Origin: Bdellovibrionales bacterium
Lineage (GTDB): Bacteria; Bdellovibrionota; Bdellovibrionia; Bdellovibrionales; UBA1609
Assembly: GCA_027459485.1 (NCBI GenBank)
Contig: DAIDIG010000005.1
Location: 62,001-126,000 of the forward strand
Length of the DNA: 64,000 nucleotides
Direction of reading: 5' to 3'
The notes under the pieces are model-generated. The model worked only from the letters and a program-made list of their open reading frames with translations, had not been told where the DNA came from and ran no database searches. Both the position numbers and the translations under genes were made by a program. Positions 1 through 64,000 of this stretch are shown piece after piece. Within the stretch, counting starts at the first letter, position 1. The number at the start of each line of letters is the position of its first letter.

Positions 1-162
1 CCATTGATCGTCGAGCGACTGACGGTTGCGAGTTACCTGCTTTACAAACTTTGGTACCAAGCTTGGATCGACGGCGGACGGCCTGATGTGCACGATGCGA
101 GTTATATTTCGATGCCTTATCCGCTGAACGTGCCGTTTGTGCGCGAACCGAAAGGACTGTAG
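1..162 (+). CDS. 3' end of a truncated, unidentified gene
   Basis: Frame 1 is open from the window edge to TAG at 160-162, giving the last 53 residues of a protein that starts outside the window. The tail is rich in aromatic and hydrophobic residues (RLTVASYLLYKLWYQAW) and then polar. The pattern faintly recalls the last helix of S1/P1 nuclease or zinc phospholipase C proteins, but that is a guess and no catalytic motif is visible. The next gene is convergent, on the minus strand. Confidence 0.5.
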   Translation, partial: PLIVERLTVASYLLYKLWYQAWIDGGRPDVHDASYISMPYPLNVPFVREPKGL

Positions 163-200
163 AGCGCCCGAATTATTGCGGCTGAGTAAATTTTATGAGG

Positions 201-845
201 TTAAGCCGCGATCCAGAGTTCTAGGTTTCGCTCGTCGTCTACACTTTGTAAAGGAAGGATCGCAAGGCGATACCTCTCATCGACCGCCTGGCCTTTTATC
301 AAACAGCACATGAGCTCAATTTGTTGCTTACTGTTCGGCTTCGCGATGCGAACCTTAAAATTGCCGTTCACCCAGTCGGGCAGACATTCTTCAATATTCA
401 TCCCGCCGACCGAGATATCGCGCGTGTATGTACGAAATACCTTAGTGCCGGAGATTATGGTGACCTGCATCCGTTTTTTAAATCGCTTTTTGTCGCGCAC
501 GACGAACTCGGTCGCCACCGCCAACGCATCGCTGATTTCTGCTGTTATTTGGCGAAATGAACTTTGCGATATCGGCGCCTCAGCCTGCAAAGAAGTTTCT
601 TCGGTACCTTTCGGGGCGGGCGGTGGCATAACTGGCATCACTCGATAAATCATCTCCGTTATGCCTTCAATTTGATTGACAGGCCGCCAATCGGGCCACT
701 CATCCTTCCAGGCAAACCAATTCTCGAGTTGGGCCGCATCCAGGTTTGAAATCAACGCGCGGGCCTCATCGAACAGAAGGCCGGATAGCATACGGCTATC
801 CGCTTTGCAGAACAAGCACCAGAGATTTGGTCTTCGTTCTGCCAT
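201..845 (-). CDS. PilZ-domain protein with GYF_2-like N-terminus
   Basis: 214 residues. The C-terminal half carries the PilZ c-di-GMP binding signature: RxxxR at about 121-125 (RFKKR) and D/NxSxxG at about 143-148 (DISVGG). The N-terminal 70 residues include a Trp-rich stretch (WFAWKDEWPDWRPV) like the GYF_2/DUF4339 modules found before PilZ domains in Bdellovibrio-type genomes. The middle is a Pro/Glu-rich linker. No signal peptide or membrane segment is seen, so it is probably a cytoplasmic c-di-GMP effector. It starts 4 bases after the stop of the upstream coiled-coil gene, so the two are very likely co-transcribed. The output partner is unknown. Confidence 0.8.
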   Translation of the reverse strand: MAERRPNLWCLFCKADSRMLSGLLFDEARALISNLDAAQLENWFAWKDEWPDWRPVNQIEGITEMIYRVMPVMPPPAPKGTEETSLQAEAPISQSSFRQITAEISDALAVATEFVVRDKKRFKKRMQVTIISGTKVFRTYTRDISVGGMNIEECLPDWVNGNFKVRIAKPNSKQQIELMCCLIKGQAVDERYRLAILPLQSVDDERNLELWIAA

Positions 846-849
846 TATT

Positions 850-1578
850 TCACCTCGTACCCTCTAGCCCGGCGTTCGCTTGTCGCTTTGCTTGTCTCGA
901 GCGCAGAGCTTGTTCTTTTAGATAAACTATGCGCCGATCAAGTTGCTTTTTTCGCAATCGCAACGCGGAAATGTTTTTTGAAAGCAATGTGGTCTGTGTG
1001 CGATCTTGACGAATACGATACTCAAGAGATTTTTGTTCGTTGGTGTCTCGCGAGACGGACTGATTGAGCGTGTTTTGCTCATTTTTCGCCGCAGCCAAAT
1101 CGGCTTCAGCGATCCGAAGCCTCGTTCGAGTTTTCGCTAGCGCCGCCTCAATCTCGGCGATTTTTTTACGCGCCACCGCGACCTTCTTGGCATATACGTT
1201 TTGCTGGGCAATCGCGAGTCGCGTTTGTTCGTTATAGATTTGAATCTTACGTTTAGCAGCTACGGCTTTAAGACGAGCCTCGCGTTCTTTCTTTTGCGCT
1301 TGAGCGCGCATTTTCGCTTCGGCGAGCTTTGCTTTTCGGGCTCGCGCTTTCGCATCAGCAGCTTCGGCTTGGGCCGCGACGGAGTCTGACATGACCGCAT
1401 CAACGTCCGTTTCAACATCATCGACGGAGTCATCGGCATGCGCTGCACGGCCGAAGACCTGGAAGACCTGACTGACCGGTAATTTAAACGGGGCGTGCCA
1501 AACAATAAAAGCCCCAGCTGCTGCAATGGCGGCTGCGCAAATTCCAAGTGGAAGCCGATTTTTAATGCGATTTCTCAT
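850..1578 (-). CDS. Membrane-anchored coiled-coil protein
   Basis: About 242 residues from the ATG at 1578. One hydrophobic segment near the N-terminus (LPLGICAAAIAAAGAFIVW) is followed by a long Ala/Lys/Arg/Glu-rich heptad-like region that runs almost to the end, so a single-pass protein with a periplasmic or cytoplasmic coiled coil is expected. No enzyme motif is seen. The start is uncertain: in-frame ATGs at 1677 and 1623 would add 33 or 15 residues, and none of the three has a strong Shine-Dalgarno. It lies 4 bases upstream of the PilZ gene and probably forms an operon with it, suggesting an envelope scaffold linked to c-di-GMP signalling (inference). Confidence 0.65.
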   Translation of the reverse strand: MRNRIKNRLPLGICAAAIAAAGAFIVWHAPFKLPVSQVFQVFGRAAHADDSVDDVETDVDAVMSDSVAAQAEAADAKARARKAKLAEAKMRAQAQKKEREARLKAVAAKRKIQIYNEQTRLAIAQQNVYAKKVAVARKKIAEIEAALAKTRTRLRIAEADLAAAKNEQNTLNQSVSRDTNEQKSLEYRIRQDRTQTTLLSKNISALRLRKKQLDRRIVYLKEQALRSRQAKRQANAGLEGTR

Positions 1579-1770
1579 GCCTAACACTTCGGATTTTTTC
1601 TCAAAAAAATGTATATTTTTCATGTAGATACCCAGAATAGAACCTATTCGATGTAAAGGACCCTTAATAGGCACCATTTATCTCGAATATAAGCGGTATT
1701 GATCGGTGCTCGATCCTGGCCGGACCTTGGCACAGCGATTGCTATATGTATTTGGCATCCCCCCTTGGCG

Positions 1771-1807
1771 GCCTGGCCCCCCTTACCCTCCAGGTCGCTT
1801 TTTTTTT
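1771..1807 (+). terminator. Hairpin plus T-run upstream of the amidase gene
   Basis: CCTGG at 1772-1776 pairs with CCAGG at 1790-1794, and nine T follow from 1799. It looks like an intrinsic terminator, but no plus-strand gene lies upstream. If real it may act as a leader attenuator for the amidase at 1834. The stem is short, so confidence is low. Confidence 0.3.
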
Positions 1808-1833
1808 GCCCAAAATAACTTTACGCTGAATGT

Positions 1834-2613
1834 ATGCTGTCTTTCTTTGGGCTTATTTTTATCGTTCAGTCCGCTTTCGCGTTTCAAGTTTTTTTAGACC
1901 CGGGCCACGGCGGCCATGATCAGGGCACAAGCCGAGGAAAAGTCACTGAAGCTTCTATTACTTTGAAAGTGGTTAAAAAAATTGGTGCCGACTTGTCGGC
2001 TGACCCGGATATTCACGTGGCCTACTCTCGAACTTCCGATGTCTATCGCTCGCTCGAACAACGTGTGCGAATGGCCGATCGAACGCATCCAAATTTGTTT
2101 TTAAGTGTTCACGTAAATTCATCGTCTGACTCAGCCGCCGGTGGCCAGGAGATTTATTTCCAGAACGTGCTTGACCCCGACGAAGAGTCACTGTTTCTGG
2201 CGAACCTCGAAAACCGAAGTACCAATGATCAAAGCGGTGCTCCGGACCCAACGATCGGAAGCGCAACGCCGGCCGCCCCCGTCGTAAAAAATCCAGACGT
2301 GAATGCCATACTCGCCGATTTGGAACGTAACCGTGATATACGTCTGAGCGCTGTGTTTGCGCAACAATTGCACAAAAACTGGACAGGCGATTCTGTTCTT
2401 CGGCGTCGGTTCATTCGGCAAGCGCCGTTTTATGTGATCAGTAACGTCAACGCTCCGGCTGCTCTGATCGAAATCGGTTACTTAACAAATCCAACAGAAG
2501 CGCGCCTTTTAATGTCCCCCTCCTATCAAGAAAAAATGGCTCGCGGTATCGCGCGAGCGATTATCAAATTTAAAGAACTCGTGGACAAGCCCATCCAGCC
2601 GAGCCTAAATTAG
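1834..2613 (+). CDS. N-acetylmuramoyl-L-alanine amidase (Amidase_3 family)
   Basis: 259 residues with a short signal peptide (cleavage likely after QSAFA). The Amidase_3 zinc site is visible: LDPGHGGHDQG (first His about 25), Glu in VTEASITLK (about 39), LSVHVNSS (second His about 93), and the C-terminal catalytic Glu in ALIEIGYLTN. The enzyme cuts the amide bond between MurNAc and L-Ala of the stem peptide in the periplasm, in cell separation or wall turnover. A variable insert at about 120-160 (DPDEESL to NPDVNAI) lies where AmiC-type enzymes hold a regulatory helix. An alternative ATG at 1830 is out of frame. The next gene, rph, is on the same strand 32 bases on. Confidence 0.93.
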   Translation: MLSFFGLIFIVQSAFAFQVFLDPGHGGHDQGTSRGKVTEASITLKVVKKIGADLSADPDIHVAYSRTSDVYRSLEQRVRMADRTHPNLFLSVHVNSSSDSAAGGQEIYFQNVLDPDEESLFLANLENRSTNDQSGAPDPTIGSATPAAPVVKNPDVNAILADLERNRDIRLSAVFAQQLHKNWTGDSVLRRRFIRQAPFYVISNVNAPAALIEIGYLTNPTEARLLMSPSYQEKMARGIARAIIKFKELVDKPIQPSLN

Positions 2614-2645
2614 GCCGATTACCAGCCAATTTGTGAGGAATGCTC

Positions 2646-3374
2646 ATGCGCGCAAACAACCGCCCGAAAAATGAAATTCGAAAGCTCGAATTCGTTCCTG
2701 ACGTCCTTCGATATGCCGAAGGCAGCGTCCGGGTTTCATTGGGCGAGACGATTTTAATTTGCTCGGCTACGGTTGAACCGAATGTACCGAAGTGGCTATC
2801 GGGCCAAGGCAGCGGCTGGGTCACAGCTGAATATGGGATGTTACCTCGATCAACTCACACTCGCATTCAGCGCGAAAAGGCGACAAGTGGTGGACGATCA
2901 CAAGAAATTTCGCGACTCATCGGTCGCAGCTTGCGTGCTGGCATCGATCTCAAAGCGCTCGGTGAGAGGCAAATCACCGTTGACTGCGATGTCATACAAG
3001 CCGACGGAGGCACCCGCACCGCAGCCATTTCGGGAGGTTTCGTCGCGATCGCGCTTGCCCTTCATTTTTTGCATGAACAAGGGCAAATGAAACACTTGCC
3101 TATAAAAAACTATATTGCGGCCATCAGCGCCGGGATCAGTCACGACGGGCACATCCTCGATCTCGATTACGATGAAGATTCGAGCATCAAAACCGACATG
3201 AATTTTGTAATGAACGATCTTAACGAGCTTGTAGAGATTCAGGGGACGGCCGAGGGCGGCACGTTTACTCCGTCTGATTTGCAACAACTTCTCGAACTGG
3301 CTCAGCTCGGGTGCCGCCAAGTTTTTCGCGAACAAGAAAAGATCATCGGCCGTTTCTTCTCGACGAGAAAATAA
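2646..3374 (+). CDS. rph: Ribonuclease PH
   Basis: 242 residues, the usual size. RNase PH is a phosphorolytic 3'-5' exoribonuclease that trims tRNA 3' ends. Family motifs are clear: VLRYAEGSVRVSLGET, WVTAEYGMLPRST, RSQEISRLIGRSLRAG and DCDVIQADGGTRTAAISG. The start at 2646 is preferred to the ATG at 2640 because GAGG at 2634-2637 then has about 8 bases of spacing. The rdgB start follows one base after the stop, a coupling often seen for rph-rdgB pairs. Confidence 0.96.
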   Translation: MRANNRPKNEIRKLEFVPDVLRYAEGSVRVSLGETILICSATVEPNVPKWLSGQGSGWVTAEYGMLPRSTHTRIQREKATSGGRSQEISRLIGRSLRAGIDLKALGERQITVDCDVIQADGGTRTAAISGGFVAIALALHFLHEQGQMKHLPIKNYIAAISAGISHDGHILDLDYDEDSSIKTDMNFVMNDLNELVEIQGTAEGGTFTPSDLQQLLELAQLGCRQVFREQEKIIGRFFSTRK

Positions 3375-3375
3375 A

Positions 3376-3951
3376 ATGGAAGCCTGGCTCGCCACACACA
3401 ATCGCGGCAAAGTGATCGAATTTCAGACGCTCTTGCCAAAACTAGAATTTCATACGCAAGTCGAGATCGGGGCATACTCCCCGCCGCCCGAAACCGGTAA
3501 ATCGTTTGAAGAAAACGCGCGAATGAAAGCACGCTCGCTAAAGGCGGTGAAACCCAGCGTCTGGGTCATCGGCGAAGACTCGGGCCTCGAGGTGGACGGG
3601 CTCAACAAAATGCCAGGCATTCATTCCGCCCGCTATGCCGGTGACCACGCCAGCGACGCAGAAAACATCGCCAAATTGTTAAAGATGATGCAACTGCGCT
3701 CAGCCGCCAATCGCGCCGCCCGGTTCGTTTGCTGCATCATTGCCTATTCCCCCGAGGGCGCAGAATATATTATCAACGGCAAGATTGAAGGTCGCATTGC
3801 CGATAAACCACGCGGCCAAGGTGGATTTGGCTACGACCCGATTTTCATCCCCGAAAACGAGGCGCAGACATTTGCCGAACTCGGGCTCTCGCGAAAAAAT
3901 CAAATCTCACATCGTGCTCACGCTATTCGCAAATTGGCCGAGTTGTTTTAA
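3376..3951 (+). CDS. rdgB: XTP/dITP diphosphatase (RdgB/HAM1)
   Basis: 191 residues, standard length. Hydrolyses non-canonical purine nucleoside triphosphates such as dITP and XTP to monophosphates, keeping them out of DNA and RNA. Visible motifs: ATHNRGKVIEF (usual [ST]xNxxK substrate loop), SFEENARMKA, the catalytic GEDSGLEVDGL, SARYAG, and GQGGFGYDPIFIP. It follows rph with a one-base gap and is probably translated from the same message. Confidence 0.96.
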   Translation: MEAWLATHNRGKVIEFQTLLPKLEFHTQVEIGAYSPPPETGKSFEENARMKARSLKAVKPSVWVIGEDSGLEVDGLNKMPGIHSARYAGDHASDAENIAKLLKMMQLRSAANRAARFVCCIIAYSPEGAEYIINGKIEGRIADKPRGQGGFGYDPIFIPENEAQTFAELGLSRKNQISHRAHAIRKLAELF

Positions 3952-4001
3952 CTGTGTTTCTGCGAACTAGCTTGCCGTTCGGTTAGAGGGCGGTAACTAG
4001 G

Positions 4002-4319
4002 TTAAGCCGTAACCGTAGGCTCGAGAGACTTCCAGCCATCGACTGAAAGGCAGAGAAACGGATCAAGCGACGCGTAAATCAAAAGCTGGCGCTTCAGCCT
4101 TTCGCTTGAGCCGATGAGCGCGAAACGCCCACCCCTCTGGCCCATCTCGAGCGCCGTTTGGTACAAGAGCTTAATCATCGGTAGGCTCATGAATTGTAAG
4201 CCCGACACGTCATACCCGATTTGCTTGGCGTCCGCCGCGGCTGATAAAAGCTCAGCCTTAGCTTGGGCGAAGTTAAATGCGTCGATACGACCTGGGGCCG
4301 AAATGTATGTCCAACTCAT
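4002..4319 (-). CDS. STAS-domain protein
   Basis: 105 residues from the ATG at 4319. The fold pattern is that of a stand-alone STAS domain (anti-sigma-factor-antagonist type): a beta strand, then DVSGLQFMSLPMIKLLYQTA with the Asp and Ser positions used for phosphorylation in SpoIIAA-like proteins, then GGRFALIGSSERLKRQL and YASLDPFLCL. A longer reading frame to 4481 exists but would run into the prs gene at 4420, so the short form is preferred. It is transcribed divergently from prs. No kinase or phosphatase partner is adjacent, so its signalling role is inferred only from the family. Confidence 0.7.
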   Translation of the reverse strand: MSWTYISAPGRIDAFNFAQAKAELLSAAADAKQIGYDVSGLQFMSLPMIKLLYQTALEMGQRGGRFALIGSSERLKRQLLIYASLDPFLCLSVDGWKSLEPTVTA

Positions 4320-4419
4320 TCCCGTTATTATGAAAACGCTCTTAAAATTCGTCAATCTTACATCCTGAAACCTGTGGAATTTATAGACACCAAGAAAGAA
4401 CTCCAGTAAAAACGCGGCC

Positions 4420-5364
4420 ATGACCGATTTGAAAATTTTTGCCGGCAATACCAATCGCGAGTTCGCAGAAAGCGTCGCCAAAGCGGCAGGTGTTGAACTC
4501 GGCCATTGTAAATTCGGCCGCTTCGCCGACGGCGAAATACAAATCGAAATTCACGAAAGCGTGCGCGGCGCTACTGCGTTTGTGATTCAAAGCACGTGCC
4601 CACCGGTAAATGAAAGTTATATGGAACTTTTTTTGATATTGGATTCGCTCCGCCGGGCATCGGCTAAAGACGTATCAGCCGTCATGCCCTACTACGGTTA
4701 TGCGAGGCAGGATCGAAAAGTAGCACCACGCGCGCCGATTTCAGCTAGTTGCGTAGCAAACCTGCTCAAAACTGCCGGTGCCGATCGCTTAATTGCAGTG
4801 GATCTTCATTCTTCGCAAATTCAAGGCTTTTTTGACGGCCCAGTAGATCACCTTTTTGCCACTCCTACGTTTGCTCGCGAGTGGCGGGCCCGACAAGGCG
4901 CTGGCGACGAGTACGTAGCAGTCAGCCCCGACGCAGGTGGAGTGGAACGGGCCAGGGCCTTTGCAAAGCGGATAGGATGCTCCATTGCCATCATAGATAA
5001 ACGACGGGCTGGGCCCAATCAGGTCGAATCGGTCAATCTGGTGGGGGAAGTGCGCGGTAAAACAGCCATAATCCTCGACGATATGATCGATACCGCCGGG
5101 ACTCTTACGCAGGCCGTTGACAGCCTTCTCAAGAATGGTGCAAAAAGGGTGTTCGCGGTTGCGACCCACCCGATTTTATCAGGGCCTGCTGTTTCGCGTT
5201 TGAAAGAAAGCGGCGTTGAAAAGGTTTGGGTGACGGATACGGTCCCACTCAGACCGGAAGCGGTAGCAAGCGGGAAATTTGAAGTAATATCGGTCGCCCC
5301 GGTTGTCGCCGAAGCGATCAAGCGAATCTATACACATGACAGCGTCAGCGCGCTGTTTGACTGA
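4420..5364 (+). CDS. prs: Ribose-phosphate pyrophosphokinase
   Basis: 314 residues, as usual for bacterial PRPP synthase. It makes PRPP from ribose 5-phosphate and ATP for nucleotide, His, Trp and NAD synthesis. Motifs: FAGNTNREFAESVA, GRFADGEIQIEI, MPYYGYARQDRK (ATP-binding flag), VDLHSSQIQGFF (metal-binding His), and the PRPP loop DDMIDTAGTL. The next gene, rplY, starts 13 bases after the stop, the common prs-rplY-pth-ychF order. Confidence 0.97.
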   Translation: MTDLKIFAGNTNREFAESVAKAAGVELGHCKFGRFADGEIQIEIHESVRGATAFVIQSTCPPVNESYMELFLILDSLRRASAKDVSAVMPYYGYARQDRKVAPRAPISASCVANLLKTAGADRLIAVDLHSSQIQGFFDGPVDHLFATPTFAREWRARQGAGDEYVAVSPDAGGVERARAFAKRIGCSIAIIDKRRAGPNQVESVNLVGEVRGKTAIILDDMIDTAGTLTQAVDSLLKNGAKRVFAVATHPILSGPAVSRLKESGVEKVWVTDTVPLRPEAVASGKFEVISVAPVVAEAIKRIYTHDSVSALFD

Positions 5365-5377
5365 AGAGAGGCAAAAA

Positions 5378-6097
5378 ATGGCGGAACAATTCGAATTCAA
5401 CGTGGACGTAAGAAACACTGGAAAACACGATTCGCGTCGGTTGCGCCGAGAAGGGCAAATCCCCGCCGTTGTGTACGGGCCAAACTTAAAAAACGTTTCG
5501 ATTTTCGTACCAGAACGAGAAGTCGCTAAATTTGCAAAGCAACAATTCGAAAACACAATTTTCGTTTTTAAATCGAAAGATTCTAAGCTGAACAATTTGA
5601 AGGTTTTGAAAAAAGAAACCACCGTTCACCCGGTTTCGCGACGCCCCGTTCACCTCGACTTTTTCGCTTTGGATCTGAACAAAACTATTCGGGTAGCCGT
5701 TGAAGTTCGCTACGAAGGCCGTGCGGCAGGCGTAAAAGACGGCGGTGTCTTAAACACAGTTCGCCGCGACGTTGAGGTCGAATGTTTGCCGACGCAAATT
5801 CCGCAATATTTGGCGATTGATGTGAGCCCTCTCGGTATCGGCAACTCGCTTCACGTTTCAGATTTGCAAGTGCCGGAGGGAGTGCGCTTGATCACCTTGC
5901 CGACATCAACTCTTTGCACCGTCGTCATGGTTGAAGAAGTTGCGGCTCAGCCGGTTGCCGCTGCGGCCACCGCTGAAGGTGCGGCAGCTGCTGCTCCTGG
6001 CGCTGAAGGCGCTGCGGCCGCTGGTGCCGCTGGTGCTGCGGCTCCTGCCGCTGGTGCTGCACCCGCTGCGGGCGCGAAAAAAGAAGAAAAGAAATAG
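5378..6097 (+). CDS. rplY: 50S ribosomal protein bL25 (CTC form) with Ala-rich tail
   Basis: 239 residues: an N-terminal bL25 domain that binds 5S rRNA (RRLRREGQIPAVVYGPN), then the CTC/TL5 beta domain (RPVHLDFFALD, VEVECLPTQIPQYLAIDVS). The last 50 or so residues are almost only Ala, Gly and Pro and end in KKEEKK, a low-complexity tail often seen on long bL25 proteins. Start at 5378 is supported by GAGAGG upstream and by family alignment of the N-terminus. It sits between prs and pth. Confidence 0.95.
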   Translation: MAEQFEFNVDVRNTGKHDSRRLRREGQIPAVVYGPNLKNVSIFVPEREVAKFAKQQFENTIFVFKSKDSKLNNLKVLKKETTVHPVSRRPVHLDFFALDLNKTIRVAVEVRYEGRAAGVKDGGVLNTVRRDVEVECLPTQIPQYLAIDVSPLGIGNSLHVSDLQVPEGVRLITLPTSTLCTVVMVEEVAAQPVAAAATAEGAAAAAPGAEGAAAAGAAGAAAPAAGAAPAAGAKKEEKK

Positions 6098-6131
6098 TCG
6101 AAAGGTTGCCCATTTTAATTATGGGCTCTTA

Positions 6132-6170
6132 AGCGCGGAGGCGTATGAACGCAGGAGATGGCGACTTTTC
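6132..6170 (+). repeat. Internally deleted copy of the 120-bp palindromic element at the pth start
   Basis: Bases 6132-6147 match 41600-41615 of the full element at 16 of 16 positions. The next bases, 6148-6161, match 41649-41662 at 13 of 14, with the intervening hairpin tip missing; a T-run and CAG follow as in the full copy. The pth ATG (6145-6147) and its GGAGG (6137-6141) lie inside this fragment. Confidence 0.65.
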
Positions 6171-6756
6171 CAGCGACTGCGTACTTATCGTAGGTCTCGG
6201 CAATCCAGGCTACCGCTACCAGCTCACCCGCCACAATATTGGATTTATGATAGTCGATGCGCTCGCTCGACATTTTGAAGCTCGGCTGAACGAGCAGTTC
6301 AAAAGTCAAATTGCAAAGGCCAAGCACGACGGCCGCGACGTAATTTTAGCCAAACCACAAACTTATATGAATCTATCAGGCGAAGCCGTACAAGCGATTA
6401 CCTCATATTACAAAATCTCGCTTGATAATCTGTTGGTCATTCACGACGATATTGATCAACCGTTCGGTCAGCTGCGATTTCAGCGAAATCGCGGCGCCGG
6501 CGGTCACAACGGGATCCGCGACATCCATGAAAAACTCGGCACGCCTGATTACGCGCGGCTGAAAATTGGTGTCGGCCGCCCAACCAATCCGCATATTCCG
6601 ATTGAAGATTACGTCTTACAGAATTTTGCAAAAGACGAAGAAGGCCAATTGAGCGAAGTTATTCAAGAGGCCGGCGAGGCAGCGCTCACGTTTATAGAAT
6701 CTGGCTTTCAACGCGCACAGAACGAATTTAATAACAGGAGTCGAGATGGGGCTTAA
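6145..6756 (+). CDS. pth: Peptidyl-tRNA hydrolase
   Basis: 203 residues. Pth cleaves peptidyl-tRNA released from stalled ribosomes. Motifs: LIVGLGNPGYRYQLTRHNIGF with the catalytic His, AKPQTYMNLSGEAV, VIHDDIDQPFGQLRF with the catalytic Asp, and RGAGGHNGIRDI. The first 12 residues (MNAGDGDFSSDC) are an extra leader compared with typical Pth proteins, which begin just before the LIVGLGNPG strand. That leader is encoded by a palindromic-repeat fragment. The 3' end overlaps the ychF start by 11 bases. Confidence 0.96.
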   Translation: MNAGDGDFSSDCVLIVGLGNPGYRYQLTRHNIGFMIVDALARHFEARLNEQFKSQIAKAKHDGRDVILAKPQTYMNLSGEAVQAITSYYKISLDNLLVIHDDIDQPFGQLRFQRNRGAGGHNGIRDIHEKLGTPDYARLKIGVGRPTNPHIPIEDYVLQNFAKDEEGQLSEVIQEAGEAALTFIESGFQRAQNEFNNRSRDGA

Positions 6757-7849
6757 AGCAGGCATTGTCGGTTTGCCGAACGTCGGTAAAAGTACGCTTT
6801 TTAACGCGCTCACATCGGCTAAGGCCGAAGCCGCGAATTATCCGTTCTGCACGATTGACCCGAATGTCGGCGTCGTCACGGTACCGGACGACCGGCTTTC
6901 AAAAATTGCCGCTTTTGTAAAACCGCAAAAGCTCGTACCGACAGTAATGGAGTTCGTCGATATTGCGGGGTTAGTCGCCGGAGCCAGCAAAGGCGAAGGG
7001 TTGGGCAACCAATTTTTGGCGAACATTCGTGAGACCGACGCCATTTTACATGTTGTCCGCTGTTTCGAAGATTCGAATGTCGTTCACGTGGCCGGCTCGG
7101 TTGACCCTCTTCGCGACATCGGTACCATCAATACCGAATTAATTTTGGCCGATCTCGATAGCGTCGATAAACGTCTAAAGCGGATTGAAAAAGCGGCGCA
7201 AAGTTCAAAAGATGTGAATTTGAAAACCGAATACGGGCTCGTCAAAAAAGTGTGGGCGGCGTTAAACGACGGTAAGCCAGCACGTTCAGTTGACATCAAC
7301 GACGATGAGCAGCCCTTTCTGCGCGAATTGCATCTATTGACGACAAAACCCGTGCTTTATGTCTGCAACGTGCTTGAGAGTGAATACACTGGTACAGCCA
7401 AGAGCTCCTGGGTAAAACAAGTAGAAGATCTCGCCGCAAGCGAAGGCAACCAAAGCATCGCGATATGTTCGGCCATCGAGGCTGAGATTTCGCAACTCCC
7501 CGAAAATGAGCGGTTTGAATTTATTCAGTCGCTCGGCATGAATGAACCCGGGCTCAATCGGTTGATTCGCGAAGCGTACAAGCTCTTAAACTTGATCACT
7601 TATTTCACCGCCGGCGAAAAGGAAGTGCGAGCTTGGACGATTCGCAAAGGCACAAAGGCACCGCAAGCGGCGGGGGTGATTCACTCAGATTTCGAACGCG
7701 GATTTATACGCGCCGAAACGTATCATTGCGAAGACTTGTTTCAGTTGAAGAGCGAATCGGCAATTAAAGAAGCCGGTAAATATCGATCAGAAGGTAAAGA
7801 CTACGTCGTACGTGACGGAGACGTGATGCTATTTCGATTTAACGTTTAG
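6746..7849 (+). CDS. ychF: Redox-regulated ATPase YchF (Obg family)
   Basis: 367 residues, full length. Obg-family P-loop ATPase that binds ribosomes and, in E. coli, represses the oxidative stress response. Motifs: [15 protein letters not shown] (P-loop), [12 protein letters not shown] (switch I), [22 protein letters not shown] (switch II), and CNVLESEY in place of NKxD, which accounts for ATP preference. The C-terminal TGS domain includes [17 protein letters not shown] and ends DVMLFRFNV. Its Shine-Dalgarno (AGGAG at about 6735) lies within pth, the usual coupled arrangement. Confidence 0.97.
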
Positions 7850-7890
7850 CCGGGAAGGTAAGGCGACAGCCACCTCTCGCCCACTTCGGT

Positions 7891-8943
7891 CTATTTTGCC
7901 TTTGGGTCCCACGCATCGCGAAGCCCGTCACCGAAAATATTGAAAGCGAGCATGGTGAAGTACAGGGCAAGACCCGGCGCGATGATTAAATGCGGATAGG
8001 TGCGGATGGTCTTCCACCCTTCATTCGCGAGCACTCCCCAACTCGAATACGGCGGTTGCAACCCTAAACCGATGAAGCTCAAAAAGCTTTCAAACATAAT
8101 GTTGGCCGGTATCAAGGCCGTGATCACGACAATGATCGGCCCCATAATGTTCGGCAAAATATGACGGAATAAAATCCAACGATCAGATGCCCCCATAGAG
8201 CGAGCCGACTCGACGTACAGCATTTGTTTTGCTTGCAAGACCTGGCCACGCACCACACGCGCAAGCATCAGCCAACCAAAAACGCTGAGCGCCAGCAGCA
8301 CACCGGCTACGGCTTTCAACTCGGGGTTAATATTGGTGCTCATAGCATCGAACATGACTTTAATGAGCACCAGTAAAACAAGGGTTGGGATAGAATCGAG
8401 AATGTCTACTAAACGCATCATGAGAGCGTCCATTCGACCGCCGAGCCAACCCGAAACGGCTCCGTAGACCGTACCAAATGCCAGCGAAACGATCGCCGTA
8501 AATATGCCAACCGCCATTGATACCTGCGAGCCGTAAATCAAACGCGATAAAACATCGCGGCCGAGATCGTCGGTGCCGAGCCAATGCGCCCACGACGGCG
8601 GCGCCAATATTAAATTCACATTCTCGGTTTCATAGCTATAGGGAGCTAGATGTTGGGCAAAAATCGCAATGAGGCTGACGACGCCGATAAAAATAGCCGA
8701 GACGAATGCCAGACGATTTCGCTTGAGGCGGTTCCAAGAATCCTTCCACAACGAACTGGCATGAGCGCGCTCCAAAAAATCGACCCCTTTTATCGCGGGA
8801 GCCGGGATTGCATCTGCAACTGCAGCGGTCGCAACCCCGTTAACTAAATCAGACCCGGTGGAACCATCTGTACGAACACGCCCAACTGGTTGAGCGCTGT
8901 TTACATTTTGGCCTTCGCCGGCCTGGGCAGTTGTATCTATCAT
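7891..8943 (-). CDS. oppC: Peptide ABC transporter permease, OppC/DppC type
   Basis: 350 residues. Typical OppC: an N-terminal cytoplasmic stretch (here long and Ala/Gly/Thr-rich, about 50 residues), then a first helix (LAFVSAIFIGVVSLIAIFA), a periplasmic loop (APPSWAHWLGTDDLGRDVLSRLIYG) and five more helices. The EAA loop that docks the ATPase is seen as ARSMGASDRWILFRHILPNIMGP. The start overlaps the oppB stop by 4 bases (ATGA). No oppD or oppF follows; the convergent neighbour is ychF. Confidence 0.93.
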   Translation of the reverse strand: MIDTTAQAGEGQNVNSAQPVGRVRTDGSTGSDLVNGVATAAVADAIPAPAIKGVDFLERAHASSLWKDSWNRLKRNRLAFVSAIFIGVVSLIAIFAQHLAPYSYETENVNLILAPPSWAHWLGTDDLGRDVLSRLIYGSQVSMAVGIFTAIVSLAFGTVYGAVSGWLGGRMDALMMRLVDILDSIPTLVLLVLIKVMFDAMSTNINPELKAVAGVLLALSVFGWLMLARVVRGQVLQAKQMLYVESARSMGASDRWILFRHILPNIMGPIIVVITALIPANIMFESFLSFIGLGLQPPYSSWGVLANEGWKTIRTYPHLIIAPGLALYFTMLAFNIFGDGLRDAWDPKAK

Positions 8944-10037
8944 GCTAATTTAATCTTTGGATCAAAGTAAGTATAAAGAATGTCTACGACCAGGTTCGCT
9001 AAAATGAGAAGTGTTGCATATATCAAAGTGACACCCAACACGAGCGGGTAATCGCGATTAGTGACGCTTAAAATAAAGTGCTTCGCCATACCGGGGATAT
9101 TAAAAATATCTTCGACTACGAATGAGCCCGACAGTACGCCAGCCGTCACCGGACCGGCATAACTCAAAACGGGAATCAGCGAATTTTTCAATACGTGCTT
9201 AAATAATATTGTTCTTTGTTTAAGGCCTTTGGCTTTTGCAGTGCGCACAAAATCAGAGCGAATGACCTCGAGCACGCTCGAACGAGTGAGCCGCGCGATG
9301 ACCGCAGCGGGTTGAAGCCCCAGCACAATGACCGGCATAATGTAAAACGAAGTGCCGTCCCACTGTGCGACGGGTAACCAATTGAGACCAAAACAAAAGA
9401 TTGTTATGAGGATGGGCGCAACGAGAAAACTCGGCACTGAAATGAACGACGTTGCAGCGACCATCGTGATATTGTCTTTCCAATTATTGTGATTAGCTGC
9501 GGCGTAAACTCCAGCGGGTATTCCGACGATAAACGCAAGAATCATCGCAAAAAGCCCGAGTTGCAACGACGCTGGGGCGCTCGACGCCACAATGTCGGTT
9601 ACTTCACGGCCGACATATTTATATGAATAACCGAGATGGCCGGTGGCTACTCCCTCAATATATTGGATGTACTGTTTGTACAATGGCGAGTTGAGATCGT
9701 ATTTGGCTTCAATTGCGGCTTTCACTTCAGGCGGGAGCGCTTTGTCTTGATCAAACGGACCACCCGGAATTGTTCGCAATAAGAAAAACGTCAGGGTGGC
9801 AATTGCCCAGACGACAAAAAGCGTCTGCAATAGACGCTTTAACACGTAATTTGTGAGCCCGTGTGTCGCCGCATGAAAAGCAAAAAATACGGCGACTAAA
9901 ACAATATCACCGACGATCACCGAATTTGGGATCGAATAACCAGCAAAGCTCCAAACAGCCGTCAATAGAATCGCAACCAATGCGCCGATGGGTAAAATAA
10001 CATTCAGCTGGCGAATCCATTGTCGGTTTTCGCTCAT
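8940..10037 (-). CDS. oppB: Peptide ABC transporter permease, OppB/DppB type, with N-terminal extension
   Basis: 365 residues. The conserved OppB body begins near residue 65 (LKRLLQTLFVVWAIATLTFFLLRTIPGGPF) and has the EAA loop AKAKGLKQRTILFKHVLKNSLIPV. Before it lies about 65 residues absent from ordinary OppB, holding two extra hydrophobic segments (VILPIGALVAILLTAVWSF and VIVGDIVLVAVFFAF). The start is supported by a 4-base overlap with the oppA stop. The extra helices may bind the solute-binding protein or be a relict of another protein. Confidence 0.92.
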   Translation of the reverse strand: MSENRQWIRQLNVILPIGALVAILLTAVWSFAGYSIPNSVIVGDIVLVAVFFAFHAATHGLTNYVLKRLLQTLFVVWAIATLTFFLLRTIPGGPFDQDKALPPEVKAAIEAKYDLNSPLYKQYIQYIEGVATGHLGYSYKYVGREVTDIVASSAPASLQLGLFAMILAFIVGIPAGVYAAANHNNWKDNITMVAATSFISVPSFLVAPILITIFCFGLNWLPVAQWDGTSFYIMPVIVLGLQPAAVIARLTRSSVLEVIRSDFVRTAKAKGLKQRTILFKHVLKNSLIPVLSYAGPVTAGVLSGSFVVEDIFNIPGMAKHFILSVTNRDYPLVLGVTLIYATLLILANLVVDILYTYFDPKIKLA

Positions 10038-11629
10038 TGCACGATCTCCATATCTTGCGGGTAAAACTTCATCATCACGTTCAACGGATAACCTTTGATT
10101 CGCGAATTGACCAAGTACTGTTCGCGGTAGAAATAAACCGGCACGATCACGGCGTCGTCTTCGAGAATTAATTTTTGAGCTTGATCGTAGAGCTGCTGCC
10201 GTTTTTGATTATCGAGCTCAGACGCCGCTTGTGTGACCAGGCTATCGTATTTTTTGCTCACCCAATTCGTGTCGTTATTGGCGTTATTGCTTTCAAACAA
10301 ATTCATGAACGTATCCGCATCGGGAAAATCGGCAATCCACGCAAACCGAAACATCGGGTAAATTTTTGCCTGAAGTGATTTGAGATAGGTCTTCCACTCT
10401 TCGTTCGTGAGTTCAACGTCAATACCGAGATTGCGCTTGAGCTGCGCCTGCACGTTTTCGCAAATTCGTTGGTGATTTTCATCCGTGTTAAATGAAATCG
10501 TCACGTGCGGGAATTTCGATCGGTCTTTGTAACCGGCATCGTCGAGAAGCTTTCGTGCCTTTTCGGGGTCGAATTTCATCCCGACATTGGCGTTATAGCC
10601 GACGAGGCCCGGCGGCACAATGCTGTTAGCTGGCAATTCACGACCGCCGTTAATTTTATTAATCTCGTCTTTGTCAATTGCCATTGCAAACGCTTGGCGA
10701 ACCTTCACATTATCGAACGGCTTCATTTTCACGTTAAAGCCGAAATAATAAAGCCCGAGCGTTGAAACCTGACGATATTCTTTCATCGTGCGAACGCTTT
10801 CTTCGTCGATGGTCGGGATTTCATCGAGCGCGTCGAGCTCATTTCTCTTGAACATATCAAGAGCAGTCGATTGATCTGAAATGACAAGCCCCAATATATA
10901 TTGAATCTTCGGCTTTTGCCCGAAATACCCATCATTTCTCTCAAGAACGACGGCTTTATCGTGATCCCAAGTTTTTAATTTGTAGGCGCCCAATGTCACC
11001 ATGTGCGCGGGAGTAGTCCACTGATCGCCGTACTTAGCGATGATATCTTTGCGGATAGGGAACGTGCACTCGTTACCCAAAATGGCTGGAAAGTAACTTT
11101 CGGGTCGCTCGAGTGTGACAACGAGCTGGCCTTTATCGTTCAATTTTACGCCGACTTGATTGAAATCTTTAATTTTTCCGTCAAAGTAGGCTTCGGCATT
11201 CTTGACGATAAATAAATAATTCGAGTACTCGGCACCCGTTTTTGGATTGAGTAAACGCTCCCAGCTGTCGATAATTTGTTGACCGGTGAAAGGCACGCCG
11301 TCTGTCCATTTCACGTCTTGGCGCAAAGTGAAAGTCCACGTTTTCATGTCTTTCGACGGCTGCCATGAGCTCGCGAGCGACGGCAAAACTTGAACATTAC
11401 CATCTTTAAATCCGTAGCGGACGAGCCCCTCCATCATCGCATCGAGAAGCCGCGAAGACGTCGTGTCGCTGATGAGCGTCCAATCGAGGCTCGGCGGTTC
11501 AGTAATGATATTCCAGCGAAGTGTCTGGTTGAGCGGCAAACCGTAGTCGAGTTTGGCTTTTCGCGTGCAAGCTGTTGTGAGAATCGTCGCGCTCAAGCAC
11601 GACAATACAATGATGCGTGATATTGACAT
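10034..11629 (-). CDS. oppA: Oligopeptide-binding lipoprotein, OppA/MppA type (SBP_bac_5)
   Basis: 531 residues with a lipoprotein signal; the lipobox LTTAC places the acylated Cys at about 21. SBP_bac_5 features include LRWNIITEPPSLDWTL, VKWTDGVPFTGQQIIDSWERLLNP and VRQAFAMAIDKDEI. GGGGGG sits 4 bases before the ATG as Shine-Dalgarno. It is the first gene of oppABC and lies 71 bases downstream of a murein transglycosylase on the same strand. A role in taking up peptides, possibly wall-derived muropeptides, is inferred from that context. Confidence 0.93.
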   Translation of the reverse strand: MSISRIIVLSCLSATILTTACTRKAKLDYGLPLNQTLRWNIITEPPSLDWTLISDTTSSRLLDAMMEGLVRYGFKDGNVQVLPSLASSWQPSKDMKTWTFTLRQDVKWTDGVPFTGQQIIDSWERLLNPKTGAEYSNYLFIVKNAEAYFDGKIKDFNQVGVKLNDKGQLVVTLERPESYFPAILGNECTFPIRKDIIAKYGDQWTTPAHMVTLGAYKLKTWDHDKAVVLERNDGYFGQKPKIQYILGLVISDQSTALDMFKRNELDALDEIPTIDEESVRTMKEYRQVSTLGLYYFGFNVKMKPFDNVKVRQAFAMAIDKDEINKINGGRELPANSIVPPGLVGYNANVGMKFDPEKARKLLDDAGYKDRSKFPHVTISFNTDENHQRICENVQAQLKRNLGIDVELTNEEWKTYLKSLQAKIYPMFRFAWIADFPDADTFMNLFESNNANNDTNWVSKKYDSLVTQAASELDNQKRQQLYDQAQKLILEDDAVIVPVYFYREQYLVNSRIKGYPLNVMMKFYPQDMEIVQ

Positions 11630-11700
11630 GAATCCCCCCGGTGTTCATTCGTCGCTCAAGTCAAGCGGCGAAGTCAATCTTTTTGCAACGTCAGTGAGGC

Positions 11701-14307
11701 TTATTCGATACTTTCCCAATTTTCACGCGGGGATGGCTTGCGATCGATTTTGACAGGTATAGAGCTTATGAGCCATTGCGCTTGGCCGTGGCCGGTCAAA
11801 TCCTTCTTGTTCTTATCGTACAATTGTGAATACACAATATAATTGCGCACGACCTTTTTCACGTAATTGCGTGTTTCAACAAATGGGATGTGCTCAACGA
11901 ATTCATCCATGTCGAGGTTTCCGAATGTACTGAGCCATGAATACACACGGTGAGGACCTGCGTTGTAAGCCGCAGCCACAAGCGGCGTGTAGCCGGAGAA
12001 TGTGTGCAGTAGCCGCGCCAAATAACGCGCCCCCAATTCGATATTTGTTTGAGGCGTCATAAGTTTTTCTTCTTGGATCGGCGGTTGATTCAATAATCGC
12101 TCCAGCTGCTCGGCCGTATACGGCATCAATTGGATCAGCCCCCGCGCGCCGACCGGCGAAATGGCATTGGGGTTAAAGCGGCTCTCGGCCCGCATGATCG
12201 CCCAAACTAGTTCTTTCGGTACGCCAAATTGCCGGCTGTATTGAGCCACTGTCGACTCATACGCCGGCGGGAAGGCAAACTGCCACAAACTTTTCGCACC
12301 GCTCAAACCGCCTTTTTGTCTCTCGCGCTCAAACATCGGCCGTTGCGCGATATTCATCGCGCGGTCAAACGAACCTGTCCGCACATACGCGCTCATCAGC
12401 ATGTTTAAATAAGTTCTGTTCCGAGTTCGCCGCTCGATCTCAAACAGTTCGCCTTTGGCCCAATCAGCCAGACCGAGTGTCATGAGCTCGCTCGCTCTAG
12501 TAAAACGCTGTCGAAGACGCGGGTCCTTGAAGCTACTCGCCTGCACAACTTCGCCATTTATATCGGGGGCCGATGAATCCGTGTTGGTGCTATCCGTCGT
12601 CGCGGCTTCTGAAACCGCGCTGTCGTTTGTTGCCGAATCGTCGGCACTTTCGGAGTCGTCACTTTTGCCCGCTTTCAATTGCGGCCCCGAATTCGCGGAT
12701 TGTTCGGTTGCATCTGCTGCTGGTGAGTTGGCCGCCGCGTCGGCATCGGCTGGCGAGGTTAAATGTGGGCCGGCGTCGTCAGGTGACGAAGCATCGAGGG
12801 CGGATGTGTCGCCTGAGTTCGCATCAGGCGCCGGGTCATTTTTGGCGAGAACGGACGTGGCCGACCCGCTTGCCTTTTCCGGCTTGGCGGATGGGATTTG
12901 CTTTAGCCGGCTCTTGGCTAAAAACCCATAAAAACTGAGATCGGATGCAGATGCCAGCCGTTCAAAATATTCGCGGGCTTCGTCATATTTTTTCTCACGA
13001 AACAGCGTCATTGCGAGCCAATAGTGCGTGCGCTCATTGCGGTAGGGGTAGCGCACCCGTCTGTGCCGGCGATGACGTCGCCACCAAACATAAACAATTC
13101 GCCGTTGGTACAATTGGCGAAATAGGTCTTCAGCTTTACCGTAATGTTGTTTCAAATATTCAATCCAGGCGATGTGCCAACGCGCTTCGATTGCGAGCTT
13201 CGAACCGGCGTTTCGTTTGATGAGTTCAATGAAACGTTGCTCGGCTCCGTCATAATCTTGAATTTGATAACTCAAGTACGCGGCGTTGAACGCCGCTTTT
13301 CGGCCCGACGACGACCACGGGCTAAGATGATAAGCGTTATTGAACGCCCCGATTGCCGACTGAAATTCGCCCGCTTGCGCGGCGACACGGCCGAGCTCTT
13401 CTTGATAGCGAAGTTCGTCCTTTTTCTGATCGTAATACTTCACGAGAATTTGTAGCGCCTCATAAGGGTAACCTTGCAATTCGTAATATTGCACAAGCAG
13501 CATGTCAGCGCGCATGATTTCAGCTTTGTCGCCGTCAGCGGCGGCCCGTTTGCGCAATTCGTCGATTTCTCGCTTCGCCAAATCTTCGTGCCCGGCAAGT
13601 TGCAATCGCTTCATTCGCGTTTCGATATCTCGCTGCGACGGCACGCATCCGACTTTTTGGTCGCCAATTTTGTCTTCGACGAGGTCAACTCCCCAATTGA
13701 TAACATCCGCTTGCGCGGGGAATCGCGCATAAATGCGACGTGCCCATCGACAGGCTAGGTAGCGGCGATTTTCTTTGATATCCGCCTCGAGCAGTTTGAC
13801 GAGAACGTCTGGGTAGCGTGGCGAATGACGCGAATGAAGTTCGAGAAAACGAAGATTTGAAAGGGCTTGCCCAATTTTGTTTAATTTGAGTTCGACCTCG
13901 CTCATTAGAAAACGTGCATCAATGCTGACCGTCGCATTCGGCTTGCCGCGCAAACACCGCTCGAGCTCTTGCAGCGCACCCGACATATCTCCGGATTGTT
14001 CTTCCACTTCGGCTAATTTCTCGTGGAGCTCAGCCGCGACCAGCGTCTTTTGCTCAAGCGCGTTTTGAAAGTCCGTTTTCGCGTCCGACCATTTTTTCTG
14101 TTGGGCAGCCGCGAGCCCAAGCTCGAAGTATTTGACGTCCGATACCGTTTTGGGCGACGCTGTCTGAACTGGTGGCTTCGGAGCTTGGTTTTTAGACGGC
14201 GTTTGGGTTTTCGCGGTCGACGGCGTCGGAGCTATCGCTGACGGCGGCTGCGCATACGTCGCAACACGAATTGCGAGCGAAAAAATAGTGACTGGAATTA
14301 TGATCAT
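11701..14307 (-). CDS. Soluble-type lytic murein transglycosylase with TPR superhelix
   Basis: 868 residues from the ATG at 14307. A weak signal region (IIIPVTIFSLAIRVATYAQ) and a Pro/Thr-rich linker lead into many TPR-like helical pairs (about 60-500). An acidic Ser/Asp/Ala linker follows, then a C-terminal SLT domain: IMRAESRFNPNAISPVGARG (catalytic Glu), LIQLMPYTAEQ and AAYNAGPHRVYSW. It cleaves MurNAc-GlcNAc with 1,6-anhydro ring formation in the periplasm. An odd basic loop (VYVWWRRHRRHRRVRYPYR) interrupts one TPR near residue 400. The longer reading frame to 14568 would overlap radA and is rejected. Divergent from radA with 42 bases between the starts. Confidence 0.9.
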   Translation of the reverse strand: MIIIPVTIFSLAIRVATYAQPPSAIAPTPSTAKTQTPSKNQAPKPPVQTASPKTVSDVKYFELGLAAAQQKKWSDAKTDFQNALEQKTLVAAELHEKLAEVEEQSGDMSGALQELERCLRGKPNATVSIDARFLMSEVELKLNKIGQALSNLRFLELHSRHSPRYPDVLVKLLEADIKENRRYLACRWARRIYARFPAQADVINWGVDLVEDKIGDQKVGCVPSQRDIETRMKRLQLAGHEDLAKREIDELRKRAAADGDKAEIMRADMLLVQYYELQGYPYEALQILVKYYDQKKDELRYQEELGRVAAQAGEFQSAIGAFNNAYHLSPWSSSGRKAAFNAAYLSYQIQDYDGAEQRFIELIKRNAGSKLAIEARWHIAWIEYLKQHYGKAEDLFRQLYQRRIVYVWWRRHRRHRRVRYPYRNERTHYWLAMTLFREKKYDEAREYFERLASASDLSFYGFLAKSRLKQIPSAKPEKASGSATSVLAKNDPAPDANSGDTSALDASSPDDAGPHLTSPADADAAANSPAADATEQSANSGPQLKAGKSDDSESADDSATNDSAVSEAATTDSTNTDSSAPDINGEVVQASSFKDPRLRQRFTRASELMTLGLADWAKGELFEIERRTRNRTYLNMLMSAYVRTGSFDRAMNIAQRPMFERERQKGGLSGAKSLWQFAFPPAYESTVAQYSRQFGVPKELVWAIMRAESRFNPNAISPVGARGLIQLMPYTAEQLERLLNQPPIQEEKLMTPQTNIELGARYLARLLHTFSGYTPLVAAAYNAGPHRVYSWLSTFGNLDMDEFVEHIPFVETRNYVKKVVRNYIVYSQLYDKNKKDLTGHGQAQWLISSIPVKIDRKPSPRENWESIE

Positions 14308-14349
14308 ATTCAGTTCCAAAAATGTTAGGCGATGTGGGACAATAACACA

Positions 14350-15726
14350 ATGAAAACCAAGTCGATTTTTGTGTGTCAAAATTGTGGATCGGAACGGCCA
14401 AAATGGGAAGGCCAGTGCCGTGACTGCGGGGCATGGAACTCTCTGGTTGAAGAAACAGTGAGTAAAGCGCCGAAAGGGGCTCGCTCGTGGTCCGTGGGTC
14501 CTTCGGATGAGCTGGCAACAGTTGGCAATGGTGTACTGGCCCTCGACTCTGAGGTTGAGGTCAAGCAATCCGAGCGTTGGTCAACCGGCATGAAAGAACT
14601 CAATCGAGTTTTGGGCGGCGGCCTTGTGCGCGGCAGTTACATATTGCTCGGCGGCGATCCGGGCATTGGTAAAAGCACACTTCTCATGCAAATGGCGGCG
14701 CAACTCGCGCGCGAAGATCATCGGGTACTGTACGTGTCGGGCGAAGAAAGCGTCGAACAAACCGCGATGCGGGCGCAGCGCCTCGGCGTTCGCACCCCGC
14801 AAGTGAAAGTCGCGAGCGACAGCCGACTCACGAACATATTAGATTTGGTCTCACGCGAAAACCCCGACGTACTTATCGTCGATTCGATTCAAACAATCTA
14901 CCTCGACGAAATCGCCTCAGCGCCAGGCACCGTTTCTCAAGTGCGAGAGTGCGCTGGGCGGCTGATGGCAACAGCGAAGAGCCAAGGCGTCGCCGTTTTT
15001 TTAGTCGGGCATATTACGAAAGACGGCTCTATTGCCGGCCCCAAAACCTTAGAACATATGGTCGATACGGTTCTATCTTTCGAAGGCGACGCCAATTACC
15101 AGTATCGCTTGCTGCGCGCGCAAAAAAATAGGTTTGGGCCAACGAACGAGCTTGGCGTATTTCAAATGAGCGGCCAGGGCCTTGAAGAAGTCGAAAATCC
15201 ATCCGAAATGTTTTTGGCCGAACGAGGTGACAGCCTAATCGGTTCAACCGTTTTTGCGGCGATTGAAGGCTCGCGGCCACTTTTATGCGAAGTGCAGGCG
15301 CTGACTTCGGGGACCTACATGGCGACCCCCCGACGGACGGCCCTCGGTATCGACTCGAATCGCGTGCAACTTCTCGCCGCCGTGCTCGATAAACACCTTG
15401 ACCGCGATTTTTCGCGAAACGATGTGTTCGTGAATGTGGTGGGAGGGCTGCGCCTAAGCGAACCTGCAGCCGATCTCGCCATTGCCGCGGCGATGCTCTC
15501 GACACTCAGTGGAGAGCCGCTTTCCGCGAACACGGCGCTTTTCGGAGAAATCGGTCTAACCGGTGAGGTTCGCGCGGTGACCTTTGCCGCCGAACGCGTG
15601 CGCGAAGCCGAAAAACTCGGCTTTCAAACGATGATTTTGCCGAAGAATTGCGAGCGGTCATTGCGCACGCAATCTACCAAAATCAATTTGCGCTTTATTC
15701 GTCATATAAAAGAATTGATGAGGTGA
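14350..15726 (+). CDS. radA: DNA repair protein RadA
   Basis: 458 residues. A RecA-like ATPase and branch-migration helicase in recombination. The N-terminal four-Cys zinc finger (CQNCGSERPKWEGQCRDCG) is followed by the P-loop GGDPGIGKSTLL, Walker B (VLIVDSIQT), the RadA-specific KNRFG motif (AQKNRFGPTNELGVF) and a Lon-like C-terminal domain (VNVVGGLRLSEPAADLAIAAA, ALFGEIGLTGEVR). Start 14350 is chosen because family members begin just before the zinc finger; an in-frame ATG at 14332 would add six residues. Confidence 0.96.
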   Translation: MKTKSIFVCQNCGSERPKWEGQCRDCGAWNSLVEETVSKAPKGARSWSVGPSDELATVGNGVLALDSEVEVKQSERWSTGMKELNRVLGGGLVRGSYILLGGDPGIGKSTLLMQMAAQLAREDHRVLYVSGEESVEQTAMRAQRLGVRTPQVKVASDSRLTNILDLVSRENPDVLIVDSIQTIYLDEIASAPGTVSQVRECAGRLMATAKSQGVAVFLVGHITKDGSIAGPKTLEHMVDTVLSFEGDANYQYRLLRAQKNRFGPTNELGVFQMSGQGLEEVENPSEMFLAERGDSLIGSTVFAAIEGSRPLLCEVQALTSGTYMATPRRTALGIDSNRVQLLAAVLDKHLDRDFSRNDVFVNVVGGLRLSEPAADLAIAAAMLSTLSGEPLSANTALFGEIGLTGEVRAVTFAAERVREAEKLGFQTMILPKNCERSLRTQSTKINLRFIRHIKELMR

Positions 15727-15730
15727 TTCT

Positions 15731-16831
15731 ATGGCATTAAATTGGTTGTTAGTGTTTAGCAGTCTTTTTTTCTCATTCGGTGTTTCAGCCGCGGAAAACG
15801 CCAATGCGAAAATTCAGTGGTATCGCCCCCTCATAGTAAACACCCTGCAAAATAACCACGCACGCGTCCTCATCGCCGGCAAGACAAGCCCCGGCAATCA
15901 GGTTGTCATTGGAGCAGAAGCCTACAGCTACAGATCACAAACCGACTCTTCTAAATTGAGCCCACGAGATCTCGCCGTATCGCCGGCCAAAGCGATCGCC
16001 GATAAAGATGGCGTTTTTCAAATTGCTTTGAACCTGCCGTATACAGCCGTGCAAATCCCAGTGATCATATCTGATGACAAAAATCAGACCTCGACCATTA
16101 TTCTTCTCATGCACGTAGAAAAAAATCACGTACACGTAAACGTCAAAACTGTAGCGCGCAATCGGTGGCGCGTTTACGTTGGGCCTGCATTTAAATTTTT
16201 TGACGTGAACGAATCCAATTCAATCGCGACAACGAGCGCATCGTCATCTCTTCTCGGCTCGACGGTGGGCGGCCGATACCAGTTTCGATCCAATACCTAC
16301 GCGCTCGCTTCTATCAATTCAGTTGAGGGAGTGGGTTCGGCCTCCGGCAATCAATTTACCTATAATGATTTCGAGGTTTCTCTTGGAGTTGGCCGAAAAA
16401 TCAAAACTCGCTGGCTGAAAAATTGGGATAAAGCAATCGAAGTCGATTACACAAATGCAAGTAGCCTTTTTATAGTAAGAGATGCTTCAAGTAATTTCGT
16501 ATTTGAAACAGCGGCGTTAAACAAGTTGGCGGCCGAATTCACAGTTTCTTATGACAATACAGCTCGGGTCACTTCGACAATCGGGGCAGGCCTTGAATAC
16601 GGCCTACTCAATTCTGCAAAGTTTGACTCAAGTCCCGGCATGACCGGTGGATTTTTAAATTATCAAATTTCGTATAGGCTCGATTCGCAATTTTTCGCCT
16701 TGGGCAATCTGAGTGCCGAGTACGAGAACTATTCGTTTTCAAACTATGACACGCCAACCGCCACCACAATTTCAACTTCGATGAGTCAAATTATCGGAAC
16801 GGCCACCGCCTCGATTGGCTTCGAGTTTTAA
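15731..16831 (+). CDS. Predicted outer-membrane beta-barrel protein
   Basis: 366 residues, not recognised as a named family. A signal peptide (cleavage likely after FGVSA) is followed by an N-terminal beta-rich domain of about 110 residues (VLIAGKTSPGNQVVIG and DGVFQIALNLP recall a carbohydrate-binding or Ig-like sandwich). The rest shows alternating hydrophobic strands (YVGPAFKFF, GRYQFRSNTYALASI, AGLEYGLL) and ends with SIGFEF, whose terminal Phe is typical of outer-membrane barrels. It begins 4 bases after radA and may be co-transcribed. Function unknown. Confidence 0.7.
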   Translation: MALNWLLVFSSLFFSFGVSAAENANAKIQWYRPLIVNTLQNNHARVLIAGKTSPGNQVVIGAEAYSYRSQTDSSKLSPRDLAVSPAKAIADKDGVFQIALNLPYTAVQIPVIISDDKNQTSTIILLMHVEKNHVHVNVKTVARNRWRVYVGPAFKFFDVNESNSIATTSASSSLLGSTVGGRYQFRSNTYALASINSVEGVGSASGNQFTYNDFEVSLGVGRKIKTRWLKNWDKAIEVDYTNASSLFIVRDASSNFVFETAALNKLAAEFTVSYDNTARVTSTIGAGLEYGLLNSAKFDSSPGMTGGFLNYQISYRLDSQFFALGNLSAEYENYSFSNYDTPTATTISTSMSQIIGTATASIGFEF

Positions 16832-17007
16832 GCGTCGCCATCCTGATGAGTTGGTTTACAGCCCTGAAAAAACTTGCGTATAGTTGACGCGAACCTTAAA
16901 TCACGACGCGCACTAATTTCATATATTAGCCGCCCTTTGGCCACAGCCACCGCTTAAGAAAATTTTTCTCGAACAATCAACGAAAAATAACAATCGTCGC
17001 CATTGTG

Positions 17008-17119
17008 ATAGCCAACCGGGATTGGTTTATGCCAAATCATGGAGTGGGTTACCATAATGCCAATACGGTGTTGGCTATGGTTTTGGGGGCCGACGTTTTA
17101 ACGAGCGATCGGCCTTTTT
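17008..17119 (+). ncRNA. Candidate structured RNA: long hairpin followed by terminator
   Basis: Bases 17008-17016 pair perfectly with 17070-17078 (9 bp). Inside them, 17021-17025 pairs with 17060-17064 and 17027-17031 with 17053-17057, making one long imperfect stem with a loop of about 20 bases. A separate terminator hairpin follows at 17088. No reading frame fits. It fills much of the gap of about 300 bases between the barrel-like gene and glpK; the rest of that gap (16832-17007) shows nothing I recognise. It could be a small RNA, a long 3' UTR structure or a degenerate inverted-repeat element. Confidence 0.35.
17088..17119 (+). terminator. Intrinsic terminator
   Basis: GGCCGA at 17088-17093 pairs perfectly with TCGGCC at 17109-17114, followed at once by five T (17115-17119). 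Oriented to stop plus-strand transcripts from the barrel-like gene or from the hairpin RNA upstream. Confidence 0.7.
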
Positions 17120-17132
17120 CTTTGTGGCTTAA

Positions 17133-18656
17133 TTAACGTGATCTTGGTGAACGGCCGGCAACTGTACCACGCGCCCGATCGACGGCGGCATGCCACTGTT
17201 TCACTCGCGTTTCACGTGCGGGTTTCGGCATCTGCGGCTCAAAGCGCTGGCCAAGATGCCAGGCTGATTTTAAATCGCTCTTACTTTTCCATAAACCAAC
17301 GCCAAGCCCCGCCAGAAACGCGGCGCCGATCCCGGTCGTTTCGACCATTCGCGGGCGCTCAATTGGCTGGCCGACGTAATCGGCTTGCAGTTGCATGAGA
17401 AGATTGTTGGATGTCGCCCCGCCGTCGACGCGCAACGAGCGCAATTTATGGCCGAGGTCCTTTTCCATCGCTCGTAAAATATCGAGATTTTGCATGGCCA
17501 TTGCATCGAGCGTGGCCCGGGCGAGATGCGAACTTGTTGTACCGCGCGTAAGGCCGCAGATGAGCCCACGCGCTTCGGGGTCCCAATAGGGTGCGCCGAG
17601 GCCCGAGAGTGCCGGCACAAAGTCGACGCCAGCCGAATCAGGCACCATCTTCGCGAGATCTTCGATTTCGGCGCTGCGAGTGATCATCTTGAGTCCGTCG
17701 CGCAGCCATTGAACGGCGGCTCCGCAAATGAACGCCCCACCTTCAAGTGCATAGGTCATTTTCTTTTCGCCCTGTAATCGCCACGCCACCGTCGTGAGAA
17801 GACCCGATTTCGCGGCGATGCGTTTGGCGCCTGTATTCATCAGTAAAAAACTGCCGGTGCCAAAAGTGCATTTGGCGTCACCCGGTTCATGGCACGCTTG
17901 ACCGAAGAGCGCCGCCTGTTGATCGCCCGCAATCCCCGCTATCGGGATACCATCGGGCAAACCCGGCACCGATTTCGTTCGCGCGACTTCACCCGAAGAA
18001 TTCACAATCTCGGGGAGTAACCCGCGCGGCACGTTGCCGAAAATCTTAAGAAGTTCGTCGTCCCACTCCCCATTTTCGATGTTCATTAGCTGTGTGCGCG
18101 AGGCGTTTGAAACATCGGTCACGTGCTTTTGCCCGCCCGACAGTCGCCACACGAGAAACGAATCGATAGTCCCGGCTGCAAGTTCGCCGCGACGAGCGCG
18201 CGCATCGACGCCCTCAACATTTTGCAACAGCCAGCGGAATTTACTCCCCGAAAAATAGGGGTCAATCACGAGCCCGGTTTTGCGCCGGATCTTTTGCGCG
18301 TGTTTTGATTTTTTCAGTTTCTCGCAAAAATCGGTCGTGCGCCGGCACTGCCACACGATCGCATTGTGGACGGCGCGATTCGTCTCGCGACTCCACATAA
18401 CGACCGTTTCGCGTTGATTGGTGATGCCGATGGCCGCGATATCGCGCGGGTTCACCGCCGCCTTGGCCACGACAAGGCCCATTGTCTCGGTGACAGATCG
18501 CCATATGTCTTCTGGGTCATGCTCCACCCAGCCGGGTTTCGGAAAAATTTGCCGAAATTCTCTATTTTCTTTGGCAACCGCAAATCCGCCTTGATCGACC
18601 AGCATGGCGGTGGTGCCGGTTGTGCCTTGGTCGATGGCTAAGATATATTGAGGCAT
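17133..18656 (-). CDS. glpK: Glycerol kinase
   Basis: 507 residues. FGGY-family kinase that makes sn-glycerol 3-phosphate from glycerol and ATP. Motifs: ILAIDQGTTGTTAMLVD at the N-terminus, PGWVEHDPEDIW, GITNQRETVVMW, AGIAGDQQAALFGQ, the FGGY signature region GAFICGAAVQWLRDGL, LSGLGAPYWDPEARGLICGL, and LRVDGGATSNNLLMQLQAD. GGAG lies 6 bases before the ATG, so the start is well supported. The start codon overlaps that of the divergent acyltransferase by two bases, which leaves no separate promoter region. No glpF or glpD is next to it. Confidence 0.97.
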   Translation of the reverse strand: MPQYILAIDQGTTGTTAMLVDQGGFAVAKENREFRQIFPKPGWVEHDPEDIWRSVTETMGLVVAKAAVNPRDIAAIGITNQRETVVMWSRETNRAVHNAIVWQCRRTTDFCEKLKKSKHAQKIRRKTGLVIDPYFSGSKFRWLLQNVEGVDARARRGELAAGTIDSFLVWRLSGGQKHVTDVSNASRTQLMNIENGEWDDELLKIFGNVPRGLLPEIVNSSGEVARTKSVPGLPDGIPIAGIAGDQQAALFGQACHEPGDAKCTFGTGSFLLMNTGAKRIAAKSGLLTTVAWRLQGEKKMTYALEGGAFICGAAVQWLRDGLKMITRSAEIEDLAKMVPDSAGVDFVPALSGLGAPYWDPEARGLICGLTRGTTSSHLARATLDAMAMQNLDILRAMEKDLGHKLRSLRVDGGATSNNLLMQLQADYVGQPIERPRMVETTGIGAAFLAGLGVGLWKSKSDLKSAWHLGQRFEPQMPKPARETRVKQWHAAVDRARGTVAGRSPRSR

Positions 18657-19380
18657 GGCGAGCTCCGTTGAAAAATTCGTCTTTCAAAAATTGCCGGGTA
18701 TTCTACTCGAAGGTATGCGCAAATACTTTCGCGTGCAAGTGACGGGGCTTGAGCATGTGCCGCGAACAGGGCCGGTCGTGATCGCGCCTAACCATTCGGG
18801 TTTTTCGGGGCTCGACGCGATGATTTTGATGCACGAAGTTCAGCGCGCGACCGGGCGTTTGCCGAAACTCCTGGCTCATCGGTTTTGGTTTTTGAGCCGC
18901 GCCACCGCTGTGCCGGCCAAGCGCCTGGGGTTTATCAAAGCGTCAATGGCCAACGGCATTCGTGAGCTAGAGAAGAATCACATCATCATCGTCTTCCCCG
19001 AAGGCGAGCAGGGCAATTTCAAACCGACAAGCCGAGCCTATCAGCTGCAGGAGTTTCACCGTGGCTTCGTTCGCATGGCGGTTCAAACCGGTGCACCGAT
19101 CGTGCCCGCCATGATTATCGGCGCCGAAGAGTCGAGCATCACGCTCGATCAGTTGCGATTGCCGCGCGCGCTGAAGGGGATGATTCTGCCGCTGCCTTTG
19201 AACTTGCTGCCACTCCCCGCGAAATGGAAAATCAAGTTTCTGCCGCCTATTGTTTTACCGTACCAGCCGTCGTCTTCGCGCGATCAAGACCTGATGCGGG
19301 AAATCGCCGAAGACATTCAAGATCAAGTGCAGGAGCAACTTCGCGCCGAATTGCGCGCGCGCAAGAAAGTCTTTTTTTAA
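18655..19380 (+). CDS. 1-acyl-glycerol-3-phosphate acyltransferase family (PlsC-like)
   Basis: 241 residues. Acyltransferase motifs: APNHSGFSGLDAMIL (a spaced form of the HX4D block), FPEGEQGNFKPT (in place of FPEGTRS) and APIVPAMIIGAEES. Two moderately hydrophobic stretches suggest peripheral membrane binding. It likely acylates a lysophospholipid or related glycerol lipid; its exact acceptor is unclear because block I is not canonical. The start at 18655 has a GAGG only one base away, so an internal ATG at 18715 (MRKYFRV) is possible. Pairing with divergent glpK hints at a glycerol-lipid link. Confidence 0.85.
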   Translation: MASSVEKFVFQKLPGILLEGMRKYFRVQVTGLEHVPRTGPVVIAPNHSGFSGLDAMILMHEVQRATGRLPKLLAHRFWFLSRATAVPAKRLGFIKASMANGIRELEKNHIIIVFPEGEQGNFKPTSRAYQLQEFHRGFVRMAVQTGAPIVPAMIIGAEESSITLDQLRLPRALKGMILPLPLNLLPLPAKWKIKFLPPIVLPYQPSSSRDQDLMREIAEDIQDQVQEQLRAELRARKKVFF

Positions 19381-19381
19381 A

Positions 19382-19621
19382 TTATTTTTCGATCGTGTCG
19401 TTACCGATAAAAAGAAGAATCGAACGCCACTCGCGAATCACAAGCCCTGGCGAGCTCGAGCTTCGCGAAACCAGGCCTTGAGAAATGGCCATCCAAATGA
19501 CAATACCGACCACGAGCAGCAGCACATATTCGACCGTCACTTGACCGGCAAAACGAGCGCGCACTTGACCGGAGACCTTTCGGGTCGCTACTGTCGCGCC
19601 TATGAAACGCGTTTTACTCAT
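19382..19621 (-). CDS. Flp-type pilin-like small protein
   Basis: About 79 residues from the ATG at 19621. It has the class III prepilin signature GQVTVEYVLLLVVGIVIWM: Gly at the cleavage site, Glu at +5, Tyr at +6, then a hydrophobic helix. TadE-like minor pilins look similar. Its 5' end overlaps the start of the divergent tlpA gene; a GTG at 19564 would remove the overlap and give the short basic leader typical of Flp. No tad or prepilin peptidase genes are nearby, so assembly partners would be elsewhere. Confidence 0.55.
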   Translation of the reverse strand: MSKTRFIGATVATRKVSGQVRARFAGQVTVEYVLLLVVGIVIWMAISQGLVSRSSSSPGLVIREWRSILLFIGNDTIEK

Positions 19622-20189
19622 CATGAAATTCGCCGCCGGCTTACTCATCGTTTTGGTACTCGGTCTAATATTCTACAATTCTCACGAACAAATCGCACAG
19701 ATTCACGACACGCCCAGGACGAACATCCCGGACGCCGGCCCGATTTCAGCCCGCCCGCCAGCTTTGACGATTCCTCTGCCGATTGTGGGCGCCGACGGGC
19801 ACGCCCACGCCGTACAAACAAGCCAATGGCGCGGTAAAGTCGTACATTTGGTTTTCTGGGCGCAGTGGTGCGAACCGTGTCGAGCCGAATTGCCGATGCT
19901 CGAAAAGGAGCAAGCCCGTCGTCATAACGATTACCAAGCGGTGTTGATCGACGTCGATCAAGATGAAGATGGCCGGCACAAGGCCGCCGAGATTGCGAAA
20001 AAAATCGACCCGGAGATCCCGAAAGCGTTCGACGACGATGGCAGTTTAACGACGGCCTACAATATTCAAGCTTTGCCCCTCCACGTGATTCTCGATCGCG
20101 AAGGGCGGATCGCCGCCATGTTCACGAGCACAATTTATCAGCAACCCGAATTCGATCGGTTGATTGATGAGTTGGTGCGTGAGCGCTAA
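19602..20189 (+). CDS. TlpA/ResA-like thioredoxin-fold protein
   Basis: 195 residues. N-terminal membrane anchor (LLIMKFAAGLLIVLVLGLIF), then a thioredoxin fold with the redox motif WAQWCEPCRAELPML and the cis-Pro region ALPLHVILDREGRI. This layout fits a membrane-tethered periplasmic reductase acting in cytochrome c maturation or disulphide repair. The start may be 19602 or the second Met at 19623. The stop overlaps the end of the convergent next gene by 4 bases. Confidence 0.88.
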   Translation: MKRVLLIMKFAAGLLIVLVLGLIFYNSHEQIAQIHDTPRTNIPDAGPISARPPALTIPLPIVGADGHAHAVQTSQWRGKVVHLVFWAQWCEPCRAELPMLEKEQARRHNDYQAVLIDVDQDEDGRHKAAEIAKKIDPEIPKAFDDDGSLTTAYNIQALPLHVILDREGRIAAMFTSTIYQQPEFDRLIDELVRER

Positions 20190-20611
20190 ACTACGACTTC
20201 GCCCGGCATCGACTCGGATTGTTCCGAAAGGCTGAGCGCGACCGTTTCAATATGCCCGTAGATCCGATCCATATCCTGATCGGTGATCGGGCCGCGCACA
20301 CCGATGACGTAATCGACTCCGAGCCGTTCGATTTGAACATTTTCAGTTTCATTAAGGTCACCGAAAGACATGGTGAACGATTCAGCCGACGGATATAGCA
20401 TCACGAATATGTTGACTCCGGTGCGGCGAAACCGCTCACGAATCTTCGAATATAATTCTTGCAAACGTTGTTGCGCGACAAAATATATCTTGAGCGCTTG
20501 CGCCTCTTGAAACTGCGCGAAATAGATTCGCAGGGGACCGTCGAAAATGGCGGAGTTAAACGCCGGCGAATAATATCTCGATTGAGCGATGAATGAAATT
20601 TGGGGTGGCAT
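20186..20611 (-). CDS. Conserved hypothetical protein
   Basis: 141 residues from the ATG at 20611, preceded by GGGAG at good spacing; a longer frame to 20692 is less likely. Features: ALKIYFVAQQRLQELYSKIRERF, predicted helical, then a beta-rich part with GVNIFVMLYP and LGVDYVIGVRGPITDQDMDRIYGHI. No signal peptide, membrane segment or catalytic motif is visible. I do not recognise the family. It overlaps the 3' end of the convergent tlpA gene by 4 bases. Confidence 0.65.
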   Translation of the reverse strand: MPPQISFIAQSRYYSPAFNSAIFDGPLRIYFAQFQEAQALKIYFVAQQRLQELYSKIRERFRRTGVNIFVMLYPSAESFTMSFGDLNETENVQIERLGVDYVIGVRGPITDQDMDRIYGHIETVALSLSEQSESMPGEVVV

Positions 20612-20759
20612 TTTATCACTCCCGCGCTGGGCCTTGCGGCTTTTGCGCTGATGTTGTTGACTCAAAGTTGCAAAATTGTGAGGAGCCCGCAATTATTCGA
20701 GACACTACCCACAGACCTAGCCTAGAAAACCTTTTTAACGATTTGCAACAAAAATCTTT

Positions 20760-22040
20760 TTAGAGTTTGACGAGATAGCCACGACAATATGTCGCTGCGA
20801 TAGGATGATAGCCCACTTCGTAGAACAACCGGCGCCAATCATCGGCCAAAACGGCAAAATCGGCAGAATACCCCGGCTGAAGAGCGCCGGTTACCCCCGT
20901 TAACCCCAACGCGCTGGCGGGGTTAAAGGTCAGAGCTGTCATGACTTCCGCTTGCGACATGCCCATCTCAAGCCGCGCGAGTACACCCACCAATGAAAGG
21001 TCGAGTGTCGGCGATGTGCCCGGATTGTAATCAGTGGCCAGCGCAACACGTGTTCCCGCCTGTATCAGCGAACGCGCTGGTGGATATTTCATTTTCAAGT
21101 AAAAGTCGCTAGCCGGCAGTAGAACGCAAACTGTTTCGGTCTTCGATATCGCGTCAATATCTTCGTCCGTTATCTGAACGCAATGGTCGACCGACTGCGC
21201 CCCGAACTTGGCTAAATCGCGACTCGCCCCCGTCCGAGTGAGCTGCTCGGCATGAGCTGTGATACCGAAACCGAGAGCGCGGGCACGGGCAGCGTAATCT
21301 TGTGCCTCGCCCGGAGAAAAATAATTTTCTTCGACGAAAATATCCACTCGATCGGCCAGGCGCCTTTTTTTGATGGCGGGGAGGGTGCTCGTCAAAATCT
21401 CATTCCAATAATCAGATTTTAACTTCTCGGAACTCTGCGGTTGCCCGCTCTCATCCGGCGGGATGGCATGCGGCCCCAAATAGGTCGCGACAATTCTCGC
21501 CGCAGTCGTCGCACGAAGTTTTTTAACGACTTCTAAAATGCGAGTTTCGTGCCGTTCGGAAAGACCATACCCGCTCTTAATTTCGACGGTTGCCACACCT
21601 TGCGCGCATAATCGCGACAACCTCGCCTGCGCGAGCCTCAATAGTTGCGCGCCGGTTGCCTCGCGCGTTTGTTTAACAGTAAAGCGAATGCCACCGCCTT
21701 GGGCCGCGATTTGTTGGTAGGTCACTCCTTGATTTCGCAATTCAAATTCGTGCGCCCGGTCGCCGGCGAAAACCAAATGAGTGTGACAGTCAACAAACGC
21801 CGGCATGACGGCGGGGGCGTTTAATTTTTTTTCTCGAGTTGGGCCGCGTAGGCCTAAACTTTTGAGCGCCTTACGCGCGTCGCGGCGAGCGCCCGCCCAC
21901 ACGATTTTACCGCCTGTACTGACGATGAATGCTCCATCATGAACAATGCCGAGGTCTTCTTCAGTCGGATGGCGCCCGTTTTTTTTAACCGCACCCGAAA
22001 AAGTGAGAAGCTCAGCAATCCCGCTATATATGGTTGTCAT
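20760..22040 (-). CDS. hutI: Imidazolonepropionase
   Basis: 426 residues. Third step of histidine breakdown: imidazolone-5-propionate to N-formimino-L-glutamate. Amidohydrolase metal motifs are seen in FVDCHTHLVFAGDRAHEFELR, FGITAHAEQ, SVDHCVQI and ALATDYNPGTSPTLDL. Start 22040 is chosen because AGGGA lies 5 bases upstream; an ATG at 22046 abuts it. It is the last gene of the minus-strand hut group, after a MipA/OmpV-type gene. Confidence 0.95.
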   Translation of the reverse strand: MTTIYSGIAELLTFSGAVKKNGRHPTEEDLGIVHDGAFIVSTGGKIVWAGARRDARKALKSLGLRGPTREKKLNAPAVMPAFVDCHTHLVFAGDRAHEFELRNQGVTYQQIAAQGGGIRFTVKQTREATGAQLLRLAQARLSRLCAQGVATVEIKSGYGLSERHETRILEVVKKLRATTAARIVATYLGPHAIPPDESGQPQSSEKLKSDYWNEILTSTLPAIKKRRLADRVDIFVEENYFSPGEAQDYAARARALGFGITAHAEQLTRTGASRDLAKFGAQSVDHCVQITDEDIDAISKTETVCVLLPASDFYLKMKYPPARSLIQAGTRVALATDYNPGTSPTLDLSLVGVLARLEMGMSQAEVMTALTFNPASALGLTGVTGALQPGYSADFAVLADDWRRLFYEVGYHPIAATYCRGYLVKL

Positions 22041-22076
22041 TTGCATCCCTAAATTTGCATCCGCATTCCTGAATCG

Positions 22077-23009
22077 TCATTCGAACTCCTGATTCGGCGG
22101 CGCCTTTTCTTTGCTGCGATAAAAGTCATAAATGAACCCGGCGATCACCTCTTGATTTTCAATCGAAAGCATGAGCGGGCTTAACCGATTCGCTGCTCCG
22201 GCCAAAAACGATTCGCTCACTCCCACAAACATGATCAGCGGACTGGTGGGCGACGACGTATGATGATACTCGAACCCGACGTAATCGTACATATAACCGG
22301 GTACAGCGGAGTACACCGGGCGATCGGCCGTCGCATATTGCGGCGAAACTTCGTAAAAATAGCGAGTGAGTTGGCTCGTGCCCCACAACGCACCGTAATA
22401 CGCAAGCACGGTGCCATGCGGGTCAAACCACGCCCGGCGCCGCAGATAAATCTCAGGATTAAAATCAAAACCACGATCATCGATTCGCGTGAGATCAGTC
22501 GAGAAGACCCAACGCACGGGCACCGAAGCTTCGAGCGAATATTTCGACGAGCGGTAAATGTGCACCAGTAGGCGCGGGCCCACTTCACCCATCCAATCGA
22601 GATTCGGCATCCCCTCGCGGGCCTGATCAAGATTTGAATTCACCGGCACTGACCCAGATGCGCTCGCATCGATGTCGATCTCGGCATTCTGAAGAAAAAC
22701 TCCCCGCATGTCGCCATTTTGATCGGCGCGCAAAAAATTACCTCGGTAGACCAAATAAGGGATGGGTAGCCAGACATAGTGCTGTTGATTCGAGCCGGGA
22801 TAATCGTTGATGAAGACCCCCGAAGCGCCCAGGCCGAGCTCGAGTTTTGGCAGTGCTTGATCATCGGTCGTGTTGCGAATATTCGTCACGTTAAGTGTAT
22901 TAACCGAGTTTTGTGTTGCAGGCCCGCGCCCACCAGTTTGCGCGAATGCGCACGGACCGTGACCAATTAAAAATGCTGCAAAAATGCCGACAAAAAATGC
23001 GCGTTCCAT
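22077..23009 (-). CDS. MipA/OmpV family outer-membrane protein
   Basis: 310 residues. Signal peptide (cleavage near CAFAQ) and the MipA/OmpV pattern: LELGLGASGVFINDYPGSNQ, WLPIPYLVYRGNFLRADQNG, MRGVFLQNAEIDIDASASGS and further strands. MipA scaffolds murein enzymes in E. coli, but most family members are barrels of unknown cargo. It lies between hutU and hutI on the same strand, so it may serve uptake of histidine-pathway substrates (inference). It ends with a hydrophilic PPNQEFE tail, not an aromatic residue. Confidence 0.82.
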   Translation of the reverse strand: MERAFFVGIFAAFLIGHGPCAFAQTGGRGPATQNSVNTLNVTNIRNTTDDQALPKLELGLGASGVFINDYPGSNQQHYVWLPIPYLVYRGNFLRADQNGDMRGVFLQNAEIDIDASASGSVPVNSNLDQAREGMPNLDWMGEVGPRLLVHIYRSSKYSLEASVPVRWVFSTDLTRIDDRGFDFNPEIYLRRRAWFDPHGTVLAYYGALWGTSQLTRYFYEVSPQYATADRPVYSAVPGYMYDYVGFEYHHTSSPTSPLIMFVGVSESFLAGAANRLSPLMLSIENQEVIAGFIYDFYRSKEKAPPNQEFE

Positions 23010-23061
23010 GCGCGTGGTAATTCCCCTCGACTTTTAATGCTAGCATTTTGTCGTTAAAGGT

Positions 23062-24765
23062 CTACCAACATGAATTCACGCCGCGTTCGCGGCCGATTTG
23101 CACCGCATCTTCATAGCCCGCATCGATATGACGAAACAAACCCATTGCCGGGTCAGCGGTCAAAACACGCTCTAGACGCGCTTCGGCGGCTTTCGAGCCG
23201 TCGGCGACGATCACTTGCCCGGCGTGAAGACTGTAACCCATGCCGACACCGCCACCGTGGTGAAAACTCACCCAAGAAGCACCGCAGGCCGTGTTCACCA
23301 ACGCGTTCAGTATCGGCCAATCAGCCACGGCGTCTGTCCCGTCTTTCATCGCTTCGGTTTCGCGATACGGCGAGGCGACGGACCCGCAATCGAGATGGTC
23401 GCGCCCAATCACAATCGGAGCTTTTACTTTTTTGGTTCGCACCAACTCGTTGAATTTGAGTCCGGCGCGTGCGCGTTCGCCGTATTCAAGCCAACAAATG
23501 CGCGCAGGCAGACCTTGAAATGCGATTCGCCTCTCGGCGTTGTCGAGCCACGTGAGCAGCGACTTTTTCTCGGGGAACAACTCACGAACCGCATCGTCGG
23601 TCGTTTGTATGTCGCGCGGATCACCAGAAAGTGCGACCCAGCGGAACGGGCCGCTCCCACGGCAAAAAAGAGGGCGAATATATTCGGGTACAAAACCGGG
23701 AATATCAAACGCGCGCTCCACACCTTCAGCGCGAGCCACCGCGCGGATGTTGTTACCGTAATCGAATGTCACGGCCCCGGATTTTTGCATAAGAAGCATG
23801 CCCTCGACGTGTTTGGCGATGCTGACGCGCGACTTTTTTAAATAGCTTTGCGGATCGCGTGCGCGTAGTTTGGCTGCCTCAACCATCGAATAACCTTCGG
23901 GTATGTACCCGCGCAAAGGATCATGCGCCGACGTTTGATCGGTGAGAAGATCGGGCCGAAAACCTCGCGCATGAAGTTCATGTATGACAGTCGCCATATT
24001 GCCGAGAAGTGCAATCGAGCGCGCTGTCTTTTCATTCTTGTATTTTTCAATTCGGGCGACTGCGTCGTCGATATTTTCAGCCACCTCATCGACGTATTTC
24101 AAGTCGAGTCGCCGCTGAATACGCTCGGGGTCGACTTCAACCGCCAAAACCGCAGCACCAGCAAAGACGCCAGCCAGCGGTTGCGCTCCACCCATGCCGC
24201 CAAGTCCTGCTGTCAAAATACTTCGCCCGAGCAAAGTGCGGCCGTCTTGCGCATCGGCTTCGCCCGCGCCTTTGCCATCGCCCGCGCCTTTGTTCGCCGC
24301 GTTCAATCGCCGGCCAGCTTCAGCGAACGTTTCATACGTGCCTTGAATGATCCCTTGCGTGCCGATGTAAATCCAGGAGCCCGCGGTCATCTGGCCGTAC
24401 ATCATAAGCCCGCGTCGATCGAGTTCGTCGAAGTGTTCCCACGTCGCCCATTTGCCGACGAGATTGGAATTCGCGAGCAAAACGCGAGGAGCATCGGAGT
24501 GAGTTTTGACCACCCCTACCGGTTTGCCCGATTGAACGAGCAACGTTTCGTCGTCGTTTAACTTTTGCAGCGTTTCTAAAATTTTATCGAAACACGCCCA
24601 ATTGCGAGCGGCTTTACCGCGCCCGCCGTAAACGATCAACTCTTCAGGGTGTTCGGCGACACTCGGGTCGAGATTATTCTGAATCATGCGAAACGCCGCT
24701 TCTTGAATCCAACCTTTGCAATGAAGTTCAACGCCCGTCGGCGCTCGAATTACACGCGAACCCAT
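23062..24765 (-). CDS. hutU: Urocanate hydratase
   Basis: 567 residues, full length. Second step of histidine degradation: urocanate to imidazolonepropionate, using NAD as electrophile. Motifs: [15 protein letters not shown]-type dinucleotide region ([11 protein letters not shown]), [18 protein letters not shown], and [20 protein letters not shown] plus [19 protein letters not shown]. It follows hutH by 32 bases on the same strand. Confidence 0.97.
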
Positions 24766-24797
24766 TTAACCCCCGAAATTCTTTTAATTGAGATCAT

Positions 24798-26363
24798 TCA
24801 CCACTCGAGCTCTCCCACCTTTTGCGCCACAAGCGTTAGGAGTTCACCCGAGGCTATATGATGATTGATGGTTTTTACATCGTCTGAAAAAACGCGGTCT
24901 TCGCGCGCGAGCGGCACGTAGCGCTCGAGGCGATCGAACACAGCGGCGACCCCGGCGGCCGGGCGAAGCGGCTTTAATAGCGACAAGGCTTGCACCGAGC
25001 AGAGCATCTCCATCGATAAAATATTTTCGAGATTGTCGACGACGCGACGGAGTTTGCGCGCCGCGATCGTGCCCATGCTCACATGATCTTCTTTGTCGAC
25101 GGAAGTCGGGATGCTATCAACCGAGGCGGGATGAGTGTGTATTTTATTTTCGCTCACTAACGCGGCCGCCGCCACTTGCACGATCATCATCCCCGAGTTT
25201 AAACCGCCCTCGACCGCGAGAAACGCCGGTAAACGGCTGAAATTCGGATTGATCATTTTCGAAATGCGGCATTCGCTCATGCTGCCGATCGCGGCAAGCG
25301 CAATCGCCAAGAAATCAAGCTGAAGCGCCACCGGCTCGCCGTGAAAATTGCCGCACGATAAAACTTTACCTTCTTTGGCGAACACTAGCGGATTGTCGGT
25401 ACTCGCATTCGCTTCGATCTCAAGCGTTTCGATCGCGCGGCGCAGGCTGTCTTTCACCGCGCCGTGAACGGCGGGCATACAACGAAGCGAGTAGGCGTCT
25501 TGCACCCGATCGCAATCTTCATGGCTTTTCGAAATATCGGACGACTCGCCCAGCAGAAGTAACAGATTGCGTGCCGTCTTTCTCTCACCAGGATGTGGGC
25601 GGGTCTCGGCAATAATCGGGTCAAACGCGGTGCGAGCTCCACGCAAGGCTTCGAGGCTCATCGCACCCGCCAAATCGGCTTGCAAAACGAGATTGCGAGC
25701 GCGCCGAGCGGCGAGTAACCCGACCGCCGTCATGACTTGGCACCCATTAATGAGCGAAAGACCTTCTTTCGCCTTTAAAGTAAGCGGTTCGATGCGATTG
25801 GCTTCTAAAACTTCAAGCGTTTTGTGGCGGGTGCCGGTCGCCGCGCACACTTCGCCTTCACCGATGAGGGCGAGCGCCAGATGTGCCAGCGGAGCAAGAT
25901 CACCGCTCGCGCCGACACTCCCTTGCGAGGGGATGACCGGCACAATATCGTGATTTAAAAATTCGATGATTTTATCGACGACCTCGGGTCGCACGCCGCT
26001 ATGGCCCCGGGCCAAAGTGTTGGCGCGCAAAAACATGATAGCGCGCGTTTCGGCGCGACTGAACGGCTCACCAACACCGGCGCTGTGAGAACGGATCAAA
26101 TTTCTTTGCAAAGCTTCGATATCGGCCTCTGAAATTCGCACTGAACTGAACGCGCCAAAACCCGTGTTGACCCCGTAAATGATTTCACCCTTTGCAATTG
26201 CCTTTTCGATGTACTCGCGCGACTCTCGCATTCGGGCGCGGGCGCGCTCTGACAGCTTGACGTGTTCGCCACGCCATGCGGGGACAGTGTCACCGATCGC
26301 TTCACCGCCGGCGACTTGCCAGACTTCTTCGATTGTTACGCCTTCACCTTTGATTTCAATCAT
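24798..26363 (-). CDS. hutH: Histidine ammonia-lyase
   Basis: 521 residues. First step of histidine breakdown: L-histidine to urocanate and ammonia. The MIO prosthetic group forms from Ala-Ser-Gly in GSVGASGDLAPLAHLAL. Other motifs: YGVNTGFGAFSSVRI, QDAYSLRCMPAVHGA and STDNPLVF. The start overlaps the rpe stop by 8 bases, so hutH is translated with the def-fmt-rpe message. Confidence 0.97.
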   Translation of the reverse strand: MIEIKGEGVTIEEVWQVAGGEAIGDTVPAWRGEHVKLSERARARMRESREYIEKAIAKGEIIYGVNTGFGAFSSVRISEADIEALQRNLIRSHSAGVGEPFSRAETRAIMFLRANTLARGHSGVRPEVVDKIIEFLNHDIVPVIPSQGSVGASGDLAPLAHLALALIGEGEVCAATGTRHKTLEVLEANRIEPLTLKAKEGLSLINGCQVMTAVGLLAARRARNLVLQADLAGAMSLEALRGARTAFDPIIAETRPHPGERKTARNLLLLLGESSDISKSHEDCDRVQDAYSLRCMPAVHGAVKDSLRRAIETLEIEANASTDNPLVFAKEGKVLSCGNFHGEPVALQLDFLAIALAAIGSMSECRISKMINPNFSRLPAFLAVEGGLNSGMMIVQVAAAALVSENKIHTHPASVDSIPTSVDKEDHVSMGTIAARKLRRVVDNLENILSMEMLCSVQALSLLKPLRPAAGVAAVFDRLERYVPLAREDRVFSDDVKTINHHIASGELLTLVAQKVGELEW

Positions 26364-27018
26364 ATTTCGCCGCCTTCAGTCGTGTGATGGATTCGCGGTA
26401 ATCGCGGCTGAATACATAATGGCCGGCAACCAACACATCCGCCAAGCGGCAGCGCGCAGCGGTGTCGGCGTTTATGCCACCGTCCACTTCAATGAGCGCC
26501 TTCGATTGGGTGCGGTTCAGCTCCTCGCGAATAGCCGCGATCTTTTCAACTTGTTCAATCATAAAAGTCTGCCCGCCAAAACCGGGATTTACAGTCATTA
26601 TGAGAATTAAATCGACTTCTCCAAGAAACGGTAAAATTTTTTCTATGGGAGTCGCCGGCCGAAGCGTAATCCCGGCTTTACGGCCGGCGGCGCGAATGGT
26701 ACGCAAACACTCGGCCACGTCATCCGCCGCTTCAACGTGAATTGTGATGATATCGCTGCCGGCATCGATAAAATCTTTGAGAAATCTTTCGGGCTTCTCA
26801 ATCATCAAGTGCACATCGAGCGGCTTTCGCGTGCACCGACGCAAACTCTTCACCACCGGCGCGCCGATTGTCAGATTCGGAACAAAATGCCCATCCATCA
26901 CATCGACGTGCAGCCAATCGGCGCCCGCGACTTCGACGGCACGAATCTCTTCGGCGAGCCTCGAAAAATCGGCGGAAAGCAAACTCGGCGCGATCAAAAA
27001 TTCATTCGTTGGTTGCAT
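26356..27018 (-). CDS. rpe: Ribulose-phosphate 3-epimerase
   Basis: 220 residues. Pentose phosphate pathway enzyme that interconverts ribulose 5-phosphate and xylulose 5-phosphate. TIM-barrel motifs: APSLLSADFSRLAEEI, WLHVDVMDGHFVPNLTIG, DVHLMIEKPERFL, MTVNPGFGGQTFM and IEVDGGINADTA. The ATG at 27018 shares one base with the fmt stop (TGATG), a coupled start. Confidence 0.97.
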   Translation of the reverse strand: MQPTNEFLIAPSLLSADFSRLAEEIRAVEVAGADWLHVDVMDGHFVPNLTIGAPVVKSLRRCTRKPLDVHLMIEKPERFLKDFIDAGSDIITIHVEAADDVAECLRTIRAAGRKAGITLRPATPIEKILPFLGEVDLILIMTVNPGFGGQTFMIEQVEKIAAIREELNRTQSKALIEVDGGINADTAARCRLADVLVAGHYVFSRDYRESITRLKAAKYD

Positions 27019-27977
27019 CAGATGAGACGATCCCCAATTTTTAGCATATGGCCAAGCAAAAAATCGTGTGTCGACATCGCGGGCTTCGATTGGGGTTGAA
27101 TCCGCGTGACCCGCAGCGCACCGTCGGCGCAAGCGACCGTAAAACTATCGCGATCGACGGCCACGATTTGACCCGGTTCGCCGCTAGCGGGGACGACGTC
27201 TCCCCAAAGTACCTTCAGTGGCCGATCATTGAGTGTCGTTTGCCCACTTTGGAGCGTGGTCACGCTACCCGGCCCGAGCGCCATGGCGCGAATATGATTT
27301 CGAATTTGTACGGCGGTCTTGTTCGCCCACTCAATTCGCGATTCCGACTTCTCGATTTTCGACGCGTAGGTGACCAAGCTCTCGTCTTGCGGCGTTGGGC
27401 TCAAATTCCCGCGCAGATAATCGCGAAAATCAGTCTGAAGCAGCCGCGCCCCGAGCGGGATCAACTCATTGTGCAGACGAACGGCATCCCACGCGTCGTC
27501 GATCGCGAGTTCGTAACGGCCGATCACATCACCCGCGTCGAGTTTTTTCACCATCACTTGTAGCGACACACCGGTCGTGCGGTCACCGGCTTCGATCGCG
27601 CGCTGTATAGGGGCGGCCCCGCGCCACCTTGGCAAAAGACTCGCGTGCACATTCACCGTTTTTTGCGGAAAGATATCGAGAAACGCCTGCGGTAAAATTT
27701 GCCCGAACGCGACGACCACGGCCGCTTCAGCCCCCCAATTCTTAATTTCGCGCAAAACGTCTTCATTTTTAACAGATTCAGGCGAGATCGTTTGAATGCC
27801 GTGTTCGGTCGCCAATTGTTTCACAGGACTTGGCGTGAGACGCATGTGCCGGCCGCTCGGCCGATCAGGTTGCGTGACGACACCGACGACCGTGTAATGA
27901 GGGTCAGTGAATAGACTCGCCAAGTGCTGGCGGGCGAAGTCCGGCGTGCCCAAAAATACAATTCGTGTTGAGCTCAA
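27018..27977 (-). CDS. fmt: Methionyl-tRNA formyltransferase
   Basis: 319 residues. Formylates initiator Met-tRNA using 10-formyl-tetrahydrofolate. Motifs: FLGTPDFARQHL, AAVVVAFGQILPQAFLD, NVHASLLPRWRGAAPIQRAI (catalytic Asn/His region) and a C-terminal tRNA-binding domain (ESRIEWANKTAVQIRNHIRA). The start overlaps the def stop by 4 bases, the classic def-fmt pair. Confidence 0.97.
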   Translation of the reverse strand: MSSTRIVFLGTPDFARQHLASLFTDPHYTVVGVVTQPDRPSGRHMRLTPSPVKQLATEHGIQTISPESVKNEDVLREIKNWGAEAAVVVAFGQILPQAFLDIFPQKTVNVHASLLPRWRGAAPIQRAIEAGDRTTGVSLQVMVKKLDAGDVIGRYELAIDDAWDAVRLHNELIPLGARLLQTDFRDYLRGNLSPTPQDESLVTYASKIEKSESRIEWANKTAVQIRNHIRAMALGPGSVTTLQSGQTTLNDRPLKVLWGDVVPASGEPGQIVAVDRDSFTVACADGALRVTRIQPQSKPAMSTHDFLLGHMLKIGDRLI

Positions 27978-28600
27978 AGTTGGTGTTCCGAACGCTCCGC
28001 GGGAGTTGCATCAGTTAAATCGTCGTCTTCATCGTCGTCGTGCGCGCCGTAACCGAATTTTTTGATTTTGGATTTGATACGCGCCGATTTGATCGGGCTC
28101 AAGCGGTCGATGAAAAGTTTGCCGTCCAAATGATCGATCTCGTGTTGAATGCAAATGGCGAGAAGGCCGTCGGTCGTGAACGCGATTTTTTTGCCGTCGA
28201 CGTCGAGAGCTTCGACGTCGATGAGGCGCGCGCGCTCGACGATTTCAAAATACGTTGGTACGCTGAGGCAGCCTTCGTTGTACGTGATCTTGCCTTCTTT
28301 TCGTTTCACAACCGGGTTAAACAATATCAGCGGTTGGGTGACGCTTTTTTCGAGTTCCGACACGCCGAGCTCGCCGCGCACTTCTTTTTCGTCTTCGTTT
28401 TCAGGCCTTCGGGTGTCGACCACAATCAGGCGGATCTGCCGGTTGATTTGCGCCGCCGCGAGGCCAATCCCGCGAAAATCGTACATCGTCTCGAGCATAT
28501 CTTGGGCGAGCTGCGCGTATTCGGGGGTGATCTTATCGACCGCCTTGCACTTCTTGCGCAGATTAGGGTCCGGGAATTTCAAAACCTCAAGCTTCGCCAT
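27974..28600 (-). CDS. def: Peptide deformylase
   Basis: 208 residues. Metalloenzyme that removes N-formyl from nascent proteins. All three motifs are present: GIGLAAAQI, EGCLSVP and QHEIDHLDGKLF. Two departures from a typical deformylase: an acidic insert (RRPENEDEKEVRGELG) between motifs 1 and 2, and a C-terminal tail rich in Asp and Lys (HDDDEDDDLTD). It is the first gene of def-fmt-rpe-hutH-hutU-mipA-hutI. Confidence 0.96.
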   Translation of the reverse strand: MAKLEVLKFPDPNLRKKCKAVDKITPEYAQLAQDMLETMYDFRGIGLAAAQINRQIRLIVVDTRRPENEDEKEVRGELGVSELEKSVTQPLILFNPVVKRKEGKITYNEGCLSVPTYFEIVERARLIDVEALDVDGKKIAFTTDGLLAICIQHEIDHLDGKLFIDRLSPIKSARIKSKIKKFGYGAHDDDEDDDLTDATPAERSEHQL

Positions 28601-28624
28601 GAAAACAGTCTACCAAATCGGCAC

Positions 28625-28667
28625 AAGGCGGTCAAAACGTGCGCAAAGGAAGGCAAGTACGACGTAG
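28625..28667 (+). repeat. Degenerate fragment of the palindromic element
   Basis: Bases 28626-28640 match the left arm of the full copy at 30283-30297 at 14 of 15 positions, and 28659-28667 equals 30375-30383 of its right core. The middle is missing or diverged. It lies between divergent def and the first of two unknown lipoprotein genes. Confidence 0.45.
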
Positions 28668-28751
28668 TCGTCCGACTAGAATTGGCACGCATATTGATTG
28701 TGCAATCGGGTTATGTTGTAAAATCGAGTTTGAGCTGATTTGGGAGTAATG

Positions 28752-29786
28752 ATGAAGAGGTTTTTTTTCGAAAATTGTCGCTGGCCACGAAAAATCTGCC
28801 TGGTCCTTATGACAATTGCGATCGGGTGCGCTTCTTATGGGGTTACGACAAAAAGGGACGCATTTTTGCCAAACAAAAGGGTGACTGGAGTTGTTTATAT
28901 TCCAGAAATTAACCGCAGTGTTCACTATACGAAAGATTTTACGACTAAACAGTATATTATCGACTATCGTGATTTAGCAGACGTGAAACTTCAAATGCGC
29001 CCAATTGAAGTTAGTAAGTGTTCCGCTTGGTACAATCGCGCCAAACCTTTGAATCGACTGGATGGAATGTGGGATTTTTTTCAGCGATCGAAAGTTCGAT
29101 TTCATTTAAAGGTATTTCGAATGAATCCAACTGCCATTTCAAATGCATTCGGACCGGGCTGGAAAAACGCAGGCTATCTGGGCGGCAATATAAAGATTGG
29201 CTTCGTCTGGAAACGAAATTCCATAACCCAATCGTGGGGCCCGAGACTCGTATCTAAGGTCGAAGAGTATGTTCAAAATTTATTCGTAGCGCCGCCTACC
29301 CTTTCAACTATAGCAGACAATGGAGAAGCTGACTTTATGGTGCAAAACTCACCATTTGTATGCGACATTCTTGATAACAAAGTCGCATTGACTCTTACAT
29401 TCCAGGGTTACCAGCAGGTCTATTTTGGCTTGATTCCAAACGTTGACCCACAACAGATCGTCGCTGTTAGTCGACTCGTGGTCCATGAATATGATCGTTT
29501 GAAAGCTATTGACGGAAATTTCATTTCAGATGACTTCTGGACGCAACAAGTGCAAAGCGGAGGATTGCTTGGAATTGCTTTGCATCGTGTCGGCATGGCG
29601 CAAACGGTGTTTGATTCTGGAATGTACACAGATCTTAGCAACGATATATTTAAAAACGGAACCGATCAGCCAAGAGTTTTGTCGCGCCAACAGGCAAGTA
29701 AACTACTTAAGAGATCCATTCAGTTCAGTATTCACAATGAGAACTTTACTTTTACTCGCAATTTGACGTCTGCGGTGTCGAGGTGA
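28752..29786 (+). CDS. Hypothetical lipoprotein
   Basis: 344 residues, family not recognised. The N-terminus has a basic stretch, a hydrophobic run (ICLVLMTIAIGC) and a plausible lipobox Cys near 26. The rest is soluble-looking and mixed alpha/beta, with aromatic-rich strands (GYQQVYFGLIPNV) and a conserved-looking HEYDRLKAIDGNF. Start 28752 gives GGGAG a 5-base spacer; an ATG at 28749 and a TTG at 28740 are alternatives. It looks AT-richer than its neighbours and is flanked by palindromic-repeat fragments. The next lipoprotein gene starts 4 bases after its stop. Confidence 0.65.
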   Translation: MKRFFFENCRWPRKICLVLMTIAIGCASYGVTTKRDAFLPNKRVTGVVYIPEINRSVHYTKDFTTKQYIIDYRDLADVKLQMRPIEVSKCSAWYNRAKPLNRLDGMWDFFQRSKVRFHLKVFRMNPTAISNAFGPGWKNAGYLGGNIKIGFVWKRNSITQSWGPRLVSKVEEYVQNLFVAPPTLSTIADNGEADFMVQNSPFVCDILDNKVALTLTFQGYQQVYFGLIPNVDPQQIVAVSRLVVHEYDRLKAIDGNFISDDFWTQQVQSGGLLGIALHRVGMAQTVFDSGMYTDLSNDIFKNGTDQPRVLSRQQASKLLKRSIQFSIHNENFTFTRNLTSAVSR

Positions 29787-29790
29787 TCAC

Positions 29791-30171
29791 ATGAAAAAAG
29801 TATTGGTCGGGCTTTTTGCTTTTGCGCTGATGGGATGTTCTCAAGGCAGCCACCAACCCAACGCCGCAAACGGTACTCAATTCAAATACCAGGCAAACGC
29901 TTGCCCGGCCCAAAATCTTACAGAGGATCAATTTAATCGAGTAGTGATGGATACACAAGTGCCGGATCCGTTTGTGGTTGGAGCAGACCCGGACGAGGCG
30001 GCGGCCCGATTAGCGGTATCATTGTTGATGTCTGGAGTGACCGAGTCTACTCTTTTGAGCTCTATTAAAAACGGCAATTTTGCGGTAATTATGACCTGGA
30101 TAGCTGACGATCCGAGACAAGCGCTGGCAAACTTAAGTAAAATCTCACAATGCCAAATGAAATATCTTTAG
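29791..30171 (+). CDS. Small hypothetical lipoprotein
   Basis: 126 residues with a clear lipobox (FALMGC, Cys about 17). The mature part is Asn/Gln-rich at first (QGSHQPNAANGTQ), then mostly helical (DEAAARLAVSLLMSGVTES), with two Cys after the lipid anchor. No family recognised. It begins 4 bases after the larger lipoprotein gene, so the two form a pair. Confidence 0.65.
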   Translation: MKKVLVGLFAFALMGCSQGSHQPNAANGTQFKYQANACPAQNLTEDQFNRVVMDTQVPDPFVVGADPDEAAARLAVSLLMSGVTESTLLSSIKNGNFAVIMTWIADDPRQALANLSKISQCQMKYL

Positions 30172-30212
30172 CTGGGGCAGTTTAGAAAAGCTTAGATGAA
30201 CGTTATCTTAAA

Positions 30213-30234
30213 AAAGCGGTCAAAAGACCCAGCT
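30213..30234 (+). repeat. Isolated left-arm fragment of the palindromic element
   Basis: These 22 bases repeat the left arm at 30282-30304 (AAAGCGGTCAAAA then a variable triplet, CC and AGCT). They lie 69 bases upstream of the full copy in the same convergent intergenic gap, which suggests local duplication and decay. Confidence 0.5.
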
Positions 30235-30281
30235 AAACGCAAGCGTAAAACGATCAAAATGGCTCAGCCACTAAAAAGTTT

Positions 30282-30403
30282 AAAGCGGTCAAAACGTTCC
30301 AGCTACTAGGCGCTAGGAGCGAACGAGTGAGGCGTATGTACTCAATACGCCGCAATGAAGTGAGCGACGACGCAACGACGTAGATGGACGTTTTCACCGC
30401 TTT
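30282..30403. repeat. Full-length 120-bp near-palindromic element, copy 1
   Basis: Outer arms 30282-30301 and 30385-30403 are inverted repeats with few mismatches. The centre forms a tip hairpin (GGCGTAT at 30331-30337 with ATACGCC at 30345-30351). The core closely matches the element at 41560-41679, but the arms have another sequence. It sits between convergent genes and includes the last codons and stop of the minus-strand lptF/G gene (stop at 30394-30396), so it may also act as a two-way terminator. Confidence 0.8.
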
Positions 30404-31473
30404 AGTCTGACAAGGGCGGCGGTGGCGGCTCCGCCCATGAGCACATCCGGCCCCCACGCTGCCACCAGCGGCGGCAAAACACCGTGCTTCCCCATCGCGA
30501 GAGATGCGCTGTAAAAAACCCAGTAAATAAACGCGATGCCGACGCACAAACCGATATTGAGCATATTGCCGCCGGCTCGCGCGCGCTGAATGGTGAACGG
30601 GATGCCCATGAGCGAAAGCACAAGCCCCGCGAAAGCAAACGACATCTTCGCATAAAGGTCGACTTCGTAGCCGAGGGTGTCCATCCCCGCATCTTTGTTT
30701 TTATGTATAAAGCTTTGCAGTTGCGAACTCGAAAGGGTTTGGCTGTCGGGAGGGTTGGCGCTGAAATCGGCCAAATCTTCGCCGACCGTCAGAGTTTTAT
30801 TTTTGAAAGTTTTGGTGAGCGGAAAGCTCGACTCTTTCGCGAAAAGCGTGACCGACCCGTCGTGTAGATGCCAGGTCATTTTATCCATTTTCACCGATTT
30901 CGCTTTGATTAACTGAACGAGATCCCACGCGCTGTTGAAATAGTAAAGCGTGATACCTTGAGCGGATCGGTTGGCCGCGTTCAAGTATGAAATATTAAAA
31001 ATTGTATTCTCAGAGCGGTACCAAATTTTATTTTTTTCAACAGTTGAATAAAGCCCCGGCGTTTTTTCGAGGTCCACGTAGTATACGTAACTCATTTTTT
31101 GCGCGACATACGGCACGATATGGTCGCCAACCCAATACGTGAGCATGCACATCACTGTGAGGCACGACAGCACCGGTAAACTGATGCGCGCCAAACTGTA
31201 ACCAAGGCTATAAAGCGCCGTGAGCTCGTTATTGCGGCTGAGCGAAGACATTGTGAACATTGTGCCGACCATGCCCCCGACCGGCAGCAGTTGATACACA
31301 ATAATCGGCAAATAGTATTTGTAATACTGGATCATCACATCGGTCGACGCGTGAAACCGCATGGAGGTCGACGTGTAATCGATACCGAAATAAATAACCG
31401 TGAAGACGATGACACCCGCCACAAAATACGAGAAAAAATTTTTTGCCAAGTAGCGGTCGACGATAGTGAACAT
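30394..31473 (-). CDS. LPS export permease, LptF/LptG (YjgP/YjgQ) family
   Basis: 359 residues. Six hydrophobic helices in two groups of three flank a periplasmic beta-jellyroll domain of about 160 residues. Motifs: IVDRYLAKNFFSYFVAGVIVF at the N-terminus, LLPVGGMVGTMFTMSSLSRNNELTAL (coupling helix region to LptB), and C-terminal AFAGLVLSLMGIPFTIQRARAGG. It forms the inner-membrane part of the LPS transport bridge. LptF and LptG usually come as a pair; only one is here and its partner must lie elsewhere. LptG is the more likely assignment. Divergent from a response regulator. Confidence 0.88.
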   Translation of the reverse strand: MFTIVDRYLAKNFFSYFVAGVIVFTVIYFGIDYTSTSMRFHASTDVMIQYYKYYLPIIVYQLLPVGGMVGTMFTMSSLSRNNELTALYSLGYSLARISLPVLSCLTVMCMLTYWVGDHIVPYVAQKMSYVYYVDLEKTPGLYSTVEKNKIWYRSENTIFNISYLNAANRSAQGITLYYFNSAWDLVQLIKAKSVKMDKMTWHLHDGSVTLFAKESSFPLTKTFKNKTLTVGEDLADFSANPPDSQTLSSSQLQSFIHKNKDAGMDTLGYEVDLYAKMSFAFAGLVLSLMGIPFTIQRARAGGNMLNIGLCVGIAFIYWVFYSASLAMGKHGVLPPLVAAWGPDVLMGGAATAALVRLKR

Positions 31474-31519
31474 AGCCCCTCAACTTGACTCTACACCCGA
31501 TTCGATGTTGACTCGAACT

Positions 31520-32473
31520 ATGGCTTTGCGCGTCTTACTTGCCGATGAAAGTGTCACCATCAAGAAGGTTTTTCAGGTGGCGCTCCAAGACTTCCATCCT
31601 GAAGTGACAGCCGTCACGATCGGGAGCGACGTCGTCACCGTCGCCGAACGCGTGAAGCCCGACATCATCTTCGTCGATGTGCTTTTGCAGAAGAAAAACG
31701 GCTACGATGTCTGCCGCGAAATCAAAAGTGCGGCAGCACTCGCGGCGACCCCGGTCGTTCTCATTTGGAGCGGTTTTATGGAACTCGACAAACAGAAGTT
31801 TCAAGCCTCCGGCGCCAATGATCACCTTGAAAAGCCGTTCGATGCGCAGAGACTCCGTGACGTTGTCACAAAACTCGTCGCGAAGGCGAAAAGCCAACCC
31901 GTTGCGCCGTTTTTGACGATGCCGAAGCTGCCTGAATTTGATGAAAGTCGCCCCGCCGAACAACCGGCAAGCAACAACTGGTCGATGGAAAGCTTTGAGC
32001 CGCCGCCATTGGTTTTGAACGACGCGCCCGACGAATTCGCGTCGGTCAGTCTATCGGGCCGAAGTTCGATCCGCCCGCCGATTCACCCGGCAACCCAAGC
32101 TCCCGCGCAAGTGGATGAAAGCGAAGATGACGGGATGTGGGTGCAAAAAACTCTCACAAAACCGAAAGCCGCCGCAGAACCGGCGCCTGTGGACGATGGC
32201 AGTTTTGTCGAACTCAATCTCGATGAAACTGATGATGCACCCTCGGCTTCAATTTCAACGAGAACGTCGTCGGCCAGCAGTGCACCTGTAGCGCCTGCGG
32301 TCGCGGCACCCGGCGGGCTTACCGAAAAGCAGCTCATCGAAATTATTCGCGGGCAAGCTGCTGAGGTCATCGAGAAAGTGGTTTGGCAGGTGCTGCCCGA
32401 AGTGGCCACTCGAATTGTCGAACGAGAACTCGCCAGACTGCTCGAAGAGCGGGGTTTCGACCGCGAAACATGA
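31520..32473 (+). CDS. Single-receiver response regulator with disordered linker and C-terminal helix
   Basis: 317 residues from the ATG at 31520 (31505 is possible). An N-terminal receiver domain has acidic residues in LLADESVTIKK, the phospho-acceptor in IIFVDVLLQKKNGYDVC, and LEKPFDAQRL with the conserved Lys. A long Pro/Ala/Ser/Asp-rich linker follows, then a terminal amphipathic region (LTEKQLIEIIRGQAAEVIEKVVW, IVERELARLLEERG). No DNA-binding or enzyme output is seen. The layout resembles polarity or motility regulators such as myxobacterial RomR, but homology is not claimed. The stop overlaps nadC by 4 bases. Confidence 0.85.
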   Translation: MALRVLLADESVTIKKVFQVALQDFHPEVTAVTIGSDVVTVAERVKPDIIFVDVLLQKKNGYDVCREIKSAAALAATPVVLIWSGFMELDKQKFQASGANDHLEKPFDAQRLRDVVTKLVAKAKSQPVAPFLTMPKLPEFDESRPAEQPASNNWSMESFEPPPLVLNDAPDEFASVSLSGRSSIRPPIHPATQAPAQVDESEDDGMWVQKTLTKPKAAAEPAPVDDGSFVELNLDETDDAPSASISTRTSSASSAPVAPAVAAPGGLTEKQLIEIIRGQAAEVIEKVVWQVLPEVATRIVERELARLLEERGFDRET

Positions 32474-33306
32474 GCTCCCTATCAAAGTTTGTCGAAACCG
32501 CATTAAATGAAGACATCCCGAGCGGCGATATCACGACCGATAGCTTGCATTTAAATGAACTTGGCGGCCTCGCGCGCGTCATCGCCAAAGAGGATTTGGT
32601 ATTATCCGGCCGAGCGGCTTTCGATGAAACGTTTCGTACTGTCAGCCCGGCCGTCAAAGTCGAGTGGCAATTCCCCGACGGAGCGTTCATTTTAAACGGC
32701 CAGACACTGTGTCTCATTCGCGGGCCCATTCACGCGATTTTAAAGGCCGAGCGCGTGGCACTGAATTTTTTAGGGCATTTATCAGGCATCGCAACACTCA
32801 CCCGCTGCTTTGTCGAGCAAGTGAAACACACGAAAACCAAAATTCTCGACACGCGAAAAACGCTGCCGGGCTGGCGCGCGCTCGAAAAGGCGGCAGTGGT
32901 GCACGGCGGCGGCAAAAACCATCGCCTGAATTTGAGTGATGGCGTTTTGATCAAAGAAAATCATATTCGTCTGGCGGGCGGCATAAAAAAAGCAGTCGAA
33001 AAAATTCGCAAGGAAAACAACCTGCCGATCGAAGTCGAAGCGCGAACACTCGATGAAGTTCGCCTAGCGGCGGAGCTCGATGTGTGGCGCATTTTGCTCG
33101 ATAATATGTCGAACGACGAAATGCGCGATGCTTTGAAGCTCATCCATGCCGGCATAGAAACCGAAGCTTCGGGCAACATGACGGTCGAGCGCGTGCGCGG
33201 CGTTGCCGAACTCGGCGTTGATTACATCAGCGTCGGGGCCATCACTCATTCGGCACCTTGTGCCGACGTTAGCTTGTTACTCGAAACTGTCGGGCCGACG
33301 CTATGA
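32470..33306 (+). CDS. nadC: Nicotinate-nucleotide pyrophosphorylase (carboxylating)
   Basis: 278 residues. Converts quinolinate and PRPP to nicotinate mononucleotide in NAD synthesis. Motifs: ALNEDIPSGDITTDSL, ERVALNFLGHLSGIATLT, ILDTRKTLPGWRALEKAAVVHGGG, HRLNLSDGVLIKENHI and IEVEARTLDE. The ATG at 32470 overlaps the upstream TGA, and the 3' end overlaps birA by 4 bases. Confidence 0.97.
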   Translation: MSSLSKFVETALNEDIPSGDITTDSLHLNELGGLARVIAKEDLVLSGRAAFDETFRTVSPAVKVEWQFPDGAFILNGQTLCLIRGPIHAILKAERVALNFLGHLSGIATLTRCFVEQVKHTKTKILDTRKTLPGWRALEKAAVVHGGGKNHRLNLSDGVLIKENHIRLAGGIKKAVEKIRKENNLPIEVEARTLDEVRLAAELDVWRILLDNMSNDEMRDALKLIHAGIETEASGNMTVERVRGVAELGVDYISVGAITHSAPCADVSLLLETVGPTL

Positions 33307-34058
33307 CGACTCCCACAAAATTTAACGTGTACGAACTCACGCGCGAGTGGCTGGCCCAATCGCAAGTCGCATTTCTGGCGGAGGCATCCATCGCAAGCAC
33401 CAGTGATCTGGCGAAGAACGAGGCCTTTAGCCGTGCTCTCGCGAATGAAAAAATCTATTTGACTGATATACAAACAAAAGGTCGCGGTCGCGGATCAAAT
33501 ACGTGGCTCACGCCACCTTCTGGCGACGCACTACTCATGACCTGGTCAACGAGGGTCGAGCATCCCGTGCAAGCCGTCACCGGCCCGCTTTTGGGTTTGG
33601 CTGTCTATCGCGCGCTCGCTCGGACGCTTTCGCTGCCACGCCTGAGCATCAAACCACCAAACGATATTTATTATGGACACAAAAAAATTCTCGGCATTCT
33701 CGCCGAAGCGCTTCAGCAAGGCGACCAGCATCATTTGATGGTCGGACTTGGCCTCAATGTCTTTTCATATCCGAAAGAAGTCGACATTGCCGGATGCCTC
33801 AATGATTGCCTCGGCGACGATCACAGCCACACCGTCCAATTGACCGCTCAAGCTTGGCAAAAATTTCTCACGTCTCTTTTGCAAGAGCTCCGCGCCGCCG
33901 CGAGGGCCTCAACCGGCGCCACGATGAACCGAGCACACTGCGATGAATTGTTAGCGGCGCTCAAACTCCACCCGAACGGCCAGCGGTATAGTGAAGTTTT
34001 GCCCAATGGCGATTTGCGAATCACCTCTGGTCAAACGTTGTCTTGGCGCGACCTCTGA
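33303..34058 (+). CDS. birA: Biotin--[acetyl-CoA-carboxylase] ligase
   Basis: 251 residues, ligase domain only, with no N-terminal HTH, so it is a non-regulatory enzyme. Biotin and ATP sites are seen: TKGRGRGSNTWLTP (GRGR loop, here followed by Ser-Asn in place of Gly-Arg), LSIKPPNDIYYGHKKILGILAEAL (KWPND variant) and HHLMVGLGLNVF. It activates biotin and attaches it to carboxylase carrier proteins. The start overlaps the nadC stop by 4 bases (ATGA). Confidence 0.9.
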   Translation: MTTPTKFNVYELTREWLAQSQVAFLAEASIASTSDLAKNEAFSRALANEKIYLTDIQTKGRGRGSNTWLTPPSGDALLMTWSTRVEHPVQAVTGPLLGLAVYRALARTLSLPRLSIKPPNDIYYGHKKILGILAEALQQGDQHHLMVGLGLNVFSYPKEVDIAGCLNDCLGDDHSHTVQLTAQAWQKFLTSLLQELRAAARASTGATMNRAHCDELLAALKLHPNGQRYSEVLPNGDLRITSGQTLSWRDL

Positions 34059-34070
34059 GGTAAAAATCAA

Positions 34071-34658
34071 ATGCTGGAGGCCGCCCCGCTTGGGCGCGTA
34101 AATCCGATGGCACTCTTGTACACACCTGATGTCGCGATGGGCACGCCGATGCCGACGTTCCAACTCAAAACCGTTGATGGCCGCGATTTCTCGTCGTCAC
34201 AAATCAACAGCGCGCCCGCCAAAGTGATCGTGTTCATGTGCAACCACTGCCCGTACGTGAAAGCGATTGAATCGAGACTCATTGCGCTCGGGCGCGATCT
34301 CGATCTGCTCAAGGTGCCTCTGATCGGGATTTGCAGCAATGACCCGTCTGAGTACCCCGAAGACGCTCCCGCCGAATTGTTGAAACGCTGGCGCGAGCGC
34401 GAATATAGCTTTGAATATTTAATCGACGAAACCCAAGATGTGGCACAGACATTTGGCGCCGTGTGCACGCCTGATTTTTTCGTTTATGACCGGGCCAATC
34501 GCCTCGCCTACCGCGGCCGCCTCGACGATTCGTGGAAGGACGCATCCAAAGTCACCCGCCGCGAGTTGAAGCTTGCCGTCGAAAAAATTCTAAAAGGCGA
34601 ACCCGTGCCCGAGCAAAGCCCTTCGATGGGCTGTTCGATTAAATGGAAAAACGCCTAA
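34071..34658 (+). CDS. Thioredoxin-family protein with MCNHCPY active-site region
   Basis: 195 residues, soluble, peroxiredoxin/thioredoxin fold. The region FMCNHCPYVKAIESRL holds two Cys spaced CxxC (Cys-Asn-His-Cys) before Pro-Tyr, a signature I recognise from a widespread thioredoxin-family group. FGAVCTPDFFVYD gives the cis-Pro loop with a third Cys, and YRGRLDDSW follows. Likely a cytoplasmic thiol oxidoreductase; substrate unknown. The start at 34071 has GAGG 9 bases away; an in-frame ATG at 34107 is possible. It lies 12 bases after birA. Confidence 0.82.
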   Translation: MLEAAPLGRVNPMALLYTPDVAMGTPMPTFQLKTVDGRDFSSSQINSAPAKVIVFMCNHCPYVKAIESRLIALGRDLDLLKVPLIGICSNDPSEYPEDAPAELLKRWREREYSFEYLIDETQDVAQTFGAVCTPDFFVYDRANRLAYRGRLDDSWKDASKVTRRELKLAVEKILKGEPVPEQSPSMGCSIKWKNA

Positions 34659-34823
34659 GCAATTTCCGCATCAATTTGAAACAATTGAACTGAATTGTGC
34701 TCATCGCGTGTCTTAATTTGAACTAGCCGCGACGTAAGTTCGCGGCCGTTCGACGGGTCTAGGAGCCCCTTCAAAAAGAATTCATCATTACGTGGTAAAT
34801 TATTAGCGTGGGGGCGCCGAAAT

Positions 34824-35288
34824 ATGAGGGGCATGCGCATTGGTTTGACCGTTTTTTCATTAATGTTGGTTCTGTCTTTTTCGTCAGTTGCTTTGGCAAC
34901 AATGGGTGAAAGCGCCACGACCGTTCAAACCGACATGTCGCACCTTCAAGGTCACAATTTGCAGGTGACCTCGAACTCCGTTTACACGACCTATACATTT
35001 CAAGCGCGCGGCGACGTCATCAAAGAATTTGCCAACACCGACGGCGTGATTTTCGCTCTCACCTGGCGCGGCCGCGCACCGCTCAATATGAGGGGGATCT
35101 CAGGCAAGCATTACCAGGCCTATCGCGCGATGCGCGCCATGCAACCGCACCTACATGTGCGCCATCCCATCATCGTGAAAACTCCTCTCATGACGGTTTA
35201 TCGCGGCGGTCACATGCGAGATTGGATGGGCCTAGCATATATGAAATCACTTGCGCCTTCGGGAGTGTCGGAGAGGGATCTTCGATGA
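34824..35288 (+). CDS. DUF2844 family exported protein
   Basis: 154 residues with a signal peptide (IGLTVFSLMLVLSFSSVALA). The mature part matches the DUF2844 pattern: a short beta-rich domain with YTTYTFQARGDVIKEFANTDGVIFALTWRGRAPLN and a following LRGxxY-like segment. A Met-, His- and Arg-rich tail (MRAMQPHLHVRHP) precedes the C-terminus. DUF2844 has no known activity. The stop shares bases with the start of the DUF3443 gene (ATGA), and the two families recur as neighbours. The start could be 34824 or 34833. Confidence 0.78.
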   Translation: MRGMRIGLTVFSLMLVLSFSSVALATMGESATTVQTDMSHLQGHNLQVTSNSVYTTYTFQARGDVIKEFANTDGVIFALTWRGRAPLNMRGISGKHYQAYRAMRAMQPHLHVRHPIIVKTPLMTVYRGGHMRDWMGLAYMKSLAPSGVSERDLR

Positions 35289-36616
35289 AAACCCTAACAA
35301 TTCGATTGCGGCGTTACGCGCGAGGCGCTTCAATTTTTATTCTTTTAATTCTGATTGGTTGTCAAAAATACAGCAGCACGAGTTGCAGTCTCAATTCGTC
35401 GTATGCCGCGGGCACGGCGAGTAGCCTTTCGCAAAACACAAATTACTTGGGCACGATTACCGGAAGCGAAAACAATATCATGTCGGTGGATGTCGGCGCG
35501 TGCGGCGGCACTTTGAATATCCCCTGCGCGAGCGTTACGATTTGCGTGCCCGGCAGCACCACCAACTGCCAAACGATAAATAATCTGTTGGTCGATACCG
35601 GCAGCTACGGCCTTCGCATTTTTTCATCGCTTGTGACAAATATCACTTTGCCCGCCGTCACCGATACTTTAAGCGGCGATGCAATTGGTGAATGTGTCGG
35701 CTACCTTGACGGGTCTGGCGACTGGGGCTCGGTCAACTATGCTGACGTTTATCTCGGCGGTACGAGTGGGCAAAAAGCCTCCAACATCCCAATTCAACTC
35801 ATTAACTCGGCTTATTCGGGCTATAACCCTTCTTCGGATTGCGCGGGCTATCAGGTCAATCTCGATACATCACCAACGTCAACGGGGTTCAATGGCGTCT
35901 TGGGCGTTGGTCAATTTACCCATGACTGCTCGGGCTGCGATACAAGTTCTAATAATTATCAGTATTACAAATGCACTGGCTCAACTTGCACAACATTCAA
36001 GGTCAATCTAGCCGACGAAGTTCAAAATCCAGTTTCGAACTTCGGCTCAGGCTTTAACAATGGCATTGTCCTTGAACTGCCGGGCGTGCCATCAACCGGC
36101 GCCGTCAGCGCTCCTGGTTATGCGATTTTTGGCATCAGTTCATTCAGCTCTGACGGTGCATCGGCCGCGAATACTCCCGGCAGCGGGGTCACCGTTTACA
36201 CCGGCGATACCAACGGTAACATTCAAACCACGTTCGACGGCACCGATTATTACACTTCATTTCTCGACAGCGGCTCGAACGGTCTTTACTTTCCGCAACC
36301 GTCGTCTTTACCTTCTTGTTCGAGCTCATTGTCGTCTTTCTTTTGCCCGTGCAGCCTGACCGACTTGACGGCAACTTTCAATAATGCGGCCGGCTCACTC
36401 ACCGGCACCAACGTTTCATTTTCAATCGGCAACGCGTCGGTGGACTTCGATCAGAGCAATCCCAATATGGTGTACAGTAGCTTGGGCGGCGGGTTAAGCG
36501 GTGAATTTGACTGGGGCTTGCCGTTTTTCCTGGGCCGCACCGTTTTTATCGGCATTAACGGTAAGGCGGCGACGATCAACACTAAGGTTTACACGGGGCC
36601 ATTTTTCGCGTTTTAA
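35285..36616 (+). CDS. DUF3443 lipoprotein, predicted pepsin-like aspartic protease fold
   Basis: 443 residues. Lipobox ILIGC puts the acylated Cys at 26. The body holds two Asp motifs: LLVDTGSYGLRIF (Asp about 104) and TSFLDSGSNGLYFP (Asp about 328). Between them is GFNGVLGVGQF (about 201-211), and near the end GEFDWGLPFFLGRTVFIGI. These four match the order DTGS, FDGILGLG, DSGT, and ILGDxFLRxxY of two-lobed pepsin-like enzymes. Many Cys suggest disulphides, consistent with a periplasmic or surface site. DUF3443 is officially of unknown function; protease activity is my inference. Coupled to DUF2844 by a 4-base overlap and followed by a terminator. Confidence 0.8.
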   Translation: MKTLTIRLRRYARGASIFILLILIGCQKYSSTSCSLNSSYAAGTASSLSQNTNYLGTITGSENNIMSVDVGACGGTLNIPCASVTICVPGSTTNCQTINNLLVDTGSYGLRIFSSLVTNITLPAVTDTLSGDAIGECVGYLDGSGDWGSVNYADVYLGGTSGQKASNIPIQLINSAYSGYNPSSDCAGYQVNLDTSPTSTGFNGVLGVGQFTHDCSGCDTSSNNYQYYKCTGSTCTTFKVNLADEVQNPVSNFGSGFNNGIVLELPGVPSTGAVSAPGYAIFGISSFSSDGASAANTPGSGVTVYTGDTNGNIQTTFDGTDYYTSFLDSGSNGLYFPQPSSLPSCSSSLSSFFCPCSLTDLTATFNNAAGSLTGTNVSFSIGNASVDFDQSNPNMVYSSLGGGLSGEFDWGLPFFLGRTVFIGINGKAATINTKVYTGPFFAF

Positions 36617-36656
36617 TTTGGGCCCCCGCACTCCACCAGCACCCTGATAATCTACG

Positions 36657-36688
36657 AAACCCGACTGGTCGTCCCAACCGGGTTTTTT
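36657..36688 (+). terminator. Intrinsic terminator after the DUF3443 gene
   Basis: AAACCCG at 36657-36663 pairs perfectly with CGGGTTT at 36679-36685 and runs into a T-tract. It closes the DUF2844-DUF3443 unit. The rest of the gap to 36881 shows no gene. Confidence 0.75.
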
Positions 36689-36881
36689 ATTTTGCAACTC
36701 GCGTTCCGAAACCGATCGCGAAAGAAATCGCTGCTTGCAAAAAATCTAGTCCGAATAGACCCGCGGTACCGGCCAACTTCACCATTGTCCAGTCGAATGC
36801 CGGCCGTTCAGAACCGATAAGTTTCTGAAGGAGCATGCCAATGACGCGCCACCGTTACCCAAAGCCGTCTGGCACCTTTTT

Positions 36882-38003
36882 ATGAAACAGTGGATTCGAA
36901 AGCTCGTCGAGCAATTTGATGCGGGAGTGAACAGCGGCGCAAAAGGCGCAAAGTCCGCTGTCGGCGCGACCGACATTTCAGAAGATCGCGCGACACTCCT
37001 CTACCTGATCGACGTCTACAATAAAAATTTAATCGAAACTGATAAACACCCGGCGCGCAAAGTGCGCGAAATTTTCGACGAATTTATCAAGGCCCTTCTC
37101 GTCACCGAAGGGGCCGGCGCCGACGAATCGACGAAAGAAAAAGTGCTGTTTCGTTTGAGACAGTTTTTCGCCGTCCATCGACTCGATGAATATTCGTATA
37201 TTCAAAACGCCAATGAAGACTTTAAAGGCATCATTTGGGATTTCGCCGATCAACTGGGCGAAGCGATTCGACTTGAAAAGCTCGACGACAAAAACATCAG
37301 TGAAAGCCTTGGCCTCTTGCGGGAAGCCGTCGAAGCCAACTCGATCGAGGACTTGCGTGTTCGTTCGCGCGAATTTATCGATTTTTACGTCGAGCAACAA
37401 ACGCGGCGGGATGAGCGGCGCGAGAAAAGCTTGTCGCTTCTTAAAACAAATCTTGATTCCGTTCGAAAAAAGCTTTCAGATGCCAATCAAAAAATGCACG
37501 TCGACCATTTGACACAAGCATTTAACCGAATGGCCTTCGACGAAGAATGCCGGCGACTCTATGGCTTGCACCAGAAACAGCAGACTCCCGCATGCCTCAT
37601 CATGTTTGATCTCGATCATTTTAAACGCGTCAACGACACCTTTGGGCACGACGTCGGAGATATCGTATTAAAAGAGTGTGTGAAAACAATGAAGCAGGCG
37701 TTCAATGAACCCGGCGATCATATTTCGCGAACAGGTGGCGAAGAATTTGCCATATTGTTGCCCGGTTGCAACGCCGAACGCGCTATCGTGCGCGCCGAAG
37801 CCGCACTCGAGCAAATTCGCGCGAACGTCGTCATTCACGGCAGCTTTCAAGTGAAGTTCACGATCTCAATGGGTATTGCGGAGCTCGGCAAAGAACCGCT
37901 CGAAATGTGGGTCAAACGCGCCGACAGCGCCCTCTATGAATCGAAAAATTCGGGCCGCAACCGGTACACCGTCGCTCCCCCGCCGCATTTGTTCGCGGCA
38001 TAG
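36882..38003 (+). CDS. GGDEF-family diguanylate cyclase (GGEEF)
   Basis: 373 residues, cytoplasmic. The first 200 residues are helical (a domain with LRQFFAVHRLDEYSYIQN and a coiled coil before residue 205). The GGDEF domain follows: DHLTQAFNRMAFDEEC, IMFDLDHFKRVNDTFGHDVGD, ISRTGGEEFAILLPG (active-site GGEEF) and ADSALYESKNSGRNRY. It should make c-di-GMP from two GTP. The inhibitory I-site RxxD expected just before GGEEF reads EPGD, so product inhibition may be lost. The N-terminal input is not recognised. Bounded by the DUF3443 terminator and convergent serA. Confidence 0.9.
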   Translation: MKQWIRKLVEQFDAGVNSGAKGAKSAVGATDISEDRATLLYLIDVYNKNLIETDKHPARKVREIFDEFIKALLVTEGAGADESTKEKVLFRLRQFFAVHRLDEYSYIQNANEDFKGIIWDFADQLGEAIRLEKLDDKNISESLGLLREAVEANSIEDLRVRSREFIDFYVEQQTRRDERREKSLSLLKTNLDSVRKKLSDANQKMHVDHLTQAFNRMAFDEECRRLYGLHQKQQTPACLIMFDLDHFKRVNDTFGHDVGDIVLKECVKTMKQAFNEPGDHISRTGGEEFAILLPGCNAERAIVRAEAALEQIRANVVIHGSFQVKFTISMGIAELGKEPLEMWVKRADSALYESKNSGRNRYTVAPPPHLFAA

Positions 38004-38014
38004 AGTCACAAACG

Positions 38015-39238
38015 TCAATGCACATACGTGCGGATTGAAGTCTTCAGCGCGCGAATTTTGTCGGCAACGGCGGTTAGCGCCGATTTATCAGAAAGGCCGA
38101 GATCCATGATCAAATAGCCAATCGCGGGGTCGGTCGACAAATGTTGAGCGACAATGTTCGCGCCGTGCTCCGATACGATGCTGTTGATGGCGCCCAAAAC
38201 CCCCGGCACGTTTCGATGAATATTTACCACGCGCGGATACTCCCGCGGCTCCGCCACATCGATGCGCGGAAAATTCACTGCGCCGGTTGTCGCTCCGGTT
38301 TTAAAATATCGCTCAATACTCTCCGACACTTCTTGCCCGATCGCCTCTTGCGCTTCTTCGGTGCTGCCGCCGATGTGAGGTGTGAGAATCACATTCTCCA
38401 GCTCTTGCACTTCAGACGTGAACCGACCGTCGTTCGACGCCGGCTCGACGGGGAAGACATCCAGCGCCGCTCCCGCAACATGGTGCGATTTCAAAACCGC
38501 GGCCAGCGCCGGGATGTCTACGACAAGTCCGCGGCTGGCATTTAACAAGTAGGCGCCCTTTTTTATCGCGCGAAGTTCCGGCTCTCCAATCATGTTGCGC
38601 GTGAGTTGCGTGTCGGGCACGTGGAGTGTCACGAAATCCGCCCGCCCCAATAACTCGTGGAGTGTGTCGCACGGCCGCGCATTCCCGATCGGGAGTTTTT
38701 TCACAATATCATAGTAGATAACTTGAAGGCCAAAGGCTTCGGCGAGCACACTCACTTGCGTGCCGATGTGGCCGTACCCGACGATGCCCAGAGTTTTGCC
38801 GCGAATTTCATTGGCGCCGGTCGCCGATTTTTGCCACACGCCCTTATGCATTTGCATCGTGCGATCGGCGAGCCGACGTGACAAAGCCACCATTTCGGCC
38901 ATGACAAGCTCAGCTACGCTGCGCGTGTTGCTGTAAGGAGCGTTAAAGACTGGAACACCCATTTTATTGGCCTGCTCAAGGGCTACTTGGTCGGTGCCGA
39001 TGCAAAAGCAGCCAATAATTTCAAGGTCGGGTAATTTTTCAAGAACGTCGCTCGTTATTTTTGTCTTCGAGCGAATGCCGATGCCGTGAAATCCTTTCGC
39101 TCTCGAAGCGAGCGCCTCTCCCTCAAACCCACCTTTTTCTGTTTCTACTATGAAACCGGCGGCTTCTAGACGTGTTTTGGCGCCGGGGTGAATTCCTTCT
39201 AACAGCAAAATCCGTTTGTTTGCGTTTATTTTCGCCAT
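38015..39238 (-). CDS. serA: D-3-phosphoglycerate dehydrogenase
   Basis: 407 residues, the short E. coli-like form with a C-terminal ACT domain. First step of serine synthesis. NAD-binding GIVGYGHIGTQVSVLAEAFG, NASRGLVVDIPAL, TPHIGGSTEEAQEAIG (catalytic His), and the ACT segment RVVNIHRNVPGVLGAINSIVSE that may bind serine. Its start is only 16 bases from that of the divergent NtrC-type gene, so promoters must lie within coding sequence. Confidence 0.97.
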   Translation of the reverse strand: MAKINANKRILLLEGIHPGAKTRLEAAGFIVETEKGGFEGEALASRAKGFHGIGIRSKTKITSDVLEKLPDLEIIGCFCIGTDQVALEQANKMGVPVFNAPYSNTRSVAELVMAEMVALSRRLADRTMQMHKGVWQKSATGANEIRGKTLGIVGYGHIGTQVSVLAEAFGLQVIYYDIVKKLPIGNARPCDTLHELLGRADFVTLHVPDTQLTRNMIGEPELRAIKKGAYLLNASRGLVVDIPALAAVLKSHHVAGAALDVFPVEPASNDGRFTSEVQELENVILTPHIGGSTEEAQEAIGQEVSESIERYFKTGATTGAVNFPRIDVAEPREYPRVVNIHRNVPGVLGAINSIVSEHGANIVAQHLSTDPAIGYLIMDLGLSDKSALTAVADKIRALKTSIRTYVH

Positions 39239-39254
39239 AGTTTAAAAACATAAC

Positions 39255-40595
39255 ATGAAAACTCTTACACTGTTAGCTGTTGATGACGATGATTTGATTT
39301 TGCAAACGCTCAGAATCGGCTTGCCCCAGCATTGGCGGCTTGCGGCGTTCAATAATATCGCGTCCGTCCCACCAAACGGCGAGTATTCGGCGGCTATGGT
39401 CGACATGCATTTGTCTGGCAATACGTCTCGCGCCGAAGGTTTAGAGGTCATTCGTACACTCAAAGAACGCATGCCCTACCTCGAAATCATCGCCATGTCG
39501 GGCGACCTCGATCGCGATCTCATGGAGAAATGCATCCGCGCCGGAGCCTCAAGATACGTAGCCAAACCTCTCAACATGGATGAAGTTCTTCTCATTCTCG
39601 ACAAAATCGAGGCTCTACTTCTTATGCAGGTCGCCTCATTTCACCACCCCGACAAGAAGGCGGTGTGGATCGGCAATTCGCTGCAATCGCAAGAAGTGAA
39701 GCGGCAAGTGGCATTTCTGCGCGGAGAACCTGGCCCTATTTTGCTCGAAGGCGAATCGGGCACGGGTAAAGAGGTTGTCGCGCAGTTGATTCACGAGCAA
39801 GAATCTGGCCGTCCATTTATCGCGGTCAACGTCGCCGCTATCCCTGAAAATTTATTCGAGTCTGAATTGTTCGGTCACGTACGCGGAGCATTCACGGGCG
39901 CCGACCAGAATAAAATTGGTCTTGCCGAAGCCGCGCACGGCGGCGATCTATTTCTCGATGAAATTGAAGGTCTGTCGTTACCGCTGCAAGTTAAACTTCT
40001 GCGCTTTCTCGAATCGGGCGAAGTCCGGCGCGTCGGCTCAAAGGACGTCATTCGCTCCACCACCCGCGTGATCGTCGCCTCGAATCGCAATCTCGAAAAG
40101 ATGGTCGAAGAAAAAAAATTTCGTGAAGACCTTTTGTGGCGCCTCAGCAGTAAAAAAATTGTCATGCCTCCTCTGCGCGATCGAAAAGACGATATCGTCG
40201 ACCTCGCCACTTGGTTTTTATCACTCGAACGTTATCACAAAAAAGAGCTCACATCAGAAGCGATCGAAGCCATGAAGCAATACAACTGGCCGGGCAACGT
40301 GCGCGAACTGAGGCGGGTCTGCGAACAACTGGCCCTAATCTCACCACTACCGGTCATTCGTCGCGAAGACGTTCTAAGAATCATTCAACCGCGATTTGAG
40401 GCCGATTCCGGTGTGACGCTCGACTTTTCGATGGGGCTTGATAAAATGATACAAAACTTTGAACAGGCGGCGATCGCCCAGGCTTTGAAGAAATTCGGCG
40501 ATATCGAAGAGGTTTCGCGACAGCTCGGTATTTCGCGGTCGAGCCTGTACAAGCGCATCAAAGATTTTAACATCGATTGGAAGTCGAATTCGTGA
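39255..40595 (+). CDS. NtrC-family sigma-54-dependent response regulator
   Basis: 446 residues. Receiver domain with acidic cluster VDDDD (9-13), phospho-acceptor Asp about 50 (MVDMHLSG) and Lys in VAKPLNMDEV. AAA+ domain: Walker A GESGTGKEVVAQ, ESELFGHVRGAFTGADQ (intact GAFTGA loop for sigma-54 contact) and GGDLFLDEIEGLSL. C-terminal Fis-type HTH: EVSRQLGISRSSLYKRIKDF. It should activate sigma-54 promoters; no histidine kinase is adjacent. The stop overlaps the GTG of the next gene by 4 bases. Confidence 0.95.
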   Translation: MKTLTLLAVDDDDLILQTLRIGLPQHWRLAAFNNIASVPPNGEYSAAMVDMHLSGNTSRAEGLEVIRTLKERMPYLEIIAMSGDLDRDLMEKCIRAGASRYVAKPLNMDEVLLILDKIEALLLMQVASFHHPDKKAVWIGNSLQSQEVKRQVAFLRGEPGPILLEGESGTGKEVVAQLIHEQESGRPFIAVNVAAIPENLFESELFGHVRGAFTGADQNKIGLAEAAHGGDLFLDEIEGLSLPLQVKLLRFLESGEVRRVGSKDVIRSTTRVIVASNRNLEKMVEEKKFREDLLWRLSSKKIVMPPLRDRKDDIVDLATWFLSLERYHKKELTSEAIEAMKQYNWPGNVRELRRVCEQLALISPLPVIRREDVLRIIQPRFEADSGVTLDFSMGLDKMIQNFEQAAIAQALKKFGDIEEVSRQLGISRSSLYKRIKDFNIDWKSNS

Positions 40596-41521
40596 ATGAT
40601 ATAGCTCTGTGGCACAACCCGACGTATGTGAGCACGGTCACAAGCGTTGTCACCTTTTTTGTTATCGTCGGCGCCGTCGTTTACTATTTGCAACAGCGCA
40701 ACCCTAAATGGATCGGCGTTTGGGCATCGATTAAAAGTTGGGTGATCACCTCACCAGTCATTTTTTTCTTTGCGGCATTACCGGCGCCCTGGCCGCTTGT
40801 CTTTGTCGTGCTTGTCGCCATTTCGGGCGCGAAGACATTTTATCAAATGACGGGGATGTATCACCGCACGATGTTTGTATGGATCACATATGTTTTTCTC
40901 ATTCTGCAGGGGTATTTAGTTTTTCGCGGCCACTCCGGCCTATACAATCTCATGCCGATGTTATTTTTCTTCGGCATTGTTCTGATCCCGATTTTACGAA
41001 ATTCGGTTACGCACATGATTCAGTACATCGCGCTCGCACTCATGAATTTCATGTTGCTCGGCTGGGGCTTTCTTCATCTTGCACGTATACTCCTTTGGGC
41101 GGGCGGGCCGCTCATCGTTCTGCATTTGGCTATACTTTTTGAATTTTGCGAAAGCTGCAATTACGCGATCACACGTGCCATCGGTAAACACAAACCGCTG
41201 CAGGCGATTACGACACGATTTTCGGTTGAAGGCTTTCTCTTGTCGCTTGCACTGACGGTTCTTCTCGCATGGGGTCTTCGTTTCATGTTGCCCCATCATA
41301 CGCAGCCATACTGGCTTCTCAGCGGGCTTAGTGTTGCAATATTCGGGCGAATCGGCGGGTTGTTATTGACCGTCATTCGGCGCGACCTCGGTATTAAAGA
41401 GTCGGGCATTTTTATTATCGGCCGCGACGACATCCTCTCGCGACTCGACAAAGCCATGTTCGCCGCGCCGGTCTTTTACTTCGGCTACTGGCTCATGAGC
41501 ACGGTCTGGTTAGTAAAATGA
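40592..41521 (+). CDS. CdsA-like phosphatidate cytidylyltransferase family protein
   Basis: 309 residues, about eight hydrophobic segments. The C-terminal signature of CDP-diglyceride synthases is recognisable: LLTVIRRDLGIKESGIFIIGRDDILSRLDKAMFAAPVFYF, though GHGG of typical CdsA reads GRDD (split here as GRDDILSRLD). It may make CDP-diacylglycerol or a related activated lipid. The start is a GTG at 40592 with GGAAG 8 bases upstream, overlapping the NtrC-type stop. A palindromic element follows at 41560. Confidence 0.75.
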   Translation: MNDIALWHNPTYVSTVTSVVTFFVIVGAVVYYLQQRNPKWIGVWASIKSWVITSPVIFFFAALPAPWPLVFVVLVAISGAKTFYQMTGMYHRTMFVWITYVFLILQGYLVFRGHSGLYNLMPMLFFFGIVLIPILRNSVTHMIQYIALALMNFMLLGWGFLHLARILLWAGGPLIVLHLAILFEFCESCNYAITRAIGKHKPLQAITTRFSVEGFLLSLALTVLLAWGLRFMLPHHTQPYWLLSGLSVAIFGRIGGLLLTVIRRDLGIKESGIFIIGRDDILSRLDKAMFAAPVFYFGYWLMSTVWLVK

Positions 41522-41559
41522 TCGCGTTTGGTTGGTGCGATGGTTATAAAATTACCTTT

Positions 41560-41679
41560 AAGCTCCTCAAAAAGACTCATGTACAAGGCGCGAGGAGCGA
41601 GCGCGGAGGCGTATGTACCCATACGTGGCACAAGCGCAGCGACGAAGCAACGCAGTAGATGGGTCTTTTTCAGGAGCTT
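41560..41679. repeat. Full-length 120-bp near-palindromic element, copy 2
   Basis: Arms 41560-41579 and 41660-41679 are inverted repeats: AAGCTCCT, a mismatched base, then AAAAAGAC, one mismatch, and CA. The core (41580-41659) aligns closely with copy 1 at 30282-30403, including GGCGTATGTAC and GTAGATGG. The arms differ from copy 1 in sequence but keep their pairing and the same C opposite C mismatch. The right arm contains GGAG, the likely Shine-Dalgarno of the next gene. Confidence 0.8.
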
Positions 41680-41684
41680 GCCGG

Positions 41685-42434
41685 GTGAAAAATTGGAGTT
41701 ATGAGAACGAGCAATGGACCCAACTCCCCGGTCACCTCAAACACCTCCCCTTATTCACGCGACAAATCGATTTGATGAGCTGGTTTTTTCGCGCGCTATG
41801 GGGGTTATTTCTTAAAATCGCATTTCGTTTTTACATCTTTCTTCGCGTTCGCGGCAGCTGGGCTGACATCCACAAAAAGTATCCACGCCTACTCATCGTC
41901 TCCAACCATGCCAGCCACCTTGACGCCGTTTCCATTACCGCCTCTGTGCCGTTTTGGTACTGGACGGATCTCTTCATCTCAGCGGCGAAAGACTATTGGT
42001 TCAAAAACCCAATCTTTACGTTTTTTTCAAAACATTGCCTGGGCGCGATTCCGATCGATCGCAAAGACAAAAGGGGCGAAGCTATTAAGCTTTGCACGAC
42101 GCTCCTCACGCGCCTCGAACGAATCTGGCTGATTATATTCCCAGAAGGCACGCGCTCACCCGACGGTTACGTGCAGGAGTTCAAGCGCGGAGTCACCATT
42201 TTTTCAGAACGCACGAATACACCCATATTACTTCTTTATATCGAGGGGAATCGTGAGCTCTTCCCCAAGGGAGCGCCGTTGCCAAAACCCGGTTTTTTGA
42301 CTATTCATCTAGGGCCGGTTTTGATGCCGGATGAAGCCCAAAACATCAATGAACGTTATCGGGACTGGGTGACGACAATTAACCCGAACGCGTACGCGCC
42401 CGCCGAAATTGGCGCGACGGAAGTTAAACCATAA
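41685..42434 (+). CDS. PlsC-type lysophospholipid acyltransferase
   Basis: 249 residues from a GTG at 41685. Classical motifs: VSNHASHLDAVSI (block I, HX4D), IFPEGTRSPDGYVQEFKRG (block III) and TPILLLYIEGN (block IV). One hydrophobic helix near residue 31-45 (FFRALWGLFLKIAFRFYIFL) anchors it in the membrane. The GTG has GGAG 8 bases upstream, inside the palindromic element; a frame up to 41613 would read through the element itself and is rejected, and ATG at 41775 is an alternative. It follows a CdsA-like gene, so phospholipid synthesis is a shared theme. Confidence 0.88.
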   Translation: MKNWSYENEQWTQLPGHLKHLPLFTRQIDLMSWFFRALWGLFLKIAFRFYIFLRVRGSWADIHKKYPRLLIVSNHASHLDAVSITASVPFWYWTDLFISAAKDYWFKNPIFTFFSKHCLGAIPIDRKDKRGEAIKLCTTLLTRLERIWLIIFPEGTRSPDGYVQEFKRGVTIFSERTNTPILLLYIEGNRELFPKGAPLPKPGFLTIHLGPVLMPDEAQNINERYRDWVTTINPNAYAPAEIGATEVKP

Positions 42435-42435
42435 T

Positions 42436-44256
42436 ATGGCCTTCGATCTTTCGATACTAATCGCGACCGTCAACGGGAGCGGTAGCCAATCCGCCAATTT
42501 AGTCCTGGCAAAGAGCCTTTTTCGCCAAGGCACGCCGGTTGCGACCAAAAATATATTTCCATCGAATATAGCCGGTTTGCCGACGTGGTTTTCATTACGT
42601 CTCAATGAACGCGGATATTCGGCCTGGCGCCTGAAGCATGACGTGGTCGTTGCGAGAAACGCTCAAACTTTTGCTGACGATCTGCAGGTGCTCGCGGATG
42701 GCGGTCTTTTTATTTACGATCGCGACTTGAAGATATCGGCCGACGCTCTGGCGCGACTCGATGAAATCGCCAGTCAGAAACGTGCGTCGTTGGGCGCGAT
42801 TTCGTTTCGCGAGTGGGTGGATAAAGCGACGACGTCCGTTCCGCTGCGCAAAGTTCTCGGTAATATGATCTATGTCGGCGTGCTCGCGGAGCTACTAAAA
42901 ATCGAGGACGCCACGGTAACTAAGGCCGTTCACGATCAATTCGAAGGCAAAGCTTCGGTTGTCGACACGAATTGCAAAGCCATCGCTCTCGGCCGAGAGG
43001 CTGGTCGCGCTGCTTTCGCAAATGTCGACAAACGCTGGGGCCGACTGAGCGTCCCCGTCTCGAAAACCGCTCGCGATATGATTTTTGTCGACGGCAACTC
43101 GGCTGCGGCCATGGGTGCCGTTGTCGGCGGATGCACGGTTCTTTCTTGGTACCCGATCACCCCTGCGACATCTCTTGCCGAAACGTTTACTGAGCTATCG
43201 AAAATGGCGGCCTCCGTACAAACCGAAGACGAGCTGAGCGCAATTTGTATGGCGGTCGGTGCCGGCTGGGCGGGCGCGCGCGCTATGACAGCGACGAGCG
43301 GCCCCGGGTTATCACTGATGGCCGAAGCGGCGGGCTTGAGCTATTTTGCCGAAGTGCCCGCCGTGATTTGGGACGTCCAACGTGCCGGCCCGTCGACAGG
43401 GCTGCCGACGCGAACGTCGCAGGGGGATGTGCTCACCGCCTCGACGTTCTCTCATGGTGACACGGAGCCCGTGGTGCTTATACCAGCCACTCCCCACGAA
43501 TGTTTTGAATTTGCCGAACTGGCATTCGACTTGGCCGAAATTCTTCAAACGCTTGTTATTGTCTTAAGCGATCTCGACCTCGGCATGAATTATTTCATAG
43601 ACCGCGAATTCAAATTGCCGACAAAATCATATCGTCGCGGTAAGATCCTGACCAAAGCCGATCTCGATCGAGGCGTGGAATTCGCGCGCTACCGAGACGT
43701 GGATAACGACGGCATCGCCTACCGCACATTGCCCGGCACGCCGGACCCCCGCGCGGCTTATTTCACTCGCGGCTCGGGGCACAATGAGAGCGCAAAATAT
43801 TCGGAGCGCGGCGAAGACTATAAGAACTTGCTCGACCGGTTGAAAAGAAAAATCGAAATGAATTTAAATCTTTTACCGGCACCTGAAATTACCAGCTCGA
43901 ACGGAACTGGCGCAAACAAAAGTGAGCGAGCCGACATCGGCCTGATTTCGTACGGCAGTTCGTCGCAAGCGATTGATGAAATTCGCGATGAACTCGAAGC
44001 CGACGGCCTCACCACGCGAGGCTTGCGGATTCGCTCATTGCCTCTCGCACCGGAAATCGGCCCATTTCTCGCGAGTTGCTCGAAAATTGTGATCGTGGAG
44101 CAAAACCGAGACGGCCAAATGCGCCGCCTACTCACGCAAAAATTCCCCGAGCATGCGGCGCAGTTTTCAAGCGCTTTGCAGTACGACGGCATGCCGATTA
44201 CAACGGAAATCATTTTGCCGCAAATTCTGCGAGCCCACGCGGAGGCGCAGGCATGA
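42436..44256 (+). CDS. korA: 2-oxoacid:acceptor oxidoreductase, alpha subunit with fused gamma domain
   Basis: 606 residues. An N-terminal gamma domain (ILIATVNGSGSQSANLVLAKSL, about 1-190) is fused to the alpha domain (MIFVDGNSAAAMGAVVGGCTVLSWYPITPATSL onwards), as in KorA/VorA types. CoA-dependent oxidative decarboxylation of a 2-oxoacid, probably 2-oxoglutarate, with electrons to ferredoxin. No iron-sulphur cluster motif in this chain. The stop overlaps the beta-subunit start by 4 bases. Substrate choice among 2-oxoglutarate, pyruvate and branched-chain oxoacids is not decided by sequence here. Confidence 0.9.
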   Translation: MAFDLSILIATVNGSGSQSANLVLAKSLFRQGTPVATKNIFPSNIAGLPTWFSLRLNERGYSAWRLKHDVVVARNAQTFADDLQVLADGGLFIYDRDLKISADALARLDEIASQKRASLGAISFREWVDKATTSVPLRKVLGNMIYVGVLAELLKIEDATVTKAVHDQFEGKASVVDTNCKAIALGREAGRAAFANVDKRWGRLSVPVSKTARDMIFVDGNSAAAMGAVVGGCTVLSWYPITPATSLAETFTELSKMAASVQTEDELSAICMAVGAGWAGARAMTATSGPGLSLMAEAAGLSYFAEVPAVIWDVQRAGPSTGLPTRTSQGDVLTASTFSHGDTEPVVLIPATPHECFEFAELAFDLAEILQTLVIVLSDLDLGMNYFIDREFKLPTKSYRRGKILTKADLDRGVEFARYRDVDNDGIAYRTLPGTPDPRAAYFTRGSGHNESAKYSERGEDYKNLLDRLKRKIEMNLNLLPAPEITSSNGTGANKSERADIGLISYGSSSQAIDEIRDELEADGLTTRGLRIRSLPLAPEIGPFLASCSKIVIVEQNRDGQMRRLLTQKFPEHAAQFSSALQYDGMPITTEIILPQILRAHAEAQA

Positions 44257-45071
44257 CTTTGACATTGAAAGACTACCAAGGATTACCGTCCACACTCTGC
44301 ACCGGCTGCGGTCACGACAGCGTAACCCAGCACATCATTCAGGCATTTTTCGAAGCAGGGGTTGACCCGTCTACAGTTGCCAAAATGTCGGGGATCGGCT
44401 GCTCCTCTAAAACAGCGGCTTATTTCATGAGCGGCGCACACGGGTTTAACTCGATTCACGGGCGCATGGCGGCGGTTGCGACTGGCGCGAAAATCGCCAA
44501 TCGCGCCCTGTGCGTGGTGGGCATTTCGGGCGACGGCGACACCGCAAGTATCGGGATCGGCGGATTCATCCATCTGATCCGACGGAACGTGCCGATGATT
44601 TATATCGTCGAGAATAACGGCGTGTACGGGCTTACGAAAGGGCAATTCTCTGCGACAGCCGATATCGAAGTGCCGAATAAAAAAATGGATAAACACAATG
44701 AGTTTGCATCAATCGATATTTGTAAGCTCGCAATTGATTCCGGCTGCGAATTCGTCGCGCGCGGTTTTTCGGGCGACGGCAAACAGCTGGTGCCGATTAT
44801 CAAGGCGGCGATCGCTCATCCCGGCACCGCGGTCATCGACGTGATCTCACCCTGCATCGCCTACGCCAACCACGAGGGGTCGACTAAAAGTTACTCCTAC
44901 ATGAAAGCGCATAAACTCGACATCCCGACAGGCATTCTTCACCATGAATCAAAAAAGCCCTCACTGGCTGACACTTTACATTTAGCGGAAAAGCCGTTAC
45001 GCGATCTCACGCGCGAAGACATAGCCCCGTCATCCGCCGAATTTTCAAATTGGGTCTCACGGTTTCGATAA
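44253..45071 (+). CDS. korB: 2-oxoacid:ferredoxin oxidoreductase, beta subunit
   Basis: 272 residues. Thiamine diphosphate and 4Fe-4S binding subunit: LCTGCGHDSVTQHI and SGIGCSSKTAAYF supply Cys ligands, GISGDGDTASIGIGGFIHLIRRN is the ThDP motif (GDGxx to N), and YIVENNGVYGLTKGQ follows. ATG at 44253 overlaps the alpha-subunit stop. Together the two genes form a complete heterodimer; ferredoxin is encoded elsewhere. Confidence 0.92.
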   Translation: MTLTLKDYQGLPSTLCTGCGHDSVTQHIIQAFFEAGVDPSTVAKMSGIGCSSKTAAYFMSGAHGFNSIHGRMAAVATGAKIANRALCVVGISGDGDTASIGIGGFIHLIRRNVPMIYIVENNGVYGLTKGQFSATADIEVPNKKMDKHNEFASIDICKLAIDSGCEFVARGFSGDGKQLVPIIKAAIAHPGTAVIDVISPCIAYANHEGSTKSYSYMKAHKLDIPTGILHHESKKPSLADTLHLAEKPLRDLTREDIAPSSAEFSNWVSRFR

Positions 45072-45206
45072 AGCGACGGCGCGATCAATCGAGCTAAATT
45101 TCATTCGAGAACTGACCAAAATTTCGACAAAAAATCGAACATTTTTTGAATGTCTTTTTTTCCGTAAAAACTGTGGTCAGCGAGACATTTCACTCTGATC
45201 CAAACA

Positions 45207-45233
45207 TTGAAAAAAACTTTTGTTTTTTAAATT
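45207..45233 (+). promoter_or_regulatory. Possible sigma-70 promoter for the LruC-domain lipoprotein
   Basis: TTGAAA at 45207-45212 and TAAATT at 45228-45233 are separated by 15 bases, short of the ideal 17. It lies in the 225-base gap before the LruC gene. No terminator for korB was found in that gap. Confidence 0.25.
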
Positions 45234-45296
45234 CGGGTGCAGAATGAGACCAATAGCGAGGTGGGCGTTTAATTACGAGCCTTGCAAGGGGGATAC

Positions 45297-47423
<2,127 letters not shown>

Positions 47424-47456
47424 AACGTCGCTAAGTTAACACTGCTAGTTTCTACC

Positions 47457-47487
47457 GCCGGGCCCCTTAAAGGGTCCGGCGCTTTTT
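47457..47487 (+). terminator. Intrinsic terminator
   Basis: GCCGGGCCC at 47457-47465 pairs with GGGTCCGGC at 47472-47480 (one G-T pair), followed by five T at 47483-47487. It ends the LruC-domain transcript 34 bases after its stop and insulates it from the tRNA. Confidence 0.85.
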
Positions 47488-47505
47488 CGTGGAGCTAACC
47501 GGTGA

Positions 47506-47582
47506 GGTCCCGTAGCTCAGCTGGATAGAGCAACTGCCTTCTAAGCAGTAGGTCGCACGTTCGAGTCGTGCCGGGATCACCA
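47506..47582 (+). tRNA. tRNA-Arg (anticodon TCT)
   Basis: 77 bases forming a full cloverleaf. Acceptor stem GGTCCCG with CGGGATC, D-arm with TAGCTCAGCTGGATAGAGC, anticodon stem ACTGC/GCAGT with loop CTTCTAA and anticodon TCT at 47540-47542, T-loop GTTCGAGTC. The 3' CCA is encoded at 47580-47582. It reads AGA codons. Confidence 0.96.
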
Positions 47583-47612
47583 TAATAACTTATAGCAATT
47601 CATGGTCTGCAC

Positions 47613-49028
47613 CTAATTACGAGTGATATCATCTTGCAAACCAATTACACCTTTATCGCCGGCCATATCTCCGTAAAGATACTTGTTGGTGAAATGATCG
47701 CCAGAGTTTAAATCGAGAGCGGCAGCGGTCAACCACTTCCATTCGCCATAGTAGTGTAAAGCCGAGGGCGCTCCGCCGCCAAAAAAAGAGGCCTCAGTAA
47801 GAGGCCAAAAATGATCGGCTGTCAGATTCGCGTAGCTTCTGAAAAAAATGAATTGTTTATGCTTGGTTTTAGCACTCGAATAAATCGACTGTGAAATATC
47901 TCTCGAGACCACGTCGTCGTGGTCTGCATAAACGACTGTCAGGGCCATAGTCGAATCGATACTTGAAACAGCTGACTGGTCGAAACCTGCCGCCTCGAAT
48001 AAAACTATCGCATGAGGATGAACCGACAATTTCTCGCGAACCGCGAGGCCCGCTGCGATCGATGCGACATAAGCACCTTTTGAGTGCCCGCTAAATACGA
48101 CTTCATCACGCGAAAGTTCGTGAAACTGCTTGAGAGCGCAATCAGTCAGACGCACGTAATCACGCCCCATACGCTCCCAGTTTTGATCGAAAAAACCATT
48201 GTCATATGTAGGGAAAATGGCCGCTACACCTTTTTTAGCGAGATGCACTAACGTAGCACGGTATTTGTCTAAGCCTAAAGCTTGTCCGTGACCATAAACA
48301 ACAACCGGAAAATTCTTACCGGTGCCAGCTTGGTCCTTTTTTACCAATTTGGCTTTTGGTAAAAATACGCTCACCTGTCGACCGTAGCATTGCAAAGTTT
48401 TAGCGGTGAAATCATATTTGTAAACCATACTGCCTGGGTTATCAGGTGCTGTCGGAGCGGAGGGCGCGTCTAAATTTTCGCCTGCTTTTGACGTTCGATT
48501 CGCCGCCGGGTAGGCGCATCCCGCTTGCGTAGTATTTTGAAGTTTTGAAATATCGACTTGAGCAACCGCTTCTCTGAGAGCTTTCTCGAACAAATTATGA
48601 GGCAGTACCGGCGTTTTCGAAAGAATATAAAGAGATTTCATTGTTGGGTCGGTGACAACTGCGTAAGAGTACTGCGGCCCGATCGCAATGATCCAATATT
48701 GACCTTTGTTCGGCAGACCGAAATCAACAGTAAATTTAGAATGACTTGAAGGATCTTCGTCATAGGCATGACCACGAATTTCTAAAAGCTTACCTGACTG
48801 AGTGTACTCATTGCACGTATTGTAGACGTCAATCGAACCGTCTGCATCAGGGGTCAGAACTTGCCGTGAGCAGACACAACTACTTTCAAAAAATAAAGGG
48901 TTCCTAGCAATTTGATACCAAGTACCCGCGTATTTATTAAGGTCAACGAATGGCACAGTCTTAATATCAGCATTAGCGGCGACCGCGCAGCCTAATAGAG
49001 CCAAAGATATAAGCAGTCGACGAATCAT
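47613..49028 (-). CDS. Secreted lipocalin and alpha/beta-hydrolase fusion
   Basis: 471 residues. Signal peptide (cleavage near AVAANA). Residues about 28-160 form a Blc-type lipocalin: LNKYAGTWYQIARNP (GxW block), YWIIAIGPQYSYAVVTDP and SLYILSKTPVLP. After a Pro/Ala-rich linker (180-200), residues 205-440 are an alpha/beta hydrolase: VVVYGHGQALGLDKY (oxyanion region), VVFSGHSKGAYVA (nucleophile Ser about 316), VVYADHDDVV (Asp 369 or 371) and LTADHFWPL (His about 406), so a full Ser-Asp-His triad is available. It should act in the periplasm or outside. A lipid or ester substrate carried by the lipocalin is inferred. Confidence 0.8.
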   Translation of the reverse strand: MIRRLLISLALLGCAVAANADIKTVPFVDLNKYAGTWYQIARNPLFFESSCVCSRQVLTPDADGSIDVYNTCNEYTQSGKLLEIRGHAYDEDPSSHSKFTVDFGLPNKGQYWIIAIGPQYSYAVVTDPTMKSLYILSKTPVLPHNLFEKALREAVAQVDISKLQNTTQAGCAYPAANRTSKAGENLDAPSAPTAPDNPGSMVYKYDFTAKTLQCYGRQVSVFLPKAKLVKKDQAGTGKNFPVVVYGHGQALGLDKYRATLVHLAKKGVAAIFPTYDNGFFDQNWERMGRDYVRLTDCALKQFHELSRDEVVFSGHSKGAYVASIAAGLAVREKLSVHPHAIVLFEAAGFDQSAVSSIDSTMALTVVYADHDDVVSRDISQSIYSSAKTKHKQFIFFRSYANLTADHFWPLTEASFFGGGAPSALHYYGEWKWLTAAALDLNSGDHFTNKYLYGDMAGDKGVIGLQDDITRN

Positions 49029-49296
49029 TTGCCGCGCTCCCTTTCAAATAGGTTAGCTTTAATTCATCACACCCATGAAAGAGGGCGCTGTCAACTCGGC
49101 GATTGTTATTCAATAGCCGCGTAATACTCTTGACCTCATTCAATTCTGAAAAGCATTGCTATGAAATAGCTTTTGTTGGATTCACTTTTTTGCTTCAACT
49201 TTCGCTCTAGCTAGCCCGGCTGTTATGGTCTCGATAGTGCCAACTTAACTTTTAAGAAGTTAAAAGCTGCTGGGGTTTGTGAATAGTTAATGCCCA
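49029..49296. other. Non-coding gap between lipocalin-hydrolase and hsp20 genes
   Basis: No gene is supported here. It includes an inverted repeat, TTAACTT at 49245-49251 with AAGTTAA at 49257-49263, overlapping a second possible pairing CTTTTAA/TTAAAAG. It must hold the promoter of the minus-strand lipocalin gene, but no convincing boxes are seen. Confidence 0.4.
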
Positions 49297-49328
49297 GAAA
49301 ATCCCCCGCGGGATGTTGCCACGGGGGA
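49297..49328 (-). terminator. Intrinsic terminator of hsp20
   Basis: On the minus strand TCCCCCG (49328-49322) pairs with CGGGGGA (49308-49302), followed by a short T-run (TTTTC). It lies 18 bases after the Hsp20 stop. Confidence 0.75.
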
Positions 49329-49345
49329 CATACCTCGGAGGGGGA

Positions 49346-49783
49346 TTAGGACACCTTTGTTAGTCCGCTTTTGCCAGACTGAATTTCGATCTGACGCGGT
49401 TTTGCGGCTTGCACCTTCGGCAGATATAGCTCCAACACGCCGTCTTCGTATCGCGCTTCGACTTTGTCGGCTTCGATGTTTGTCGGCAATTGAAAACTGC
49501 GCTTGAATGTTCCGTATAATTTTTGCGCCCGCTTTCGCTCGCCAGAAATCGTCAAGACATCGCCGGTGACATCGATTTTAATGTCTTCTTTTTTCATTCC
49601 CGGCAAGTCGATACTCATTAAGAAATGCTCGGCATCTTCCGAGACTTCATGAGCCGGCACAAACGTTCGCTCGTCATAGCTACGCGCGGGCGCCTGACCC
49701 CAGTCTTCAAAATACCGCTCCATCTCGTCAAAGAGATCGGAAGCGAGAGTTCTATTGGGCCAATATGTTTGTATCATTCTCAT
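49346..49783 (-). CDS. Small heat shock protein, Hsp20/alpha-crystallin family
   Basis: 145 residues. ATP-independent holdase chaperone. The alpha-crystallin domain spans about 42-135: VPAHEVSEDAEHFLMSIDLPGMKKEDIKIDV, LTISGERKR, GTFKRSFQLPTNIEADKV and YEDGVLELYLPK with the conserved Gly-Val-Leu. The C-terminal Ile-Glu-Ile (IEIQ) matches the IxI oligomerisation motif. A near-perfect AGGAGG lies 7 bases before the ATG, pointing to strong translation. Has its own terminator and a heat-shock-like upstream region. Confidence 0.93.
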   Translation of the reverse strand: MRMIQTYWPNRTLASDLFDEMERYFEDWGQAPARSYDERTFVPAHEVSEDAEHFLMSIDLPGMKKEDIKIDVTGDVLTISGERKRAQKLYGTFKRSFQLPTNIEADKVEARYEDGVLELYLPKVQAAKPRQIEIQSGKSGLTKVS

Positions 49784-49811
49784 TTCGAACCTCCTTTTGT
49801 TTGCAAATTAA

Positions 49812-49839
49812 TGATGTGTTCGCCTGATTAGTTGTCAAG
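49812..49839 (-). promoter_or_regulatory. Possible promoter of hsp20
   Basis: On the minus strand CTTGACA (49839-49833) is followed about 15 bases later by CACATCAT and ATTAAT. The first box fits both sigma-70 (TTGACA) and sigma-32 (CTTGAAA) -35 consensus; the second fits neither perfectly. A heat-shock promoter is plausible given the gene. Confidence 0.35.
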
Positions 49840-50086
49840 GTCAGTGGGAGCCAATAGCGCCAGGGATTACGGTTCGGCCGCCACGTCCTTTAGAATGCGA
49901 AGTAACTATAATTTTCGGGCTGGCGCCTCAATTAACGTGGCAACTGATCATGATTGAATTCGCGAAGAATTTTACCAAAGATCAGATCTGCAACCCGCCG
50001 TCTTTTTTTATGCGAGCCGCAAAAGATTAAAATTTAGATTTAACCGCATCGTGGATGAAGCCACTCCTACTTCGTGGGGGTAGCGG
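49840..50086. other. Gap upstream of the GH25 lipoprotein gene
   Basis: No gene is supported. A perfect TATAAT occurs at 49907-49912 on the plus strand, without a good -35 box, and a small inverted repeat AATTC-GCGAA-GAATT lies near 49956-49970. These may belong to the promoter of the GH25 gene, which would then have a leader of about 170 bases. Confidence 0.3.
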
Positions 50087-50890
50087 ATGGGCCGGGCTTA
50101 TGTTTGTTGTTTCGTCGTGACGACTTTTATGCTGGGCTGTGGTCGAGGCCAGCATGTGTCTTCGACGACATCGGGCACACAAGCTCAACAGCCGGGCCCC
50201 GTACCGGGCTCACCCTCAACTGGACCAACGCCCATACCGCGACCGTCATCAGCGCCGAATATCACCGTGTGCCCGCACAACGGAACAACAAACGGGGTCG
50301 ACGTATCAGATTACGACCCAAGTACACAATGGGGCTCGGTTCGTAACGCCGGCTATTCGTTTGCATTCATCAAAGCAACCGAAGGCGTGACTTTTAAAAA
50401 TTCACTATTTAATTCGGATTGGGCTCAGACTCAAAAGGCCGGCATGGTCCATGGCGCCTACCATTTTTTTCATCCAGCCGATGATCCGCAAGCCCAAGCT
50501 AAATTTTTTCTCGCAACTATGGGGCCACTGCAGCCGAGCGATCTACCACCAGTCCTTGATTGGGAAGTTTCGGACGGGATAAGCGCATCCGCGCAAATCG
50601 CAAACGCACAAATTTGGCTTAACGAAGTCGAAGCGGCAACTGGGAAGACGCCGATTATCTACGTTGATCCGTCATTTTGGAACCAACTCGGCAACCCCGA
50701 ACAGTTTGTTAGGTACCCACTTTACATTGCAAATTACGGAGTCAATTGCCCCGATATACCTCCTCCGTGGAGCAAATGGGCATTTTGGCAATCAGGCGTC
50801 GGGCCGGTTCCTGGAATTCAGTCGGCACAAGCTGACCGAGACGTATTCAACGGATTTTTGAGGACTCATCTTATCCTACAATTATTATAA
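50087..50890 (+). CDS. GH25 lysozyme lipoprotein
   Basis: 267 residues. Lipobox TTFMLGC puts the Cys near 18. A Pro/Ser/Thr-rich linker of about 45 residues leads to a glycoside hydrolase 25 (Chalaropsis lysozyme) domain: NGVDVSDYDPSTQW (catalytic Asp), FAFIKATEGVTFKN, GAYHFFHPADDPQAQA, LPPVLDWEVSDG (second acidic pair DxE), KTPIIYVDPSFW and YPLYIANYGVN. It cleaves beta-1,4 MurNAc-GlcNAc bonds. Tethering to a membrane by a long linker is unusual for GH25; wall remodelling or attack on other cells are both possible. Confidence 0.9.
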   Translation: MGRAYVCCFVVTTFMLGCGRGQHVSSTTSGTQAQQPGPVPGSPSTGPTPIPRPSSAPNITVCPHNGTTNGVDVSDYDPSTQWGSVRNAGYSFAFIKATEGVTFKNSLFNSDWAQTQKAGMVHGAYHFFHPADDPQAQAKFFLATMGPLQPSDLPPVLDWEVSDGISASAQIANAQIWLNEVEAATGKTPIIYVDPSFWNQLGNPEQFVRYPLYIANYGVNCPDIPPPWSKWAFWQSGVGPVPGIQSAQADRDVFNGFLRTHLILQLL

Positions 50891-50901
50891 ATATACTGAG
50901 T

Positions 50902-51069
50902 TTACTTTCGCCAGGTTAAAGAGGCACCGCATTCGCAAGTAAAGCGCCATGCGACTTCTTGCCCCCACCGCAAAGGAGCAGCGGCTTTTGGCAAACCGCA
51001 ATGGAGTTTGCCGCACTTGCATTTTTTGGTCGTGAACTTTATTTTTCTCAAACGTGCTGGCTGGCTCAT
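50902..51069 (-). CDS. Small CxC zinc-ribbon protein
   Basis: 55 residues, below common gene-finding limits. The chain is basic and has five Cys: KCKCGKLHCG near residue 16-25 and FTCECGASLTW near 43-52. Two CxC pairs 26 residues apart suggest a zinc ribbon. The ATG at 51069 overlaps the stop of the upstream XRE regulator gene (ATGA), which strongly supports it as real and co-translated. A conserved-looking KAAAPLRWGQEVAWRFTC links the knuckles. Function unknown; it may modulate the regulator or bind nucleic acid. Confidence 0.7.
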   Translation of the reverse strand: MSQPARLRKIKFTTKKCKCGKLHCGLPKAAAPLRWGQEVAWRFTCECGASLTWRK

Positions 51070-51377
51070 CGTTTGTCGCTTCTTGAGTCTACGCGGCGAA
51101 AGCGGACTTCATAAACACCAGATACCCAATCACCATCGTCTTCACTTGAAATGGTAACTGTGCGGCGACCAAAATCACTATTATTTCCAAATACAATGTG
51201 GTCGACCGTGACACCGAAAAATTCGGCAACTTTTTTAAGTCGTTTTAGGTCGCGAGGTGTAACTCCAGCTAACCAATCTGATATCGACTGTTTGGGTATG
51301 CCCGTCACGCGCGACAAGTCCGCAGCTGTCATACCCCTCGACCGCAATAATTCTCGCAACTGGGTTTTGAAAATCAT
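51066..51377 (-). CDS. XRE-family HTH transcriptional regulator
   Basis: 103 residues from the ATG at 51377. HTH: FKTQLRELLRSRGMTAADLSRVTGIPKQSISDWLAG, then LKRLKKVAEFFGVTVDHIVFG, the standard Cro/CI-type DNA-binding module. The last 35 residues (RRTVTISSEDDGDWVSGVYEVRFRRVDS) form a short beta tail that may dimerise or sense a ligand. A longer frame to 51455 crosses an inverted repeat that looks like an operator and is disfavoured. It is coupled to the downstream zinc-ribbon gene by a 4-base overlap. Confidence 0.82.
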   Translation of the reverse strand: MIFKTQLRELLRSRGMTAADLSRVTGIPKQSISDWLAGVTPRDLKRLKKVAEFFGVTVDHIVFGNNSDFGRRTVTISSEDDGDWVSGVYEVRFRRVDSRSDKR

Positions 51378-51404
51378 GACGATATTATTATGTTCGCAAC
51401 TAAA

Positions 51405-51420
51405 TTCGTTGTTGAACGAA
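51405..51420. promoter_or_regulatory. Possible operator upstream of the XRE regulator
   Basis: TTCGTT and AACGAA form a perfect inverted repeat with a 4-base spacer, 28 bases upstream of the regulator's ATG. Spacing and symmetry fit an autoregulatory site for an XRE dimer; this is an inference from position. Confidence 0.4.
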
Positions 51421-51499
51421 ATCCGGAAAAAACGACAAAAATCCATTCCAACCAAGAAAAATCCGAAATGCCGGACAAACTACCGTAGGGCTGTCCATG

Positions 51500-51512
51500 A
51501 CTAAAGTTTAGT
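51500..51512. promoter_or_regulatory. Palindrome in the divergent promoter region
   Basis: ACTAAAGTTTAGT is a 13-base perfect palindrome around a central base. It lies between the XRE gene and the divergent exported protein at 51537, and could bind a regulator of either. Confidence 0.3.
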
Positions 51513-51536
51513 TGTAATGCGCCGATAAGCACATAT

Positions 51537-51977
51537 ATGCGGCACCCAATAATTATTATTTTAGCCGTCATTTGTTTCACTTCGATACATGGGTATGGGC
51601 AAGAAGCGCGGGGCGGCAATTGGTCGGCCACTAGCGCCTCCGCAAATGCACTTAACCAAACACAAACTATTCTTACAGATCCTTCGGCCAGGGCCAAAGC
51701 GATTAATGGCGATAGCGAAGCTGAGTCAGCCGACTCTTACGTGAATAACCTGACCGGCGGCAACACACAGACAAATAATGACGTATACGACTTGGCCTCG
51801 AAAGTATTTGCAAACTTAGTAAAAGATGCGCACGGTGACCCGAACAAAATGCAGGCCGAGATAGAAAAGTTTCAGCGAGATCCGGCTGCCTTTGCAGCGA
51901 AATGGACGCCCGAAGAACGTGCGAAGTTAAAAGCGCTATCTTTGAAGATGCCCGCCACTGCGACTCCGCAGGAGTAG
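51537..51977 (+). CDS. Hypothetical exported protein
   Basis: 146 residues. Signal peptide (PIIIILAVICFTSIHGYGQ) then an Asn/Ser/Thr/Ala-rich region (SATSASANALNQTQTILTD) and an amphipathic C-terminal helix with a DPNKMQAEIEKFQRDPAAFAAKWTPEE motif. Family not recognised. Its last 42 bases overlap the convergent TlpA-like gene, so one of the two ends may be non-essential. Confidence 0.6.
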   Translation: MRHPIIIILAVICFTSIHGYGQEARGGNWSATSASANALNQTQTILTDPSARAKAINGDSEAESADSYVNNLTGGNTQTNNDVYDLASKVFANLVKDAHGDPNKMQAEIEKFQRDPAAFAAKWTPEERAKLKALSLKMPATATPQE

Positions 51978-52538
51978 GTCATCGAAGAACCCGTAGGCGT
52001 CGGATGAAGCCCAGTTTTCTACGCCGGCGATTTTTCGAATCAGGCGGCCTTTCGGGTCGATGATGTAGGACTCAGGTAAACGAAAGGTACCATACTGCCG
52101 GGCCAGCTTTTCATCTTTATCCCAAACTATATAGACGTCTTTTTGATGGTCAGCTTTGAAAGTTTTCAGAAAAAGACGGATATCAGGCAGTTCATAATCC
52201 GCGGATACTCCCACGAGTACCACTTGGCCTTTAAAATGCCGCACCAGCTTCACAAATGATGGGAATTCAGCAACACACGGGTCACACCAAGAAGCCCAAA
52301 AGTTAAGGATGATCGCCTTGCCGCGAAACTTGTTTAAGCTTACCGTCTCGCCATCGATGTCAGGCAAAGAAAAATTAGGCGGGCCGGTTTTTTCAAGCCG
52401 ATCTAAAATCTGCGCCGACAATGGCGGCTTACGACCTTGTGTCAAAAATGTTTTGTAGCGGATCCACAATCCCCAAAGAGCTGCCGATAGAAGGACTACT
52501 ACGATCAAGGCCTTAACTGAGGGCGGAATTGATTTCAT
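51936..52538 (-). CDS. TlpA/ResA-like thioredoxin-fold protein
   Basis: 200 residues. One N-terminal helix (ALIVVVLLSAALWGLWI) anchors a periplasmic thioredoxin fold: FSLPDIDGETVSLNKFRGKAIILNFWASWCDPCVAEFPSF with the WCDPC active site, and FRLPESYIIDPKGRLI with the cis-Pro. Likely a reductase for cytochrome c or other exported Cys proteins. It follows rplQ by 42 bases, at the end of the ribosomal cluster. Confidence 0.9.
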   Translation of the reverse strand: MKSIPPSVKALIVVVLLSAALWGLWIRYKTFLTQGRKPPLSAQILDRLEKTGPPNFSLPDIDGETVSLNKFRGKAIILNFWASWCDPCVAEFPSFVKLVRHFKGQVVLVGVSADYELPDIRLFLKTFKADHQKDVYIVWDKDEKLARQYGTFRLPESYIIDPKGRLIRKIAGVENWASSDAYGFFDDLLLRSRSGGHLQR

Positions 52539-52580
52539 TTTAAAAATTCAAATTCGGATTTTTGACCCGAACATTCATAA

Positions 52581-53087
52581 TTAGGCTCGAGCCACCTTAC
52601 GTGCTTGAGCCTGTAGCTGCCTGAGCGTCTTTCTCTGACGAGTGGCTACCTTTGCCCGCACTTTTGCGCGTTTTACTGCGTCCTTATCCCCTCGAACAGT
52701 TGCTTCACCGTCTTTAGCGGTGTCAGGCAATTTATAATCTACCAGCTCGATATATGCCATCGGGGCCATATCACCAGGACGCGAATTTAGCTTAAGTATC
52801 CGCGTGTAACCGCCCGGACGCTTTTTAAATCTTACGCCAACATCACTCAAAAGCTTTTCAACAGCGGATTGGTTACGGATTCTTGAAATTAGCAACCGTC
52901 GTGTGGCCAAATCGCCCTTTTTGCTCAATGTGATGGCGCGATCTACATGACGACGCAATTCCTTTGCCTTCGCAAGTGTGGTGCGAACGCGCTCGTTCAG
53001 AATAACCGACGCGACGAGGCCCTGAATCAAAGACTTTCGAGCCGACCCTTTTCGATTGAATGAATGACTATGTACCTTATGTCGCAT
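52581..53087 (-). CDS. rplQ: 50S ribosomal protein bL17
   Basis: 168 residues. The bL17 core (MRHKVHSHSFNRKGSARKSLIQGLVASVI, GGYTRILKLNSRPGDMAPMAYIELV) fills the first 125 residues. A basic tail of about 40 residues (KDAVKRAKVRAKVATRQRK) extends it, as in many non-enteric species. Follows rpoA by 16 bases. Confidence 0.97.
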   Translation of the reverse strand: MRHKVHSHSFNRKGSARKSLIQGLVASVILNERVRTTLAKAKELRRHVDRAITLSKKGDLATRRLLISRIRNQSAVEKLLSDVGVRFKKRPGGYTRILKLNSRPGDMAPMAYIELVDYKLPDTAKDGEATVRGDKDAVKRAKVRAKVATRQRKTLRQLQAQARKVARA

Positions 53088-53103
53088 GTTATCCTCTTTT
53101 TCT

Positions 53104-54171
53104 CTACTGTTGGGCTCCGTTAGGAGTCGGTGCAGTCACAGCGGCGGGCGTAACTCCGGTTTTCGGCGGAGCATTTGGGTCCCAACCCGGTGGCGGCCAT
53201 CCATCAATCTTCATACCCAACGATAAACCCATACCAACCAATATTTCTTTAATTTCATTGAGCGACTTGCGTCCGAAATTTTTAGTTTTCAGCATTTCGG
53301 CTTCAGTTTTTGTTACAAGTTCGCCGATATATCGAATGTTCGCGTTTTTCAAACAGTTCGCACTTCTTACAGAAAGCTCAAGATCATCGACTGACCGAAA
53401 AAGGTTTTCATTCAACTTCGGCGAAGACGTTTTCACTTCTTCTTCTTGTGGCTCCAAATTTTCGTCAAACGTCAAAAAGATCTGCAATTGTTCTTTAAGA
53501 ATCTTTGAGCCAAGCGAAATAGCTTCTTCCGGTTTGAGGGAACCATCGGTCCAAACTTCCATTTCAAGCGCGTCATAGTCCGTGCGTTGGCCAACTCGCG
53601 CATTCGAAACCGAATAATTCACTCGGCGAATGGGGCTATGGAGCGCGTCAACCGAAATATACCCCAGCGGCAAGTCTTTCTTGTGTGACTCAGCTTCAAC
53701 GTATCCGCGGCCGAGTTTCACTATCACCTCAGCTTCAAATTTCGCATCTTTGCCGAGAGTGGCGATGTGCTGCTCAGGGTTAAGAATCGTCACCTGATCA
53801 TTCGTCTGAATATCAGCCGCCGTGACGACGCCAGGACCTTTTTTCGAAATCCGCAGAGTTTGCGGCTCAGAATTATATTGCTTAAATCGCACCTGTTTAA
53901 GATTCAGCACGATATCAGTCACATCTTCAAGAACATCCGGAATTGTGCTGAATTCGTGTAAAACGCCTTCGATTTTCACTGCACTTACGGCAGAGCCCAT
54001 CATCGAGCTGAGCAGAATACGTCGAAGTGAATTACCGAGTGTCACGCCATAGCCGCGCTCGAGCGGTCTTACGGTGAAACGCCCGTAACTTTCTGAAAGA
54101 CTTTCTTTATCGACCTCAAATCCCTTCGGTCGAATTAGCTCTCTCCAAAACTTATAGTAGTGCTGTTGCAT
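53104..54171 (-). CDS. rpoA: RNA polymerase alpha subunit
   Basis: 355 residues. The N-terminal dimerisation domain includes [32 protein letters not shown]-type residues ([17 protein letters not shown]), and the C-terminal alphaCTD has [23 protein letters not shown] and [15 protein letters not shown] Pro/Ala-rich tail of about 30 residues follows. AGGAG precedes the ATG. It directly follows rpsK with 17 bases between; rpsD, usually between them, is missing. Confidence 0.98.
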
Positions 54172-54188
54172 CTCGTTCTCCTAATTTT

Positions 54189-54620
54189 TTAAATACGACG
54201 ACGTTTCGGCGGACGACACCCATTGTGTGGAACAGGAGTCACATCACGAAGCGATGAAATGCGAATACCTAAACTCGCAACGGCGCGAACAGCTGGTTCC
54301 CGACCTGCTCCAGGTCCGTTTACAAACATATCAACGGATTTTACACCGTTTTCAAGCGCCTTACGGCCAGCATCTTCAGCCGCGACTTGTGCGGCAAAAG
54401 GAGTGCCCTTGCGGCTACCTTTAAAACCTTGCAATCCGGCAGATGACCAACAAAGGGCATTACCCGTCCCGTCAGTGAATGTGACGATGGTGTTGCCGAA
54501 GCTTGCCTGCACGTAACAACGGCCCGTCGGGACATTTCGCTTTGTTTTCTTCTTAGGAGCGGCTGCTGGCGCCGCATCCGTTTTAGCTTTTGCTTTATCC
54601 GCTTTTTTATCGTCGGCCAT
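54189..54620 (-). CDS. rpsK: 30S ribosomal protein uS11
   Basis: 143 residues. Core motifs: [50 protein letters not shown] and the C-terminal [18 protein letters not shown]. An N-terminal Lys/Ala-rich extension of about 25 residues precedes the core. Between rpsM and rpoA. Confidence 0.98.
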
Positions 54621-54633
54621 TTTCGCTCCTCAA

Positions 54634-55011
54634 TTAGCTAACAGCCATTTTCTTGTTTGCAACCGTTTTTCTCGGACCTTTTCTCGTTCTCGCATTCGAA
54701 CGAGTTCGTTGACCACGTACTGGCAATCCCTTTTTGTGCCGAAGTCCGCGATAACATCCGAGATCAATAAGACGTTTTATGTTCATTGATACTTCACGTT
54801 TCAAATCGCCTTCGATCTTGCCACCGGCATCGATTGCGGCACGAAGTTTTACAATTTGATCATCCGTTAGGTGATCGCTTCTCAAATTTAGATCCACGCC
54901 AGCCGCATCACAGATCTTACGTGCGCGCGGACGGCCAATGCCGTAGATATAAGTGAGAGCGACTTCCATTCTTTTATTTTTGGGTAGATCGACACCCGCT
55001 ATACGTGCCAT
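54634..55011 (-). CDS. rpsM: 30S ribosomal protein uS13
   Basis: 125 residues, normal length. [14 protein letters not shown] start, [10 protein letters not shown], and the basic C-terminus [18 protein letters not shown] that contacts tRNA and S19. Follows rpmJ closely. Confidence 0.98.
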
Positions 55012-55024
55012 TTGACTCCTCGAT

Positions 55025-55138
55025 TTAGCCTTGACGCTGTTTGTGTTTCGGGTTTTCGCAAATTACGCGCACAACGCCACGGCGCTTTATGACTTTACAT
55101 TTCACACAAATACGTTTCACCGATGCTCGCACTTTCAT
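55025..55138 (-). CDS. rpmJ: 50S ribosomal protein bL36
   Basis: 37 residues, too short for many gene finders. [20 protein letters not shown] then [13 protein letters not shown]. Three Cys plus a His make the zinc-binding (CxxC, CxxxxH) form. GGAGG lies 5 bases before the ATG at 55138. infA, often just upstream, is absent; the gap to adk (55139-55246) has no gene. Confidence 0.95.
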
Positions 55139-55246
55139 AATAACCTCCGGCAAACTGCACGCCGCCGTTCAAACCGCTAAAAACATTAAAAGCAAATTCG
55201 GGACCGCCGACTTTAACACCTCGTATATTCACTCGTCTAGATGTTT

Positions 55247-55888
55247 TTAACAGCCTAATGCCTTTTCAATTCGACGGTATACGTCGTGTTCGGAGCCCGA
55301 TCCGTCAACCAGTCTCAGCTCCCCTCGCTTCTCATAGTACTCTTTTAATGGGCGCGTCGAAGCCTCATAAACCTGCATTCTCGTGCGAATAGCCTCGGGG
55401 GCGTCGTCCGCCCGCTGATAAATATCTGTACCGCCACAAGTGTCACAGTGAACGCCGTCTTTTGGCGGCTTATTCTTAACATGGTAAGAAGCACCGCAAG
55501 TTCGGCAGGTCCGACGCCCTGATAGCCGTTCTACCAATTCATCTGTTGAAACTTCTAAAAACACAGCATTATCTAGTTTAAGTTTTTGCTCGTCCAAGAT
55601 CATATCAAGCGCATCAGCCTGAGCTAAGTTTCTCGGAAAGCCGTCCAAAATAAAATCATCTCGCAGTTCATTCAGGGCCTCTTGAACCATACCGATCGTT
55701 ACTGAGTCTGGTACCAATCGTCCCGCATCCAGGTAGCCTTTCGCTTCTTTTCCCAACGGGGTTTGATTCTTTATGGCCGCGCGAAACAAGTCTCCAGTGC
55801 TGATGTGACGCATCTTTTTTCGCTCCACAAGAAGACTCGATTGAGTGCCTTTACCTGCACCCGGCGGGCCGAACAACAATATGTTCAA
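55247..55888 (-). CDS. adk: Adenylate kinase (zinc-LID form)
   Basis: 213 residues. Interconverts 2 ADP with ATP and AMP. Motifs: LLFGPPGAGKGTQSSLL (P-loop), HISTGDLFRAAI, FILDGFPRNLAQADAL, and a LID with CRTCGASYHVK and CDTCGGTDIYQR, four Cys that bind zinc. It starts with TTG at 55888, overlapping the secY TGA (TTGA), with GGAGG 8 bases upstream. map and infA do not follow. Confidence 0.96.
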   Translation of the reverse strand: MNILLFGPPGAGKGTQSSLLVERKKMRHISTGDLFRAAIKNQTPLGKEAKGYLDAGRLVPDSVTIGMVQEALNELRDDFILDGFPRNLAQADALDMILDEQKLKLDNAVFLEVSTDELVERLSGRRTCRTCGASYHVKNKPPKDGVHCDTCGGTDIYQRADDAPEAIRTRMQVYEASTRPLKEYYEKRGELRLVDGSGSEHDVYRRIEKALGC

Positions 55889-57204
55889 TACGTCACCCTC
55901 CGGCTTCGAAACTTCACTCCCTTCATCACGCCTTCGTACTTAGCCGTGATCATATGAGACTGAATTTGTTGGCTCGTATCAAGAGCCACACCGACAAGAA
56001 TCAAAACCGTCGTACCGCCGAAATAAAACGGTACGTGAACGTACTGAATAAGCATTCCCGGCAAAACGCAAATAGCGCACAGATAAATTGCGCCAGCGAC
56101 GGTCAGCCTATTGAGCACCGTGACGATGTACTCAGTAGTGCTACGACCAGCGCGAATCCCAGGTATAAAGCCGCCCCATTTTTTTAGATTGTCAGAAACT
56201 TCGGTGGGATTGAACGCGATTTCAGTATAAAAAAAGCAGAAAAACCAAATAAGAATTATGTAGAAGATATTGTAAATACCTCCCGAGGGAGTGAGGTAGC
56301 TTTGCAAATTACGAATCCATGGCTTGTCAATAAACTGCGCAACCGTGGCCGGGAACAACAGCAGCGACGATGCAAAAATCGGCGGAATTACGTTTGCAAA
56401 ATTAATTTTAAGGGGCAAAAAGCTCGACGGAGTTTGCATCGCCATTCGTCCGGGACCGCGTTGCGAATACTGAATGGGAATACGCCTCTGACCAACTTCA
56501 AGAAATACGATGGCCGCAATCACCGCGAACATCCCGGCGATGATCAAAAAGGCGATCATGAAAGTCATTTCGCCGGATGAAACCATTTTCCAAAGCTTAG
56601 TCGCACCGGTTGGAATACCCGCAGCAATACCCGCGAATATGATGAGACTTGAACCATTGCCGACGCCCTTTTCATCTATTTGCTCGCCGAGCCACATGAT
56701 AAACACTGTGCCTGCAGTGAGAGTGATGATCGTCATGAGATAGAATGATATAAAGTGAACGCCAAAATAAGGCTCGGAAACTATTGGGCGGCCAGGCGCC
56801 GGACTTTTAATCATCCAAGTAGCCATCGCATAAGCCTGCACGATGGCCAGACCGACCGTCGAATAGCGCGTGTATTGGGTGATTTTTTTTCGTCCTTGTT
56901 CGCCTTCTTTTCTCAATTGCTCCAGATGGGGAACAGCTGTTTGAAGGAGTTCGAAGATAATCGCGGCGGAAATGTACGGCATGATCCCAAGCGCGAAAAT
57001 GCTGAACTTTTGCAAAGCTCCGCCGGTAAACATGTTAAAAAGACCGAACAGGCCACCGCCGTTTTGTTTGAAAAAGTTAAACACCGCAGTGCCGTCAACA
57101 CCCGGCGTGGGTACAGCGACACCTAAACGAAAGATGATCATTATAAAAATTGTGAAAATTATGCGCTGTCGTAACTCAGGTGGTATTGTCACTCTCGGTT
57201 GCAT
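55885..57204 (-). CDS. secY: Protein translocase subunit SecY
   Basis: 439 residues with ten hydrophobic helices. Channel subunit of SecYEG. Motifs: FRLGVAVPTPGVD, ALGIMPYISAAIIFELLQ (plug/helix 2 region), EGEQGRKKITQYTRY, QYSQRGPGRM, and GIRAGRSTTEYI. ATG 57204 shares a base with the rplO stop; a GTG at 57207 is an alternative. The adk start overlaps its stop. Confidence 0.97.
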   Translation of the reverse strand: MQPRVTIPPELRQRIIFTIFIMIIFRLGVAVPTPGVDGTAVFNFFKQNGGGLFGLFNMFTGGALQKFSIFALGIMPYISAAIIFELLQTAVPHLEQLRKEGEQGRKKITQYTRYSTVGLAIVQAYAMATWMIKSPAPGRPIVSEPYFGVHFISFYLMTIITLTAGTVFIMWLGEQIDEKGVGNGSSLIIFAGIAAGIPTGATKLWKMVSSGEMTFMIAFLIIAGMFAVIAAIVFLEVGQRRIPIQYSQRGPGRMAMQTPSSFLPLKINFANVIPPIFASSLLLFPATVAQFIDKPWIRNLQSYLTPSGGIYNIFYIILIWFFCFFYTEIAFNPTEVSDNLKKWGGFIPGIRAGRSTTEYIVTVLNRLTVAGAIYLCAICVLPGMLIQYVHVPFYFGGTTVLILVGVALDTSQQIQSHMITAKYEGVMKGVKFRSRRVTY

Positions 57205-57644
57205 CACAATTGGATAACCTCGACTTTTCCGCCCGCTTTTTCAATAGCACTCTTAGCGGATTCACTGAATTTGTGCGCCTTAATCGTTAAGTTCTTTTTA
57301 AGCGCACCATTGCCTAAAATCTTAACAGGTCCCTTTTTAATTAGGCCGGCTGATTTAAGAACGTCGATCGTCACTTCACCATCTAATTTCTCAAGCTGGC
57401 TCAAGTTCACGATTTCATACCGTGTACGGAACATAGTGTTTTTGAAACCAAATTTCGGGAATCTCCGATGCACGGGAGTCTGGCCACCTTCAAATCCTCT
57501 TCGGATGTTGCCGCTTTTACGCGCCTTTTGACCTTTGTTGCCCTTACCAGCGCGACCACCCTTGCCCGAACCGCGTCCGCGACCGAGCCTTTTCGTGTTG
57601 TGTGTTGAGCCGCCTTTTGGGCGCAGAGTAGAAAGCATATTCAT
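57204..57644 (-). CDS. rplO: 50S ribosomal protein uL15
   Basis: 146 residues. LSTLRPKGGSTHNTKRLGRGRGSGKG Gly-rich N-terminus (motif GRGRGSGKGGRAGKGNKGQK), then FEGGQTPVHRRFPKFGF. Between rpmD and secY, stop overlapping the secY start. Confidence 0.97.
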   Translation of the reverse strand: MNMLSTLRPKGGSTHNTKRLGRGRGSGKGGRAGKGNKGQKARKSGNIRRGFEGGQTPVHRRFPKFGFKNTMFRTRYEIVNLSQLEKLDGEVTIDVLKSAGLIKKGPVKILGNGALKKNLTIKAHKFSESAKSAIEKAGGKVEVIQL

Positions 57645-57651
57645 AAATCAC

Positions 57652-57849
57652 CTACTTTTCGGTCGTCTTTTGAACAGTCACTTGTACAAGGTGCTGAACT
57701 TTAAAAATCTGCCCGCGATTAGCCGGATTGTCAGCCACCACAACTTCAGCATTACGTCGACGAAGACCAAGGCATCGAACAGCCTCGCGTTGGCTCTCCT
57801 CGCATCCGCGTAGTCCTCTAATTAATTTCACTCGAAATGATTTTGCCAT
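57652..57849 (-). CDS. rpmD: 50S ribosomal protein uL30
   Basis: 65 residues. KSFRVKLIRGLRGCEESQRE, LGLRRRNAEVVVADNP and HLVQVTVQ match the short bacterial L30. It starts 2 bases after the rpsE stop. Confidence 0.96.
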   Translation of the reverse strand: MAKSFRVKLIRGLRGCEESQREAVRCLGLRRRNAEVVVADNPANRGQIFKVQHLVQVTVQKTTEK

Positions 57850-57851
57850 AA

Positions 57852-58349
57852 TTATACCTCAAGCCGTGACGGGCGCCCTTCCATTAATTGACTGAGCCCA
57901 GCCAAGGTCGCACGAACTGCGTTTCTTGGATTTGTTGGCCCCACGCATTTAGTCAAAATATCTTTAATGCCCAAGCTTTCAAGAACCGCACGGATTGCTC
58001 CGCCGGCGATAACACCAGTCCCAGGTGCGGCTGGCATAAGAAGAACTTTGGTTGCACCGAATCGGCCTTCTACCTCGTGAGCAATAGTTCGATTTTCATG
58101 AAGCCGGAAAGTCATCATTTGTTTTTTTGCGGATCGGCTCGCTTTGGTGATGGCTTCGGGTACTTCACCCGCTTTACCCTTTCCGATGCCGACTTTGCCG
58201 TTTCCGTTACCCGCGACAACTAACGCCGCAAAAGAAAACCGCCGCCCGCCTTTTACCACTTTTGCCACACGGCTGATGGCCACAACGCGCTCTTGAAATT
58301 CGGAATCTCCGCGCTCGCCTCGTTCGGGTCTATCTGAATTTTCCGCCAT
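57852..58349 (-). CDS. rpsE: 30S ribosomal protein uS5
   Basis: 165 residues. [60 protein letters not shown] and [14 protein letters not shown] are standard. Between rplR and rpmD. Confidence 0.97.
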
Positions 58350-58378
58350 TCTATTCTCCCATTTCTCGTTTCAAAAAA

Positions 58379-58750
58379 CTAAAATTTTAGGCCGCCCTCA
58401 CGTGCGGCATCCGCTAACGCCTTTATGCGCCCGTGATATAAATATCCGCCGCGATCAAAAACAACGTCAGAAATTTTCTTCTGCAAAGCCAATTTAGCGA
58501 TCTCCGCGCCCACGGTCGCGGCCGTGTCCTTCGCTTTTCCGTCTTTTGCTTTAACCGTGATAGTCGAAGCTGCCGCCAGAGTTTTACCGCTCGTATCGTC
58601 GATAACTTGGGCATAAATATGATTGGCACTGCGGAAGATGCTTAAGCGAGGACGCTCGGGCGTACCGAACACTCTCTTTCTGATTCGAACACGCTTTTTT
58701 GCTCTCGATTTCAACTTCCGCGACGATTTGTTATGATAATTAAGTCTCAC
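58379..58750 (-). CDS. rplR: 50S ribosomal protein uL18
   Basis: 123 residues, 5S rRNA binding. [35 protein letters not shown] and [28 protein letters not shown]. Between rplF and rpsE. Confidence 0.97.
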
Positions 58751-58774
58751 GTTAAACCTCTCAATAAATAGCTA

Positions 58775-59311
58775 TTACTTACCTGCCGCTTTTCCGGCCT
58801 TACGACGAATACGTTCATCCGAATATTTGATACCTTTAGCCAAATAAGGTTCTGGCGGTCGATAATTTCGAATTTGTGCCGCAACCTGGCCGACCTTGGC
58901 GCGATCTGCTCCCGTTATAATAATTTTCGTTTGTTTATCGACCTTAATTTCAATGCCTTCTGGAATTTCAAAACTTACAGGATGACTAAAACCAAGGCTC
59001 AACTCAAGCTTCTTACCCGCGACGTTTGCTCGGTAACCCACCCCGTTCAATTCCAGTTCTTTCGTCCAACCTTTAGAAACGCCGGTTACGGCATTTTGTA
59101 ATAAAGCGCGAGTTAACCCGTAGTACTTTCCATCTTCGACATTGTCGCAAACGAGCGTCACTTTGCTCTCTTCAATTTGCGCTTTTATTTTGTTCATCAG
59201 AGGCACAATAAGCGCGTGCTTGGCGCCTTTGACTTGAAGTTCTTGCGCTGGCGTCAGCGTCACTTGAACGCCCTTTTGCAAATAAACTGGAGATTTTCCG
59301 ACTCTCGACAT
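58775..59311 (-). CDS. rplF: 50S ribosomal protein uL6
   Basis: 178 residues. MSRVGKSPVYLQKGVQVTL, GVSKGWTKELELNGVGYRA, LGFSHPVSFEIPEGI and RPPEPYLAKGIKYSDERIRRKAGKAAGK. ATG 59311 is chosen by family start; a GTG at 59317 is in frame. Follows rpsH closely. Confidence 0.96.
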   Translation of the reverse strand: MSRVGKSPVYLQKGVQVTLTPAQELQVKGAKHALIVPLMNKIKAQIEESKVTLVCDNVEDGKYYGLTRALLQNAVTGVSKGWTKELELNGVGYRANVAGKKLELSLGFSHPVSFEIPEGIEIKVDKQTKIIITGADRAKVGQVAAQIRNYRPPEPYLAKGIKYSDERIRRKAGKAAGK

Positions 59312-59317
59312 ATCCAC

Positions 59318-59707
59318 CTACCAAATTCTAAAAAGTAACTCTCCACCGAGTTTTTGTTCTTTAGCCTCATCGCCCGTCATAATGCCTTTGCTCGTACTCA
59401 GCACTGCCATTCCGTACCCATGTCGCACATTTGGGATGTCTTTCGACCCGATATACTTGCGAAGCCCAGGGCTACTTTCTCTCATGATATTGCGGATGAT
59501 TGGCTCACCTTTGGGCGTATACCGCAAATAAACCCTCATCATGCCCTGCTTACCGTCACGGGCGATTTTGAAACTGCGGATGTATCCATTTTTTTGTAAC
59601 AGAGACGCAATACCCACACGCATATTCGATGACGGCACATCCACTTTTTCGTGTTTCGCCAGAGCGGCATTTCGGATTCTCGTCAGAAACTCAGCAACTG
59701 TATCCAT
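59318..59707 (-). CDS. rpsH: 30S ribosomal protein uS8
   Basis: 129 residues. FLTRIRNAALAKHEKVDVPSS N-terminus and the C-terminal rRNA-binding GYGMAVLSTSKGIMTGDEA region. It follows rplE by 15 bases; rpsN, usually between them, is absent. Confidence 0.97.
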   Translation of the reverse strand: MDTVAEFLTRIRNAALAKHEKVDVPSSNMRVGIASLLQKNGYIRSFKIARDGKQGMMRVYLRYTPKGEPIIRNIMRESSPGLRKYIGSKDIPNVRHGYGMAVLSTSKGIMTGDEAKEQKLGGELLFRIW

Positions 59708-59722
59708 CTTTCCAAGGCTCCT

Positions 59723-60262
59723 TTATTTACGGAATGGCATGCCGAGCGCTTCAAGTAGCGCGCGACCCTGCTCGTCAGTTTTGCCGGTTGTACAAATTGT
59801 GATATTCATTCCCCGCATCATGTCCACTTTTTCGTATTCGACTTCAGGAAAAATAATCTGCTCTTTGACGCCCATGTTGAAATTGCCACGACCGTCAAAA
59901 CCCTTCGGGGATAACCCGCGAAAATCTCGAACGCGTGGCAAACTAAAATGGATCAGCTTCTCTAAAAATACCCACGCGCGATCGCGGCGTAAAGTCACCA
60001 TCGCGCCGAGCGGAATGCCTTCGCGTAACTTAAAATTTGAAATCGCCTTTTTTGCGTGAGTAATTGCCGCCTTTTGGCCAGCAATTGCCGTCAACTCATC
60101 GACAACATTGTTCACGATTTTGGGGTTTTTCACCACTTCGCCGGTCGACACGCTCAATACAATTTTATCGAGTCGGGGCACCTGGTGGATGTTCGTCACT
60201 TTCAGCTGATTTTTCAGCTGGGGAATGACTTCCTTTTTGTATTTTTCGAATAGCGTACTCAC
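59723..60262 (-). CDS. rplE: 50S ribosomal protein uL5
   Basis: 179 residues, 5S rRNA binding. [58 protein letters not shown] and [18 protein letters not shown]. The start is GTG at 60262; GAGGAG lies upstream with a two-codon ATG AAG TGA whose stop overlaps the GTG. rplX, usually upstream, is absent. Confidence 0.97.
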
Positions 60263-60277
60263 TTCATTCTCCTCGAT

Positions 60278-60646
60278 TCACAGCACTTCAGGCGCCAGCG
60301 ATACGATTTTTACAAATTTCTTTGCCCTCAGTTCTCTAGCAACTGGTCCAAATATCCGAGTGCCGATAGGCTCAAGGGCCGCATTGATTAACACTGCTGA
60401 ATTATCGTCAAACCTCAGATAGCTGCCGTCAGGACGACGCAACTTGTGAGTCGTGCGCACGATGACGGCCTTCGCCACGTCGCCTTTTTTCACTTTTGAA
60501 TTCGGCAACGCATCCTTAACCGAAACCACGATTATATCGCCGATATTGGCATAGCGCCGCTTACTGCCGCCCAGCACTTTTAAGCACTGGACTTCACGCG
60601 CCCCTGAATTGTCAGCGACCTTTAGTCGCGTCTGCATTTGAATCAT
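60278..60646 (-). CDS. rplN: 50S ribosomal protein uL14
   Basis: 122 residues. [41 protein letters not shown] and [20 protein letters not shown] are diagnostic. Its start overlaps the rpsQ stop by 4 bases. The next gene is rplE, not rplX. Confidence 0.98.
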
Positions 60647-60966
60647 ACGTCTACTCCAGAAACTTGCTTCGATTTTTCAACGACTTCAGCCAACGTCCAT
60701 CGCTTCGTTTTGCTGAGCGGGCGGGTTTCAAAAATACGGACCAAGTCGCCTACTTTAGCCTCATTTTTTTCGTCATGGGCTTTGAACACCGACGATTGAC
60801 GAATGTATTTGCCGTATCGAGCGTGTTTCACGAGCGAAAAAACCTGAACTGCAATTGTCTTGGCCATCTTATCGCTCACAACTCGACCGACAACTTCATT
60901 GCGCATTTTTCGCGCGCTTTTGTCGTCTGTTATTGGGGCTGCTTCTTTTTTGTTCGCTTTTGCCAT
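60643..60966 (-). CDS. rpsQ: 30S ribosomal protein uS17
   Basis: 107 residues. [45 protein letters not shown] and [22 protein letters not shown] Lys/Ala-rich N-terminal extension of about 20 residues is longer than in E. coli. Confidence 0.96.
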
Positions 60967-60983
60967 ACCAAATTCCTTTAATT

Positions 60984-61175
60984 TTATCGCGAAAGTTTCG
61001 CCGAAAGGATCGTATTCACTCGGGCAATATCTCTTCGCAAAGTGCGGACCTGCAGCGGGTTCGCGAGTTGACCAAGCGACATCTTCATTTTCGCTTGAAA
61101 CAAATCTTCGCTCATCGACCTTTGCCGCTTCCGCAACTCTTCAACTGTTAAATCCTGAATCTCTTTAAACTTCAT
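60984..61175 (-). CDS. rpmC: 50S ribosomal protein uL29
   Basis: 63 residues from ATG 61175, which gives GGGAG a 7-base spacer; an ATG at 61181 is too close. [19 protein letters not shown] and [14 protein letters not shown] are standard for L29. Confidence 0.95.
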
Positions 61176-61198
61176 TGTCATTCTCCCAAATTACCGTC

Positions 61199-61606
61199 TT
61201 ACTCGCGAGCTATGAATTTCGTTCGGATCGGCAATTTATATTGAGCCAGCTTAAACGCATCTTCTGCCTGCTGACGAGTCACACCGTTAATTTCGAACAA
61301 AATGCGTCCCGGTAAAATATTTGCGACCCACAATTCCGGAGCGCCTTTACCGCTACCCATTCGAACTTCGGCCGGCTTTTTGGTGATCGGACGATCCGGA
61401 TAAACACGCATCCAAAGCTGCCCGCCTCGCTTCACCGAACGGCTGATGGCAATACGACTGGCTTCCAATTGGCGGGCCGTTACTCGACCGCAAGTAACTG
61501 CAGCTAGGGCATAATCACCGAAAGAAAGCTCACTGCCACGACGAGCCAGGCCTTTAAATCCCGCGCGATGTTGACGGCGCCACTTAACCTTCTTTGGACT
61601 TAACAC
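61199..61606 (-). CDS. rplP: 50S ribosomal protein uL16
   Basis: 135 residues. [64 protein letters not shown] and [12 protein letters not shown]. It overlaps the rpsC 3' end by 23 bases. Confidence 0.98.
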
Positions 61607-62258
61607 GACTTGCCTCCTGAACTTCTTTTGCCGACATAATGTCGCCGCGATAGATCCAGACCTTTACACCGATCAACCCGTAAGTGGTGAGTGCTTCGGC
61701 CGTCCCGAAATCGATATCCGCTCGCAATGTATGAAGCGGAACGCTTTTTTCCGTATACCATTCCGTACGCGCAATCTCGGCCCCGTCCAACCGGCCGGCG
61801 ACCATCACTTTGATCCCACGCACGCCGCTTCGTAAAGACGCGGCCATCGCCTTTTTAATCGCCTTACGCCATGACACTCGCTTTTCAAGCTGAAGAGCGA
61901 TGCTTTCTGATACCAATTGCGCATCCAAATCGGGTTTACGAACTTCTTGGATGTTCACAAACACTTCACTGGGCGTCAGCTTTTGGATGTCAGCCTTCAG
62001 GGCGTCGATGCCTGTACCTTTTTTACCAATTACAACACCCGGACGCGCCGTTGAAATAATCACCTTCAATTTTTTCGCAGCTCGCTCCATTTCAATCTTC
62101 GCGACGCCGGCGTGCTTCAGTTTATCTTTGATGTACTTGCGAAGTTTAAAGTCTTCTTGCAAGTTCGCGGCGAACTGTCCGCCTTTTGCAAACCAACGTG
62201 AATCCCACGTGCGAATCACGCCGACTCGTAAACCAATTGGATTAACCTTCTGACCCAA
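61584..62258 (-). CDS. rpsC: 30S ribosomal protein uS3
   Basis: 224 residues. [20 protein letters not shown], the KH domain [18 protein letters not shown], and [18 protein letters not shown] with [15 protein letters not shown]. Between rplV and rplP. Confidence 0.98.
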
Positions 62259-62279
62259 ACTACACCCGACCTTTCATGC

Positions 62280-62615
62280 TCATGCCCTCTCATCCAAAAC
62301 GAGTGAAATGTGGCTTGTTTTTTTTCGAATCATAAACGCACGACCTTGCGCACGCGGACGGTACCGCTTCATGTCCGGCCCTTCATCGACGAGCACGGTC
62401 TTCACAAAGAGATTATCGACGTCGATCACTTTCTTCTGTTCGGCGTTTGCAACGGCCGATTCAACAAGCTTTTTCATAAAAACCGCGGTCTTTTTCGGCA
62501 TAAATGCGAGTATCCGAATGGCGTCATTCACGTTTTTACCGCGAATCGCATCTGCAACAAGGCGCGCTTTTTGACTGCCGACGCGCGCGTATTTCAAATC
62601 TGCTTTAACTTCCAT
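62280..62615 (-). CDS. rplV: 50S ribosomal protein uL22
   Basis: 111 residues. YARVGSQKARLVADAIRGKNV, VESAVANAEQK and the tunnel hairpin RYRPRAQGRAFMIRKKTSHISLV. Confidence 0.97.
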   Translation of the reverse strand: MEVKADLKYARVGSQKARLVADAIRGKNVNDAIRILAFMPKKTAVFMKKLVESAVANAEQKKVIDVDNLFVKTVLVDEGPDMKRYRPRAQGRAFMIRKKTSHISLVLDERA

Positions 62616-62620
62616 GATGA

Positions 62621-62914
62621 CTAAGCTCCTTTCGCCGGGGCGGCGGCTTCAGCTTTGCGTTCAGAGTGACCGCCAAATTGCCGAGTTGGAGCAAATTCGC
62701 CCAATTTGTGACCAATCATATTCTCAGTCACATAAACCGGAACAAACTTCTTACCGTTGTGAACCGCGAATGTCAGACCAACGGACTCCGGCAGTATCGT
62801 CGATCGGCGCGACCAAGTCTTGATCACTTTCCGATCGCCAGATTTAAGCGCGGCAGCTATTTTCTTCATTAAATGATGATCCACATAGGGACCTTTTTTT
62901 ACTGAACGAGCCAC
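62621..62914 (-). CDS. rpsS: 30S ribosomal protein uS19
   Basis: 97 residues. [60 protein letters not shown] short Ala/Glu-rich tail ([11 protein letters not shown]) extends the usual end. Confidence 0.97.
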
Positions 62915-62917
62915 TGT

Positions 62918-63748
62918 TTACATTCCTTTCGCGTTTCGACGTCTGATGATCATCGAATCGGTCCGTTTATTTTTACGAGTTTTAAACCCTTTGCACGGCT
63001 TACCCCACGGAGTTACAGGATGATGCCCTTTACCGACACCTTCGCCGCCACCAAGGGGGTGATCAATCGGGTTCATAGCCATACCTCGAACAGAAGGACG
63101 AATCCCCCGCCAACGGCGTCGACCGGCTTTACCCCAACTGATGTTTTCGTGATCCGTATTGCCGACTTGCCCGATACTGGCGCGGCAAACCGATAAAACT
63201 TTACGAACTTCGCCCGACGGCAATCGCACTTGGCAATATTCACCGATTTTACCGATAAGTACTGCACCAACGCCCGCACCGCGAGCAATCTGAGCGCCTT
63301 TGCCTGGACGAAGCTCTACATTGTGAATTGTCGTACCGGCGGGGATAAGCCCCAGCGGTTTTGCATTGCCAGGCTTAATGTCGGCGGTATTGCCCGAGAC
63401 GACGGCATCTCCGACGTTCAAACCCACTGGTGCCAGAATGTACGATTTCATTCCATCTGCATAGCAAATGAGCGCGATTCGGCAGGTGCGATTGGGATCA
63501 TATTCAATCGCTAAAACTTTGGCCGGCACATCGATTTTATTTCGATGAAAATCTATAAGACGATAACGGCGCTTGTGGCCCCCGCCTTTGTGCCAAACCG
63601 TGATCATACCGGTGTTGTTTCGGGCCGCCCGACGCGAAAGCGCACGGGTCAACGATCGCTCTGGCTTCGATTTAGTAATCTCTGAAAAATCATACCCTGT
63701 CATTTGTCGCCGTGACGGCGTATTGGGGCGATATGTTCGAACTCCCAT
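62918..63748 (-). CDS. rplB: 50S ribosomal protein uL2
   Basis: 276 residues. Peptidyl-transferase-centre protein: [40 protein letters not shown], and the C-terminal [27 protein letters not shown] with the conserved His. Confidence 0.98.
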
Positions 63749-63750
63749 GC

Positions 63751-64000
63751 TTACGCTCCTTCAAAAAGACTGATTTTTTCGCCCGGTGCGAGTCGGACCA
63801 TTGCCTTCTTCCAATACTTGACGGCGCTAATACCCAACTTGTTTCGTGTCGCGCGCCCACGGCAGATCGATGTTTTTACCGATCGAACTTTTACTCGAAA
63901 CAATTTCTCTACGGCATTTTTAACTTCGGCTTTATTGGCGGCTCGATCGACTTCAAAAACATAGGTGTCGTGCTCAGCCAAAACGCTGTTTTTCTCTGAT
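63751..64000 (-). CDS. rplW: 50S ribosomal protein uL23, 5' end outside the window
   Basis: The frame is open to the window edge. Visible: [37 protein letters not shown] and a C-terminal [18 protein letters not shown]. uL23 is normally about 95 residues; 82 residues plus stop are here, so only the first few codons are missing. A TTG at 63981 lies in the middle of a conserved stretch and is not the start. Precedes rplB by 2 bases. Confidence 0.95.

Follow-up and report, generated by a model that had tools for sequence, protein, structure and literature searches.

We characterize a palindromic DNA element of about 105-130 bp, non-coding and chromosomal, whose middle is constant and whose ends vary from copy to copy yet nearly always pair, supporting the view that a folded single strand is what is kept. 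We observe many copies, pairing of the arms, covariation of the arms at an orthologous locus, constraint on one strand, and gain and loss between species. It is best read as a real and conserved palindrome defined by its structure, a repeat of the MITE/REP/ERIC kind that is already known in part from Geobacter. We put at about even the chances that such a MITE/REP/ERIC-like palindrome has spread within and between genomes, moved as a folded top strand by an enzyme encoded elsewhere.

The window, that is, the whole stretch of 64,000 nt that was analyzed (G000:C5:62001-126000), belongs to a genome of 2.75 Mb in 34 contigs. It holds two full copies of the element, as the initial annotation had claimed, and the features below.

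30281..30404, + strand (core orientation): copy 1 of the element, with arms at about 30281-30301 and 30387-30404
30305..30385, + strand: conserved core of copy 1 (positions 1-80 of model R1; 79.6 bits)
30394-31473, - strand: open reading frame of an LptF/LptG permease gene, whose TGA stop at 30394-30396 lies within the right arm of copy 1
30212..30280, + strand: arm-like remnants GCGGTCAAAA and CGATCAAAATGG beside copy 1
41560..41679, + strand: copy 2 of the element, with arms at about 41560-41579 and 41661-41679
41583..41660, + strand: conserved core of copy 2 (R1 match, 81.9 bits)
6109..6175, + strand: truncated copy, GCGCGGAGGCGTATG-AACGCAGGAGATGG, with most of the core deleted

The cores of copies 1 and 2 align well and their outer arms do not, so the description of a common core between differing outer arms is borne out, as are the locations and mismatches reported for both copies. 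The arms of copy 1 read TAAAGCGGT-C-AAAA facing TTTT-C-ACCGCTTTA, with a C·C mismatch at 30290/30395, and those of copy 2 read AAGCTCCT-C-AAAAA facing TTTTT-C-AGGAGCTT, with a C·C mismatch at 41568/41671; the mismatch adjoins an A/T run in both. Folding of the + strand gives z = -4.35 for copy 1 and -5.74 for copy 2 relative to dinucleotide shuffles, none of 200 shuffles folding as well as either copy. On the strength of these shuffles, and of the pairing of arms that the search had ignored, we reject chance as an explanation. Copy 1 does encode the stop of the permease gene, and its mismatched C at 30395 is the complement of the G in that TGA codon. The AGGAG in the right arm of copy 2 is likely the Shine-Dalgarno sequence of the downstream acyltransferase gene. 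As a separate observation, lptG and def are neighbours in several relatives, and the window has two genes between them in 28600-30394 (28740-29786 and 29791-30171, both on the + strand), with arm-like GCGGTCAAAA motifs at both junctions of this interval (28627, 30215 and 30285).

A plain DNA search recovered a handful of copies. With R1, a model built from an alignment of the cores only, the arms being left out of the search, there are 11 matches in the window's genome, a count of matches above the search threshold that may miss weaker copies, and the family is present in 54 of 141 genomes of the order. The repeat is thus not limited to the two copies first noticed, and arms also pair elsewhere: 9 of the 11 matches have significantly paired arms, with c5 (L013) and L126, whose arms are degraded, as exceptions. 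Beyond the order, we searched species genomes for the exact core pattern GCGGAGGCGTA-N3-12-TACGYCGCACAAG, which matches at least 118 stretches where we estimate a chance expectation below 0.1. The matches listed come mainly from Geobacter and Desulfobacterales relatives, and also from records titled Omnitrophica, Nitrospirae, Zixibacteria, Gemmatimonadetes, Chloroflexi and Chlamydiae, many records being metagenome bins in which binning errors are possible. A single exact match in the viral collection led us to reject a phage-borne element.

Several variants of the architecture were seen along the way. One G004 subclass (L128, L130, L131, L132) has CTTTCAG..TGAAAG inner arms and outer arms of about 20 bp, and its right arm adjoins an apparent tRNA 3' end in at least three copies. 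At L165 (G043:C1:2255400-2256200), three short-core copies follow one another in tandem, 115-116 bp apart, and at L284 the core hairpin GCGGAGGCGTA..CACAAG is doubled head to tail inside one element. In genus g32 (L173, L175, L181, L182 and others), cores are either about 80 or about 60 nt long, and each length tends to go with its own arm type and mismatch type.

In 69 of the 79 copies read, the left and right flanks match as inverted copies with a score above threshold. For the first 50 copies, the arm-pair score averages 15.5 when a left arm is scored against its own right arm, versus 6.2 when the right arm is taken from a different copy in that genome and 5.1 when the arms are shuffled. 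The arms are about 24 nt each, ending on the left side mostly 22-25 nt out from the core, and their outer 8-9 nt are variable. The C·C mismatch recurs in copies with other arms: in the window's own genus at c1, c2, c3, c6, L123, L124 and the G004 copy L023, and beyond it in G026 (L035), G065 (L133, L152) and all eight copies of G052. It is found with yet other arms in Geobacter copies L262, L267, L277, L279 and L286 and in the Chlamydiae record L305; other Geobacter copies often have T·G nearby. At a tRNA-proximal orthologous locus in g32, the same place in the arm is G·A or G·G in 15 of 15 sequences and never paired.

That g32 locus also permitted the listing of compensatory arm changes that had been proposed for this repeat. 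With the arms aligned by hand, anchored on GATGAGAA/TTRTCATC, and the decayed copy G050 left out, 8 of 18 arm base pairs are changed on both sides among 15 arm pairs, versus a mean of 3.7 for shuffles. The covariation score is 0.349 versus 0.143 for shuffles, a value that none of 500 shuffles attained; slid controls do not exceed 0.118. One pair occurs as all four Watson-Crick types and is broken in none of the sequences.

The constraint is unequal between strands. Arm wobbles fall on the top strand (core orientation) 50 times and on the bottom strand 6 times in the order (p=1e-9), and 200 versus 54 times in other phyla; since the copies are related, independent events are fewer than the p-values suggest. 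In 67/78 and 67/74 of the copies that show a difference, the top strand has the lower RNA folding energy. Because the arm wobbles favour one strand, we take a folded single strand to be constrained; the bias fits folded RNA or folded single-stranded DNA rather than a double-stranded protein site, and it fits a functional top-strand RNA equally well as single-stranded DNA. The one-strand wobbles and folding energies, together with the covariation at the orthologous locus, favour the earlier proposal that the fold and not the sequence is kept.

The element also has a preferred position relative to genes. In other phyla, its right arm edge lies -4 to +8 nt from the stop codon of a convergent gene at 23 or 24 of 34 loci, and no comparable spacing was found for genes on the left side of these loci. 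In the window's genome, a gene ends beside the right side of the element at c1, c3, c4, c5, c6 and c7, and the right side of c2 contains the likely ribosome-binding site of the gene that follows. At the c7 locus (L057), the element occupies the point at which, in the relative G005, a stop codon precedes the GTG start of the next gene by 1 nt. Where a stop codon abuts the element, the top strand is antisense to the gene that ends there, which weighs against a putative transcribed structured RNA family (a small RNA or untranslated-region element) whose arms would form a long RNA helix. Such a family would explain the G-U bias and the folding energy of the top strand as well as the arm covariation, and the Geobacter relatives are annotated, in the published text, as predicted short RNA elements. 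However, at c3, c6 and c7 no top-strand gene runs into the element, and its presence and absence between related species (see below) also argues against this reading. Within the window, the only Rfam match to reach the gathering score is a tRNA away from the element, and five copies have no match at E<=1, which speaks against any known Rfam family. We consider a structured RNA possible, if rather improbable.

The abutting stop codons could instead suggest that the element serves the gene ending at its right arm as a strong 3'-end hairpin or terminator, or that it is the two-way terminator that the initial annotation had entertained, and copies in the order are slightly enriched in T immediately beyond the left arm, on that side of the element only (0.38 versus 0.31, p=0.002). 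We regard both versions as unlikely. The T-tract is not clear, the RNA of the gene ending at the right arm corresponds to the bottom strand, which folds less stably, and c6 and c7 lie between co-directional genes where relatives have no terminator. The two-way version is disfavoured as the main explanation, given that only one strand's fold is favoured.

Comparison of related species supports another of the early suggestions, a non-autonomous mobile repeat. Among 24 species at the g32 tRNA locus, 12 sites are filled, 8 lack both arms and core, 3 have arms only (G053, G042, G048) and 1 is decayed; no palindrome or hairpin was found at the 8 empty sites. At the L183 locus, the element is carried by G054 and G051, and the centre of the empty site reads GTCTAG/CTAGAC in G061, G048, G037, G045 and G064 and GTCCAG/CTAGAC in G056; one empty site is the palindrome GGTCTAG/CTAGACC. 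An extra CTAG precedes the element in G054, and L183 is the only locus at which a duplicated target was seen. G056 is empty here though it is closer to G051 than G054 is (92% vs 86% at the L181 locus), a pattern that may possibly come from loss, separate gains or transfer. Within the window's own genus, relatives have element-free sites for c2, c6, c3, c7, c4 and c5; at the c1 site (lptG locus), G003 shows a short hairpin that lacks the core.

Such core-less hairpins, at the tRNA locus as well as in G003, raise the question of whether the core alone is mobile, inserting into the loop of pre-existing hairpins and leaving the arms as property of the host site. The palindromic empty site at L183 and the near-identical cores with unrelated arms in G065 agree with this explanation. 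However, there is no hairpin in the empty sites at c2, c6, c7 or the tRNA locus, the unit inserted at L183 brings its own inner arms, and g32 cores of a given type tend to occur with arms of a given type, so that we judge it very unlikely.

The most interesting point of the repeat is how its site-specific arms arise, and here the genomes differ. In G052, the arms are 65-82% alike, which points to their inheritance. In G065, the cores are 87% alike and the outer arms 34% (26% for shuffled positions), which points to renewal at the site; copy pairs whose cores are at least 95% alike have arms that are 0-78% alike. At c2, the right arm is similar to the empty-site sequence in G003 and in G005 (p=0.0002 and 0.0006), where its left partner is absent, and the gene-side arm of c6 resembles the G005 site (p=0.008; p=0.08 for G003); resemblance to relatives' sites was not significant at c3, c4 and c7. 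One arm at c1 and at c6 contains the last codons of a gene. Because an arm at c2, c6 and c1 resembles DNA already present at the site, the difference between the two paralogues in the window, whose arms do pair as claimed, is not in itself proof of gradual compensation. The 'empty' c2 sites could also be decayed elements. That the right arm is always pre-existing DNA is contradicted at L183, where the empty site lacks the arms, and a strict 8-bp inverted duplication is contradicted by lengths of 7-14 in G065 and others; in the window's own genus, copies of the C-C type do have outer arms of 8-9 bp.

Template switching at hairpins is a single-step process that creates and restores inverted repeats (PMC8794818), and it could reconcile the evidence for arm inheritance with that for arm renewal. 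A more specific idea, which we offer tentatively and with considerable doubt, is that the element on insertion copies about 8-24 nt of its right (stop-codon) flank into an inverted copy at the other end. Fold-back, or self-primed, synthesis on the hairpin would make such a copy. If so, it would account for site-specific paired arms of nearly fixed length, and the element would leave an inverted target duplication rather than the usual direct one.

On the reading to which we give even chances, a mobile palindrome moved in trans, an enzyme encoded elsewhere would recognize the top strand in its folded form, most likely while replication exposes it as single-stranded DNA, and insertion would take place at small palindromic or stop-codon-like sites. 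Selection on the fold would then keep the arms paired, and template switching in the hairpin would help by copying one arm onto the other. RAYT transposases recognize a single strand. Y1 transposase-like genes (PF01797) are present in 12 of 17 tested genomes, one of them in G000; none were found in G043 and G052, which have 10-12 copies of the element, and G001 has such a gene, yet R1 found no copy there. No half-element clearly above shuffle level was found in the flanks of the 28 Y1 loci examined. RAYT mobilization was rejected on two of these counts, the lack of half-elements beside Y1 genes and the lack of PF01797 in G043 and G052, and no mobilizing enzyme or cognate transposase was found among the 17 tested genomes and 28 Y1-gene loci.

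If this account is true, several phyla share one repeat defined by its shape, a conserved mismatch and a short core, with ends that are renewed site by site. Repeat finders that require common terminal repeats will miss or shorten such an element. Because it abuts stop codons, it may affect many transcript ends. In culturable groups such as Geobacter, it would provide a test bed for how DNA hairpins arise, stay paired and move, and for template switching versus slow paired mutation as the driver of compensatory change.

Our literature searches for such a repeat in Bdellovibrio turned up no paper that describes it. The closest known system is a 24-member family of predicted short RNA elements in Geobacter metallireducens (Aklujkar et al. 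2009, PMC2700814, Additional File 4), whose reported centre GRCGTAGCGCTGCTACGCC matches the core GCGGAGGCGTAGCAGCGCTACGCCGCACAAG of the Geobacter copies; its exact reverse complement occurs in Geobacter-type loci such as L254 and L259. As described there, that family is likewise intergenic and multicopy, with similar sequences in several genomes, whereas the paper's text does not mention locus-specific paired arms, a subterminal mismatch, strand bias or empty sites, nor spread beyond Deltaproteobacteria (PMC2700814). Template-switch hairpins offer a mechanism for multi-base compensated arm changes, but they have been described for RNA genes and not for a mobile repeat family (PMC8794818). The dispersed copies and the insertion polymorphism against an empty site that we observe here are as expected of a MITE. 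A MITE should also have termini common to all copies and a cognate transposase, a combination not seen here; shared termini are missing because the outer arms differ among copies with near-identical cores. ERIC/IRU, RUP, NEMIS and other MITE-like repeats are alike in being about 100-200 bp, palindromic, mostly intergenic and able to form one long stem-loop; these repeats have a family-wide terminal inverted repeat, whereas the outer terminal repeat of the element here varies by copy (PMC2229807). GTAG/CGTC-tagged REPs resemble it as palindromes located mostly downstream of genes, but REPs are 20-40 bp and abundant, whereas the element here is about 120 bp, with tens of copies at most (PMC3733652).

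Follow-up and report, generated by a model that had tools for sequence, protein, structure and literature searches.

Pepsin-like bilobal proteases were long thought to be eukaryotic. The locus described here raises the question of whether two adjacent bacterial genes, for whose families Pfam gives no function, encode an exported protease of this type together with a partner protein. The genes lie on the forward strand of a 64,000-nucleotide stretch of a Bdellovibrionales genome, which we refer to as the window. The upstream gene (34824 to 35288, + strand) encodes a 154-amino-acid DUF2844 protein (PF11005; E = 8e-22; 78 bits against a Pfam curated cut-off of 22.4). The downstream gene (35285 to 36616, + strand) encodes a DUF3443 protein (PF11925; E = 3e-100; 336 bits against a curated cut-off of 25), which is 443 amino acids long from its ATG start codon at 35285. 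The ORF list and the Pfam search agree with the coordinates and family names in an initial annotation of this DNA. That annotation also described the genes as translationally fused by an ATGA. The stop/start overlap is present (35285 to 35288, + strand), but the genes are two separate ORFs, and no fused DUF2844-DUF3443 ORF occurred among the ORF records of the loci examined. Translational coupling through the overlap is possible. A possible intrinsic terminator (36665 to 36681, + strand) comes from a pattern scan that overall was not above chance, and a promoter scan also gave chance-level results. NCBIfam has no family for DUF3443. Literature searches by DUF name or Pfam accession found no paper on DUF3443 or DUF2844 (the text matches to PF11005 were Plasmodium papers), and no paper joining Bdellovibrio with pepsin was found. 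Our reading, to which we give a probability of about 0.78, is that DUF3443 is an exported, lipid-anchored bilobal aspartic peptidase with DUF2844 as a partner dedicated to it, which most likely inhibits it or assists its folding in trans.

An AlphaFold2 (AF2) model of DUF3443, built from a 63-row alignment with no templates, had a mean pLDDT of 88.4 and a pTM of 0.86, with pLDDT of at least 90 for 334 residues. The model contains two pseudo-symmetric beta lobes in a single chain over about residues 61 to 443 (AF2 and VIA; a prediction, not a solved structure), the arrangement anticipated in the initial annotation. A Foldseek search of the model against the PDB returned 397 chains at E ≤ 0.001. 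The best 50 of the 397 all belong to family A1, and the top row was endothiapepsin (E = 2.8e-11). The TM-scores were modest (0.46 by query and 0.60 by target, rmsd 6.6), which we attribute to insertions and gapped local alignment. VIA-align gave an unambiguous structural match of the model to pepsins, with Z scores of 23.8 for 1wkr (283 residues at 3.1 Å, model residues 62 to 443 on chain residues 1 to 329) and 22.5 for human pepsin; a single rigid superposition covers the two lobes together. The pepsin-fold reading of DUF3443 is strongly supported by this predicted structure and by motif conservation.

In order to assess conservation, 63 DUF3443 and 57 DUF2844 homologues were gathered from the window's phylum, from Paraburkholderia/Burkholderia relatives and from Acidobacteria. 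The 63 DUF3443 rows (alignment A3) are 31 to 59% identical to the window protein. The motifs lie exactly where they had been placed initially: DTGS at residues 104 to 107, GFNGVLGVG at 201 to 209, DSGS at 328 to 331 and WGLPFFLGRTVF at 410 to 421 (W410 to F421). Each predicted lobe carries one D[TS]G[ST] motif. In catalytic motif 1 (D104-T-G-S107; 35594 to 35605, + strand), D104, T105 and S107 are invariant (63/63) and G106 is found in 61/63 rows. In catalytic motif 2 (D328-S-G-S331; 36266 to 36277, + strand), which comes after a strand at residues 320 to 327, D328 is invariant (63/63), position 329 is Ser or Thr in 63/63 and G330 is found in 62/63. Both Asp residues sit in stretches with a pLDDT of about 97, which, with the rigid full-length superposition on pepsins, gives indirect support for a candidate dyad whose carboxylates would lie within hydrogen-bond distance. 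The flap hairpin (Y140-L-D-G-S-G-D-W-G148; 35702 to 35728, + strand), predicted from strands at residues 133 to 139 and 144 to 157, is aromatic at position 140 in all 63 rows (42 Phe and 21 Tyr) and retains W147 in 61/63 and G148 in 63/63. The hydrophobic-hydrophobic-Gly element of lobe 1 (N203-G-V-L-G-V-G209; 35891 to 35911, + strand; strand at 204 to 208) includes the invariant residues N203, G204 and G207 (63/63), and V205-L206-G207 is the psi-loop partner. The putative lobe 2 counterpart of the pepsin ILGDxFLR motif is D409-W-G-L-P-F-F-L-G417 (36509 to 36535, + strand), with a helix at 412 to 415 and then a strand at 419 to 423. Its psi-loop candidate is D409-W410-G411, in which the first residue is Asp, not hydrophobic, in 52/63 rows; where the region is present, G411 is found in 61/61 and L412 in 55/61. 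We take G411 to be the psi-loop Gly of lobe 2, followed as in pepsin by a short helix and a strand. Invariance of the motifs at 31 to 59% identity indicates strong constraint on DUF3443, and identities of 66, 71 and 38% at codon positions 1, 2 and 3 between the window gene and a congener indicate purifying selection.

The export signals of both proteins were judged by inspection. Residues 1 to 26 of DUF3443 look like a lipoprotein signal with the lipobox L23-I-G-C26 (35351 to 35362, + strand). C26 occurs in 56/63 rows of alignment A3, the remaining 7 being gaps. A script found the lipobox pattern in 49/65 DUF3443 proteins, several of the rest being cut or variant, and the Paraburkholderia proteins mostly carry LVACGGGG or similar. 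We infer a membrane location for DUF3443, which is probably anchored there. Ten largely conserved Cys residues (87, 95, 137, 186, 215, 218, 230, 235, 345 and 354) suggest disulfides, which would fit an oxidising compartment. Between Cys26 and residue 60 model confidence is low (pLDDT of about 50 to 69 in the linker at residues 27 to 60; 35363 to 35464, + strand), and AF2 predicted no folded prosegment there. DUF2844 has a predicted signal peptide at residues 1 to 25 (34824 to 34898, + strand), a hydrophobic N-terminus with an A-x-A, ending in SVALA; A25, L27 and G28 are nearly invariant at the presumed cleavage site. An acidobacterial DUF3443 (L003:3993-6092, also L050) forms the C-terminal part of a 699-residue open frame, preceded by about 280 additional residues in place of a plain lipoprotein leader.

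Of 74 DUF3443 ORF records, some of them from overlapping loci, 68 have DUF2844 as the immediate upstream gene; under a stricter search the figure is 54 of 65. Within the window's phylum, DUF3443 was found in 33 and DUF2844 in 29 of 368 genomes, and all 29 are among the 33 (hypergeometric 4e-39, a statistic that ignores relatedness). Because of this gene order and the 29/29 co-occurrence, DUF2844 is, as judged from gene content, a real partner of DUF3443. A mirror-tree comparison gave r = 0.81; shared ancestry inflates this value, which we do not take as proof of contact. In two genomes, G158 and G173, DUF3443 is without this neighbor (L021 and L018) and DUF2844 is on another contig (L093:4874-5374, which is G158:C57, and G173:C31); the association seems to survive separation of the genes.

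The AF2 model of DUF2844 (pLDDT of 89.7) has the order a1-b1-b2-b3-b4-a2-b5-b6-b7-a3. Its fold search gave no confident PDB match, only weak DUF2874, BLIP-like and RseB/MucB-type rows. The best Foldseek E value was 0.029 (DUF2874, then BLIP-like), and the VIA Z scores of 5.5 to 7.4 are in the tool's stated noise band; these rows are too weak to assign a PepSY- or BLIP-like inhibitor fold. The DUF2844 profile had one chance-level match in the PDB. Because DUF3443 has no prosegment and the genes are paired, we favor a role for DUF2844 as a trans-acting inhibitor or folding factor of DUF3443, at roughly even odds. It is unlikely that DUF2844 instead is a substrate, cleaved by DUF3443 to free a signal or adhesive fragment and made together with it to match amounts. 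The near one-to-one pairing would be expected of a dedicated substrate no less than of a regulator, and DUF2844 is the more variable protein (17 to 32% identity to the window copy, versus 31 to 59% for DUF3443). However, its mature length is predicted to be a compact, confident domain, and it is conserved at both ends with no obvious conserved unstructured segment for cleavage.

The relationship of DUF3443 to family A1 was examined at the sequence level. A Pfam search gave no PF00026 match at E ≤ 10, and no PDB chain matched at E ≤ 10 by phmmer with the single protein or by a search with the 63-row profile. BLASTP and hhalign against porcine pepsin (a query fully identical to 5pep) and a seven-sequence A1 alignment that included bacterial A1 proteins gave only alignments that were weak (hhalign probabilities of 0.7 to 9%) but sensible in register. 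Against porcine pepsin, hhalign placed DTGS on DTGS and Y140-L-D-G-S144 on the flap Y75-G-T-G-S79 (a weak E value of 0.076), a flap register that agrees with the predicted hairpin. Against the A1 alignment, lobe 1 of DUF3443 fell on the pseudo-equivalent lobe 2, as the symmetry between lobes permits. The DUF3443 model has in common with the A1 pepsins (PF00026; endothiapepsin, rhizopuspepsin, polyporopepsin and human pepsin) a full-length bilobal all-beta fold, one D[TS]G[ST] motif per lobe, a hydrophobic-hydrophobic-Gly element in lobe 1 with a candidate counterpart in lobe 2, and a flap hairpin that bears an aromatic residue. Unlike them, it has no detectable A1 sequence match and is a predicted lipoprotein without a folded prosegment and with a separate partner protein. 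It is also larger, with an Asp-Asp spacing of 224 residues versus 183 in pepsin. Pepsin Trp39, which contacts Tyr75, is replaced by Arg or Lys (R111; 58 Arg and 5 Lys in alignment A3), and Tyr75 by Phe or Tyr, mostly Phe. These two changes may give subsites and kinetics that differ from those of pepsin. The Asp303 position of pepsin would be Leu412 in DUF3443 if the psi-loop Gly is G411.

Leu also replaces Asp303 in the Shewanella pepsin homologues, a feature that they would share with DUF3443, and Phe is found at the flap position in some known bacterial A1 proteins (PMC2761423). The shewasins are, like DUF3443, bacterial, two-lobed and single chain, but they are members of family A1 without signal peptides, and the cytoplasm is the main site of accumulation of shewasin D (PMC2761423, PMC4814920), whereas DUF3443 is predicted to be exported, is Cys rich and is paired with DUF2844. 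In lobe 2, D409 to G417 can be compared with SILGLPLMNNYFTVFD of a bacterial A1 member. A distinctly unlikely reading is that DUF3443 is not a separate family within the clan but a true, diverged A1 member gained by horizontal transfer from eukaryotes. In its favor, the closest folds among the best 50 of 397 Foldseek rows and in VIA are fungal A1 enzymes, and the catalytic stretch of lobe 2, DSGSNGLYF, resembles the DSGTNGIYL of bacterial A1 members. Against this, PF00026 does not match, the profile comparison is weak, and the DUF3443 family is deeply diverged and present in at least three bacterial phyla. Since the search for A1 sequence similarity gave none of significance, we place DUF3443 outside A1; the best reading of the model is a new family of the bilobal aspartic-protease fold, distinct from A1 and from the cytoplasmic shewasins. 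RimB and the exported retropepsin-like protein RloA of Pseudomonas aeruginosa (PMC12239564), both bacterial, are aspartic peptidases from the same clan. A retropepsin-like assignment (family A2, RimB/RloA) was rejected because DUF3443 has two lobes and two Asp motifs per chain; the retropepsin Asp dyad forms between two chains, whereas DUF3443 has both lobes in one.

It is improbable that DUF3443 has kept the pepsin fold but lost the ability to cleave, acting instead as a binding or scaffold lipoprotein. Pepsin-fold nonenzymes do exist (the TAXI/EDGP type and some plant xylanase-inhibitor proteins), a conserved active site can serve binding without cleavage, and the substitutions at the Trp39 and flap positions would fit such a role. 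However, such nonenzymes have usually lost either one of the catalytic Asp residues or a DTG/DSG motif, and DUF3443 retains both Asp residues in 63/63 sequences across several phyla, also in the circular permutant described below. We infer that DUF3443 is catalytic. An accidental origin of DTGS and DSGS in a lipoprotein rich in Ser, Gly and Thr is refuted both by conservation, in that the motifs are invariant over 63 sequences with D104 and D328 in every one, and by the predicted fold, a high-confidence model that matches pepsins at a Z score of 23.8.

In the mechanism that we propose, mature DUF3443 would be tethered to the membrane, probably the outer membrane, through an acyl group on Cys26 and some 35 residues of flexible linker. 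D104 and D328, one from each lobe, would together make up the water-activating site, and the flap hairpin, with its aromatic residue at the Tyr75 position, would close over the substrate. Unlike pepsinogen, DUF3443 has no predicted folded prosegment of its own. DUF2844, whose gene shares the two-gene unit and which has its own predicted signal peptide for export, would do the job of the prosegment in trans, as inhibitor or folding factor. The broader notion of a two-gene zymogen is more tentative, and we consider it somewhat doubtful as a whole: a membrane-anchored bilobal bacterial pepsin family, distinct from A1 and without a prosegment, would depend on DUF2844 as an obligate small protein that folds it or holds it inactive in trans, and would include one or more natural circular permutants of the pepsin fold. 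The few known bacterial pepsin-like proteases lack signal peptides, and the one that has been localized is cytoplasmic (PMC2761423, PMC4814920). If our reading is correct, DUF3443 would be a surface or periplasmic pepsin for bacteria, in a conserved, exported and multicopy family; it would bear on when the two pepsin lobes first fused, and two DUFs would become a testable enzyme and partner. Action of DUF2844 as a prosegment in trans would add a new way of controlling aspartic proteases. A link between DUF3443 and the acid-protease fold may already exist in predicted-structure databases.

One DUF3443 gene from the window's genus (L013:3859-5154, + strand; also L033 and L051) is an apparently permuted orthologue of the second DUF3443 copy of the window's genome. 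It is a single open frame of about 431 residues in which the lipobox and linker are followed by the region from the flap to the C-terminus and then by the N-terminal strands, with DTGS near the end; HMM positions 120 to 413 precede 46 to 115, in contrast to L001 and L044. The permuted gene retains every catalytic motif as well as the lipobox, and DUF2844 still lies upstream of it. By DNA alignment it is collinear with the unpermuted orthologue, DUF2844 and both flanks included, except for a block of ~172 bp (79% identical in protein) moved from the 5' to the 3' side. The contig name of this MAG gives a low coverage (0.96), and misassembly is a concern; the in-frame junctions, kept motifs and native-like linker nevertheless argue for a true circular permutation. 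Such a permutation fits the pepsin fold, since the pepsin termini are neighbors. Tandem DUF3443 copies were observed elsewhere (L025, L039 and G370:C7:62966-66283) and could plausibly represent a stage that precedes circular permutation.

Two DUF2844-DUF3443 pairs are present in the window's genome, in which no PF13650 match and, in a search run without a positive control genome, no PF00026 match was found. Paraburkholderia genomes carry up to six DUF3443 copies. DUF3443 was over the cut-off in 10 of 398 genomes sampled from the phylum of Paraburkholderia and in 3 of 247 from that of the Acidobacteria locus, each sample including its centre; canonical A1 (PF00026) was over the cut-off in 5 of 349 from the Paraburkholderia phylum. 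The pair had no match in phages and no defence link in PADLOC (best E of 0.088). Among the loci scanned there was no conserved neighborhood beyond the pair itself. The neighbors vary (ABC transporter, EamA, HMG-CoA reductase, esterase, T2SSE and a chemotaxis/flagellar cluster), and this context therefore points to no pathway. On plasmid pBGF2 of Burkholderia glumae (L077), the pair is part of a chemotaxis-flagellum cluster, where it is flanked by cheZ and flhB. A GGDEF protein adjoins both pairs of the window's genome (window 36882 to 38003; L001:13-792), which is probably coincidence, since none of the other loci scanned showed one immediately next to the pair. Elsewhere in the window, a 471-residue protein (47616 to 49028, - strand) beside a tRNA-Arg gene has an N-terminal lipocalin domain (PF08212), the rest giving a weak esterase/lipase match (phrog_789), and an ordinary ribosomal protein cluster (L2, S3, S8, L15, SecY, S11 and RpoA) occupies 53107 to 63748 (- strand).
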